A stretch of DNA of 39,850 nt from Bryobacterales bacterium (lineage in GTDB: Bacteria; Acidobacteriota; Terriglobia; Bryobacterales; Bryobacteraceae): positions 1 to 39,850 of the forward strand of contig CANIIC010000017.1 in NCBI GenBank assembly GCA_947467395.1. Reading direction: 5' to 3'. The notes below the pieces were generated by a model. It was not told the origin of the DNA. It saw only the letters and a list, made by a program, of their open reading frames with translations, and did not search any database. A program made the position numbers and the translations under genes. This document shows, in pieces, positions 1-39,850 of this stretch. Within the stretch, counting starts at the first letter, position 1, and the number at the start of each line of letters is the position of its first letter.

Positions 1-323
1 CCGATCTCCGCCAACTGGGTCGTCAGCTTCTTCGTCGCCCCGAACACGCCGTTCTTCGCCGGGCTGCCATCGGCCGGAAACGCCGAATCCGGGATGTAAC
101 CCGCATCCCACAGCAGCGTCCCGCGCGCATGCACGATCAGATAGCAGACATTCACCAGCTCCAGCGGACCTTTGACCTCTTCCTTGGTCAGGTTGTAGAG
201 CTTCATGTCCATCTCGCCGATGGTGCCGCAATCCATAATGTAGAGCTTCGGCCCCTGCGCCATCGCCGGCACGATCCACGCAATAGTCATCAGCGCCAAC
301 AATTTCCAGATGGAGGTTCGCAT
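1..323 (-). CDS. Metallo-beta-lactamase-fold hydrolase, AHL-lactonase-like (5' part only)
   Basis: Reading the minus strand from the ATG at 323 gives 107 codons before the window edge. A hydrophobic signal-like segment (residues 5-22, ending in AMA before QGPKLY) suggests export. Then follow IMDCGT, YNLTKEEVKGPLELVN and LIVHARGTLLWDAGY, an arrangement seen at the N-terminus of N-acyl homoserine lactonase-like (AttM/AiiA-type) MBL-fold enzymes, where LLWDAGY is the strand-turn ahead of the metal site. The HxHxDH metal ligands would lie outside the window, so activity cannot be judged. A TATCCT box (336-331) ends 7 bases before the ATG, and no clear Shine-Dalgarno is present. Substrate is inference only; many secreted relatives have no known substrate. 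Confidence 0.7.
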   Translation of the reverse strand, partial: MRTSIWKLLALMTIAWIVPAMAQGPKLYIMDCGTIGEMDMKLYNLTKEEVKGPLELVNVCYLIVHARGTLLWDAGYIPDSAFPADGSPAKNGVFGATKKLTTQLAEI

Positions 324-459
324 GGGGTCCAGGATACAGTCCTGCGCGGTGAGTCCACAAGACCCGCAGAGTGCGGCATCACGACCCGCCAGTCCTAACA
401 GTCGCGACTCATTTCGAAGCATCAAGCAATGGCACTCGACGTGCAAGAATGGACCAAGC

Positions 460-2574
460 ATGCGTCTCTCCGTGTTTCTCGCAACCGCACTTATCCTGCC
501 GCTCACGCTTCTTTCTCAAGTAGTTCCACCCACTACTGACGTTTCGAAGTCGATCACCGCCCTGACCACCGGGATGACCGTTCAGTCCATTGCGGTAGAC
601 TCGACCGGCAACGTTTACCTGGCAGGAACCAGCAGCGCGGGGTTCCCGGGTGCCACCCAGACCTTCGGACCTCGCGGCGACTCGGACGTGTTTGTCGTGA
701 AGACGAATGCCACGGGGGATCAGATTCTGTACGCGGTCTCGATTGGGGGCACCAGCACCGAATCCCTGCGCTCCATCAAAGTCGATGCCAACGGAAACGC
801 GTATGCCCTGGTGTCGACGCAGAGCCTGGACTTCCCGAACACCAAGCAGTTCACGCCTGGCTACCCCATCGGCAGCGTGATTTTCAAGCTGAACGCGACC
901 GGCACGGCGCTGACGTACTCCACGCAATTGGGCTCGCGCACTACGGCCGTCGCCTTTGACATCGACAGCGCCGGAGCGGCCTTTATTGGCGGCAGCGCGA
1001 ACTCCCAGGACATCGCAACCACCACCGGCGTGCTGAAGCCCGCCCCGATTCCGGGCGCGACTGACAGCGACTACTACGGCTTCATCGTGAAGTTGGCCCC
1101 GGCCGGAGATACCTTCCAGGTGGCGACGTATTACGGTGCAAGCAGCAAGGCCGTGGAGGCGATTTCGGTTCGTTCCAACGGCATCCTCATTTCGAGCAAC
1201 GGCAACTTGGCCCTACTTAACGCGGGACTCACGCTGCAAAGTTCTACGGTGTCCACCAGCCTAACGCCTGCCAACATGACGTTCGACGCAGCGGGAAACA
1301 TCTACCTGGCTGGCACATCGACAACGGGCGGCTTCCGCGTTCGCAAGTTTGACAGCGCACTCACCGCCACGGCCCTCGACAAAACATTCCAGCTTGTTTC
1401 GACCACGGCGCCACCCCGCATCGCGGTAGCCGGCAACGGACGCATCTACCTGTTCGGGCAGCCGATTTCTCCGCAGGTGTTCCAAACCAAGAACGCCACT
1501 CAGCCCTGCCAGGTGAACATCGCGGCTCCCAATGGAGCGGCCGGAGTTCTGGCATCTGACGGTGGCGGCAGTGTTGTCACCGCCAACGGACAGCCCCTGC
1601 CACCCGATCAAGGCATGATCATCCTGGACACGAACGGTGAGATCCTGCATGCCACCTTCCTGACGGCCGCAGTCGCACAGGCCGCCGTCGCGCCCAGCGG
1701 CAAGATCTACACCGCGGTAACGCAGACCTTGTTCACCACCCCCGACCGCACCACATGGCGCGGAATTCAGCGCTTTGATCCGGCGATCATCCCGACGGAA
1801 AAGGCCTCGCCTTCCTGCATCGTGCATGGCGCGTATTTCCGTCCGGTGCCCGTCACCCCCGGCGCGATCCTGACCATCTTCGGCAACCACTTGGGACCCG
1901 CCGATTTCGCGACGTTCAAGCTGGACGCGAACAACCGCGTACCGACGTCGCTCGCCGGTCTCACCGTCACTGTCGATAACCGCCCGGCGCCGCTGTGGTT
2001 CACCTATGACAAGCAGATCAATTTCATCGTGCCGTGGTCCACGCGCACCGATGGCGTCGCGGTTCCCGTTTGCGTGACCTATGACGGCACCACGAGCTGC
2101 ATCCAGGCCTCGACGGGCGTGGCGACCCCCGGCGCCATCGTCTGCGATCAGGCCACCGGCTTGTCGTGCGCCCTCAATCAGGATTATTCGATCAACTGGC
2201 CCACCGCCCCGGCGGCCCCCGGCTCCGTCGTCCAGATCTTCATGACCGGCTATGGGACCCTGAACGGCACGCTGATCGACGGCGGCGTCGCAGGAGCCTC
2301 ACTACAGGATGTGAAGGGCACCATGACGGCCTCCACCGATCCCGTGCCTACCGGAAACTGCGGACTGTTCGGTTGCGCCGGCACCTCCAGCGGCTTCCGC
2401 ACCGTGGATGTCCTCTACGCCGGCGCGGCACCTTCGCTGGTGCTGGGCGCGAATCAGGTCAACATCAAGATTCCCGCCGACATGCCCAGCGGCTTGCAGA
2501 CCTTCACTCTGAATTTCAAGCCCGCCGGCAGCACGGTGACTTATTCAACCGACGTGAAGCTGCAAATTCGGTAG
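460..2574 (+). CDS. Secreted SBBP-type beta-propeller protein with TIGR03437 C-terminal domain
   Basis: 704 residues from the ATG at 460. This start is chosen because it is followed at once by a signal peptide (MRLSVFLATALILPLTLLSQ); the frame is open further upstream but that part has no protein-like features. Residues about 35-430 hold degenerate SBBP-type blades (D..GNVYLAGTSS..FP, D.NGNAYAL, D.AGNIYLAGTS, GKIYTAV). Residues about 455-704 match the layout of the Solibacter-type C-terminal domain TIGR03437: GAYFRPVPVTPGAILTIFG, PAPLWFTYDKQINFIVPW, VVQIFMTGYG, then a closing GANQVNIKIPADMPSG. The family is abundant in Acidobacteria and its role is unknown; it is probably an extracellular or surface protein. 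Four cysteines are paired in the C-terminal domain. It stands alone, ahead of the SRP RNA. Confidence 0.85.
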   Translation: MRLSVFLATALILPLTLLSQVVPPTTDVSKSITALTTGMTVQSIAVDSTGNVYLAGTSSAGFPGATQTFGPRGDSDVFVVKTNATGDQILYAVSIGGTSTESLRSIKVDANGNAYALVSTQSLDFPNTKQFTPGYPIGSVIFKLNATGTALTYSTQLGSRTTAVAFDIDSAGAAFIGGSANSQDIATTTGVLKPAPIPGATDSDYYGFIVKLAPAGDTFQVATYYGASSKAVEAISVRSNGILISSNGNLALLNAGLTLQSSTVSTSLTPANMTFDAAGNIYLAGTSTTGGFRVRKFDSALTATALDKTFQLVSTTAPPRIAVAGNGRIYLFGQPISPQVFQTKNATQPCQVNIAAPNGAAGVLASDGGGSVVTANGQPLPPDQGMIILDTNGEILHATFLTAAVAQAAVAPSGKIYTAVTQTLFTTPDRTTWRGIQRFDPAIIPTEKASPSCIVHGAYFRPVPVTPGAILTIFGNHLGPADFATFKLDANNRVPTSLAGLTVTVDNRPAPLWFTYDKQINFIVPWSTRTDGVAVPVCVTYDGTTSCIQASTGVATPGAIVCDQATGLSCALNQDYSINWPTAPAAPGSVVQIFMTGYGTLNGTLIDGGVAGASLQDVKGTMTASTDPVPTGNCGLFGCAGTSSGFRTVDVLYAGAAPSLVLGANQVNIKIPADMPSGLQTFTLNFKPAGSTVTYSTDVKLQIR

Positions 2575-2606
2575 TGCAAACATCGCGCGCTGCCGCTGCA
2601 AGCTGG

Positions 2607-2612
2607 TAGCAT
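2607..2612 (+). promoter_or_regulatory. Possible extended -10 box for the SRP RNA
   Basis: TGG followed by TAGCAT lies 8 bases before the predicted 5' end of the SRP RNA at 2621, the right distance for a -10 element with a TG extension. No convincing -35 hexamer is seen 17 bases upstream. The same transcript could continue into dnaX. Confidence 0.35.
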
Positions 2613-2620
2613 AGAAAGTT

Positions 2621-2727
2621 GTCAGGCTCCGGGCTTCGTGCAACGGGTCGCTGCAAACCCCGCCAGGTCCGGAAGGAAGCAACGGTAGCGGCTTCGCCCG
2701 TGTGCCGCGGATCACCCGGGGTCTGAC
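2621..2727 (+). ncRNA. ffs: Bacterial small (4.5S-type) signal recognition particle RNA
   Basis: About 107 nt. The apex carries the near-universal SRP domain IV sequence CCAGGTCCGGAAGGAAGCAA (2663-2682) with the GGAA tetraloop and the asymmetric internal loop that binds the M domain of Ffh. The ends pair: GTCAG...CTCCGGG at 2621-2633 with CCCGGGG...CTGAC at 2715-2727, giving one long rod as expected for the small bacterial form lacking the Alu domain. Placement directly before dnaX is common across bacteria. The dnaX ATG follows 25 bases after the 3' end. Ends are set by base pairing and may be off by a few bases. Confidence 0.95.
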
Positions 2728-2752
2728 ATTTACGCCTTTCTCTGCGAGTCGC

Positions 2753-4471
2753 ATGTACCAAGTCATTGCGCGCAAATACCGCCCTCAGACGTTCGCGGAA
2801 CTGATCGGTCAGGAGCACGTCCGCACTACCCTCGAAAACGCGATCACCCAGCGTCGCATCGCCCACGGCTACATCTTCAGTGGCCAGCGCGGCACCGGCA
2901 AAACCACCGTCGCCCGGATCATGGCGCGTTGCCTGAATTGCGAACAAGGCCCCACCCCGACGCCCTGCGGCACCTGCGCCAGTTGCACCGAAATCGCCGC
3001 CGGATCCGCAATGGACTGCATCGAAATCGACGCGGCCTCCAATCGCGGCATCAACGAAATGCGCGAGCTGCGCGAGAACGTCCGTTTCCGCCCGGCTCGC
3101 GACCGCTACAAAGTCTTCATCGTCGACGAAGCGCACCAGATCACCAACGAAGCCTTCAACGCGCTGTTGAAGACCCTTGAAGAACCGCCCGAGTGGGTCG
3201 TCTTCATCCTCTGCACAACCGAATCCCACAAGATCCCGCAGACCATCGCCTCGCGCTGCCAGCAGTTCAGCTTCCGGTCCGTCGACTTCGGCCTCCTAGT
3301 CGAGCGCATGGAATTCATCGCCAAGGAAGAGGGCGTCACCTACGACGGCGAAGTCCTCAGCGTCCTGGCCCAAGCCGGCGAAGGCAGCGTCCGCGATTCG
3401 CTCTCGGCCTTCGATCAGGCCATCGCCTGCTGCGGCAACGCTCTCGAAGCCGCGCAGGTTCGCGAGCTGCTCGGCATGTTCTCGCTCGATTCTCTCGGCC
3501 AGGTCGCCCAAGCGCTGCTCACCGGCGATTCACGACGCATGCTCGACATCGTCGCCGAACTCGAATCGAACGGTCGCAGCTTGCAGCACTTCGCGCGCGA
3601 ACTGGCCCGATACTTCCGCAATCTTCTGGTCGCTCGCATTTCCGGCGGCACCACGCGCCTGATCGCGGCTTCCCCGGTCGAACAAGAGAAACTGCTCGAA
3701 ATCGCCAAGCAGTTCACCGAAGAAGATCTCACGCGCCATCTGAAACTCTCGCTGGATCTGTTCCGCGACCTTCAATCATCGCTCCAGCCGCGCCTGCACC
3801 TCGAAATGGGCCTGCTGCGACTGGTCCATGCGGCCAAGCTGATACCGATCGAAGAAGCGCTCGCCTCGCTGGGAGGCTCTCCCGCCCCCGCAGCCAGCGC
3901 CCCCCCGGCTCCGCGCACGCCACCTTCGTATTCACCTTCGCCGGCGCCATCGCGATCGTTCTCCGCGCCGCCCCCGCAGCCGTCGTCGTACGCGCCAACG
4001 CGCGCGGCGGCTCCTCAACCTTCGTACGCGCCGCCCCCGCCGTCGTCCGCGCCGCTGCCGCCTGAGCCTCCTCCGGCCCCGATGAGCTCGGGCTCCGGCG
4101 ACCTCCGCATGCGCCTGCACGCCGCACTGATCGAATCGAAACAAGTTCACCTGGCCGACGCGGTCGAACATAGCGATGTCGCCGAAGGGCAGGCCGAAGT
4201 CACGTTCACCACATCGAAGATGTACCAGATGTTCTTGAAGGATCCGGCACTCGAAGCCGCCGTCAAGCGCGTCGTCGGCCGCCCCATTCGCGTCACCATT
4301 AAAGTCGGCACGGTGAGCGCCGCCGCCCCGATGACCGCCGCGGCGCCGAAACCCGCCACGCAAGACACCGAAACTACAGAGCGTGCGCTGTCCCATCCCG
4401 AAGTACAGCGCTTCCAGGAAGTATTCCCCGACGCCCAACTGCGCAGCGTGCGCAATCTGAAGGAGAGTTAA
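2753..4471 (+). CDS. dnaX: DNA polymerase III subunits gamma/tau
   Basis: 572 residues. The clamp-loader ATPase drives loading of the beta clamp and, as tau, ties the polymerase to the helicase. MYQVIARKYRPQTFAELIGQ is the typical N-terminus and fixes the start; upstream codons lie in the SRP RNA. Visible motifs are Walker A GQRGTGKT (44-51), zinc ligands C63, C72, C75 and C78, Walker B DEAH (125-128) and the SRC sensor in TIASRCQQF. Residues about 385-450 are a Pro/Ala/Ser-rich linker, and a smaller C-terminal domain (about 455-572) follows. I found no A-rich slippery heptamer between 3830 and 4100, so programmed frameshifting to a short gamma form as in E. coli is not evident. First gene of a dnaX-ebfC-recR operon. 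Confidence 0.97.
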   Translation: MYQVIARKYRPQTFAELIGQEHVRTTLENAITQRRIAHGYIFSGQRGTGKTTVARIMARCLNCEQGPTPTPCGTCASCTEIAAGSAMDCIEIDAASNRGINEMRELRENVRFRPARDRYKVFIVDEAHQITNEAFNALLKTLEEPPEWVVFILCTTESHKIPQTIASRCQQFSFRSVDFGLLVERMEFIAKEEGVTYDGEVLSVLAQAGEGSVRDSLSAFDQAIACCGNALEAAQVRELLGMFSLDSLGQVAQALLTGDSRRMLDIVAELESNGRSLQHFARELARYFRNLLVARISGGTTRLIAASPVEQEKLLEIAKQFTEEDLTRHLKLSLDLFRDLQSSLQPRLHLEMGLLRLVHAAKLIPIEEALASLGGSPAPAASAPPAPRTPPSYSPSPAPSRSFSAPPPQPSSYAPTRAAAPQPSYAPPPPSSAPLPPEPPPAPMSSGSGDLRMRLHAALIESKQVHLADAVEHSDVAEGQAEVTFTTSKMYQMFLKDPALEAAVKRVVGRPIRVTIKVGTVSAAAPMTAAAPKPATQDTETTERALSHPEVQRFQEVFPDAQLRSVRNLKES

Positions 4472-4474
4472 GCC

Positions 4475-4780
4475 ATGAAAATGCCCAACATGCAGAACAT
4501 GATGCAGCAGGCGCAGCAGATGCAGAAGCGCATGCAGGAAGAAATCGCCCTGATCCGCGTGGAAGCGTCCGCCGGCGGTGGAGCCGTCACCATCGGCATG
4601 GATGGCCAGAAGAATGTGCTCTCCGTGAAGATCGATCCCGATGCGGCGGGCGACGCCGAAATTCTCGCCGATCTGGTCAAAGCCGCCTGCAACGAAGCCG
4701 TGAAAAAAGTGGAAGCGGAAACTAAGTCCAAGATGAGCGGCATGCTGGGCGGCATGGGCCTACCTCCGGGACTGATCTAG
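4475..4780 (+). CDS. ebfC: YbaB/EbfC family nucleoid-associated protein
   Basis: 101 residues, the usual length. The family forms a small dimeric DNA-binding protein linked to nucleoid structure and recombination. The N-terminus is a Met/Gln-rich amphipathic helix ([18 protein letters not shown]), followed by [17 protein letters not shown] and the conserved VKIDP and [15 protein letters not shown] segments; the tail is the typical Gly/Met-rich [15 protein letters not shown] in AAGGAGAG precedes the ATG closely. It starts 3 bases after dnaX and stops 4 bases before recR, the classic dnaX-ybaB-recR arrangement, so co-transcription is very likely. Confidence 0.95.
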
Positions 4781-4784
4781 CCAC

Positions 4785-5387
4785 ATGCCTGCTGACTTCG
4801 CGGGACCGTTGCAACGCCTGATCGACGAGTTTCGTCGCTTGCCCGGCATTGGGCAGAAGTCGGCACAGCGCATCGCGTTCCACGTTCTGCGCGCGCCTCG
4901 CGACAACGCTGCCGCTCTGGCCGCGGCGTTGATCGAGGTGAAGGACAACCTGATGTTCTGCACGGAGTGCAACAACATCTCCGATTCGGAATTGTGCGCC
5001 TACTGCCGCGATCCGCATCGCGATCACTCCAACATCTGCGTCGTGGAAGAGCCGCACAACATCCTGCCCATCGAGACGACACGTAGTTTTTCAGGTGTGT
5101 ATCACGTCCTGCACGGATCCATCTCGCCTCTGCGCGGCATCGGCCCGGAACAGTTACGCATCAAAGGCCTGCTCGACCGCATCAGCGAAGGCCGCGTGAA
5201 TGAAATCATCCTCGCGACGAATCCCACGGTGGAAGGTGAGGCCACGGCAGTTTACCTGTCGCGATTGCTGAAGCCGCTGGGCGTGAAGGTCACCCGCATC
5301 GCCATGGGCATCCCGGTCGGCAGCGATCTGGAATTCGCGGATGAAGTGACGATGCTGAAGTCGCTCGAGAACCGCCGCGAGATGTAG
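4785..5387 (+). CDS. recR: Recombination mediator protein RecR
   Basis: 200 residues, full family length. RecR works with RecF/RecO to load RecA at single-strand gaps. Visible parts are the helix-hairpin-helix ([17 protein letters not shown], residues 19-35), the C4 zinc finger (C59, C62, C71, C74) and the Toprim domain from about 80 with [12 protein letters not shown], the [10 protein letters not shown] segment and [15 protein letters not shown]. Last gene of the dnaX operon. Its stop lies 5 bases from the stop of the convergent cyclotransferase gene, and no terminator hairpin is visible between the two. Confidence 0.97.
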
Positions 5388-5392
5388 CCTGG

Positions 5393-6145
5393 CTACTTCT
5401 TCGCGTCGACTTTAATCTCGAAAATCTTCGGCCACAGCTTGCCCGTCACCCAAATACGGTCGGTCTTCGCATCGTAGGCGATCCCGTTCAGCACGTCAGT
5501 CCCCGCCGATTCCATCACCGACAAGATGCCGTTCAAATTGAGCCACGCCGTCACCTTGCCCGTGCGTGGATTGATACGGGCGATGCGATTCGTCTGCCAT
5601 ACATTGGCCCAGATCTCGCCCTTGATGAATTCGAGTTCATTCAAGTCGGCCACGTCACTGCCGTTGTCGGTGACGCGAATGCGGCGGATCTCGCGACCGG
5701 TCTTCGGATCCAGGAAGCGAATCGCGGACGTGCCGTCAGACATAACCAAGCTAGTGCCGTCCGTGGTCAGGCCCCAGCCTTCGCCCTGATACGTGAAGGT
5801 CTTCAGTGGCTTGAACGTCGCGCGATCGTAAACGAACATCACGCCGTGTTGCCAGGTCAACTCGAACAACTGATCACCAAACGACGCGAGCCCTTCGCCG
5901 AAATACTGCGGCTCAATATTACGCTGCTGCAGCACCTTGCCCGTCGTGAGTTCCACCTTGCGGATCGACGAGCGCCCCTGCAATCCCGTGCCTTCGTACA
6001 GCACGCCGTCCAGATACAGCAGCCCTTGCGTGAACGCGCCGCGATCGTGCGGATACTGCTGGACCACTTTGTAACCGTAAACAGGCGTCGGCGTCTGCGC
6101 GGCCAGGCCCGCACACAGGGCCAGAACAAGGAAGGCGGTTCTCAC
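5393..6145 (-). CDS. Glutaminyl-peptide cyclotransferase (glutamine cyclotransferase family), secreted
   Basis: 250 residues from a GTG start at 6145. That start overlaps the stop of the upstream epimerase gene as GTGA, and it is followed by a signal peptide (VRTAFLVLALCAGLAAQ), so the longer upstream frame is rejected. The family (Pfam glutamine cyclotransferase, plant-type QC) forms a five-bladed propeller that turns N-terminal Gln into pyroglutamate. Recognisable pieces are YPHDRGAFTQGLLYLDG, LYEGTGLQGRSSIRKVEL, FGEGLASFGDQLFELTW, YQGEGWGLTTDG, the DLNELEFIKGEIWANVW segment and VLNGIAYDAKTDRIWVTGK. The catalytic-face residues (E in EGT, E in NELE) are kept. Probable periplasmic maturation of exported proteins. 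Last gene of the minus-strand run. Confidence 0.9.
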   Translation of the reverse strand: MRTAFLVLALCAGLAAQTPTPVYGYKVVQQYPHDRGAFTQGLLYLDGVLYEGTGLQGRSSIRKVELTTGKVLQQRNIEPQYFGEGLASFGDQLFELTWQHGVMFVYDRATFKPLKTFTYQGEGWGLTTDGTSLVMSDGTSAIRFLDPKTGREIRRIRVTDNGSDVADLNELEFIKGEIWANVWQTNRIARINPRTGKVTAWLNLNGILSVMESAGTDVLNGIAYDAKTDRIWVTGKLWPKIFEIKVDAKK

Positions 6146-6900
6146 GCTTCTAGGATAGCGGCAGGGATGCCGGTGCGATAACTCGGGTATTGCAGCGTGA
6201 TCCCCAGCAATTTGCGAATCGCCGAACCGTCCACACGTCGGTCGCCGAAGATGCGCGGCGCTGCAACCGGGCCGGTGGGAAGCGGCACGTGGAGTAGTTG
6301 CGAGCAGAACTCGGCGATCTCGGTCGACGGACAAGGTTCCTCATCGGCGACCGGATACGCGCCCGTCAGGTCAGTCAGCAACGCAGCTTCGGCGTGCGCG
6401 GCCAGATCGTCCACGTGAATGCGACTGATGTAGTTCGGACCCGGCGGATACGTCCCCCGCCGCACGGATTCATGCACGCCACGGCCCGGACCATAGATCG
6501 CGGCCGGCCTCAGGATCAGCGTCGACCACGGACCCTCGGCGATCTCGCGCTCCGCTTCGAGACGCACCCGCGCGCGGTCGCTTGACCAATCCGCCGGCGA
6601 CGCTTCATTCACGTCTTTCGCCGAGCCGTATACACCCGTCGTCGAAATGTAGACGACGCGCGCAGGCGCATCTCCCAGCAGGGAAACGATATCGAGCTTG
6701 TCATCCGGTGGGATCGAATGCAGCACCAAACAACCGCGCTCGATGCGCTCCGGCACTTGCTCGACATGGAACGCCTCGACGCCCAAATGCGCGAGCCTCT
6801 GCGGATCGCGAGTCGTCACTTGCACGCGAGCACCTCGGGCCTTCATTCGTCGCGCCACACGCTCGCCCGTGAAGCCGCAGCCCAAAATCAGAACGGTCAC
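6142..6900 (-). CDS. NAD(P)-dependent epimerase/dehydratase-like protein (YeeZ-like)
   Basis: 252 residues from GTG at 6900, which overlaps the mtaB stop as GTGA. The Rossmann motif LILGCGFTGERVARRM (4-19) is the G-x-G-F-x-G form of the SDR-e/YeeZ group. YISTTGVYG and LRPAAIYGPGRG correspond to the strand carrying the catalytic Thr/Ser and to the substrate loop. No YxxxK pair is found at the expected spacing after STTGVYG, so classical epimerase chemistry is doubtful, as in YeeZ relatives. ISRIHVDDLA is the usual C-terminal contact. Substrate unknown. It lies between mtaB and the cyclotransferase gene with overlapping codons at both ends, so translation is probably coupled. Confidence 0.82.
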   Translation of the reverse strand: MTVLILGCGFTGERVARRMKARGARVQVTTRDPQRLAHLGVEAFHVEQVPERIERGCLVLHSIPPDDKLDIVSLLGDAPARVVYISTTGVYGSAKDVNEASPADWSSDRARVRLEAEREIAEGPWSTLILRPAAIYGPGRGVHESVRRGTYPPGPNYISRIHVDDLAAHAEAALLTDLTGAYPVADEEPCPSTEIAEFCSQLLHVPLPTGPVAAPRIFGDRRVDGSAIRKLLGITLQYPSYRTGIPAAILEA

Positions 6901-8189
6901 GACGGCAGCACCTGCAGCATCCCAGACTCATACAACCCGTCCGCGGTCAGGCCGCCGATCTGAATATTCTCGATGCGATTCGCCTGTCGCGGGCTCGCGA
7001 AGGTAACGTTCAGGTAGTTCTCACTCAATCCTGTTCGACCGCTCATCAGCGAAACCACAGAAACCGAACGACCGACGAACTGCTGCCGAAACGCGCGATT
7101 CTTCGCCTCCGCCAGCGCCCGCAAAATCTGGGTGCGCTCCCGGCGCACGTGCATCGGCACCTGATTGGGAGCATCTGCCGCCGGCGTTCCAGGCCGCGCC
7201 GAGTACGTGAAGACATGCAGGTAAGTGAACGGCAGGCTCTCGATGAACGAGCGGGAATCTTCGAACTCGGCGTCGGTTTCACCAGGGAACCCGGTCATCA
7301 CATCGGCCCCGAACGCGCACTCCGGCATCAGCGCCCGAGCCTTCAAAATCCGGTCCGCATAGTGACGCGGACGATACTTACGATGCATCCGCCGCAGCAC
7401 AATATCGGAACCCGATTGCAGCGGCGCGTGCACGTGCTTGGCGATGCGCGGCGACGTCGCCATCAATTCGAGCAACGCATCCGAGAAGTCCATCGGCTCC
7501 ACCGAACTGAGACGCAAGCGTTCGACGGGGGTCTCATCGAGCAGTCGCCGCACCAGATCGACCAACCGGAGACGCCCCGGCAGATCGCGCCCCCAGCGAC
7601 CAAGGTTGATGCCGCTCAGCACGACCTCGCGATACTTGGCCGCCAGCGAACCGACTTGCGCGATCACCTGCTCCGCTTCGGCGCTACGGCTGCGACCACG
7701 CACGGAGGGAATGATGCAGAAACTGCACTTGTTTGAGCAGCCGTCCTGCACTTTAAGATTGGGCCGCGCGCGATCCCCCAGCGCGTCGTCCACCGGTGCT
7801 GCCAGAAACTCACGTCCGATTTCGCCGACGTGGATCTCGCCGTGATATTCCGCGGAACCCATCACGATCTCAGGGATCGCCACCTTGTGCGAATTGCCGA
7901 CCACCCATTCGACGCCCGGCAGAGCGGCCAGTTCCTCTGGCGCACGCTGGGCATAACAGCCAGTGACTAGAATCTTGGTTTCGGGCCGATCACGATGAAT
8001 GCGGCGCACGGCCAGGCGTACGTCGTCATCGGCGCTCGCAGTGACGGTACAAGTGTTCAGGACGACCAGATCCGCTTCGGCCAAATCGATCGCCGCAGCC
8101 ATTCCCTGCCCCGCAAGACCCGCTTCCAGCGCGGCTCCATCGGCCTGGGAGGCTCGGCATCCGAACGTTTTGACGAAAAAGCGCTGCAA
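6897..8189 (-). CDS. mtaB: tRNA t6A37 methylthiotransferase MtaB
   Basis: 430 residues. A radical SAM methylthiotransferase that makes ms2t6A at position 37 of ANN-decoding tRNAs. The N-terminal UPF0004 domain has the three cluster cysteines in TFGCRASQAD (C11), LNTCTVTA and VTGCYAQR. The radical SAM cysteines are in DGCSNKCSFCIIPSVRGRSR (CxxxCxxC). GINLGRWGRDL, SSVEPMDF, HAPLQSGSD and GFPGETDAEF complete the family signature, and the C-terminal TRAM-like part is short. It starts with TTG at 8189; a TACAAT box (8201-8196) ends exactly 6 bases before it. So mtaB probably has its own, leaderless promoter within the operon. Confidence 0.93.
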   Translation of the reverse strand: MQRFFVKTFGCRASQADGAALEAGLAGQGMAAAIDLAEADLVVLNTCTVTASADDDVRLAVRRIHRDRPETKILVTGCYAQRAPEELAALPGVEWVVGNSHKVAIPEIVMGSAEYHGEIHVGEIGREFLAAPVDDALGDRARPNLKVQDGCSNKCSFCIIPSVRGRSRSAEAEQVIAQVGSLAAKYREVVLSGINLGRWGRDLPGRLRLVDLVRRLLDETPVERLRLSSVEPMDFSDALLELMATSPRIAKHVHAPLQSGSDIVLRRMHRKYRPRHYADRILKARALMPECAFGADVMTGFPGETDAEFEDSRSFIESLPFTYLHVFTYSARPGTPAADAPNQVPMHVRRERTQILRALAEAKNRAFRQQFVGRSVSVVSLMSGRTGLSENYLNVTFASPRQANRIENIQIGGLTADGLYESGMLQVLPS

Positions 8190-8195
8190 CTCTCT

Positions 8196-8201
8196 ATTGT
8201 A
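8196..8201 (-). promoter_or_regulatory. TACAAT -10-like box 6 bases before the mtaB TTG start
   Basis: TACAAT on the minus strand, with TTTCCA about 18 bases upstream as a weak -35. The distance predicts transcription starting at or beside the TTG codon, that is, a leaderless mRNA. It also supports the unusual TTG start. Confidence 0.5.
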
Positions 8202-8205
8202 GGAG

Positions 8206-8526
8206 TTACTCTGCCGTGGAAAGGTACAAACCCGCGACGCCCATGATGATCAGCAGCGCGGAGAGCGATCGCAGGAGGGTAACCGGCTCCTTGAGCCACA
8301 CTACACCGATCGCGGCCACCAGCAACGTCCCAAGGCCGCTCCAGACAGCATAGGCGGTCCCCACCGGGATCTTCACCACGGCGACGGACAAACCCCAGAG
8401 GCTGCACAGGTACAGAGCGAACATCAGCACCGTCGGCCACAGCCGCGTCATGCCTTCGGTGAATTTCAGCGTGAGCGTCCCACACACTTCGCAGACGATC
8501 GCAGCCAGAAGGACCAACCAGCTCAA
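8206..8526 (-). CDS. Small multidrug resistance (EmrE/QacE-type) transporter
   Basis: 106 residues with four membrane helices (about 3-21, 30-48, 57-77, 84-103). E13 in AAIVCEVCGTLTLKF matches the membrane-embedded glutamate of EmrE (E14) that couples proton and cation exchange. IPVGTAYAVWSGLGTL is the SMR signature. SMR proteins act as dual-topology dimers exporting quaternary cations or guanidinium; the VWSGLG form fits the drug-exporter branch more than the SugE/Gdx branch, but this is not certain. It starts with TTG at 8526, sharing TTGA with the stop of the upstream SDR gene. It stops 16 bases before mtaB. Confidence 0.9.
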   Translation of the reverse strand: MSWLVLLAAIVCEVCGTLTLKFTEGMTRLWPTVLMFALYLCSLWGLSVAVVKIPVGTAYAVWSGLGTLLVAAIGVVWLKEPVTLLRSLSALLIIMGVAGLYLSTAE

Positions 8527-9671
8527 GCCGGGACCTCCACCGGCGTCGAAGAGGACTCAAAATCGGTGCGCATCTGTTCATAGATGCTAGCAGGGGACGA
8601 TTCCAGACAGACGCGCATGTAGTCGGTGAAGCGCGGCGGTGGCGCCACGCCTTCGCGCAGGATGCGGCTGTTATCGAAGATCAGATCCAACGAGCAGAAG
8701 CGCGCGTACAGTTCCAGCGCCAGCATCAGATGGCGAGGCTGACAATCCGGGATGGCTTCGCGCACGCGCTGCCGCGTGAGGTCGCGTAGGCTCCCCACTT
8801 CGTAGCGACCACGCGCCGGTCCGCCGTAGACTCGAGCGGCCTCGGCTTCAATCTCATCCCACCGCACGGCGCTGCTATCGCCGGCAGAAAGGTGATAGCG
8901 GTCATACTGCAGGTCCGGCGCAAACAGCAGGTATTTCAATGCTCCCGCAACCCAGTCGACCGGGACCACGTCGACGCGATTCGTGCGATTCCAGGCTAGG
9001 AAGCGCAGCGCCTCCACAACTCGAAGTACCCAGAAGATGCTTCCAGAAGGCGCGCACCCAGCCTGCGTATGACCAACCACAATCGAAGGCCGCGCGACAA
9101 CCACAGGCAGATCCCCGTAGCGCTTGGCGAGTTCGGTCTCGGCCTCCGCTTTGCTCTTCGTGTACGCCACCAGATGCACCGCGTCGGGGTGCGGGTAGTC
9201 GTTTTCGTGAACAATGTTCGGCGGCTGAGCGCCACAGATCGTGGCCGTGCCGGTGTGGAGGTAGCGTTCCAGATTGCGGCCGCGCATCGATCTCGCCACG
9301 GACATCGCGCCATCGACGTTCGTGCGAAAGACGCTCTCTTCGGTTCCAAACGACGTACTGGCCGCCAAATGCAGCGTATGGGTGACAGCGTTCAGTTCCG
9401 GGGCGGTATGCCAGGCATCGCCCGTCACGTCCCCCGGCAAGACGCGAACCCACTTGGGCACGTGGTTGTGGCCGAACCGGGCTAGCGACTTCCGGACACG
9501 CTCGCGCGCGCACTCCAGAGTTTGCGCCCGCACCAGGCAGACGACCTCGCCGTCAAAACCATCGTCAATCAGTTGGGCGAGGAACGCACCGCCCAGGAAT
9601 CCGGTGACTCCGGTCAGGAAAATAGTCGCAGACGGGGCGGCGAAAATACGTGGATCGCGATTCACTGTCAA
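8523..9671 (-). CDS. SDR-family NAD(P)-dependent reductase, thioester-reductase/male-sterility type
   Basis: 382 residues. Residues 16-28 carry the nucleotide-binding motif TIFLTGVTGFLGG of extended SDRs of the NAD_binding_4 / thioester-reductase group, which reduce acyl-thioesters or act on lipid-like substrates. VVCLVRAQ, LPGDVTG and THTLHLAASTSFG match this group, and YTKSK is the catalytic YxxxK. No carrier or adenylation domain is attached, so the enzyme is free-standing. The start is a TTG at 9671; a GTG at 9665 is the alternative. First gene of a five-gene run with SMR transporter, mtaB, epimerase and cyclotransferase. The substrate cannot be read from context, and a link to the transporter is only a guess. 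Confidence 0.82.
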   Translation of the reverse strand: MTVNRDPRIFAAPSATIFLTGVTGFLGGAFLAQLIDDGFDGEVVCLVRAQTLECARERVRKSLARFGHNHVPKWVRVLPGDVTGDAWHTAPELNAVTHTLHLAASTSFGTEESVFRTNVDGAMSVARSMRGRNLERYLHTGTATICGAQPPNIVHENDYPHPDAVHLVAYTKSKAEAETELAKRYGDLPVVVARPSIVVGHTQAGCAPSGSIFWVLRVVEALRFLAWNRTNRVDVVPVDWVAGALKYLLFAPDLQYDRYHLSAGDSSAVRWDEIEAEAARVYGGPARGRYEVGSLRDLTRQRVREAIPDCQPRHLMLALELYARFCSLDLIFDNSRILREGVAPPPRFTDYMRVCLESSPASIYEQMRTDFESSSTPVEVPA

Positions 9672-9846
9672 TCCGTTTCGTTGAAAGAACTGTTCCGAGC
9701 GACTTCAGTCTGTCATGGCCCTGGTGATTTTGGGACACCTTCGGCACGGGATAGAAGCTACCGGATTCAGGGGATACGCGATCAGATTTTTCTGGCAGCG
9801 TCCGCCGCCTATCTTCCACCGATAGAAGGACATAGCCGGCGAACGG

Positions 9847-10791
9847 ATGCTCTCCCAAGAGGAGATCGACAGCGTATTTCGGAAGAAACAGCCGAAGCGC
9901 GACGATATGGCGCTTAAGGCGCAGTTGTACGATTTCAGACGCCCGGACCGCATCGCGAAGGACCAGCTTCGGGCGATCCATCTCCTCCACGAGAACTTCG
10001 CGCGGTCGCTGGCATCCAGTTTGTCCGCGTACCTGCGCGCCTACGTCGCAGTGAACCTCATCAGCGTGGAACAACTGGCGTTCATGGAGTTCACGCAGAT
10101 GCTGCCTTCGCCGACCAGCATGGTCGCGCTGGGGATGAAGCCCTATGACGGCAGCGCTGTTCTGGAGCTCAATCCGGCCCTGGTGTTCCCGGTCCTGGAA
10201 ATGCTGCTGGGCGGGACCGGGCAGGGTGCACAGAAGTTAGAGCGCGAGATCACCGAAATCGAGCAGAGCATCCTGGACGGGCTGCTGCGCATTATCCTCA
10301 ACGACCTGCGCGCCTCCTGGCAGGCGGTGGCCACCATCGAGTTCGCCATCGAAAGCCACGAGACCGAGCCACAGTTGCTGCAGATTCTGGCCCCGAATGA
10401 GGCTGTGGTCGCCATCAGCATGGAAGTCCGGATTGGCGAGATGTCCGGCATCATGAACCTGGGTATCCCGTCCATCACGGTCAAAATGCTGCGGCAGAAA
10501 TTCGACCAGCAGTGGAGCGTCCGCAAGACACGCGCCACCGAAGACGAACATGCGCGCGTACTACGCTTGATCCAGCCGGCCAAACTGACCGCAGAATCGT
10601 CGCTGCGCGGCCCCACCCTGTCCGTGGAATCACTGCTGACCATGAAGGAGGGCGACGTTCTGGCCTTCGACTACCCGATCGAGCGACCTCTAGATCTGAC
10701 CTTGAACGGCATTCACAAGTTTCGGGGGGAGATCGTCGGCAACGGTCGTAAACGCGCCTTTCAGGTGCTGGAGCCGGTCACGGAGGCATAG
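9847..10791 (+). CDS. fliM: Flagellar motor switch protein FliM (isolated gene)
   Basis: 314 residues. FliM binds phosphorylated CheY and joins the rotor C-ring. The N-terminal MLSQEEIDSVF is the CheY-binding LSQxEIDxL peptide and fixes the start, although the Shine-Dalgarno (AGAAGGA) is 16 bases away. The middle domain shows MALKAQLYDFRRPDRIAKDQLRAIHLLHENFAR and LEMLLGGTGQ. The C-terminal SpoA/FliN-like domain (about 240-312) includes LRGPTLSVESLLTMKEGDVL and the closing GRKRAFQV. No other flagellar or chemotaxis gene is in the window. The 3' end overlaps the convergent NDH-2-like gene by 31 bases. Confidence 0.93.
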   Translation: MLSQEEIDSVFRKKQPKRDDMALKAQLYDFRRPDRIAKDQLRAIHLLHENFARSLASSLSAYLRAYVAVNLISVEQLAFMEFTQMLPSPTSMVALGMKPYDGSAVLELNPALVFPVLEMLLGGTGQGAQKLEREITEIEQSILDGLLRIILNDLRASWQAVATIEFAIESHETEPQLLQILAPNEAVVAISMEVRIGEMSGIMNLGIPSITVKMLRQKFDQQWSVRKTRATEDEHARVLRLIQPAKLTAESSLRGPTLSVESLLTMKEGDVLAFDYPIERPLDLTLNGIHKFRGEIVGNGRKRAFQVLEPVTEA

Positions 10792-11858
10792 GCACGCAAA
10801 CGCGGCCACCCCAGGGCGAATTTGGCAGCAAGGTAGGCCGACGCCCCAGTCATCTGCGTATCGCCGAGGAACCCGACGCCGCCACGCCCGATCAAAGCGA
10901 ACTGCCCTTGATCCACGTGACTGAACGGAGCGGGTTCATACCCGGCCAGACGATCTCGAATCGCGGAGGCCACATAGCGGCCCTGTTGCGAGGCGATGGT
11001 CGCCAGTTGCGGCAGCGGTATCCCGGATATTTCGACGTGCGCCAGGTCGCCTATGACGTAAATCTCGGGATGTCCTGAGACGGTCAGATCCGGCCGCACG
11101 CGGATGCGCCCAATTTCGTCGGTTTCCGCTCGTGTCTCCTGGACCAACGCCTGCCCAAACGCCGACCCTTCGACCCCGCCGGCCCATAACACTGCGGATC
11201 CAACGACCGTCTCACGCCCATTCGGACCCGAAACCCGGACACCCGAAGCGGTCACGGCGATCACGTGCAGTTGGTAGCGAACTTCGACACCCAATTTCTT
11301 GAGCCGGCGCTCGGCTTCACGCTGCAGTCCCTCTGGAAAGTGCGCCAGTAGCATCGTACCTTCGTCCACCAGCACTACCCGGCGAGCCGGCCACTTGCGT
11401 GCCACGTGCGCCGCGAGTTCGACACCCGCGGGTCCGCCCCCAACCACAACTACAGTTCCGTCCGAGCCCTTAAGCGTCTCCGCGATCTGCCTCGCATCCG
11501 CCGGGGACCGCAGTGCCGGAGCCGACCGAGCCCACCCGGGCCGTCCATAGTGCGCCTGAGCACCCGTGGCCACCACCAGCGAATCGTAGGGCAACGCCCG
11601 ATCTTCCAGCAGGAGCCTATTCCGGGCCGAATCGACGTACACAGCCTGCCCCGTGACGAACTGTACATTTTTCTGCCCGCCGAGCAGAACCTCCCGGCGC
11701 GCGCCGGCCTTGCGCCCCAGAGCGGCGGCGTACAGGTCCCGAGCAGTCAGGTGTCGCGGCTCGCGATCCACCAACGTCACGTCCACCGGCGCGAAGCGCA
11801 GCGCCCGAGCCACCGCAAGCCCGCCAATTCCGCCACCCAAAATAAGAACCCGGCTCAT
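10761..11858 (-). CDS. NAD(P)/FAD-dependent oxidoreductase, NDH-2-like
   Basis: 365 residues from ATG at 11858 (GTG at 11861 is the alternative). FAD-binding GGGIGGLAVARAL begins at residue 8; the second, NAD-binding Rossmann motif is VVVVGGGPAGVELAAHVA near residue 138. PEIYVIGDLAHV is the FAD-contacting GD motif, preceded by AVLWAGGV; LPQLATIASQQGRYVA follows as in type II NADH dehydrogenases. The protein is shorter than typical NDH-2 (about 430), with a reduced C-terminal membrane-binding part, so it may be a soluble relative. Position downstream of mqnE/mqnP fits electron transfer to menaquinone. The start codon lies inside a terminator-like hairpin (11848-11885). Confidence 0.85.
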   Translation of the reverse strand: MSRVLILGGGIGGLAVARALRFAPVDVTLVDREPRHLTARDLYAAALGRKAGARREVLLGGQKNVQFVTGQAVYVDSARNRLLLEDRALPYDSLVVATGAQAHYGRPGWARSAPALRSPADARQIAETLKGSDGTVVVVGGGPAGVELAAHVARKWPARRVVLVDEGTMLLAHFPEGLQREAERRLKKLGVEVRYQLHVIAVTASGVRVSGPNGRETVVGSAVLWAGGVEGSAFGQALVQETRAETDEIGRIRVRPDLTVSGHPEIYVIGDLAHVEISGIPLPQLATIASQQGRYVASAIRDRLAGYEPAPFSHVDQGQFALIGRGGVGFLGDTQMTGASAYLAAKFALGWPRLRAYASVTGSST

Positions 11859-11890
11859 CACACCAATTGGTGCGGCGAGCCGGGTATTTT
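11848..11890 (-). terminator. Terminator-like hairpin after mqnE, overlapping the NDH-2-like start codon
   Basis: ACCCGGCTC (11848-11856) pairs perfectly with GAGCCGGGT (11877-11885), and the loop contains the palindrome CACCAATTGGTG (11861-11872). On the minus strand the stem is followed by a U-rich stretch, so it could end the mqn transcript. It is also followed by six T on the plus strand. Its minus-strand 3' arm includes codons 1-4 of the next gene, so it could equally sequester that start. Confidence 0.6.
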
Positions 11891-11903
11891 TTCTCTGTGA
11901 AAA

Positions 11904-13043
11904 CTAGACCAGGACGGTAAAGGCGGATTCGACCGGCGCGTTCTCGTTTTCGTTACGCACCACCGGACGATACAGCGTGTCGCGCTCCACCGGCTCGCGG
12001 CCAGCTTCGCGGATCAGGCGTTCCAAATCCTTGCGGCGCATGTTCTGACTGGTGGTCGCACCGGCATCGTGGTAGATGCGTTCTTCAACGAGCGTACCGT
12101 CAACGTCATCGGCACCGAACCGCTGTGCGATCTGCGCCACCTGCGGCGTCACCATCACCCAGTAGCTCTTGATGTGCGGGATGTTGTCGAGCATCAGACG
12201 GCTCACTGCAATCTCGCGCAAATCGTTGAAGCCCGTGGTGCGTCCGATGTGTTCCATCTCCGTGTTGTCGGGATGGAAGCTGAGCGGGATGAACGTCTGG
12301 AAGCCCTTGGTCTCATCCTGCAAAGCGCGCAATTTCAACAGGTGATCGACGCGATCCTCTTCGGTCTCGATGTGCCCGTAGAGCATGGTGCAATTCGAGT
12401 GCAGACCCAGCGAATGGGACACGCGAGCGGTTTCGATCCACTCATCGCCCGAAAGTTTGTGATCGCAGATGATACGGCGCACACGCTCACTGAAAATTTC
12501 GGCTCCGCCACCCGGCTGCGAATCGAGCCCGGCCTCTTTCAGACGGATCAGCACTTCGCGCGTCGACAGCTTGGCGCGTTTGGCGAAGTACCCGATCTCC
12601 ACCATCGTGAACGCCTTGAGATGCACCTTCGGGAAGCGCTGCTTCAAACCGCGCAGCATCTCGCAATACCAGTCGAGCGTCAGCTCCGGATGCAGCCCGC
12701 CGACCATGTGAAACTCGGTGACCGCTTCGCTGTAGCCTTCACCCGCTTTTGCGTAGATTTGTTCGTGCGTCAGCGTGAACGCCTTGCCGTCGCGCGTCAG
12801 CTTGCCATACGCGCACAGCTTGCAGTTGGCGACGCAGACGTCGGTAGGGTTCACGTGGCGATTGACGTTGAAAAACGTCTTGTTGCCGTGCAGGCGCTCG
12901 CGAACCTGGTTCGCCAGCCAGCCCACACCCAGCAGGTCCGACGTGCGATACAACAGCAGGCCGTCCTCAGTGTTCAGCCGCTCGCCGGCGTCGACCTTGG
13001 CGCGAATCGCGTTCAGGCGGGAATCGTCAAAGCTCGGAATCAT
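11904..13043 (-). CDS. mqnE: Aminofutalosine synthase MqnE
   Basis: 379 residues. This radical SAM enzyme joins SAM to 3-[(1-carboxyvinyl)oxy]benzoate to make aminofutalosine in the futalosine route to menaquinone. The cluster motif is CVANCKLC (C70, C74, C77) preceded by NRHVNPTDV, the MqnE-type variant; MqnC has a different NYTN context. EFHMVGGLHPELTLDWY, KAFTMVEIGYFAKRA and GLDSQPGGGAEIFSERVRR are typical of the family. The start is the ATG at 13043 sharing ATGA with the stop of the prenyltransferase gene; the frame is open farther upstream only as a shadow of that gene. A second mqn gene next to it supports the assignment. Confidence 0.93.
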   Translation of the reverse strand: MIPSFDDSRLNAIRAKVDAGERLNTEDGLLLYRTSDLLGVGWLANQVRERLHGNKTFFNVNRHVNPTDVCVANCKLCAYGKLTRDGKAFTLTHEQIYAKAGEGYSEAVTEFHMVGGLHPELTLDWYCEMLRGLKQRFPKVHLKAFTMVEIGYFAKRAKLSTREVLIRLKEAGLDSQPGGGAEIFSERVRRIICDHKLSGDEWIETARVSHSLGLHSNCTMLYGHIETEEDRVDHLLKLRALQDETKGFQTFIPLSFHPDNTEMEHIGRTTGFNDLREIAVSRLMLDNIPHIKSYWVMVTPQVAQIAQRFGADDVDGTLVEERIYHDAGATTSQNMRRKDLERLIREAGREPVERDTLYRPVVRNENENAPVESAFTVLV

Positions 13044-13933
13044 GCTGCTCCGTTCAAGCCGAGGAAAATGTCCGCAGCCCAAAAAACAAAGAATAACACG
13101 GCGATGTAGCCGTTCATGGTGAAGAAGGCGGCGTCGATGCGCGATAAATCGTCCGCCCGAACCAGCCGATGCTCCCACGCAAGCAGGACCGCGACCACTG
13201 CGATCCCGGCCCAAGCCGCAATGCCCAACCCGAACGCCTGCACCAACATCACGAGGCAGACCAGCATCCCGACGTGCAGCACGCGTGCGATCCACAGAGC
13301 GGTCGAAATCCCAAAGCGCTGCGGGATGCTGTTTAATCCGCTATCGACGTCGAAGGCGTAGTCCTGGCATGCGTAGATCACGTCGAAGCCCGCGGTCCAC
13401 AGCGTCACCGCCGCCGTCAGCCACAGGATGCGCGGATCGAGTTCGCCGCTCATCGCGATCCACGCAGCTGCCGGAGCGATCCCCAGCGAGAACCCGAGCA
13501 CCAGATGCGCCAGATGCGTAAAGCGCTTGCAGTAGCTGTAGAAACACACAATCCCGAGCGCCAGCGGGGCCAACTTCAAACACAGCGAGTTCAGCGCGCC
13601 CGACGCGCCGAGGAACACGATGGTCCACAAGGCGATGAAGCCCCAGGCGAAACGAGCCGACAGCAGACCCGCGGGAAGATGCCGGCCCTTGGTGCGCGGA
13701 TTGCGGCCGTCAATATCGGCATCCAGCACGCGATTGAACGCCATCGCCACCGAGCGAGCCGCGACCATCGCGACCACGATCCACAGCAGTTTCCACCACA
13801 GCCCGTCGCCTCGGAATCCGGCGTCGCGCCAAGCAAGCAGAGCTCCCGTCAGCGCAAACGGCAGCGCGAACACGGAGTGCTCAAACTTGATCATCTCCAG
13901 CGTCAGCCGGAGGCGTGTGAAGAAGGTCGCCAA
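13040..13933 (-). CDS. mqnP: UbiA-type prenyltransferase for menaquinone (MqnP-like)
   Basis: 297 residues with about eight membrane helices. It should prenylate the 1,4-dihydroxy-6-naphthoate product of the futalosine route; the sequence alone would also fit a 4-hydroxybenzoate prenyltransferase, and the mqnE neighbour decides. The first Asp-rich motif is NRVLDADIDGRNPRTKGRHL (NDxxDxxxD type), the second DYAFDVDSGLNSIPQRFG. IKFEHSVFALPFALTGALLA is the usual N-terminal stretch. It starts with TTG at 13933; a TAAACT box (13945-13940) ends 6 bases before it, suggesting a leaderless message. It shares ATGA with mqnE, so the two are translationally coupled. Confidence 0.88.
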   Translation of the reverse strand: MATFFTRLRLTLEMIKFEHSVFALPFALTGALLAWRDAGFRGDGLWWKLLWIVVAMVAARSVAMAFNRVLDADIDGRNPRTKGRHLPAGLLSARFAWGFIALWTIVFLGASGALNSLCLKLAPLALGIVCFYSYCKRFTHLAHLVLGFSLGIAPAAAWIAMSGELDPRILWLTAAVTLWTAGFDVIYACQDYAFDVDSGLNSIPQRFGISTALWIARVLHVGMLVCLVMLVQAFGLGIAAWAGIAVVAVLLAWEHRLVRADDLSRIDAAFFTMNGYIAVLFFVFWAADIFLGLNGAA

Positions 13934-13939
13934 ACTACT

Positions 13940-13945
13940 AGTTTA
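13940..13945 (-). promoter_or_regulatory. TAAACT -10-like box 6 bases before the mqnP start
   Basis: A minus-strand TAnnnT element ending 6 bases before the TTG start, matching the spacing found before several other genes here. No Shine-Dalgarno sequence could fit in so short a leader. Confidence 0.45.
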
Positions 13946-14001
13946 GTGCCACCGGCGGCCTGCCCACCGGCCGGACCGGATTTGCATGCAAGTTTCACAA
14001 G

Positions 14002-14017
14002 CCTGCCGTCCGGCAGG
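14002..14017 (+). repeat. 7-bp inverted repeat in the mqnP/metF-like divergent spacer
   Basis: CCTGCCG-TC-CGGCAGG is a perfect inverted repeat just upstream of TAAACT (14019-14024) and the ATG at 14036. The position, directly before a -10-like box, would suit an operator. It has no T tract and is not a terminator. The same spacer also holds a G+C-rich stretch at 13951-13980. Confidence 0.4.
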
Positions 14018-14035
14018 GTAAACTGGTAGTTCCCC

Positions 14036-15001
14036 ATGAGCAACCAGACTGCCGAGCGTGTGAAGCAATACGCCCTCCAAAGCACCTACGAAATCAGCTG
14101 CCTGACGAACATGGCCAAAGTGGCCGAAGAAGTCGGGCAAAAGGGCGTCACGATTCCTCCAGGGACGATGTTCTCCATCGTCGACAAGTCGACCGACCCT
14201 GGCACCAAGGACATCGACCGCGTGAAGACGATCGAACGTTCGGCGCAGTTGGTCAAGCTTGGGTACCGGCCGATTCCGCACGTAGCGGCGCGCCGTTACA
14301 AGGACACCGCCTACTTGCAGGGCATCGTGCAGCAATTGCTCGACGTGGGCGTGGATGGGTTCCTGCTGCTGGCGGGCGATCCGAAGCAGCCGGCTGGTTC
14401 CTTCAGCGCGGCGATGGACATGGCTGCTACCGGGATCTTTGACGACGCGCGGATCAAGACCATCGCATTCGCGGGGCATCCTTACGGGAATCCGAATACG
14501 GTGGCGGAGAACACGGCTCGCGAGTTGAAGCGCAAGAACGAGTGGGCAGCGGCGCATCGCGATAAGGAAGTGTTCCTGTGGTCGCAGGTCTGCTACAGCC
14601 CATCGAAGTTCCTGCGGTGGCTGGATCAACTGGATCGCGAAGGCAACAAGCTACCGGTACACCCGGGCGTGATGCTGGGTGACGTGAAGGCGAAGTTCGC
14701 GTTCGCGCACGGCAACTTCGTGGCGGACCGTCCGACGGGTGATCAGATTCGCGGGTATATGAAGATGCTCGGGATCGGTATGGCCCAGGGCTTGGACGGC
14801 ATCGGAAGCCTGATGGCGACGATCCCGGCAAGCTTCTTCGCGAAGATGGCGGATCGCGCGGCGACGGATAAGCGGATCTCGGCGACGCACTACTACTCAG
14901 GCTTCGGAGCGGCGGCGGTGAAGCAGGCTCTGGAAGTGAACCACAAGTTCGCCACAGGGCAGTTCAGTGGCTCCGGCACCAGCATCTCGATGGAGGCGTA
15001 A
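14036..15001 (+). CDS. Methylenetetrahydrofolate reductase-like protein (MetF family)
   Basis: 321 residues. MetF enzymes use FAD to reduce methylene-THF to methyl-THF, or run in reverse in methyl-oxidising pathways. The TIM-barrel landmarks are present: PPGTMFSIVDKS (beta 2), YRPIPHVAARRYKDTAYLQG (beta 3), GVDGFLLLAGDPKQPAGSF with the flavin-contacting Asp, and IAFAGHPYGNPNTV (usually AGHPEGHP). VFLWSQVCYSP corresponds to the TQFCF strand. It is somewhat longer than typical MetF and divergent, so another folate-linked reduction is possible. It is convergent with a MetE-like gene. TAAACT (14019-14024) ends 11 bases before the ATG. Confidence 0.8.
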   Translation: MSNQTAERVKQYALQSTYEISCLTNMAKVAEEVGQKGVTIPPGTMFSIVDKSTDPGTKDIDRVKTIERSAQLVKLGYRPIPHVAARRYKDTAYLQGIVQQLLDVGVDGFLLLAGDPKQPAGSFSAAMDMAATGIFDDARIKTIAFAGHPYGNPNTVAENTARELKRKNEWAAAHRDKEVFLWSQVCYSPSKFLRWLDQLDREGNKLPVHPGVMLGDVKAKFAFAHGNFVADRPTGDQIRGYMKMLGIGMAQGLDGIGSLMATIPASFFAKMADRAATDKRISATHYYSGFGAAAVKQALEVNHKFATGQFSGSGTSISMEA

Positions 15002-15008
15002 GCCTCCA
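14991..15008 (+). other. Perfect hairpin with GUAA tetraloop spanning the metF-like stop codon
   Basis: TGGAGGC-GTAA-GCCTCCA forms a 7-bp stem closed by a GNRA-type loop that contains the TAA stop. No T run follows, so it is not a standard intrinsic terminator. It may protect the 3' end of the message. Confidence 0.45.
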
Positions 15009-15028
15009 TCCCCGCCAGCGGGCCGGAC

Positions 15029-16042
15029 TTAGCCCTGGCCTAGTTCCTTACGAACGATCTTCGCGCCGTCCACCATCGCCTTCATCTTGGCGAACGCCAC
15101 ATCACGAGGCAGGTGGAAGCAGCCGCAATCGGTCAGCACCTTAATATTTTCCGGCGGCAGGAATTCGAGCGCTCTGCGGATATGCTGCGCGACGAGTTCC
15201 GGCGATTCCACGTCTTCCGTCTTGACGTCGATGACGCCAAGTCCCAAGTTGAACGGCGCGTTGAACTCCTTGAAGAGTTCGATGTCTTCACCGCCGCGGC
15301 GCGCGAACTCCAGGGTCAATTGGTGGACCTTCGCCTTGAGAATGGTCGGGAACAGATAGCGGTAGCTGCCTTCCCACGAAGGCTTACCGTAGCGATTGCC
15401 GTAACAGATGTGCAGGCCGATGCGGGCATCCACTCCCTGCACCAGGGTATTGATCACGTTGACGCCCCATTCCAGATCTTCGGGGAAACCGGAATAGTAG
15501 GGCTCGTCAATTTGGATGATTTCGCAGCCAGCCTTGACCAGCGCCTTCAGCTCCAGGTTCATGATGCGCGCCAGATCCATGGCGAGCGCTTCCTCGGTGG
15601 GATAGAACTGGTTGTTAATGCGCTTGGTGAGGCAGTGCGGACCCGTGACGCAGAACTTGGTGATGCGATCGGTGAAGTTGCGCAGGAAGGTGTAATCCTG
15701 CACCAGACCGAGCGAAGCAGTGGGCAGCTTGCTGCGCACTGCCATGTCATAGAAATCGTAGTAATACTTCTTGGATGAACGATCGATCTGGATGCCGGGG
15801 AAGCGTTCGACGAAATAGTCCACCATGTTGTCCCGGCGGACTTCGCCGTCGGTGATCACGTCGAGGCCGGCAATTTCCTGGTCCTTGATCGCGGCTTTGA
15901 CAGCGGTGTCGTAGATGTCGTCCATATCGCGGCCACTGATGCGGCGCGAAAAGTAGTCGCCCTTGATGCGCTCCAACCAATGCGGCATGGAGTAGCTGCC
16001 GACAATGGAAGTGGGAAGAATCGGAAGGTCCGAGAATTTCAT
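15029..16042 (-). CDS. Short (core) MetE-like cobalamin-independent methyltransferase
   Basis: 337 residues, matching only the C-terminal catalytic half of MetE. LPTSIVGSYSMPHWL is the usual opening (PTTxIGSxPR in MetE), and GLDVITDGEVRRDNMVDYF and IIQIDEPYYSGF are conserved barrel strands. Zinc ligands can be placed: His and Cys in GLHICYGN, Glu in LTLEFARRG, Cys in VLTDCGCFHL. Core-MetE proteins lack the N-terminal half and in known cases take the methyl group from methylcobalamin or another donor instead of methyl-THF-polyglutamate; which applies here is unknown. It lies 3 bases downstream of a methyltransferase-like gene, in one operon, and faces the MetF-like gene. Confidence 0.82.
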   Translation of the reverse strand: MKFSDLPILPTSIVGSYSMPHWLERIKGDYFSRRISGRDMDDIYDTAVKAAIKDQEIAGLDVITDGEVRRDNMVDYFVERFPGIQIDRSSKKYYYDFYDMAVRSKLPTASLGLVQDYTFLRNFTDRITKFCVTGPHCLTKRINNQFYPTEEALAMDLARIMNLELKALVKAGCEIIQIDEPYYSGFPEDLEWGVNVINTLVQGVDARIGLHICYGNRYGKPSWEGSYRYLFPTILKAKVHQLTLEFARRGGEDIELFKEFNAPFNLGLGVIDVKTEDVESPELVAQHIRRALEFLPPENIKVLTDCGCFHLPRDVAFAKMKAMVDGAKIVRKELGQG

Positions 16043-16045
16043 GGC

Positions 16046-17494
16046 TTAGTCCCTACGCGTCGTGTACAGAATCGACGTCTTCGTATCTTTGCGGTATTTA
16101 AACGGGCGGAAGTGAACGTCGTACCCCTCACGATGCGCCACTTCCCTCAGTAAAGCACCATTCACCCAGTTGAGCAGGGATCCATCGAGCTTGCCGGGGC
16201 CGAAGAAGCCCGTGCGGTATTGGGCCATGTCGGTGACAAAGATGTCAAACACCTGCAGGTAGCCTTGCGGGTGCAGCAGCGGGAGGGTGCGGACAAAACT
16301 TTCGAGTGCGACGGAGCTCAGATGAAAGCGGAAGTCGGTAGGCGCTTCCTGCAGGATGTCTTCCATGCGGTCGGCATCCAGACCATCGGGGAACGGGAAC
16401 TCGGGGAGATCTTCGAGACGGACCAGGCGCTCTTCGAGGCGCATGGCGGACCACAGTTCCATCCAGAAGGGCACACCACGGCGGGGGCCACCGAACTGAT
16501 CGAAGCCTTCGTCAATCATGCGCAGTACACGATCGTGGAACTGCGCGATAGGGACGTCGTACTCTTCGCTCAGGCGCTGCGCCGCGGCCAAGGGCACGAA
16601 CGCCCGCACCTGTACAAAGTAGAGCTTGCCGTCACGCCGCACAACTTCTTCGTCCGGAAGATTGTCGTAGACGTTCGTCAAATGCACCTGCATCACTTTG
16701 TGACGCAACTGCGGCAACGCCTTGATCGGATTCGCCGCGTCCATCGCGATGAACTCGCACTGGGAGATGTGCCGAGCTACCGCCGGACGCGCCTTGTTCA
16801 GCGTGTCGTCGGAGTAGTCGCCCATGTAGAAGCGAGTCTGCGGATAGAAACCAGTGCCGCGGTCACGATCGGCGGCCTCGAACTGATCCAACCACTGCGC
16901 ACAGCGCGAGCCTGACCCCACGCCGATCTCCAGCAGGTTGATCTCCGGCGGCAGCTTGTCCTGTTGCTTCATCTGCTGCAGCAAGTCGAGGAACTCCTCC
17001 ACATCGTCGGCGATGGCCTTGGGGTTGTGCCCATCGGAACCACCGCCGGGCAGCGCCTGATCGTACCCCTGACCGGCCGCTTGTTCCCACGCGTTGAGAT
17101 GCCGCCAGTAGAACTTGTTGAACTCCCACACGATGCTGCGGCGCATCGATTTGTAGTCTTCCAGCGGGATGCGATCGGCGGCGGCCATCTCCGAGCCGGC
17201 CACGCGCAACGCTCGACACAAATCAGCTTGCAGATTCTCCGGCTTCACCTGCCGCGTATCGATATGGATGTCCATGATCGGAGGCGGCACATCGCAACGA
17301 TTGGTGAAGCCCTGCGTGGCTGTAACCACATCGCGGAAGTTCTGCTTGTATTGGATCCAATCCAGCTCAAACTGCAACCGCGCGAACTGGCCCTTTTCCA
17401 ACTGGCCTTCAGCGACCATGGCGTAGACAGCTTCGATCAGGGCCTGCGTCGAGGCAGTGGCCTTCTGATTCAGGTGGTTCAGTTTAAGAATCAT
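16046..17494 (-). CDS. SAM-dependent methyltransferase-like protein of unknown function
   Basis: 482 residues. Residues about 195-330 form a class I methyltransferase-like Rossmann region: LLEIGVGSGSRCAQWLDQF is motif I, RFYMGDYSDDTLNKARP the region after beta 2, CEFIAMDAANP motif II, and VMQVHLTNVYDNLPDEEV resembles the post-beta-4 segment of the MidA/NDUFAF7 group. The N-terminal 190 residues (with IQYKQNFRDVVTATQGFTN and IVWEFNKFYWRHLNAWE) and the C-terminal 150 (ILQEAPTDFRFHLSSVAL, LQVFDIFVTDMAQYRTGFFG) match nothing I recognise. It sits between the fhs terminator and the MetE-like gene, 3 bases from the latter. Function with the MetE-like partner is inference. Confidence 0.65.
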   Translation of the reverse strand: MILKLNHLNQKATASTQALIEAVYAMVAEGQLEKGQFARLQFELDWIQYKQNFRDVVTATQGFTNRCDVPPPIMDIHIDTRQVKPENLQADLCRALRVAGSEMAAADRIPLEDYKSMRRSIVWEFNKFYWRHLNAWEQAAGQGYDQALPGGGSDGHNPKAIADDVEEFLDLLQQMKQQDKLPPEINLLEIGVGSGSRCAQWLDQFEAADRDRGTGFYPQTRFYMGDYSDDTLNKARPAVARHISQCEFIAMDAANPIKALPQLRHKVMQVHLTNVYDNLPDEEVVRRDGKLYFVQVRAFVPLAAAQRLSEEYDVPIAQFHDRVLRMIDEGFDQFGGPRRGVPFWMELWSAMRLEERLVRLEDLPEFPFPDGLDADRMEDILQEAPTDFRFHLSSVALESFVRTLPLLHPQGYLQVFDIFVTDMAQYRTGFFGPGKLDGSLLNWVNGALLREVAHREGYDVHFRPFKYRKDTKTSILYTTRRD

Positions 17495-17517
17495 CGTGAT
17501 CGAACCGGGCGACGACG

Positions 17518-17553
17518 AAAATCAAAAGGGCTGCTCGGTGAGGAGCAGCCCTT
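17518..17553 (-). terminator. Intrinsic terminator after fhs
   Basis: An 11-bp perfect stem, AAGGGCTGCTC (17526-17536) with GAGCAGCCCTT (17543-17553), and a 6-base loop. On the minus strand it is followed by TTTTGATTTT. It lies 8 bases after the fhs stop and separates fhs from the downstream methyltransferase-like gene. Confidence 0.9.
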
Positions 17554-17561
17554 GGGTTTGT

Positions 17562-19460
17562 TTAGGAGAGACCGATGATTTTACCGGTCTCGACATCCAG
17601 GTCAATGTCGAAGTAGCCCGGCCGTGTTGACAGGCCCGGCATCGTGGACATTGTGCCCAGTAGCGGGAACAGGAAGCCCGCACCGACGCTGGCGCGAATC
17701 TCGCGCACCGGCACCGTGAAGCCTTCCGGGGCACCCTTGAGGGTCGCGTCATGGCTGAACGAATACTGCGTCTTGGCGATACAGATGGGCAGGTTCGCGA
17801 AGCCCTGCTTGGTGTAGCGTTCGATCTGCGCCTCCGCTTCCGGCGAGAATTCGACGGCCGCGCCGCGGTAGACTTTCTTCACAATGGCTTCGATCTTTTC
17901 CTTGATCGAAGCTTCCAGCGGATAGAGGAACTGGAAGTTAGCCGGCTTCTCACACGCGGCCACAACCGCGTTCGCCAGATTCACCGCACCCAGGCCGCCT
18001 TCGGCCCAGTGGTTGGTGGTGACAGCGTCCTCCGCGCCCGCTTCCTTGGCCTTCTTGCGGATGAGATCCAACTCGGCCGGGGTGTCGTCCTTAAAGCGAT
18101 TCACCGCGACCACCACCGGGATGCCGAACTGCTTGGCGTTCTCCACGTGGCGCATCAGGTTGGAACAACCCTTTTCCAGCAGTTCCAGATTCTCCGTGGT
18201 GTACTCGTGCGACAACGGCTTGCCGGCGACCACCTTCGGACCACCGCCGTGCATCTTGAGTGCGCGAACCGTGGCCACCAGCACCACGCAATCCGGCTTC
18301 AAGCCGCTGTAGCGGCACTTGATGTTGAAGAACTTCTCCATGCCCATGTCCGCGCCGAAACCGGCTTCGGTGAGCACGTAGCCTTCCGGACCAACCAGCT
18401 TCAGCGCGATCTGGTCAGCGACGATCGACGAGTTGCCGTGAGCGATGTTCGCAAACGGACCCGCGTGCACGAACGCCGGCGTACCTTCGATGGTCTGCAT
18501 CAGGTTCGGCATGATGGTGTCCTTCATCAGGACAGCCAAGGAGCCGGTGACGCCGATGTCATCGCAGGTGATAGGATCGCCCTTGCGCGAGGTGGCAACG
18601 ACCATGCGCGCGAAGCGGTCCTTCATGTCGCCCAAGCTGGTGGCCAGCGCTAGGATCGCCATCAATTCGCTGGCAACGGCCATGTCGAAACCAGTGCTGC
18701 GGCTAAGGCCCTTTTCTTCAGGACCTTGACCCACGGTGATCTGGCGCAACATGCGATCATTGGTGTCCAGAACGCGACGCCACGTGATCGTGTCGGGGTC
18801 AATGTCCAGATACGCCCAACGCGCCTTCTCTTCCGGCGTGAACGCATTCGGGTCGGTCTTGTCGATGCCCAGCTTCTTCACACGGCGCAACATCACCGTG
18901 GAGAACTTGCGGCTGCCGTCCTTGGCGGGCGGAACCAGGCGTTCCCACATCTGCTCCGGCGTGGCCTGGGCTTCTTGGAACACGCGCGAATCGAGCGCCG
19001 CGGCCAACAGGTTATTCGCTGCGATGATCGCGTGAATGTCGCCCGTCAGGTGGAGATTGAACTCTTCCATCGGGATGATCTGGCTGTAGCCGCCGCCGGC
19101 CGCGCCACCCTTGATGCCGAAGGTCGGACCTTGGCTAGGTTGACGAATATTCGTGAACACCTTCTTATTGAGGTGCGCACCGATGGCTTGGCTCAGACCG
19201 ACCGTCGTAGTCGTCTTGCCTTCACCCAACGGCGTGGGCGTGATCGCTGTGACCACGACATACTTGCCGTTCTTCACATCCTTTAAACGATCTCGAATGG
19301 ACAAATGGACCTTGGCCTTCGTCTTACCGTAGGCTTCCAGTTCGGCGTCCAGGATGCCAGCCTCGGCTGCGATCTGTGCGATCGGAATCGGGACTGCGGC
19401 CTGGGCGATTTCAATGTCGCTAGGGACGGGGGTGAGGAGGGTTGTGAGCTTTTTTGCCAT
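17562..19460 (-). CDS. fhs: Formate-tetrahydrofolate ligase
   Basis: 632 residues from ATG at 19460 (MAKKLTTLL); the frame is open upstream but without family similarity. It makes 10-formyl-THF from formate, THF and ATP, or runs in reverse to yield ATP. Landmarks: [20 protein letters not shown] (the P-loop signature), [103 protein letters not shown] and [13 protein letters not shown]. It is longer than the common 555-residue form because of additions near the N-terminus and the middle. A perfect TATAAT (19487-19482) lies 21 bases upstream and an intrinsic terminator follows, so it is probably monocistronic. Confidence 0.97.
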
Positions 19461-19481
19461 GGTGCTTAAATACGATCCCCA

Positions 19482-19487
19482 ATTATA
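19482..19487 (-). promoter_or_regulatory. Consensus TATAAT -10 for fhs
   Basis: TATAAT on the minus strand, 21 bases before the fhs ATG, preceded directly by TG. TCGACG about 19 bases upstream is a weak -35. A short leader of about 15 bases is predicted. Confidence 0.6.
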
Positions 19488-19590
19488 CAGGCCAGACTGA
19501 CGGATGCGTCGAACGGCATACTCAGGAGCTGCCATTTGAACACCCGGTTCCGTTCGTGTAGGATATGCATCCCCCCCGAGTGGAACATCC

Positions 19591-19638
19591 GCGCTTAACG
19601 GACAGACCGATGCGCTTAACGGACAGACCGATGCGCTT
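19591..19638 (+). repeat. 21-bp tandem direct repeat, two full copies plus 6 bases
   Basis: The unit GCGCTTAACGGACAGACCGAT occurs at 19591-19611 and 19612-19632 with no mismatch, followed by GCGCTT. It lies in the fhs/PAP2 divergent spacer. A 21-bp period places both copies on the same DNA face. It could be a regulator site or a simple slippage duplication. Confidence 0.8.
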
Positions 19639-19653
19639 GGACGTCGAGTCACC

Positions 19654-19659
19654 TACAAT
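19654..19659 (+). promoter_or_regulatory. TACAAT -10-like box before the PAP2 gene
   Basis: TACAAT followed by GGGCCCACCTC, 14 bases before the ATG at 19674. A very similar block (TACAATGGG...CCCACCTC) lies at 34138-34158 before the rhomboid gene. Confidence 0.45.
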
Positions 19660-19673
19660 GGGCCCACCTCAAA

Positions 19674-20543
19674 ATGACGCCGGCCTCAACGGGGAAAGCT
19701 TGGCTCGGAACGAAATTACGCACATCCGAATGGATGGCGGCGAGTTTCTTCGTCTACACGGCCGCGCTATCTGCGCTGTATCCACTCGGCTTCAGCGCGA
19801 GGCTTGCCAGTCTAGCAGCACCTTTCTTTGTGGTCATGCTGGTCGCCACCGCCGCGCGATTTCACGACGCAACGACAGATCGCGCCCGCGACTGGATCAT
19901 TCCCGCATCCGTACTGGCGGCCTACTGGCAGATGGGCTGGTTCGCGCAAAGTCACGACACCGGTTGGCAGAGCACGTGGCTTTCCTGGGACCGGCTGTTG
20001 CTGGATCAATGGGGCCTGCGGACCTTGCTGGAACAAAGGCTTCCCTTCCTGCCTTGGATTTTGGAGCTCAGCTACTTGTGTCTGTATCTGATCCCACCAG
20101 CGTGCCTGGTCACTCTCTATCAGCGTCGCGCATGGAACTGCATCGACCGCTACCTGCTCACCTTTGTAGCCGGAACATTGATCACGTACGGACTGTTGCC
20201 TGTGATCCCCGTGGAATCCCCGCGCCTCGCCTATGCGGGCCAGGACCTGCCCGCCATTCACTCGGTTTGGCGCGACATCAACGTTTGGATTCTCGACCAC
20301 CTCGATATTTCCACCAGTGTGTTTCCCAGCGGCCACGTGGCCGTCGCATTCTCTTCTGCATTCGGCATCAAACGAGCACTGCCGGGTGATCCCAAACTCT
20401 TCGCCTTCTTCCTGGGTCTGGCGTGCTCCGTCTATCTGGCAACCATATACGGCCGTTATCACTACGCGATCGATGGGTTGGCCAGCATCTTGATCAGTCT
20501 CGTGACGTGGGGGCTTTGTGATCTTATTCAACATTCGGCATAG
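19674..20543 (+). CDS. PAP2-superfamily membrane phosphatase
   Basis: 289 residues, about six membrane helices. PAP2 enzymes remove phosphate from lipids such as phosphatidate or undecaprenyl-diphosphate. The C2 motif is STSVFPSGHVAVAF with the catalytic-site His, and C3 is YGRYHYAIDGLASI with the nucleophilic His and its Asp partner. The canonical C1 motif (KxxxxxxRP) is not clear; PVIPVESPRLAY sits where the PAP2_3 subgroup has its equivalent. The substrate is unknown. Another frame is open over the same region but lacks family motifs. The downstream LssY_C-like gene begins 26 bases before this stop, so the two are coupled. Confidence 0.85.
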   Translation: MTPASTGKAWLGTKLRTSEWMAASFFVYTAALSALYPLGFSARLASLAAPFFVVMLVATAARFHDATTDRARDWIIPASVLAAYWQMGWFAQSHDTGWQSTWLSWDRLLLDQWGLRTLLEQRLPFLPWILELSYLCLYLIPPACLVTLYQRRAWNCIDRYLLTFVAGTLITYGLLPVIPVESPRLAYAGQDLPAIHSVWRDINVWILDHLDISTSVFPSGHVAVAFSSAFGIKRALPGDPKLFAFFLGLACSVYLATIYGRYHYAIDGLASILISLVTWGLCDLIQHSA

Positions 20544-22020
20544 CGCGACCACCTTCTGCGCCGCATTTCTTGCACTGACGTCCGGGCTTCCGCTGCACGC
20601 GGCGGATTCGGCCACCTTCACATTGGAGGTCCGCACGCTCACCCCACTCAGCAGCCGCCACAATCCCGATCTGCAAATCGAAGCGGAGCTGATCCGGCCT
20701 CTCACGCAGGATCGAGAAATTCTTATGCCGGCGCACAGCCGCCTGTTCGGCCACATCCGCCAAGTGCGCAGCGTGGGAATCGGACTGCGGCGGGAGCGCG
20801 CCTCTGTCGAGATCGAATTCACGTCCTGGGAAACTCCCGCAGGAACACACGAGCCCCTCGACGCGACGCCGCTGCTGATCGACAACGCCCGCGAGCAAGT
20901 GGATTCGCATGGCCGCATTCAAGGCATCCTCGCCGCGAGCAATCCACTTGGCATCGCTCGAGGCCTATGGTTTCGCCCCGGCCTTCGGCTGCTGCGGACG
21001 CCTGCGGGATTAGGAGGCGCTTCCTGGGCGCACCTCGCGTTAGGTCCGGCGGGCGCCTCGGGAATGCTGGGCGCGCGACTGTTGCTGACACGCTTGCCCG
21101 ATCCTGAAATCGATCTTCCTGCCGGAACCGAAATGACCCTGCAAGTACATTGTGCAGCCGTCAAGCACAGCTGGGGGACCCTGCCAGCGCCTATCCAGCC
21201 CAGCGACTCACTGACCGATTTCCTGGCGGAACGACCGACCGCCATTTTGAAGGCCGACGGGAATCCCGTCGCTGATGTCATCAACGTTGCCTTAATGGGT
21301 TCTCTCAACCAAGTGCAGACTGCATTCCTGGCCGCAGGTTGGTCGAGGACCGACGAACTGAACGGAAAGTCCTTCAAACAGACTTACCGGGCCTTCACGC
21401 AACGTCAAGGCTATTCCGAAGCGCCGGTCTCGAAACTGTACTACCAGGATCGCCTGCCGGATCTGGTCTTCCAAAAATCACTCAACTCCATCGCGAAGCG
21501 CCATCATGTGCGCCTCTGGAAGGTGGGTGGCCCCGCCGGTGAGGAAATATGGCTGGGCGCAGCTACGCACGATGTCACGGTGGGGTTCAACAGCAAGAAC
21601 TTCGGTTTACTCCACAAGATCGACGAAAACGTGGATCACGAACGAAGCAAGTTGAGCGGAGATCTGGAGTTTGCGGGAGCCACCCAAACCACCGTGCTGT
21701 TACCGCGCGAATTCGCACTCGACGCAGGAACGCAAACGGACCGGGCGCTAGCACTGATGATCCTGCAGGCGCCCACGCCCACCACGCAATTGGCGCAAAC
21801 CTTCCTGCCGAAGGCTCCGCGCATGCAACGTTTCCTGCGACGAATCATTCTCGAAGGCCGCCAGTATCTATTCCGCGACAACCCGTACTACCTGGCGTTC
21901 GCCACGGCGCGCAAACTGGTGCGAAAATCGGAAGGCGCGTTCACTATGGCTTGGCAAGAGATCGAAGCATTGCCCCAGGTGATCGCGCCCAGCATCCTCC
22001 CCGGCGATATCAGCGAGTAG
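20518..22020 (+). CDS. Secreted LssY_C-domain protein (first of two)
   Basis: 500 residues from GTG at 20518, inside the end of the PAP2 gene. The signal peptide ends LPLHA before ADS (about residue 28). Residues about 235-400 resemble the C-terminal domain of Legionella LssY: NVALMGSLNQVQTAFLAAGW, SKLYYQDRLPDLVFQK, RHHVRLWKVG, GAATHDVTVGF and HKIDENVDHER. The N-terminal part (35-230) is a beta-rich region with no family I recognise. In many bacteria LssY_C and PAP2 or DedA domains are fused or adjacent; here they are neighbouring genes with overlapping ends, which suggests a joint envelope role. Molecular function is not known. Confidence 0.8.
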   Translation: MILFNIRHSATTFCAAFLALTSGLPLHAADSATFTLEVRTLTPLSSRHNPDLQIEAELIRPLTQDREILMPAHSRLFGHIRQVRSVGIGLRRERASVEIEFTSWETPAGTHEPLDATPLLIDNAREQVDSHGRIQGILAASNPLGIARGLWFRPGLRLLRTPAGLGGASWAHLALGPAGASGMLGARLLLTRLPDPEIDLPAGTEMTLQVHCAAVKHSWGTLPAPIQPSDSLTDFLAERPTAILKADGNPVADVINVALMGSLNQVQTAFLAAGWSRTDELNGKSFKQTYRAFTQRQGYSEAPVSKLYYQDRLPDLVFQKSLNSIAKRHHVRLWKVGGPAGEEIWLGAATHDVTVGFNSKNFGLLHKIDENVDHERSKLSGDLEFAGATQTTVLLPREFALDAGTQTDRALALMILQAPTPTTQLAQTFLPKAPRMQRFLRRIILEGRQYLFRDNPYYLAFATARKLVRKSEGAFTMAWQEIEALPQVIAPSILPGDISE

Positions 22021-22054
22021 ACCAACCAAATTGTTCCGATCCACGCCACCCGCT

Positions 22055-22060
22055 TACGAT
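22055..22060 (+). promoter_or_regulatory. TACGAT -10-like box 6 bases before the channel gene
   Basis: TACGAT ends 6 bases before the ATG at 22067. A possible -35, TTGTTC, lies at 22031-22036 with an 18-base spacer. This supports ATG 22067 over the TTG at 22031 and predicts a leaderless message. Confidence 0.45.
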
Positions 22061-22066
22061 AGACGA

Positions 22067-23077
22067 ATGGGGAGAATTCGGCGTCGGCTGATCCTGGTAG
22101 CGGCCGCGCTCAGCGTTACGTTTATCGTCGGCACCTTGGGATTTGTGCTCATCGAGGACTACCCGCCGTTTGATGCGTTTTATATGACGCTGATCACGGT
22201 GCTGACCGTCGGGTACGCGGAAATCCACCCGCTGGGCTTCGCAGGACGCGTCTTCAACAGCATCCTGCTTCTATTCGGCGTCACCGTAATCCTGCTGGCC
22301 ACCGGCTTCCTGGTGCAAACCTTGATCGAGCTGGAACTGAATCAATTCTTCGGAAAGCGGCGCAACAAAAACATGATCGACAAATTACATGACCACTTCA
22401 TCGTGTGCGGGTACGGCCGCGTGGGCCGTGGCGCGACTGCGGAGTTGATCGCGGCGAAGGCTCAGTTCGTAGTGGTCGACAACAACGAGGAACGAGTGGA
22501 ACGCGCCATGCAGGCCGGACTGCTGGCAGTGGTCGCCGATGCCAGCCGCGATGAAACTCTTCGAGACGTCGGAATCACTCGAGCCAAGGGCCTGATCGCC
22601 ACGCTCGGGACCGATGCAGACAATTTATTCCTCACGATGACGGCCAAGACGCTCAACCCGATGCTGCAGCTCTCCGCTCGCGTCGGCGAAGAATCGGCCG
22701 AGACAAAGATGCGCCGCGCCGGCGCCAACTTCGTGTTCGCGCCCTACGTATCCACTGGACACCGCATGGCACAGGCGTTGCTGAAGCCGCACGTGTTGCA
22801 GTTTCTCGACTACACCACACAGGAACGCGACCCGCACGAAGCCGGCATCGAGCAGATCCGTATCGAACCCGGCAGCCACTTCACACACAAGACGATTGGC
22901 GATGTGAGCACGCAAAAAAGTGATCAGGTTGTTTTGTTGGCGGTGCGTCGATCCTCCGGCAAGATGGTCTATAACCCTCCCGCTACCCTGGAATTGGCCG
23001 GTGGCGACTACCTCATTGTGATGGGCGAACCCAGCGGCCTCGAAAGGCTGGAAAAAATGTTGGGTGAGAGTGCATGA
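22067..23077 (+). CDS. Two-helix potassium channel with TrkA-N/RCK domain
   Basis: 336 residues from ATG 22067 (a TTG at 22031 would add 12 residues). Two membrane helices (about 7-27 and 63-87) flank a pore loop, TLITVLTVGYAEIHPLG. The selectivity filter reads TVGYA where channels have TVGYG (or GFG); the codon is GCG in clear sequence. The RCK domain follows: DHFIVCGYGRVGRGATAELI binds the nucleotide, with VVVDNNEERVE and ADASRDETLRDVGI, then a TrkA-C-like domain (about 250-336) ending GGDYLIVMGEPSGLERLEKML. It is MthK/Kch-like in layout. The stop overlaps the next ATG as ATGA. Confidence 0.88.
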   Translation: MGRIRRRLILVAAALSVTFIVGTLGFVLIEDYPPFDAFYMTLITVLTVGYAEIHPLGFAGRVFNSILLLFGVTVILLATGFLVQTLIELELNQFFGKRRNKNMIDKLHDHFIVCGYGRVGRGATAELIAAKAQFVVVDNNEERVERAMQAGLLAVVADASRDETLRDVGITRAKGLIATLGTDADNLFLTMTAKTLNPMLQLSARVGEESAETKMRRAGANFVFAPYVSTGHRMAQALLKPHVLQFLDYTTQERDPHEAGIEQIRIEPGSHFTHKTIGDVSTQKSDQVVLLAVRRSSGKMVYNPPATLELAGGDYLIVMGEPSGLERLEKMLGESA

Positions 23078-24504
23078 GGATCCTGACCGCGGAGCAGACC
23101 CGCGAAGTTGACCGCAGAACCATCGAAGATGGTGTCGCCGGAATTGCTCTGATGGAAAACGCGGCGCATCGCGTGGCCGAAGAATTGGTTCGTGAATTCG
23201 CACCCCTGGATACGCAGAACATCGTCATCCTGTGCGGCAAAGGCAACAACGGTGGCGACGGCTTGGCGCTGGCGCGCATCCTGCGTGAATACAACGTGCA
23301 CCAATTGCGCGTAGTGCTCGCGGCAGACCCTGGTGAATACACGGGCGACGCGAAAACCAACCTTGATCGGCTGAAGGAAGCCAAGATCTACCCGCAGCGA
23401 AGCATCCAGGAAAAACTACGGGAACGCCTGGCAGTAACGTTGGTGATTGACGCGCTGCTCGGCACGGGTGTGAAGGGTGCGCCGACCGGTCGCGTCGCGG
23501 AGTTGATTCGTGCCACCCGCGAGTTCCCGCTCGCCAAGATTGTAGCGGTGGATCTACCCTCCGGCCTGGGCGGCGATGGCGATGTCGTGAAGGCCGACAT
23601 CACCGTGACCTTTACGACACCGAAGGTCGAGCACTATCTCGCACCGGGCGCGGCAGAACACGTCGGGCGCCTTGTCGTCTCCGGTATCGGTTGTCCGCCT
23701 TGGCTGATTCCCGGCGGCTTGGAAGTCGGCGAAAAAGATGAGTTCACACCGCTCTTCGCCCCGCGCAAACGCGAGGGGCACAAAGGCGACTACGGACATA
23801 TTCTGGTCGTAGGCGGATCCCCCGGCAAATCCGGGGCGGCCACCATGACAGGACTCGCGGCGCTGCGCATGGGCGCGGGACTGGTCACCGTCACCTCGCG
23901 TGAAGCCACGGCCTACGCGCCGGAATTGATGACTGATTCGCTTGAAGATTTCTCACTGGAGCGCAAGACCGTGCTCGCCGTCGGCCCCGGCCTCGGAGTG
24001 AATCGCGAACTGATTGCAGGCTTAATGGAAAAGTCCACCGTCCCGATGGTGATCGATGCCGACGGAGTGAATTCCATCGCCGGCACCAACTTTCGCGGCC
24101 GCGGCCTCGCAACCATCCTCACGCCGCACCCGGGCGAAATGGCGCGGTTGCTGGGACGGCCCATTGGCGATGCACTGACCGATGCTCGCGAATTCGCGAC
24201 CTCGCGCAACGTATGCTTGGTCCTCAAGGGCCATCGCACGCTGATTGCGGCCCCCGACGGCAACATCTGGATCAACACCAGCGGTACGCCCGGCATGGCC
24301 ACTGGCGGCACTGGAGACATCCTCACCGGGATGATCGCGGGCTTGCTGGCCCAGCACCCCGCTCAGCCTCTTCTCGCGGTACGAGCTGCCGTGTGGCTGC
24401 ACGGCCGAGCTGGGGAACTGGGCGTCGAGGAACTCACCGAGCAGTGCCTCATCGCGACCGACTTACTCAAGTACCTGCCCCGGGCGATCCGTGAACTCTT
24501 ATAA
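23074..24504 (+). CDS. nnr: Bifunctional NAD(P)H-hydrate epimerase/dehydratase
   Basis: 476 residues, full length for the fused enzyme that repairs hydrated NADH and NADPH. The N-terminal NnrE (YjeF-N) epimerase domain, residues 1-210, has TAEQTREVDRRTIEDGVAG, VILCGKGNNGGDGLALAR and DALLGTGVKG; VDLPSGLGGDGDVV holds its active-site strand. The C-terminal NnrD (carbohydrate-kinase-like) dehydratase, residues 225-476, shows HKGDYGHILVVGGSPGKSGA, ILTPHPGEMARLLG, VLKGHRT and the signature GMATGGTGDILTGMIAGLLA. Its ATG overlaps the channel stop, and the tsaE GTG lies 14 bases inside its 3' end; nnr-tsaE adjacency is frequent in bacteria. Confidence 0.96.
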   Translation: MRILTAEQTREVDRRTIEDGVAGIALMENAAHRVAEELVREFAPLDTQNIVILCGKGNNGGDGLALARILREYNVHQLRVVLAADPGEYTGDAKTNLDRLKEAKIYPQRSIQEKLRERLAVTLVIDALLGTGVKGAPTGRVAELIRATREFPLAKIVAVDLPSGLGGDGDVVKADITVTFTTPKVEHYLAPGAAEHVGRLVVSGIGCPPWLIPGGLEVGEKDEFTPLFAPRKREGHKGDYGHILVVGGSPGKSGAATMTGLAALRMGAGLVTVTSREATAYAPELMTDSLEDFSLERKTVLAVGPGLGVNRELIAGLMEKSTVPMVIDADGVNSIAGTNFRGRGLATILTPHPGEMARLLGRPIGDALTDAREFATSRNVCLVLKGHRTLIAAPDGNIWINTSGTPGMATGGTGDILTGMIAGLLAQHPAQPLLAVRAAVWLHGRAGELGVEELTEQCLIATDLLKYLPRAIRELL

Positions 24505-24913
24505 GACACATTCGGAGGAAGAAACCATGGAGCTGGGACGAGTCCTGGCCCGCCAGCTTCCCCCGAAGTGTGTTGTCCTGCTCATCGGAAACCTGGGCGC
24601 CGGGAAAACGGCACTCGCCAAGGGCATCCTGAACGGCTTGGGTGTCGCGGAAATCGAAGAAGTCACCAGCCCGACATTCACCCTCATCCACGAATACGGA
24701 GACGGCCGGGCCTACCACCTGGATTTGTACCGGCTGGACACAGTCGCCGAAGTCGAGACACTTGGCCTGTACGAACTATTCGACCGCCAAGCCATCGTCC
24801 TCATCGAGTGGGGCGAGCGCTTCCCTCAGCTATTGCCAAGACAGCCTATCGAGATTGAACTGAACGCTGAAGCGGACGAGTCCCGAACAATTCAGGTCAG
24901 GGGTTTAGGCTAG
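24491..24913 (+). CDS. tsaE: tRNA threonylcarbamoyladenosine biosynthesis ATPase TsaE
   Basis: 140 residues. TsaE is the ATPase that cycles the TsaB-TsaD complex making t6A37 of tRNA, the substrate of MtaB encoded elsewhere in this window. The Walker A is IGNLGAGKTALAKG; VTSPTFTLIHEY and YHLDLYRLD are the conserved catalytic stretches, and IVLIEWGERFPQLLP is the family's Walker B-like end. Start choice: the GTG at 24491 keeps the family N-terminal SEEETMELGRVLA motif, whereas an ATG at 24527 has a perfect GGAGGAA 7 bases upstream but would cut that motif. I prefer the GTG; the purine-rich block also encodes the Glu run. Confidence 0.94.
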   Translation: MNSYKTHSEEETMELGRVLARQLPPKCVVLLIGNLGAGKTALAKGILNGLGVAEIEEVTSPTFTLIHEYGDGRAYHLDLYRLDTVAEVETLGLYELFDRQAIVLIEWGERFPQLLPRQPIEIELNAEADESRTIQVRGLG

Positions 24914-24920
24914 GAGAGTT

Positions 24921-24995
<75 letters not shown>

Positions 24996-25061
24996 ACGAT
25001 TGCCTACTTCATGGATACCGTGTCTGGGCCGGGAAAGTCAATCTCCAACCGCAGGAACTCG

Positions 25062-25271
25062 CTAACGGAATCGTGGACCGCTGCCGGAACGCGGGCCGTT
25101 CTCCATCGTCGACTCTACGGTGTCCAGGTATTCTTCGACCGCCGTCGCGATAAATTCCTGTAGCTTCCGCCCGGACCATGCCGAGGCGAGCTTCGCCCGG
25201 TGGTGCAAATCTTCGGGGAGCCGGACTGTTGTACGCGCGCCGGTCGCGCTGGGTTTTCCGTTAGACACCAT
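25062..25271 (-). CDS. Small ribbon-helix-helix DNA-binding protein
   Basis: 69 residues. TTVRLPEDLHHRAKLAS is the beta strand plus helix A of an Arc/MetJ/CopG-type fold (residues 14-30), and GRKLQEFIATAVEEYLD the second helix and dimer helix. Such proteins are often antitoxins or autoregulators, but no toxin-like gene lies next to it: tRNA-Cys follows downstream and an LTxxQ-protein gene lies upstream. An inverted repeat ACTTGC-17 bases-GCAAGT with the inner palindrome CACTCAGTG (25285-25313) lies 14 bases upstream of the ATG and is a candidate self-binding site. Confidence 0.75.
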   Translation of the reverse strand: MVSNGKPSATGARTTVRLPEDLHHRAKLASAWSGRKLQEFIATAVEEYLDTVESTMENGPRSGSGPRFR

Positions 25272-25513
25272 GGTCAGCTCTTACACTTGCAATCACTCAG
25301 TGTGCAGGCAAGTTCCTCTCAGTAAGCGCCGCTCCGTAAGACATGGCAGAATTCCGCAAACGACTCTGAGTCTGAAACATTAAGTTTAGTCTTAATTGGA
25401 CACTATCGCAATCACAATTAAGGGAAATGATGTGTATCTTTGGCAGCCTTAATCAAGAAAGAGTCCCGCCTGTGGACCTCAGACAGACAAGCGTACTGAA
25501 GGATATATCCGGA
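25272..25513. other. A+T-rich spacer with two inverted repeats
   Basis: No convincing gene; a forward frame from 25427 runs into the opposite coding region and looks spurious. The spacer is richer in A+T than its surroundings. It holds the inverted repeat ACTTGC...GCAAGT (25285-25313), ATTAAG-TTTAGT-CTTAAT (25379-25396) and the palindrome GGATATATCC (25501-25510). Likely regulatory for the RHH gene; no T-tailed terminator is seen for the operon ending at 25514. Confidence 0.5.
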
Positions 25514-26008
25514 CTAGTGCACTTCCGGACCGTGCGGAACGATCGCGGTCTTCGACCCTTGGCTCCGTTCGCGACCGCGCCCGCCCTTAGTGGCTCTCGC
25601 GGCGGCGTTCCGGTCTTGCAGCGACTTCCACTGGTCGGCCGTCAGCACAGATCGCAAGCGAAGGGTCATGCGCACCATGTCCTGCGTCAGTTCTCCCCGG
25701 GCCTTCACCAACTGATCGGTGACCGTTCTGCCACGCTGCATGTCGACAGTATCCGCGTTGAAGACAGCCTCTAATTCCCGTTCCGCGCGCTCGGCTTCCA
25801 GACGTTCTGCGGCGAGGCGATCCTTGTGTTCCCGCACAATGTGATTGATCCGGTCTTTTTGGGCGTCGGTCAGCGTCAAGCCATTGGCCACGGGATTCTC
25901 CCACCAGGCCACCGGCGGGCCAGGACGCCGGGGAGCCGGACTAACAGGGTTCTGTGCGCTAACCGTAAACACCGCGGCAATCAGGAGAATGGCAAGGTTC
26001 CATTTCAT
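25514..26008 (-). CDS. Periplasmic LTxxQ-motif protein (Spy/CpxP-like)
   Basis: 164 residues with a signal peptide (MKWNLAILLIAAVFTVSA). The two family motifs are LTDAQKDRI (near 44) and LTADQWKSL (near 122), with a long, charged alpha-helical middle (VREHKDRLAAERLEAERAEREL). Relatives such as Spy, CpxP and the metal-sensor CnrX/ZraP group are periplasmic chaperones or sensors of envelope stress. Its ATG overlaps the anti-sigma stop as ATGA, so it belongs to the sigma/anti-sigma operon and probably reports to, or is made by, that system. Confidence 0.8.
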   Translation of the reverse strand: MKWNLAILLIAAVFTVSAQNPVSPAPRRPGPPVAWWENPVANGLTLTDAQKDRINHIVREHKDRLAAERLEAERAERELEAVFNADTVDMQRGRTVTDQLVKARGELTQDMVRMTLRLRSVLTADQWKSLQDRNAAARATKGGRGRERSQGSKTAIVPHGPEVH

Positions 26009-26478
26009 TGATTCAAAGAACCTTCCACAAATAGACTCCGCATCGGCGACAAGGCACGCGGCTCCGATCCCTGCATTTCTGTGTAGGTGTCTTCAAACCA
26101 ACCGGTTTCGGACTCGTCAAGCACTGCCTCCCGTATTTCGGCAACGGTACTGACAGTCGTCTGCGGACGGGACTTGGGAGCTCCGGAAGGGCGGCTCAAT
26201 ACCAGCCCGACCGCCATCAGGGCCGCGACCGTCGCAGGAACCCACACGCGCGACATGCTCGGTCCTGCCGGCGCCGACAGGCGATCCAGAATGCGGCGGC
26301 GCTGCTGGTGGTAGAAGCTAGCCGGGAGCAACTGTGCGTCGCCCGACTGGGCTTGACGTTGTTCAAAGGCCTGCAAACGGGCCTGACACTCCGGGCAACC
26401 GTCCAGATGTTCGGTGGACGCAACGATGCCGTACAGCGCGTCGATCAACTGGTCTTGGGTGAGATGCGGATGATTCAT
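26005..26478 (-). CDS. Membrane anti-sigma factor with zinc (ZAS-type) motif
   Basis: 157 residues from ATG 26478, which shares ATGA with the sigma factor stop; a longer frame exists but overlaps the sigma gene too far. The cytoplasmic N-terminus has HLDGCPEC (H24, C28, C31), the HxxxCxxC motif of zinc-binding anti-sigma domains. A single membrane helix (VWVPATVAALMAVGLVL, about 90-106) and a periplasmic tail of about 50 residues follow. It is expected to hold the ECF sigma factor inactive until a signal, possibly redox or envelope stress, releases it. The tail is short and shows no domain I know. Confidence 0.82.
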   Translation of the reverse strand: MNHPHLTQDQLIDALYGIVASTEHLDGCPECQARLQAFEQRQAQSGDAQLLPASFYHQQRRRILDRLSAPAGPSMSRVWVPATVAALMAVGLVLSRPSGAPKSRPQTTVSTVAEIREAVLDESETGWFEDTYTEMQGSEPRALSPMRSLFVEGSLNQ

Positions 26479-27080
26479 CGGCATGCTCCGTACAAGTCGC
26501 GGAGTTCCCCGCGAAGTTTGGTGACCGCACGGTGCATGTGCGCTTTCACGGTGCCACAATCCAGATCCAGGGCAGCCGCGATTTCGTCCATCGTCAGGTT
26601 TTCAAAATGGCGCAAAGTAAACACCGCGCGCTGACGATCGGACAACTGATTCAAAGCCGTGGCCAGACGCAAGCGAATCTGTTCGGCGAAATATTGATCT
26701 TCGGCTTCGGGGGCCCGGGAAACGGTCTGCCCGATCACATTATGCTCTTCGAGTGCCGACAACCGGCGGCGCCAGAACTGCCAGCGACGGCTGCGGAGCC
26801 GGTCGAGACAGGTGTTTACGGCGATGCGGGTCAGCCACTTGGCGGGTTCGGTGGGATCTTCAGCGCCCTCCTTCAAAAGAGCCCGATGGGCCTTGAGAAA
26901 GACGTCCTGCGTGGCGGAATCAGCTTCGTCCCGATCCTGCAGCATGTGGTAGCAGAGGCCAAAAATACGGCGTTGCTCAGAGGTCATCCAGGCCGTAAAA
27001 TCACCGGCTAAGGAGTCCAGGCGAGGTTCGGGCGCGAGGGCTTCCAGCAACACTGGTTTTGCCAACGACGGTCCGGCCAT
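26475..27080 (-). CDS. ECF-type RNA polymerase sigma factor
   Basis: 201 residues from ATG 27080; ATGs at 27089 and 27092 are alternatives. I chose 27080 because TATGAT (27093-27088) ends 7 bases before it, the spacing seen at other starts in this window, and it overlaps the other two ATGs. Region 2 shows IFGLCYHMLQDRDEADSATQ and DVFLKAHRAL; WLTRIAVNTCLDRLRSRRW ends the region. Region 4 has LNQLSDRQRAVFTLRHFENL and MDEIAAALDLDCGTVKAHMHRA, a helix-turn-helix for -35 binding. There is no region 3. Followed by its anti-sigma factor and an LTxxQ protein, each overlapping by 4 bases. Confidence 0.92.
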   Translation of the reverse strand: MAGPSLAKPVLLEALAPEPRLDSLAGDFTAWMTSEQRRIFGLCYHMLQDRDEADSATQDVFLKAHRALLKEGAEDPTEPAKWLTRIAVNTCLDRLRSRRWQFWRRRLSALEEHNVIGQTVSRAPEAEDQYFAEQIRLRLATALNQLSDRQRAVFTLRHFENLTMDEIAAALDLDCGTVKAHMHRAVTKLRGELRDLYGACR

Positions 27081-27087
27081 TACGCCC

Positions 27088-27093
27088 ATCATA
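27088..27093 (-). promoter_or_regulatory. TATGAT -10-like box 7 bases before the sigma-factor start
   Basis: A minus-strand TATGAT ending 7 bases before ATG 27080. It contains the ATG at 27092, so both cannot be used by the same leaderless message. Confidence 0.4.
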
Positions 27094-27152
27094 CTCGTTC
27101 CAGACGGTGCCCGGAGCTAGAGGGGTTACACCCCCCGGATTGGCCAGAAGAC

Positions 27153-27782
27153 CTACTGGGCCCCAAAGGCGGCGTGGACGGCCACTAAAGTACGGGCCTC
27201 ACCGCGCGGCGGGGGAGCCACTGGGTCCAGATTTTTCGAGATCGCCACCCGGGTTTCAGGCTGCAGCGGAACGGGCGTCATCACCGGAGGCGGAGCCTCA
27301 TGCAGGCGCGAAGCCTGCGACTGAACCTGCGCAGAAACGGGAGTCGAAACAGCGGCCGGAATGACCGTGGGCTCAAAATTTGCCGGTCGATTCGAGAGCG
27401 TGGCGCCTTCCTCGATGAGCATCTCGCGCTCCGACCAGGACGACATCGGCAGGTTCCGGAAGAACACCCGTTCCTGCAACACCATGCTGCGGCGAGCGCC
27501 TGTAGCACCAGAAATATCGCGAACGTAGCTGCGTTCTTCCACCCGGAGATCCTGCATCAATTCGTCGAGTGCCGCCCGGCGGGTGGCCTCCTCGGTCGCT
27601 TTGATGCGCTCTTCCATGGTGACTTTGGCCGATTGCAGCGTCGCACGGACTTCCGCCAGGGATTCCCGTTCCCGCGACAAGGCCACTTCCATGCGCGCCT
27701 GCATGATGTAGTACGCCACCAGCGCACTTCCACCCGCAACGAACAACGGCAGTATCAGCCAGAGAAACGCTTGCAAATTCAT
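27153..27782 (-). CDS. Membrane-anchored coiled-coil protein, unknown function
   Basis: 209 residues; I do not recognise a family. An N-terminal membrane helix (LQAFLWLILPLFVAGGSALVAYYIM, split at about 3-27) is followed by a charged heptad-like helix (about 30-85, with RERESLAEVRATLQSAKV and EERIKATEEATRRAALDEL). A compact block, VEERSYVRDI...RRSMVLQERVFFRNLP, comes next, then a Pro/Ala/Val-rich, low-complexity tail (about 130-200). GGAG precedes the ATG. It sits alone between the sigma-factor and glycosyltransferase genes on the same strand. A scaffold or envelope role is possible but unsupported. Confidence 0.65.
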   Translation of the reverse strand: MNLQAFLWLILPLFVAGGSALVAYYIMQARMEVALSRERESLAEVRATLQSAKVTMEERIKATEEATRRAALDELMQDLRVEERSYVRDISGATGARRSMVLQERVFFRNLPMSSWSEREMLIEEGATLSNRPANFEPTVIPAAVSTPVSAQVQSQASRLHEAPPPVMTPVPLQPETRVAISKNLDPVAPPPRGEARTLVAVHAAFGAQ

Positions 27783-27874
27783 GGTCTCCGATCCTCTGAG
27801 GGAGTTATCGGCGGAACATGAGAAGAAAGTTAGGGTTTTACGGGTCGGAACTAGGTAGGATTACGCGAAATGCC

Positions 27875-28741
27875 TTAGCTGGCCTGACTGCCGTCCAGTT
27901 TTTGCCCGCCCAGGACCCCGAAAACCTTGCCCAACTGGAAGCTACCGAGGGCAGACAGCGCCGCGCTCATGCGAACCCCGAAGGCTCCGCCGCCGTATTT
28001 TCCGGCGAACTCGGCAGCCCCGTTGATGCGATCGGTTTCGGCGAGTGAATCCCCGTCCAGGGGGTCAGCCGCAGGGTGCAGAATCGCGCGGACGGCGGGA
28101 TAGAGACGGATCTTCTTGGACGCACGGCGAGCCTGCATCGCGAATTCAGCATCCACCCAGTAATGGCCGTAGCGCTGATCGAAGTAGTTCATCGCGGCGA
28201 TGAACTGCTTGCGGATCATTAGCGCATCAAAGCTGGGATACTCCACCAACGAATTCGGTTCGGAGAGATCCGGGGTTTGCGTAGCCAGCGGGGCGGTTAC
28301 GGCCGACGCCGCAGGGATCCGGTACAACCGAGGCGTAGCTTGGCCTGCGGCATCCGTGAGCAGCGGACACGCTGCAGTGGTTTCAGGGTCCGCGTCCAAA
28401 CCATCCGCCAGGGACACGATCGTACCAGGCAGCACTTCCACGTCGGGCGAAAGCAACAGCACCAGGTCGGCCTTGGCCGTCCGCACGCCGATGTTCAACG
28501 CTCGCGCCGCGCCCAAGTGGTGCGGTAATCGGAGCATCTGGATCGCTGGGAACTCAGCATCGATCTTCGACGTTCCATCCGTGCTGGCGGCATCTAGAAC
28601 GATGATTTCGATCTGCTCCCGCCCTTCCGATTGTTCGAGCGCGCTGAGCGCACGGCGAAGCGACTGGGCCTGATTAAAGGCGAGCAGGATCACGGAGACT
28701 CGCAACGGAAGTGGTTCTGGAATTAGGGTCGGCTCAGGCAT
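27875..28741 (-). CDS. Family 2 (GT-A) glycosyltransferase
   Basis: 288 residues from ATG 28741; the frame is open much farther upstream, but only as the mirror of the divergent LssY_C-like gene. The GT2 opening is RVSVILLAFNQAQSLRRALSAL with the nucleotide-sugar Asp in IIVLDAASTDGT; LGAARALNIGVRTAKADLVLLL and SPDVEVLPG hold the DxD-like site. HYWVDAEFAMQARRASKKIR corresponds to the acceptor-side ED-type motif. The C-terminus (FQLGKVFGVLGGQ) is amphipathic rather than a membrane helix. The sugar and acceptor are unknown. A TATCAT box (28760-28755) ends 13 bases before the ATG. Confidence 0.82.
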   Translation of the reverse strand: MPEPTLIPEPLPLRVSVILLAFNQAQSLRRALSALEQSEGREQIEIIVLDAASTDGTSKIDAEFPAIQMLRLPHHLGAARALNIGVRTAKADLVLLLSPDVEVLPGTIVSLADGLDADPETTAACPLLTDAAGQATPRLYRIPAASAVTAPLATQTPDLSEPNSLVEYPSFDALMIRKQFIAAMNYFDQRYGHYWVDAEFAMQARRASKKIRLYPAVRAILHPAADPLDGDSLAETDRINGAAEFAGKYGGGAFGVRMSAALSALGSFQLGKVFGVLGGQKLDGSQAS

Positions 28742-28774
28742 GCGCGGAACCCCGATGATAGCGCGAACCGGGTC

Positions 28775-28780
28775 TAAAAT
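28775..28780 (+). promoter_or_regulatory. TAAAAT -10-like box 6 bases before the second LssY_C-like gene
   Basis: TAAAAT, then AGGAGC, then ATG at 28787. AGGAG sits too close to the ATG for normal Shine-Dalgarno use, so transcription starting at the ATG is the simpler reading. Confidence 0.45.
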
Positions 28781-28786
28781 AGGAGC

Positions 28787-29905
28787 ATGCGCAGGCCCGC
28801 TCTTCTTTTCCTGTTCGCTTTGGTTACTTGGGGGCAGGAGGTTCAGATCTCCGGCACCGATTCCTGGGTGGACACCAAAATCGACCTGGGCGCACAGGAC
28901 GAAGTGAAGTTCACCGCCACCGGCGAACTGACACTGGCCAACCGCATCAAGGTGAATCCCTCCGGCGCGAAGCGTGGATTTCGCGACATGGTCCGCACGT
29001 ATCCGGTGAATGACGCCGGACAAGGCGCACTGATCGGCAAGCTGGGGGACAGCAACGCGGCAGTGCCGTTTCTGATCGGCCCGGAGCTCACCTGGAAGTC
29101 GCCGCGCGCCGGGCGTTTGTTCGTGGGCATCAATAAGGCCGGCAATGACGCGCCCAAGGGCACCTTCAAGGTGAAGATCGAGATTACGAAGCGAGCTCCG
29201 GAGAAATCGCAGACCGACTACAAACTGCCCGCCGTGACGGCCGCCATCGTCGACGGCTACCCGCGCCGCATCGAAGATGCGCAAGGCAACCCGGGCGACA
29301 ACACGAACTTCCTGATTGTCGGCACCGAGAAACAGGTTCAGGATGCGCTCAAGGCGGCGGGCTGGGTGGAAGTGGACCGCTCCCACGGAGATGCGGTAAC
29401 GGCGGCCATCGGTGCGGTGTTGAGCAAGAAGGCATACGTCACGCTCCCCATGAGCGAGCTCACTTTATTCGGGCGTGCACAGGACCACGGCTACGCCCAA
29501 GCCGATCCGATCCAGGTGATCGCCGAGCGGCATCACTTCCGCATCTGGAAAGCGCCGTTCTGGGTGGATGGCTTCGACGCCTGGGTGGGAGCGGGCACGC
29601 ACGATATCGGCTTCGATCGCGACAACCGCAACAACGGCATCACGCACAAGATCGATCCCGACGTGGACAAAGAGCGCGACTATATCGGCCAGAGCTTGCA
29701 GGAATCCGGCATGGTGGCGAAGCTGGATTACGTCACGCCGTCGCAGCCGTCGAAGGAAGCCGTGACGGCCACAGGCGCGACATTCCATAGCGACGGTCGC
29801 GTGCTGGTGATCTACTTGATCCCAGAGGCGGCCCCGGCCACAACCTCAGCGCCGGACGCAAAGCCGGCGTCCACCAGCATCTTCGACGGCGTCGTGAAGC
29901 CGTAG
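28787..29905 (+). CDS. Secreted LssY_C-domain protein (second of two)
   Basis: 372 residues with a signal peptide (MRRPALLFLFALVTWGQ). Residues about 20-130 form a galactose-binding/PA14-like beta region (SWVDTKIDLGAQDEVKFTATG, GRLFVGINKAGNDAPKGTFKV), similar to sugar-binding lectin-type modules. Residues about 145-345 are LssY_C-like: NFLIVGTEKQVQDALKAAGW, PMSELTLFGRAQDHGYAQ, RHHFRIWKAPF, GAGTHDIGF and HKIDPDVDKERD align directly with the protein encoded at 20518-22020. The stop (TAG) abuts that of the convergent kinase gene (TAGCTA), with no space for a terminator. Confidence 0.8.
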   Translation: MRRPALLFLFALVTWGQEVQISGTDSWVDTKIDLGAQDEVKFTATGELTLANRIKVNPSGAKRGFRDMVRTYPVNDAGQGALIGKLGDSNAAVPFLIGPELTWKSPRAGRLFVGINKAGNDAPKGTFKVKIEITKRAPEKSQTDYKLPAVTAAIVDGYPRRIEDAQGNPGDNTNFLIVGTEKQVQDALKAAGWVEVDRSHGDAVTAAIGAVLSKKAYVTLPMSELTLFGRAQDHGYAQADPIQVIAERHHFRIWKAPFWVDGFDAWVGAGTHDIGFDRDNRNNGITHKIDPDVDKERDYIGQSLQESGMVAKLDYVTPSQPSKEAVTATGATFHSDGRVLVIYLIPEAAPATTSAPDAKPASTSIFDGVVKP

Positions 29906-32509
29906 CTACTTCTTTTTTAGCTGCTGCTGCCAGTTGAGAATGACAGTGATCGGCGTCTGCCCTGTCTGTGGCGTGTTGGGCACCGACGCGATGAAGCGCT
30001 TGCCGTCGGCGGTGACGTCCCAACCGTTCTCTTGCGGCAGGGCAAAGAGTTGCTCCGGGATACCCGCTTCGAAGGCGGCACCGTTGGCTTTGACGGAGAC
30101 CGTCATGATGCCTCCCGCCGAGCGGAAATAGAGTTCTTTGCCATCACCGCGCCACCTGGGGAGGCTCCCTCCGTCGCGCGAGATCTGCCACTTGCCATCG
30201 CCCAAGGATGGGCCACTGGCATTGAAAGGCCGGACGTACACTTCCAGCCGCCCGGATTCCGCGGACGAGTAGACCAGCCAGTGCATGTCGGGCGACAACC
30301 GGCCTTCGCCTTGCCCGTACTGCGGATTATTCAGCAGTGTGACTGGTTTTTTGCTGCCATCCAGCGGCAGGATGTACTGTCCCAACAGAGCGCCACCGAA
30401 ATTGCCGGTGTGATACAGCAGGAACTTGCCGTCGCGCGAGTAATCGAAGGGAAGATGAATCACGCCTGGCTCTTTGAGCAGCTCTCTCTCTTCGCCCGCT
30501 CCCGATGCAGATTTCTCGAAGACCGTATCGAGCTGATCACCGGCCGCGAAGGCGATCTTGGAGCCGTCGGGAGACCAGGCACCGAAGGAACCAAGACTTT
30601 GCCGGAAGGTTAGACGCGTGCGGACCCCACGGGCAAAGTCCAGCGTCCACAAGTCTCCGAGGTTCGCTTGGCCTGCATCCCGCGCGACGCCGCGGCCTCC
30701 GTCCGGGGAGAGGCGAATGCCCCGGTCCTGCGTGCTTTGCGTAAATGCACCGGTCTTCTTGCCCGAGGCGTCGAGCCACGTCACGTCCAACTGGCCCCCG
30801 AGGGCACCCGTGCGATAGGCGAGGACACCACTCGGAGAGGCCGAGAAGACTCCGATCGATTGGGTGACTGCGACCTGTTCTGCGACCGGGACAGGTTCGC
30901 CCGTGAGCGTGAGCTTCGCTGTATCGAACGGCTGCGCCATCAGCGTATTCTCTCGCATGAAGAACAGGTAGCCGTCTGAGTACGTGGCCACTTGGCCTCC
31001 AGCGAAAAGACGTTCCTTGGACTGGTCCTTGGGAGGTGTATCGAGCGAGCCGATGTAGGTCCCGAGGATCTCCGGAGCCCCGTTGCGCAGATAGAGGAAG
31101 TGCTTGCCGTCCGGCAAGCACTGGGGCAAGCCGTGAAATGCTTCCTTGCGGGAGGCGTCGACCTCGGTCACAGGTGCTGGCACTCCTCCAGCCTGTGAGA
31201 CCTTCATGAGGCCACCGCGGCCGCGGCCGCCGAACAGGAGCACGCCTTCGTTGTTCCAGGTGCTGGAGCCAACTGGAGTGCTGGCGAAATCCGCCAGCGT
31301 CTGGGCAGGGCCGCCTCCGACATCGATCTTGCGCAGTTGCGTGCCCTGCCCGAAGGTGAGGAACTTGCTGTCGGGCGACCAACTGGGGCTGACGCCGTTT
31401 TCCGTGCCCGCGAGCTGGCGCCATTCGAGCGAATCGAGATCGCGAATCCACAGGCCACTCTTCTGCCCGGTGGCATTGAAGACCAGCTTTCGGCCATCGG
31501 GGGAGACGGAGACGTACTGCGAGAACGTGACGTCGGCGGGCATCTCCACTTGGAAGCGGCGCACTTGGCCGACGGGCTCGGATTTCGGCCAGAACGTCCA
31601 GCCCGCGGCGGCCAACACAAGTACCGCGACGCCCGCGGCCGCGATCAGACCGAATTTCGATTTCTTCGGAGGATGCGGAGCCGGAAGCACGCCGCTCAAG
31701 GACGCAGTCGCATCCTGCCTGGTCCACTCCATCGCGTGCTTGATCTCGCGCGCGGACTGCCAGCGCTTCTCAGGATCTTTTTCGAGGCACGTTTGCAGCA
31801 CGCGATCCAGCCCGTGAGGCGTCAAGGGCTGTAGCTCGCTGACGGGTCGGGCGGGTTCCTTCAGGATGGCCGCGATGAGGCTCGCCTGGCTCTTGCCGGT
31901 AAACGCGCGCTGGCCCGTGATCAACTCGTAGAGGAGGAGTCCGAAGGAGAAGATATCACTGCGGGCGTCGGCCTCCCTGCCTTCCAGTTGCTCCGGAGCC
32001 ATGTACTGAAGCGTGCCCAGGATGGAGCCCTCGCCCGTGAGCTGCATAGTCAGCGTGGCGTCGCTATTTTCGGAAGTACGATCGAACTTGGCGAGCCCAA
32101 AGTCCAATACCTTGACGCCGTTCGGCCCCAGCAAGATGTTGCCGGGCTTCAGGTCGCGATGCACGATGCCCTTGCGATGGGCCGCATCGAGCGCATCCAG
32201 AATTTGCTCGGCGACCTTCAAGGCTTGGTCGACAGGCATGGGGCCTGCCAGCGGCTTGCCCTCCACATGCTCCATCACCAGGTAATCCGGGCCGACGTCG
32301 TAGAGCGTGCAGATGTGCGGATGATTGAGCGCAGCAATCGCGTGAGCTTCACGCTCAAAGCGTTCGCTGAAGCGTTTGTTGCTGGTCTTGATGGCAACGG
32401 TCCGGTTCAGCCGCGAGTCTCGCGCCTTCCACACCTGTCCCATGCCGCCGGCGCCAAGCGGCTCCAGAATCTCATACGGGCCGATTTTGTCGCCGGGTGC
32501 GAAAGACAT
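29906..32509 (-). CDS. Membrane Ser/Thr protein kinase with PD40/TolB-like propeller sensor
   Basis: 867 residues from ATG 32509; the frame is open upstream but the kinase fold starts at YEILEPLGAGGMGQVWKA. Kinase domain 12-270: Gly loop 19-24, K41 in VAIK, E54, catalytic HRDLKPGN (117-124), DFG (136-138) and MAPEQLEG, all intact, so it should be active. A membrane helix (GLIAAAGVAVLVLAAAGWTFW, about 292-312) leads to a large extracytoplasmic part with repeated PD40-type blades (VSPDGRKLVFNA, WSPDSKFLTFGQG, LSPDGGRGVARD, WSPDGSKIAFAAGD, YSRDGKFLLYHTG, LSPDMHWLVYSS). The PASTA repeats of Gram-positive kinases are absent. Kinase-propeller fusions are common in Acidobacteria. TACAAT (32523-32518) ends 8 bases before the ATG. 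Confidence 0.94.
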   Translation of the reverse strand: MSFAPGDKIGPYEILEPLGAGGMGQVWKARDSRLNRTVAIKTSNKRFSERFEREAHAIAALNHPHICTLYDVGPDYLVMEHVEGKPLAGPMPVDQALKVAEQILDALDAAHRKGIVHRDLKPGNILLGPNGVKVLDFGLAKFDRTSENSDATLTMQLTGEGSILGTLQYMAPEQLEGREADARSDIFSFGLLLYELITGQRAFTGKSQASLIAAILKEPARPVSELQPLTPHGLDRVLQTCLEKDPEKRWQSAREIKHAMEWTRQDATASLSGVLPAPHPPKKSKFGLIAAAGVAVLVLAAAGWTFWPKSEPVGQVRRFQVEMPADVTFSQYVSVSPDGRKLVFNATGQKSGLWIRDLDSLEWRQLAGTENGVSPSWSPDSKFLTFGQGTQLRKIDVGGGPAQTLADFASTPVGSSTWNNEGVLLFGGRGRGGLMKVSQAGGVPAPVTEVDASRKEAFHGLPQCLPDGKHFLYLRNGAPEILGTYIGSLDTPPKDQSKERLFAGGQVATYSDGYLFFMRENTLMAQPFDTAKLTLTGEPVPVAEQVAVTQSIGVFSASPSGVLAYRTGALGGQLDVTWLDASGKKTGAFTQSTQDRGIRLSPDGGRGVARDAGQANLGDLWTLDFARGVRTRLTFRQSLGSFGAWSPDGSKIAFAAGDQLDTVFEKSASGAGEERELLKEPGVIHLPFDYSRDGKFLLYHTGNFGGALLGQYILPLDGSKKPVTLLNNPQYGQGEGRLSPDMHWLVYSSAESGRLEVYVRPFNASGPSLGDGKWQISRDGGSLPRWRGDGKELYFRSAGGIMTVSVKANGAAFEAGIPEQLFALPQENGWDVTADGKRFIASVPNTPQTGQTPITVILNWQQQLKKK

Positions 32510-32517
32510 AGGCTTGA

Positions 32518-32523
32518 ATTGTA
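32518..32523 (-). promoter_or_regulatory. TACAAT -10-like box 8 bases before the kinase start
   Basis: Minus-strand TACAAT followed by 8 bases and ATG 32509. It predicts a message with no leader or one or two bases of leader; no Shine-Dalgarno is present. Confidence 0.5.
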
Positions 32524-32565
32524 CACCCCACCAAGTTGGAATTCGACGGCGTGCTTCAACAGCGC

Positions 32566-32681
32566 TACTATAAAGAAACCCCGATTCGAAGGGGACCAAG
32601 AAGTCACGATTCCGGAGTCAATCCTGATCGACGCGGCGAAGGGGAGTAGTTAAAGCTCCCCTTCTCGCTTTTTAGGCCGAC
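32566..32681 (+). promoter_or_regulatory. Putative promoter and attenuator-like leader before the 32682 gene
   Basis: TACTAT (32566-32571) with TCGACG (32543-32548) 17 bases upstream may be a promoter. The leader then holds a small hairpin CCCC-GATTCGAA-GGGG (32579-32594) and a terminator hairpin (32639-32673) ending 8 bases before the ATG. The sequence CGAAGGGGA occurs in both hairpins (32587-32595 and 32637-32645), so the two G runs could compete for the same C run. Confidence 0.4.
32639..32673 (+). terminator. Intrinsic terminator hairpin within a leader
   Basis: AAGGGGAG (32639-32646) pairs perfectly with CTCCCCTT (32656-32663) around a 9-base loop, followed by CTCGCTTTTT. No complete plus-strand gene lies upstream for it to terminate, and the next start codon is 8 bases after the T run. 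Confidence 0.65.
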
Positions 32682-33272
32682 ATGTTCACACGACGCGTAG
32701 CTCTATTTCTGCTGGGGATCTGGGTAGGCTGCTGTCTGTTCGTGGACGCCCTAGCGTTGCAACGGAATCGAGTGGCCGGGCAGATCCTGGACAACCCTAC
32801 CGAACAAGCGCGCATCAACATCAATAAAGCAGGCCCCGAAGTCGCGGGCCAATTGCTTCGACACTTATCCGGGGAAGAGATCCGCAGTTGGCTGAACGGG
32901 TGGGAACAAGCCCAGGGAGTGATTGCGTTAGGGATGGTGGTGTTGTTGGTGTTCACCGAACACCGCAAACCGATCGCGATCGGCATGTGCGGCGCCATGG
33001 CCCTGCTCACATTCATGCAACACTTTATGATCACGCCGGAGTGGACCTACGTGGGGCGGGAATTGGATTTCCTGGGTGACAAAGCCTCCTTCTCCATAGC
33101 CACGCGCAACTGGACGCTGACACAGCTCTACGGAGCGTCCGAAATTGTGAAGCTGCTCACCGGTGGAGCGTTGGCCAGTTACTTCTTTGCGATGGAAGCA
33201 GCCGTGAAACGGCGCAAGGTGCGGGCGAAGACAGAGGAAGACTCGTTCGACTTCCCGGTGAAGCCGGCTTAA
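32682..33272 (+). CDS. Multi-pass membrane protein of unknown function
   Basis: 196 residues with four likely membrane helices (about 5-26, 77-95, 98-117, 150-170). No family is recognised with confidence; the layout (N-terminal helix, about 45-residue loop, helix pair with HRKPIAIGMCGAMALLTFMQHF, a 30-residue loop, final helix, charged tail) recalls DUF4149-type small membrane proteins. The loop between helices 1 and 2 carries QILDNPTEQARININKAGPEV and a hydrophilic HLSGEEIRSWLNGWEQ. Its stop overlaps that of the convergent aldolase gene (TTAA). A terminator-like hairpin directly precedes it. Confidence 0.75.
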   Translation: MFTRRVALFLLGIWVGCCLFVDALALQRNRVAGQILDNPTEQARININKAGPEVAGQLLRHLSGEEIRSWLNGWEQAQGVIALGMVVLLVFTEHRKPIAIGMCGAMALLTFMQHFMITPEWTYVGRELDFLGDKASFSIATRNWTLTQLYGASEIVKLLTGGALASYFFAMEAAVKRRKVRAKTEEDSFDFPVKPA

Positions 33273-34063
33273 GCGCGAACCTTCAGGGCGTCTTCGATAA
33301 TCGACAAGAGCTGCGAGCGGGTCAGTTCCAGTTTTTCTTCTTTATCGGACTGCTCCGGCATGTCTTCGGCCGCCATCGGCAGGCCGGGTTCATAGGAGTT
33401 GCGGGACTTTACGCCGTAGCGTTCCCGAGCCACAAACAGCTTCTGGATCTCGGCGCGTGGCAGAACCTTCGGGCCACCCAGGAGTTCCGCCACCAGCGTA
33501 ATGCGGGCGGAGTGTTCCACGGTTTCCAACCGATGGTAGGCGCGGAACAAGTCTTCGCCATAGGCCACCGCGCCATGATTGGCCAGCAGCAGCGCATCGT
33601 ACTTGGGGACGTACGGACGCATGCTTTCGGATAACGCAGGGGTACCCGGCTCACTGTATTCAGCCAACGGAACGGCGCCCAGACAAACGATGACTTCCGG
33701 CAGAATCCCAACGTTCAACGCCCGCCCCGCCACCGCGAACCCTGTTGCCGTGGGCGGATGCGCATGAACCACCGCGTGGACGTCCGGCCGCATCTTGTAG
33801 ATGGTGGTGTGCATGTCCATCTCGGACGTGCGCTCCCGAGTTCCGCGAACCTTGTTGCCTTCCATGTCGGTGACGATCATGTCTTCCGGCAGCAACATGC
33901 CCTTGCTCATCCCGGTGGGCGTGGCCAGGATCCGAGCCTGACCATCCTCGTCGGGCAGACGCGCACTGATATTGCCATCATTGGCAGCGATCCAGTTCTT
34001 TTCGAACATGAGTCGGCCGATGCGGACGATATCTTCGCGAAGTTTTTGCTCGATCGGGTGCAT
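33269..34063 (-). CDS. Class II aldolase/adducin-family protein (FucA/AraD-like)
   Basis: 264 residues. The family are zinc aldolases or epimerases acting on sugar phosphates such as L-fuculose-1-P or L-ribulose-5-P. Residues 20-35 (FEKNWIAANDGNISAR) are the phosphate-binding NxGNxS stretch; TPTGMSKGMLLPEDM follows. The zinc site is built from Glu in EMDMHTTIYKM and His residues in VVHAHPPTATGFA (HxH) and LLANHGAVAYG. The last 40 residues are an added, acidic and Lys-rich tail (PEQSDKEEKLELTRSQL) beyond the usual fold. No sugar-utilisation genes are adjacent, so the substrate is open. TACAAT (34095-34090) lies 26 bases upstream of the ATG. Confidence 0.87.
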   Translation of the reverse strand: MHPIEQKLREDIVRIGRLMFEKNWIAANDGNISARLPDEDGQARILATPTGMSKGMLLPEDMIVTDMEGNKVRGTRERTSEMDMHTTIYKMRPDVHAVVHAHPPTATGFAVAGRALNVGILPEVIVCLGAVPLAEYSEPGTPALSESMRPYVPKYDALLLANHGAVAYGEDLFRAYHRLETVEHSARITLVAELLGGPKVLPRAEIQKLFVARERYGVKSRNSYEPGLPMAAEDMPEQSDKEEKLELTRSQLLSIIEDALKVRA

Positions 34064-34137
34064 CTGAGTTTAGATGGGTTGTTCCTAAGATTGTAGCAGG
34101 GGGCCGAAGCACGCGCTCTCCAGTGGGCGCCGTACTT

Positions 34138-34143
34138 TACAAT
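34138..34143 (+). promoter_or_regulatory. TACAAT -10-like box before the rhomboid gene
   Basis: TACAAT on the plus strand, 50 bases before the ATG at 34194, back to back with the minus-strand TACAAT at 34095-34090 that would serve the aldolase gene. No good -35 is seen. Confidence 0.35.
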
Positions 34144-34193
34144 GGGAGAGCCCACCTCTCTGAGGCAAGCCACCGACACCGCCCCGACACCGT

Positions 34194-35009
34194 ATGGACA
34201 AACGCCGCATGTGCCCGAATTGCCGGGCCTTCATCACCACTGACGATAAAGTCTGCCCCTATTGCGACATGCAGGTGGGCATGCGCGCCATCGATCGCAA
34301 AATCGCGGCAGACACGATGGCCGGCGTCCTGCAGGGCGACCGGTTCCTGACCTCGCTCATTCTTCTGATCAACGTCGGCCTCTATGTGGCGACACTGCTG
34401 TATTCGGGCGGTTCCATGGATCCCAGCTATCAAGCTCTGGAAGTTTTCGGCGCCAAAGACGGCTACGCGATTCTGCGCGGGATGCAGTGGTGGCGTTTGA
34501 TCACAGCCGGGTTCCTGCACGGCGGGATTCTCCACATCGGCATGAACTCCTGGGTGCTGTGGGATCTGGGTCCTCAGATCGATGAAATTTTCGGCGGCTA
34601 TCGTTATGTCTCGATTTACCTGCTGGCCTCCATTACCGGGTTCGCGGCGAGTCTGTTCTGGTCGCCCACCGTGCTGTCCATCGGCGCATCGGCTGGAATC
34701 GCCGGCCTGATCGGCGCGATGGTCGGGCTGGGAACGCGCGAAAAACACACCATCATCGGCCGCGACCGTGGGCGTTACATCCAGTGGATGATGCTGGTTC
34801 TGGTGCAGGGTTTCATCATCCGGGGCATCGACAACGCCGCGCACATCGGCGGATTCGTGGGCGGCTTCGCCGTGGCGTATCTGGCCGGCTCGCGCGGTCA
34901 TGCTCGCGGGGATGACAATCTTTGGAAGACCATCGCGACGGTCTGCATCGCAGTCACGGTCTACGCATTCTTTAGGATGGCGCAACAGCTGATCCTGGTG
35001 CGCTTGTAG
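34194..35009 (+). CDS. Rhomboid-family intramembrane serine protease with N-terminal zinc ribbon
   Basis: 271 residues. A zinc ribbon (C7, C10, C21, C24: CPNC and CPYC) precedes the rhomboid fold of six helices. Rhomboid landmarks: WWRLITAGFLHGGILHIGMN (HxxxN region between helices 1 and 2), SIGASAGIAGLIGA with the catalytic Ser in GASAG, and DNAAHIGGFVGGFAVAYL with the catalytic His. Both dyad residues are present, so it is probably active. The zinc ribbon may recruit substrate or partner. There is no clear Shine-Dalgarno before the ATG. It stops 17 bases before ssb. Confidence 0.92.
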   Translation: MDKRRMCPNCRAFITTDDKVCPYCDMQVGMRAIDRKIAADTMAGVLQGDRFLTSLILLINVGLYVATLLYSGGSMDPSYQALEVFGAKDGYAILRGMQWWRLITAGFLHGGILHIGMNSWVLWDLGPQIDEIFGGYRYVSIYLLASITGFAASLFWSPTVLSIGASAGIAGLIGAMVGLGTREKHTIIGRDRGRYIQWMMLVLVQGFIIRGIDNAAHIGGFVGGFAVAYLAGSRGHARGDDNLWKTIATVCIAVTVYAFFRMAQQLILVRL

Positions 35010-35011
35010 GG

Positions 35012-35017
35012 TAAACT
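35012..35017 (+). promoter_or_regulatory. TAAACT -10-like box before ssb
   Basis: GGGTAAACT, with the TAAACT ending 9 bases before the ssb ATG. The same nine-base string occurs before the metF-like gene (14016-14024). No Shine-Dalgarno is seen for ssb. Confidence 0.4.
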
Positions 35018-35026
35018 CAAACAATC

Positions 35027-35509
35027 ATGGCAAGCCGTAGCGTAAACAAAGTGATTCTTGTCGGCCATCTGGGCCGCGACGCGGAAGTCGCATACACCGC
35101 GTCACAGACTTCGGTAACGAAGTTCAGTGTGGCCACTTCCCGCCGTTGGAAGGACCAGCAATCGGGCGAGTGGAAGGAAGATACCAACTGGACCAACGTG
35201 GTCCTGTGGCGCGCCGAAAATCTGGCGCCGTATCTGACCAAGGGCAAGCAGGTCTACGTGGAAGGCCGCATTCAAACGCGCAGCTACGAAGACAAGGATG
35301 GCAAGAAGGTCTATACCACCGAAGTCGTAGCGGACGATGTGATCCTGCTCGGCGGCCGCGGCGAAGGTGGTCAGGCGGGAGCTGGTGGCGGCGACGAATA
35401 CTCGCAGGAACAGGCCCCGCGCAGCATGCCGCGTGCGCGTCAGGCTCCGGCCCCGTCGGCGGCTCCTTCGTTTAACGACAGCATCGGCGACGACGACGTT
35501 CCGTTCTAG
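35027..35509 (+). CDS. ssb: Single-stranded DNA-binding protein
   Basis: 160 residues. The OB fold (1-110) begins with SVNKVILVGHLGRDAEV and includes TSVTKFSVATSRRW, TNWTNVVLW and GKQVYVEGRIQTRSYEDKDG, then a Gly/Gln/Pro-rich disordered linker (112-148) and the acidic tip DDDVPF that binds repair and replication partners. The length and all parts are typical of a bacterial SSB. It starts 17 bases after the rhomboid gene and is followed by a strong intrinsic terminator. Confidence 0.97.
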   Translation: MASRSVNKVILVGHLGRDAEVAYTASQTSVTKFSVATSRRWKDQQSGEWKEDTNWTNVVLWRAENLAPYLTKGKQVYVEGRIQTRSYEDKDGKKVYTTEVVADDVILLGGRGEGGQAGAGGGDEYSQEQAPRSMPRARQAPAPSAAPSFNDSIGDDDVPF

Positions 35510-35523
35510 ATCTCACTAGACAC

Positions 35524-35570
35524 AAAAGGCCTCGTAGGACCGCGGAAACGTCGTCCTCCGAGGCCTTTTT
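35524..35570 (+). terminator. Strong bidirectional intrinsic terminator after ssb
   Basis: AAAAGGCCTCG (35524-35534) pairs with CGAGGCCTTTT (35559-35569), and AGGAC (35536-35540) with GTCCT (35553-35557). A T run (TTTTTT) follows on the plus strand and TTTTGTG on the minus strand. It serves both ssb and the convergent gene ending at 35570. Confidence 0.93.
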
Positions 35571-36358
35571 TATTTCCCCTCGCACTTACCGCCCGGGCAA
35601 CGATTGTTCTCCTCACACACGTATTCGTAGAGACCGTCTTTCGACCACTCCGGCTTCGCGGTGATGGTAAAGTCCTGGCCCCAGGGCTGCGTGAAGATCT
35701 TCGGATCATCAATGGTGATGCGATACGACATCGTCTTGCCGTCGGCGTTCCACTTCAGACGCTCTGTGGTCTTCAACGCATCGGAGTGCATGCGGTACTG
35801 ATTCGGATCCGTATAGAAGAAGTCATCCAGCGACCAGCGCTTGAAGTTCGTCGTCTCAATCACCAGCGTGTCGCCTTCCCAGTGGCCCACCGGGTCGCCG
35901 TAGAAAGAGGGCTCCAGATGGTCGCGATGCGGGCGGCCATCCAGCGGGATGATGCGCGTCATGCGTTGGAACTCGTGGACCATGATCAGGTAGTCCTTCG
36001 ACTGCGTGAACTGCATGGCGTTGGCAGACAGGATGCCGGATGGGAAGCCTGCGGGCATGCAGAAATCGCGAGGCTCATCGTGACGCGGCTCACCGGTGTG
36101 CGGCTCATAAAACGCTTCCCCGCCCGGCTTGAGCGGCGCGAAATTCTTGCGATCGAAGACCGTAGCCGAACACTTGCAGCGCTCCGATCCAGCAGCCGCC
36201 TGCGGCCATTCGAAGATGCCGCTGAAATCGGGCTTGCCGTCGGCCATGCGCGGAATGGCGTTCTCGCCCTTGGCCTGACCGGACGCCGACGGCGGCGCGA
36301 ACATCAGGAACGCGGCGGCAGCGCTCGAAAGCAGAAGTGGGATCAGTCGGCGCATCAT
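35570..36358 (-). CDS. Secreted protein with DGKPDFSG motif, unknown function
   Basis: 262 residues. The signal peptide (MMRRLIPLLLSSAAAAFLMFAPPSASG) is followed by IPRMADGKPDFSGIFEWP, a motif seen at the N-terminus of many secreted proteins of Acidobacteria and some Proteobacteria. The body has HEFQRMTRIIPLDGRPH, PSFYGDPVGHWEGDTLVIET and KWNADGKTMSYRITIDDP, which together suggest a beta-rich (lipocalin-like) fold, and it ends with four cysteines (ERCKC near 62; CEENNRCPGGKC at the end). It begins in TAATG, sharing one base with the stop of the HHSF-protein gene upstream. The two form an operon of exported proteins with unknown task. Confidence 0.78.
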   Translation of the reverse strand: MMRRLIPLLLSSAAAAFLMFAPPSASGQAKGENAIPRMADGKPDFSGIFEWPQAAAGSERCKCSATVFDRKNFAPLKPGGEAFYEPHTGEPRHDEPRDFCMPAGFPSGILSANAMQFTQSKDYLIMVHEFQRMTRIIPLDGRPHRDHLEPSFYGDPVGHWEGDTLVIETTNFKRWSLDDFFYTDPNQYRMHSDALKTTERLKWNADGKTMSYRITIDDPKIFTQPWGQDFTITAKPEWSKDGLYEYVCEENNRCPGGKCEGK

Positions 36359-36762
36359 TACTTGGCCTTGCCTTTCGCGTCATCCGGCAGCTTGTCTTCG
36401 GAACCGGCCGTGAACACTTGGCGTCCATCGGAGAACGTCACGCGGGCACCATTGCCGTTGTGCGTACCGTCCTTCGAGAGGAAGCCTTCGACGGTCACTG
36501 TCATTCCTTCCTGGATCACGTTCTTGTAAATCCCCCGGCGCTGCAGTTGTCCCGGCGCGCCACCGGAGAAGCCCCAGTTGGTCACTTTTCCGTCGGCGTC
36601 CTTCACGTCGACATAGAACCAGATGTGCGGATTCTGCCATTCGACCTTGGTCACCGTTCCGGTCACTTTGATTGGCTTGTTGCCATCGAACTCGGCGGCA
36701 AAGGAATGATGGCCGGCGGCGATGCCGGCTGCAGCAAGACAGAGCGCGAGCAGGGTTTTCAT
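36358..36762 (-). CDS. Secreted HHSF-motif protein (DUF6152-like), first copy
   Basis: 134 residues from ATG 36762, chosen over a GTG at 36771 because GAGGTG sits 7 bases before it and the signal peptide starts directly (MKTLLALCLAAAGIAAG). The mature part begins with HHSFAAEFDGNKPIKVTGTV, then TKVEWQNPHIWFYVDVKD, WGFSGGAPGQLQRRG and GMTVTVEGFLSKDG, an OB-like beta barrel layout. A paralogue lies at 38820-39206 and shares HHSF, TKVEW.NPH and FY.DV. Function unknown; exported. Confidence 0.8.
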   Translation of the reverse strand: MKTLLALCLAAAGIAAGHHSFAAEFDGNKPIKVTGTVTKVEWQNPHIWFYVDVKDADGKVTNWGFSGGAPGQLQRRGIYKNVIQEGMTVTVEGFLSKDGTHNGNGARVTFSDGRQVFTAGSEDKLPDDAKGKAK

Positions 36763-36807
36763 GCGATGCACCTCGGCTCGATTTTCGCAGATTCATGTCC
36801 GCGTCAA

Positions 36808-36847
36808 ATCCGTACGTACGGTTATTGATATCCGTACGTGCTACTCT
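36808..36847 (+). promoter_or_regulatory. Operator/promoter region of the PIN toxin-antitoxin pair
   Basis: ATCCGTACGT occurs twice in the same direction, at 36808-36817 and 36830-36839, exactly 22 bp apart (two helical turns). The first copy is part of the perfect 12-bp palindrome CCGTACGTACGG (36810-36821). TACTCT (36842-36847), 6 bases before the antitoxin ATG, is the -10 candidate. This fits autorepression by the antitoxin complex. Confidence 0.65.
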
Positions 36848-36853
36848 GGAAAC

Positions 36854-37084
36854 ATGAAAGTCAGCGCCACCACGCTTCGGCAGAACATCTATGGCATCCT
36901 CGACGAGGCCCTGTCCACGGGTCAAGCCATCGAAGTGGAGCGGAAGGGCCGAATCTTGCGGATCGTGCCGGAAGAAGTCCCCTCCAAGCTGGCGCGGCTG
37001 AAGAAGCACAACTGGCTGGTCGGCGACCTCGAAAGCATCGTGCACATGGACTGGTCGGCCGAGTGGTCTGAACTGAAGAAGTGA
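36854..37084 (+). CDS. Antitoxin, Phd/YefM-like
   Basis: 76 residues from ATG 36854. MKVSATTLRQNIYGILDEALSTGQAIEVERKG and ILRIVPEE match the Phd/YefM N-terminal DNA-binding and dimer domain; the C-terminal part (SKLARLKKHNWLVGDLESIVHMDWSAEWSELKK, about 44-76, W/K-rich) would wrap the toxin. A much longer frame upstream is rejected because it would cover the operator. The toxin GTG overlaps its stop as GTGA. Expected role: bind and block the PIN toxin and repress the operon through the repeats at 36808-36839. Confidence 0.85.
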   Translation: MKVSATTLRQNIYGILDEALSTGQAIEVERKGRILRIVPEEVPSKLARLKKHNWLVGDLESIVHMDWSAEWSELKK

Positions 37085-37458
37085 TCTACCTGGACACACA
37101 TGTGCTCCCCGCCCTGGGTCGGGCGGACCTGACGCTCTTCAGCAAAGAAGCGCGCCACTTTCTCGATCGGGAGCCGGATATTCGGATCTCACCCATGGTG
37201 GTTCTGGAACTGGAGTATCTTCGCGAGATCAAGCGGCTTCGGGAATCCGCCGACGTGATTGTGGCAACCCTGGGTGCCGAAATCGGCCTGCGCGTGTGCG
37301 ACCGATCCTTTGAAGAGGTTGCACGCCAAGCCACCGAAGAGAGTTGGACGTGCGATCCGTTCGATCGCTTCATCGTGGCCCAAGCCAGGCTGGCGGGAGC
37401 CATCCTGATCACCCGCGACACGACGATTCAAGCTCGCTACAACAAGGCGATCGCCTAA
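37081..37458 (+). CDS. PIN-domain ribonuclease toxin (VapC-like)
   Basis: 125 residues from GTG 37081. The four acidic residues of the metal site can be placed: D5 in YLDTHV, E43 in MVVLELEYL, D95 in CDPFDRFIVAQA and D113 in LITRDTT; all are intact, so RNase activity is likely. Residues 10-16 (PALGRAD) replace the usual LLWL that follows LDTHV in many PIN toxins. It is coupled to the antitoxin by GTGA. The pairing of a Phd/YefM-like antitoxin with a PIN toxin is a common mixed combination. Confidence 0.88.
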   Translation: MIYLDTHVLPALGRADLTLFSKEARHFLDREPDIRISPMVVLELEYLREIKRLRESADVIVATLGAEIGLRVCDRSFEEVARQATEESWTCDPFDRFIVAQARLAGAILITRDTTIQARYNKAIA

Positions 37459-37470
37459 AGAGTCGCGTGT

Positions 37471-37476
37471 TATGAT
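37471..37476 (+). promoter_or_regulatory. Extended -10 box (TGTTATGAT) before the winged-helix gene
   Basis: TG-T-TATGAT is a near-consensus extended -10 at 37468-37476, ending 10 bases before ATG 37487. It covers the alternative ATG at 37472, which argues for the downstream start. Confidence 0.45.
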
Positions 37477-37486
37477 CGAAGCGACC

Positions 37487-38653
37487 ATGGTGTTAGAGCT
37501 GGAAGCTTCGTCTGCCCAAATCCAGCGGATTCTCCAAAGCAAGGCGTTCCGCACGTCCGAAGTGCATCGCAACTTGCTGAGCTACCTCGCCGAAAAGTCG
37601 CTCGCCGGCGAAGCCGACAGCCTCAAGGAATACACCGTCGGTCTCGACGTTTTCGCCAAACCCTCGTCTTACGATCCGCGTCAGGAATCGACCGTGCGCA
37701 TGCACGTCGCCCGGCTCCGGCAGAAGATCGCCGAATACTACCGGACCGAGGGCCTCGACGACCCCATCATTGTAGATCTGCCCAAAGGCGGCTTCCGGGT
37801 CACCTTCGAGCCTCGCCAAGCGGCAGCCGTCCCAGGAGAGTCCGAGGCGGTCGCGGAACCGACTAAAATTGTTCGCCCGACGCGCTACTGGTTTGAGGTT
37901 GTCCTGGTGGCCGCCCTGCTGCTGGCGGTCGGCGCTGCCCTCTATTTCGGGACGAAGTGGTGGCAGGTGAGCGGCCAGGAAAGCGTCGCGGTCGAATGGA
38001 CGCCAGAACTCAAGGCTCTGTGGGAACCATTAATCGCGGAGAACCGTCCCCTGATCGTCGCTGTCTCTACCGCCCGCCCGGAGTCGTCCTCTGCGGGTGC
38101 AGCCAGCGGCGTGTTCCGCCTGGGTGAGTTCCTAGGGAAACTCAAGACCCACGTCCAGGTGCTCCAGAGTGATCAGATCGAAGCGCCGGAAGTCGCCATG
38201 GGCAACGTGGTGTTCCTGGGGAAGATGGTGGAAAACCGCCAAGTCCGGGCCATGACCGAGGGTCGTCCCTTTGTGCTGGACGCTGCGGGTATCCATAATA
38301 CACAGCCTCTTTCCGGAGAACCGGCGCTATTCGCGGATCGTCCGCCGGCCGACCCCAGCGATACCGAGGAGAGCTACGCGCTGATCAGCCGGGTTCCCGG
38401 ATTGTATGGAAACGGGCAGGTCCTCTATCTCTCCGGCAATCGCGTTGCAAGTATCACGGGCGGGGTTCAGGCCTTCACCGATCCGGAGTTCGCCAAGACT
38501 CTGGTTTCGAGGATGAAAGACGCCTCGGGAACGGTCCCCAAATACTACCAAGTGATCCTCAAAGTGCGCTCTATGGACGACATGCCCATCGAAATTTCGT
38601 ACGTCCTGCACCGCGCGATCAGCCCCGCCCCGGCTACCCCCGCAACCAAGTAA
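37487..38653 (+). CDS. Membrane-anchored winged-helix regulator-like protein
   Basis: 388 residues from ATG 37487 (an ATG at 37472 would add five). The N-terminal 115 residues form a winged-helix-like unit: IQRILQSKAFRTSEVHRNLLSYL, LKEYTVGLDVFAKPSSYDPR, STVRMHVARLRQKIAEYY and IIVDLPKGGFRVTF, the latter two resembling the recognition helix and wing of OmpR/CadC-type domains. A membrane helix (YWFEVVLVAALLLAVGAALYF, about 139-159) leads to a periplasmic domain of 225 residues with no family I know. The layout is that of CadC/ToxR: DNA binding inside, sensing outside, no receiver domain. This type is frequent in Acidobacteria. Its target genes are unknown. Confidence 0.8.
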   Translation: MVLELEASSAQIQRILQSKAFRTSEVHRNLLSYLAEKSLAGEADSLKEYTVGLDVFAKPSSYDPRQESTVRMHVARLRQKIAEYYRTEGLDDPIIVDLPKGGFRVTFEPRQAAAVPGESEAVAEPTKIVRPTRYWFEVVLVAALLLAVGAALYFGTKWWQVSGQESVAVEWTPELKALWEPLIAENRPLIVAVSTARPESSSAGAASGVFRLGEFLGKLKTHVQVLQSDQIEAPEVAMGNVVFLGKMVENRQVRAMTEGRPFVLDAAGIHNTQPLSGEPALFADRPPADPSDTEESYALISRVPGLYGNGQVLYLSGNRVASITGGVQAFTDPEFAKTLVSRMKDASGTVPKYYQVILKVRSMDDMPIEISYVLHRAISPAPATPATK

Positions 38654-38819
38654 TTTATTTTCAACAAGATCACCATTGTATCGACGGTCACATGGACAGT
38701 CAGTGACCTCAATACGACTAAAGGACAGGTGTAACCCAACGCGAGTTGTGTTACGTTCTCATTGGAGGGGCCGGGACGTAACCATGGCGGCTCCTAGATC
38801 CTGGAGGATTTGAAAGACT

Positions 38820-39206
38820 ATGAAGAAGCAAATTGCTGGCATCCTGGCGTTGGCCGCGCTCTCGGTGCCGATGGGGGCTCACCACTCTTTCGACGCGGAG
38901 TACGACCGTACTAAGTCCCGCAACTTCGAAGGTAAAGTGACCAAGGTGGAATGGATGAACCCGCACGCTCGTTTCTATCTGGACGTGACGGAAAATGGCA
39001 AGACCACCAATTGGGAATTTGAACTGGGCAGCCCGAACGGCCTGCTGCGCTCCGGCTGGACGCGCAACTCGCTGAAGATCGGTGATGTCGTGAAGTGCGA
39101 AGGCAACCTGGCGAAGGACGGTTCGAACCTTGCCAATGCCCGCAACCTCACCTTTGCGGATGGCAAGAAGGTTGGCGCTGCCTCCTCGGCCGACGGCAAC
39201 AAGTAA
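38820..39206 (+). CDS. Secreted HHSF-motif protein (DUF6152-like), second copy
   Basis: 128 residues with a signal peptide (MKKQIAGILALAALSVPMGA). The mature part starts HHSFDAEYDRTKSRNFEGKV, TKVEWMNPHARFYLDVTENG, then WEFELGSPNGLLRSGW and GDVVKCEGNLAKDG. It aligns along its whole length with the protein at 36358-36762 but is slightly shorter. GGAGG lies 12 bases before the ATG. A strong terminator follows, so it is separate from the membrane-protein gene downstream. Confidence 0.82.
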   Translation: MKKQIAGILALAALSVPMGAHHSFDAEYDRTKSRNFEGKVTKVEWMNPHARFYLDVTENGKTTNWEFELGSPNGLLRSGWTRNSLKIGDVVKCEGNLAKDGSNLANARNLTFADGKKVGAASSADGNK

Positions 39207-39233
39207 GCTGCGGTTCATTGAAGTAAAGTAGTG

Positions 39234-39270
39234 CGCCGCCCGTTGGCTCTAGCCGGCGGGCGGCGTTTTT
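39234..39270 (+). terminator. Intrinsic terminator after the second HHSF-protein gene
   Basis: A 14-bp stem, 39234-39247 with 39252-39265 (two G-T pairs, otherwise perfect, very G+C-rich), a TCTA loop and TTTTTC after it. Confidence 0.93.
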
Positions 39271-39296
39271 CTTGGGGCTCTTATACAACCACTTAT

Positions 39297-39791
39297 ATGA
39301 TGGACCTGCAACAGTTCGCCGAGTTTGCCCGCGACACAAACTTGAGCGTATCGATTCGCGAATCAATTTTGATGTTCCCGATCATCGAAGGCCTGCACCT
39401 GCTGGGCATCGGTGCCTCGGCGGGCGCCATCGCCATCAGCGATCTACGCATGGCCGGCAAGATCTTCCGCAAGGAACCGATCTCGGACGTCTTTAACGGC
39501 GTGCTGCCGTGGATGATCGTGGGCTTCATCGTCATGACCATCACCGGTCTGCTGCTGATGTGGGCCGAACCGACGCGTTGCTATGAGAGCATCTGGTTCC
39601 GCTTCAAGGTGCTGTTCCTGATCCTGGGCGGCGCTAACGCGGCGTTCTACCACGCCACCATTTACCGCAGCCGCGCTTCGTGGGACAAAGACCCCGATCC
39701 ACCGGCGCAGGTCAAGTTCACCGCCTGGGCCTCGATCCTCATCTGGGCGCTGGTCATCATCACCGGCCGCACCATGGCCTACAATTTCTAA
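39297..39791 (+). CDS. DUF6644-like membrane protein
   Basis: 164 residues from ATG 39297 (39300 is an equal alternative). About four membrane helices (22-42, 65-90, 105-122, 140-160). The conserved-looking parts are MFPIIEGLHLLGIGASAGAIAISDLRMAGKIF, GFIVMTITGLLLMWAEPTRCYESIWFRFK and ITGRTMAYNF. Such proteins are found next to HHSF/DUF6152-type secreted proteins, as here. His in EGLHLLG could be a haem or metal ligand, but that is only a guess. A frame open from 39231 is rejected because it begins inside the terminator. A second gene starts 21 bases after its stop. Confidence 0.75.
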   Translation: MMDLQQFAEFARDTNLSVSIRESILMFPIIEGLHLLGIGASAGAIAISDLRMAGKIFRKEPISDVFNGVLPWMIVGFIVMTITGLLLMWAEPTRCYESIWFRFKVLFLILGGANAAFYHATIYRSRASWDKDPDPPAQVKFTAWASILIWALVIITGRTMAYNF

Positions 39792-39812
39792 GGACCGGAG
39801 CCAGTAAACACT

Positions 39813-39850
39813 ATGTGGGAAGCACTGTTACCGTTTTTCGAATGGCACAA
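39813..39850 (+). CDS. Start of an unidentified gene, cut by the window edge
   Basis: ATG at 39813 with AGGACCGGAG upstream, reading MWEALLPFFEWH before the sequence ends. The spacing of 21 bases from the DUF6644-like gene suggests one operon. The aromatic, hydrophobic beginning would suit another membrane protein; nothing more can be said. Confidence 0.5.
   Translation, partial: MWEALLPFFEWH

Follow-up and report, generated by a model that had tools for sequence, protein, structure and literature searches.

The window analysed here is a 39,850-nucleotide stretch (39.9 kb) of a Bryobacterales (Acidobacteriota) MAG of 95.67% completeness in 278 contigs, and at its one-carbon locus four open reading frames lie side by side, as the first-pass annotation had stated, except that the metF-like gene is carried on the opposite strand to the other three. 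On the minus strand, fhs (17562..19460) encodes a formate-tetrahydrofolate ligase (PF01268, FTHFS, 852.9 bits) of 632 aa when counted from the ATG chosen in that annotation, the longest open reading frame extending to 19652. It lies 67 bp upstream of the gene for a 482-aa protein with a predicted class I SAM-methyltransferase fold, here termed MT482 (16046..17494, minus strand), whose end is separated by 3 bp from the start of its putative partner MetEcore (15029..16042, minus strand), a 337-aa cobalamin-independent methionine synthase catalytic domain that lacks the N-terminal domain. The metF-like gene (14036..15001, plus strand) encodes a short methylenetetrahydrofolate reductase of 321 aa, which scores 24.9 bits with PF02219 (MTHFR), barely above the cut-off of 24, and 71.3 bits with the MTHFR chain 7xg9 across residues 28-215. 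As this gene is convergent with MetEcore, a single transcription unit in the window could comprise fhs-MT482-MetEcore at most. Genes resembling mqnE and ubiA adjoin the pair both in the window and in a relative, G187. No SAM, cobalamin or THF riboswitch was found in the window, where the Rfam matches at gathering scores were SRP RNA and tRNA only, nor did any of these riboswitches match at gathering scores in 11 further Bryobacterales loci (L143, L144 and L147 left out) or in 11 of 14 loci of the second group described below.

PF01717 is the sole Pfam family that MetEcore matches above its cut-off (140.9 bits; cut-off 21). Assignment as a full-length MetE was rejected, the TIGR01371 score being 109.6 bits against a cut-off of 929.95 and confined to profile positions 421-753, and the best NCBIfam match, PRK04326, reaches 298.1 bits, under its cut-off of 406. 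Identity is 35.3% to a haloarchaeal methionine synthase and 37.5% to the best-ranked plasmid match. The zinc residues (H211, C213, E245, C306) and the homocysteine residues (S16, E67, D179), whose roles are taken from the account of MetE in the available text of PMC7857596, are identical in 26/26 MetEcore sequences, so that homocysteine is the likely acceptor. MetEcore therefore has the features by which core methionine synthases are recognised, namely the zinc ligands H, C, E/D and C, the homocysteine residues S, E/Q and D, and no N-terminal domain.

The suggestion that MetEcore and MT482 belong together is borne out by gene-neighbourhood conservation in two distant groups. Both proteins are present in 14/200 Bryobacterales genomes (15 initial matches, of which G376, a 28% partial match, was dropped), and in all 14 genomes that bear MT482 it is MetEcore that follows. 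The second group consists of 14 MT482-bearing genomes among 249 of one order, which is probably actinobacterial and so of another phylum than Acidobacteriota, and here MetEcore is paired in 12/14. Adjacency at this frequency in both groups argues that the arrangement is not due to chance. In the 12 second-group pairs the aligned MetEcore start lies -5 to 19 bp beyond MT482; for Bryobacterales, where record L012 together with 13 of the 14 genomes makes up 14 pairs, the corresponding gap is 0-87 bp. No MetEcore of the pair's subfamily was seen apart from MT482 in 19 Bryobacterales genomes that lack MT482, as judged by Pfam scores or, for G289, by the MetEcore profile, nor in 20 of the 235 second-order genomes that lack MT482, where the best score was 234.7 bits against at least 427 for true MetEcores. 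Two second-group genomes, G856 and G1034, keep MetF-MT482 and have no MetEcore of the pair's subfamily, although both have a more distant core-MetE; MT482 may thus act without MetEcore or work with the distant core-MetE. Evolutionary distances of MT482 and MetEcore are correlated (Pearson 0.74 in Bryobacterales, 0.84 in the second group), a figure of little weight with no control pair. L027, which is partial, was kept out of the alignments, as were short loci duplicating genomes already represented, and L011, which is cut by a contig end, is left out of the MetEcore alignment. The set of 26 pairs omits L011, G462 (MT482 cut by a contig end), and G856 and G1034 (no MetEcore). Loci L005-L010 were taken as those of G353, G187, G394, G326, G385 and G322 by equal coordinates or identities. 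A search for plasmid-borne MT482 gave no match.

The structure of MT482 was predicted with AlphaFold2 from 29 alignment rows (mean pLDDT 83.0, pTM 0.79), and residues 109-482 of the model are predicted to adopt a class I SAM-methyltransferase fold whose longest alignments are to MidA/COG1565 proteins. These residues align with 1zkd, 4g67, 4f3n and MidA (5ztz/5zu0) over 270-291 residues with Z of 15.7-17.8 and rmsd of 3.0-4.1; the VIA comparison of the model gives Z 17.8 over 272 residues at rmsd 3.0 for 1zkd, and Z 16.9 over 291 residues at rmsd 3.4 for MidA 5ztz. The match is not specific to MidA/COG1565, the class I fold being common to many families, and other class I methyltransferases reach comparable Z, up to 17.3, across some 200 residues. 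LigM-type THF-dependent O-demethylases have a GcvT-type fold. The proposal that the larger partner might be LigM-like is not supported by the predicted fold: no LigM-like fold is present among the structural matches listed for residues 109-482, and GcvT families are absent from a Pfam scan of the 29 MT482 members, these comparisons together hardly reaching the N-terminal part. At the sequence level, Methyltransf_28 (PF02636) matches 19/29 members at E up to 0.1 (best E 6.7e-6), some of which may pass the gathering score, and the window copy scores 20.7 bits, under the gathering cut-off of 23.3. A PDB sequence profile search with the 29 MT482 sequences returned three weak matches (best E 0.0048) that were not accepted as relatives, and pentatricopeptide matches were set aside, as no stretch passed by itself.

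Kinship of fold with MidA raises the question of whether MT482, as a protein methyltransferase or a SAM sensor, serves to mature or control MetEcore and MetF and takes no catalytic part on the donor side. The COG1565 and MidA chains do give the longest alignments to the model, the SAM motif (E189, G191, G193, G195, D226) is identical in 26/26 sequences, and NDUFAF7, of the same family (COG1565, PF02636), acts on a complex I subunit by methylating one of its arginines according to the available text of PMC3829151. MT482 nevertheless shares only 9-13% identity with MidA/NDUFAF7, has about 108 further N-terminal residues outside the MidA alignment and lies in a methionine/folate neighbourhood, and many of its invariant polar residues fall outside the SAM motif. 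A maturation factor, moreover, need not stay so strictly beside its client. We consider this role very unlikely.

Genes of folate and methionine metabolism recur around the pair. MetF adjoins the MT482 locus in 27/28 genomes (14/14 Bryobacterales, 13/14 second group). Within Bryobacterales the adjoining MetF is of a short type in 2/14 genomes; in 12/14 it comes after MetEcore and is of a type of about 500 aa, distinct from that of the window. All four full-length copies of the longer type that were scanned carry PF02219 fused with PF12225, and a separate MetV-like gene was detected by tblastn in 11/14 second-group loci, PF12225 being confirmed in the one scanned. The MetV-MetF type, defined by PF12225 beside or fused to PF02219, is accordingly found in the relatives and not in the window. 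Of the 16 Bryobacterales neighbourhoods, which span 4 to 40 kb, 10 encode formate-tetrahydrofolate ligase, as does 1/14 in the second group.

In the second group metK comes after MetEcore in 12/12 pairs, and a PfkB-type, nucleoside-kinase-like gene is found in 8/14 neighbourhoods. MT482 could on this evidence, together with its intact SAM motif and predicted class I fold, be an ordinary SAM-dependent methyltransferase acting on another acceptor, with MetEcore, MetF, fhs and metK as a cassette for SAM regeneration. The two genomes that retain MetF-MT482 without MetEcore fit such an arrangement, with no metK seen nearby. Set against it, metK was not found in the Bryobacterales neighbourhoods of the pair, no acceptor-related gene was seen that is common to both groups, and MetEcore, never seen away from MT482 in the genomes examined, would be left without a folate-binding part or a donor partner of its own. 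We judge it improbable.

Other copies of the pair lie among genes of a different kind. A LigY-like amidohydrolase, two RraA/LigK-like genes and an SsuA-type transporter gene are found upstream in 4/16 Bryobacterales neighbourhoods (G367, G394, G464, G340); the G367 copy of the amidohydrolase scores 403 bits to LigY (5vn5) and 227.6 bits to LigJ (6dwv), and that of G394 is cut by a contig end. An extradiol dioxygenase is encoded near 5/14 second-group loci (the tested copy gives 149 bits to BphC), a PucR/CdaR-like regulator in 7/14 and PurU in 8/14 neighbourhoods. The first-pass annotation had proposed that the cluster may take methyl groups off a donor and feed them to the folate pool, and these genes, none of which lies in the window, give that proposal some weight. 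Specifically, the pair would take the place of LigM in an operon like ligM-metF-ligH, passing methyl groups from methoxylated, lignin-derived aromatics or another donor to homocysteine or folate, with MetF, fhs and PurU taking the carbon on to formate. Sphingobium SYK-6 carries ligM-metF-ligH as a single operon, with metF and fhs (ligH) beside a putative methyl-moving protein as here (PMC6888825, in the part available), and for acetogens the available text of PMC8760232 describes the MetV-MetF type in the catabolic route. Lignin-type genes are however absent from the window and from stretches of 5.7 to 17.4 kb in G187, G353, G326, G385, G345, G424, G381 and G462, mqnE and ubiA-like genes lie beside the pair in the window and in G187, and the RraA-like genes score far under the LigK family cut-off. 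No LigM-like protein was recognised in the operon of the pair, MetEcore and metK have no counterpart in the SYK-6 operon as far as the available account describes it, MetEcore keeps its homocysteine site, and the metK of the second group points to SAM supply. A catabolic demethylation unit is therefore unlikely in our view.

A search for full-length MetE and MetH in the genome of the window found neither. With MetH presence scored at E up to 1e-80, MetH is absent from 6/14 pair genomes against 8/186 Bryobacterales genomes without the pair (Fisher p 8e-5, in a test that ignores the kinship of the genomes), and within one genus from 6/10 with the pair against 0/10 without (p 0.011). Two of the pair genomes, G187 and G353, are each about 99% complete, and in these a TIGR02082 search showed neither MetH nor a frame of about 600 aa fusing homocysteine methyltransferase and MTHFR. 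MetH and the pair occur together in 8 genomes. On the MT482 tree the absence of MetH needs 4 changes when L012 is counted as MetH-bearing, or 3 if it lacks MetH, and the clustering is weak, 33/500 shuffles being equally low. A second type of core-MetE is present in all six MetH-lacking pair genomes, in that of the window as a 104-aa contig-edge piece only, so the loss of MetH does not single out the pair.

We propose that MT482 and MetEcore form a two-component, cobalamin-independent zinc homocysteine methyltransferase of the methionine synthase type, in which the methyl group arrives via MT482, probably from methyl-THF, a reading to which we assign a probability of roughly 45%. The earlier suggestion of a minimal methionine synthase that needs its larger partner is in this form the best reading, given the conserved adjacency of the pair and the failure to find full-length MetE or MetH in the genome of the window. 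MetEcore would bind and activate homocysteine on zinc, as its conserved residues suggest. MT482, on the donor side, would take over from the N-terminal MetE domain that MetEcore lacks and deliver the methyl group, most likely that of 5-methyl-THF produced by the adjacent MetF or MetV-MetF, for which formate entering via fhs may supply the carbon. Judging by co-occurrence, the pair may stand in for the lost MetH in the lineage of the window. Several observations count against this model: the SAM-binding motif of MT482 is intact and the nearest folds to its predicted structure are SAM-using enzymes, G856 and G1034 have MT482 without a pair-type MetEcore, some copies of the pair lie among catabolic genes, and the pattern of MetH loss is blurred by the second core-MetE type, by the 8 pair genomes that have MetH, by the 8 genomes that lack both MetH and the pair and by the weak clustering on the tree. 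To our knowledge, no class I methyltransferase fold takes a methyl group from folate.

Partner dependence of this sort has a precedent in MesD, which requires MesX and, like MetEcore, is a catalytic MetE domain that lacks the N-terminal one, with conserved zinc and homocysteine residues and reliant on an unrelated protein encoded by the adjacent gene (PMC7857596, available text). MT482 is not MesX by sequence, PF08908 matching none of the 29 MT482 sequences at E up to 0.1, and a genome-wide search for MesX matched 0/33 genomes, the control genomes likewise giving no match. MetEcore shows 31.5% identity with a plasmid core-MetE adjoining a DUF1852 gene, against a threshold of about 55% in PMC7857596, and has MetF as an almost constant neighbour, whereas MesD is described in the available part of that source as oxygen-dependent and independent of MetF in vivo. 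MesA, MesB and MesC use a corrinoid protein as methyl donor and belong to methanogens or Wood-Ljungdahl organisms; inspection by eye of the genes around the MT482/MetEcore pair revealed no corrinoid protein. The archaeal split MetE (PF1268/PF1269 type) resembles the pair in its two adjacent genes and in PRK04326, the best match of MetEcore, but its partner is, in the same available text, a Meth_synt_1 barrel, a fold different from that predicted for MT482, and PF08267 (Meth_synt_1) matches none of the 29 MT482 sequences. No description of the pair was found in the open-licence PMC literature. We hold it possible, though doubtful, that a MidA-like SAM-methyltransferase fold has here become the donor half of a zinc homocysteine methyltransferase, taking the methyl group from methyl-THF or a methylated aromatic, and that the resulting two-part cobalamin-independent methionine synthase, a combination present in no known synthase, can take the place of MetH and occurs in Acidobacteriota and probably Actinomycetota.

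How methyl groups reach core-MetE proteins in the absence of cobalamin or a folate-binding domain is still an open question, and the substrate of MesX is given as unknown in the available text of PMC7857596. MetEcore/MT482 adds a core-MetE whose constant partner has a recognisable predicted fold of quite another kind, and the operon that encodes them points to a candidate donor pathway. The pair could fill the place of the missing methionine synthase in several Acidobacteriota that lack MetH, and the absence of MetH and MetE alone is no ground for scoring such genomes as methionine or B12 auxotrophs. If our model is correct, the pair would constitute a new route to methionine, possibly replacing the usual vitamin-B12 enzyme in soil bacteria.

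We propose that MT482 and MetEcore act together as a two-component methionine synthase, a reading to which we give a probability of roughly 0.45. The first-pass annotation had offered either a one-carbon cluster moving methyl groups or a minimal methionine synthase needing its larger partner, and it is the latter that we favour. MT482 would provide MetEcore with its methyl group, the role proposed for MesX towards MesD (PMC7857596), and the donor would be methyl-THF, since MetF is a nearly constant neighbour. MetEcore (15029-16042, minus strand) matches PF01717 at 140.9 bits. Its zinc residues (H211, C213, E245, C306) and homocysteine residues (S16, E67, D179), whose roles are taken from the same paper, are identical in 26/26 aligned sequences, spanning the Bryobacterales and the second group, MT482-bearing genomes of another order. 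Because these residues are kept and the TIGR01371 match is confined to the C-terminal half, MetEcore is very likely a domain of the homocysteine methyltransferase kind that lacks the folate-binding domain.

MT482 (16046-17494, minus strand) matches Methyltransf_28 of Pfam only below threshold in the window; of 29 MT482 members, 19 match this family with an E-value no higher than 0.1. Its AlphaFold2 model improved from mean pLDDT 74.6 and pTM 0.63 with 16 alignment rows to 83.0 and 0.79 with 29. Foldseek ranks the polyketide methyltransferase PsoF first for this model (E 3.3e-7); COG1565/MidA chains score E 6.6e-7 to 1.5e-5. In VIA the longest alignments, starting at residue 109, are to COG1565/MidA chains (1zkd with Z 17.8 and rmsd 3.0 over 272 residues; 5ztz with Z 16.9 and rmsd 3.4 over 291), and other class I methyltransferases score equally well (Z up to 17.3) in shorter alignments of about 200 residues; that MT482 is a MidA-like maturation factor we consider improbable. 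E189, G191, G193, G195 and D226 are identical in 26/26 sequences, and N52, R54, D79, R81, N126, E137, D154, D417, K435 and N445 are further invariant polar residues of the 29-row alignment, in which two rows are without the N-terminus. An intact homocysteine/zinc site in MetEcore, and an intact SAM-type motif with a predicted class I fold in MT482, are thereby established. Retention of the SAM motif in a donor-side MT482 may mean that SAM is a bound regulator, or that a rival explanation is correct.

The two genes are almost strictly paired. MT482 is present in 14/200 Bryobacterales genomes (one more hit, the fifteenth, had 28% identity and is not counted), with MetEcore directly downstream in all 14, and in 2/297 genomes of a phylum-wide sample, both of the same genus. 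The second group, reached via the MT482 locus of a MAG, is probably actinobacterial, judging from the depositor's label Nocardiopsis and high third-position G+C; MT482 occurs in 14/249 genomes of its order and 1/296 of a thin sample of its phylum. There, MetEcore follows MT482 in 12/14 genomes (gap -5 to 19 bp). G856 and G1034 carry MT482 without MetEcore after it, their best genomic matches to the MetEcore profile scoring 190.6 and 230.1 bits against at least 427 for true MetEcores. At these two loci (L131 and L139) MetF lies beside MT482, MetEcore and metK do not; close by in G856 is a gene for a homocysteine-methyltransferase/MTHFR fusion, which scores 516.5 bits against PRK08645. MetEcore without MT482 was found neither in 19 MT482-negative Bryobacterales genomes nor in the 20 examined out of 235 second-order genomes that likewise lack MT482.

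MetF, MT482 and MetEcore are the core common to both groups. A MetF of about 500 residues follows MetEcore in 12/14 Bryobacterales genomes (PF02219 and PF12225 in 4/4 full-length copies scanned), and a short, convergent MetF takes its place in G353 and in the window (14036-15001, plus strand), where fhs lies at 17562-19460 on the minus strand. In the second group MetF is just upstream of MT482 in 13/14 genomes, a separate MetV-like gene is present in 11/14, and the neighbourhoods, of unequal length, hold purU (8/14), a PfkB-type kinase (8/14) and fhs (1/14). Scanned metK and PurU copies exceed NCBIfam cut-offs, and an fhs fragment falls below. At L009:594-17447 (G385), genes that by eye resemble those of formate dehydrogenase precede MT482, MetEcore and MetF, followed by a homocysteine-methyltransferase/MTHFR fusion and MetH. 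In the second group metK follows MetEcore in 12/12 pairs; alongside the SAM motif, this brings in the alternative that MT482 is a SAM-dependent methyltransferase whose neighbours provide its SAM, which we regard as unlikely.

The surroundings of some copies are catabolic. Upstream of the pair, the Bryobacterales genomes G367, G394, G464 and G340 carry RraA/LigK-like genes, a gene for an SsuA-type transporter and one for a LigY-like amidohydrolase, whose G367 copy scores 403.3 bits against 5vn5 and 227.6 bits against LigJ 6dwv; in G322 RraA-like genes are present and the contig stops before the remainder. The clusters at L178:9881-18696 (G367) and L179 (G464) also contain aconitase-family large and small subunits and an M24-peptidase-like gene. 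Second-group neighbourhoods include an extradiol dioxygenase (5/14; tested copy 149.4 bits to 1han), a PucR/CdaR-like regulator (7/14) and further amidohydrolase and HpaI-like aldolase genes (4/14). Such settings recall the ligM-metF-ligH operon of SYK-6 (PMC6888825), with MT482-MetEcore at the position of LigM. None of these catabolic genes occurs in the window, G187 or G353 (39.9, 9.6 and 13.1 kb examined), and that the pair is a catabolic demethylation unit seems doubtful to us. Beyond metF the window has an MqnE gene and a UbiA-type prenyltransferase gene, and its neighbourhood therefore looks like housekeeping. Most of its nearest named records are Bryobacterales MAGs; the near-colinear locus L006 (CALQCC020000049.1; 57-88% protein identity) is titled Bordetella parapertussis, which looks wrong for that MAG. 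A bacterial small SRP RNA (2627-2724, plus strand) and a tRNA (24924-24995, minus strand) are ordinary housekeeping RNAs.

A TIGR02082 search with an E-value ceiling of 1e-80 finds MetH, whole or as a large fragment, in 186/200 Bryobacterales genomes. Six of the 14 MetH-less genomes carry the pair (6/14 pair genomes, against 8/186 without it; Fisher p 8e-5, relatedness ignored), and within the window's genus MetH is absent from 6/10 genomes with the pair versus 0/10 without (p 0.011, relatedness ignored). On the MT482 tree, with L012 (MetH assumed) and the second group treated as MetH-bearing, its absence needs 4 changes and is weakly clustered (33/500 shuffles as low). This co-occurrence argument is weakened by a second core-MetE type and by possible assembly gaps. 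The second type, motifs intact, is also in the six MetH-less pair genomes, and is a candidate for a further methionine synthase; the window's own genome, one of the six, has only a 104-aa piece, probably of this type, at a contig edge, and G289 has it with MetH and without the pair. The family (HxCFGY motif, zinc/homocysteine motifs intact; L092:4956-6005 in G187, L103:4974-6011 in G289, also L093, L094, L096 and others) occurs in 14/14 pair-bearing Bryobacterales genomes, counting the window's piece, and in pair-negative G289; URO-D also matches the 2 copies scanned. No PF01717 match above 83 bits was found in the 8 pair-less MetH-less genomes, and some MetH absences may therefore be assembly gaps, a caveat that applies equally to the window's fragmented genome (contig C17 of a 4.07 Mb assembly in 278 contigs, completeness 95.67%).

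The components are of known kinds, and their combination was not found described in the literature searched. Near-strict pairing of MT482 with MetEcore, in a folate one-carbon neighbourhood, is established in two distant groups.
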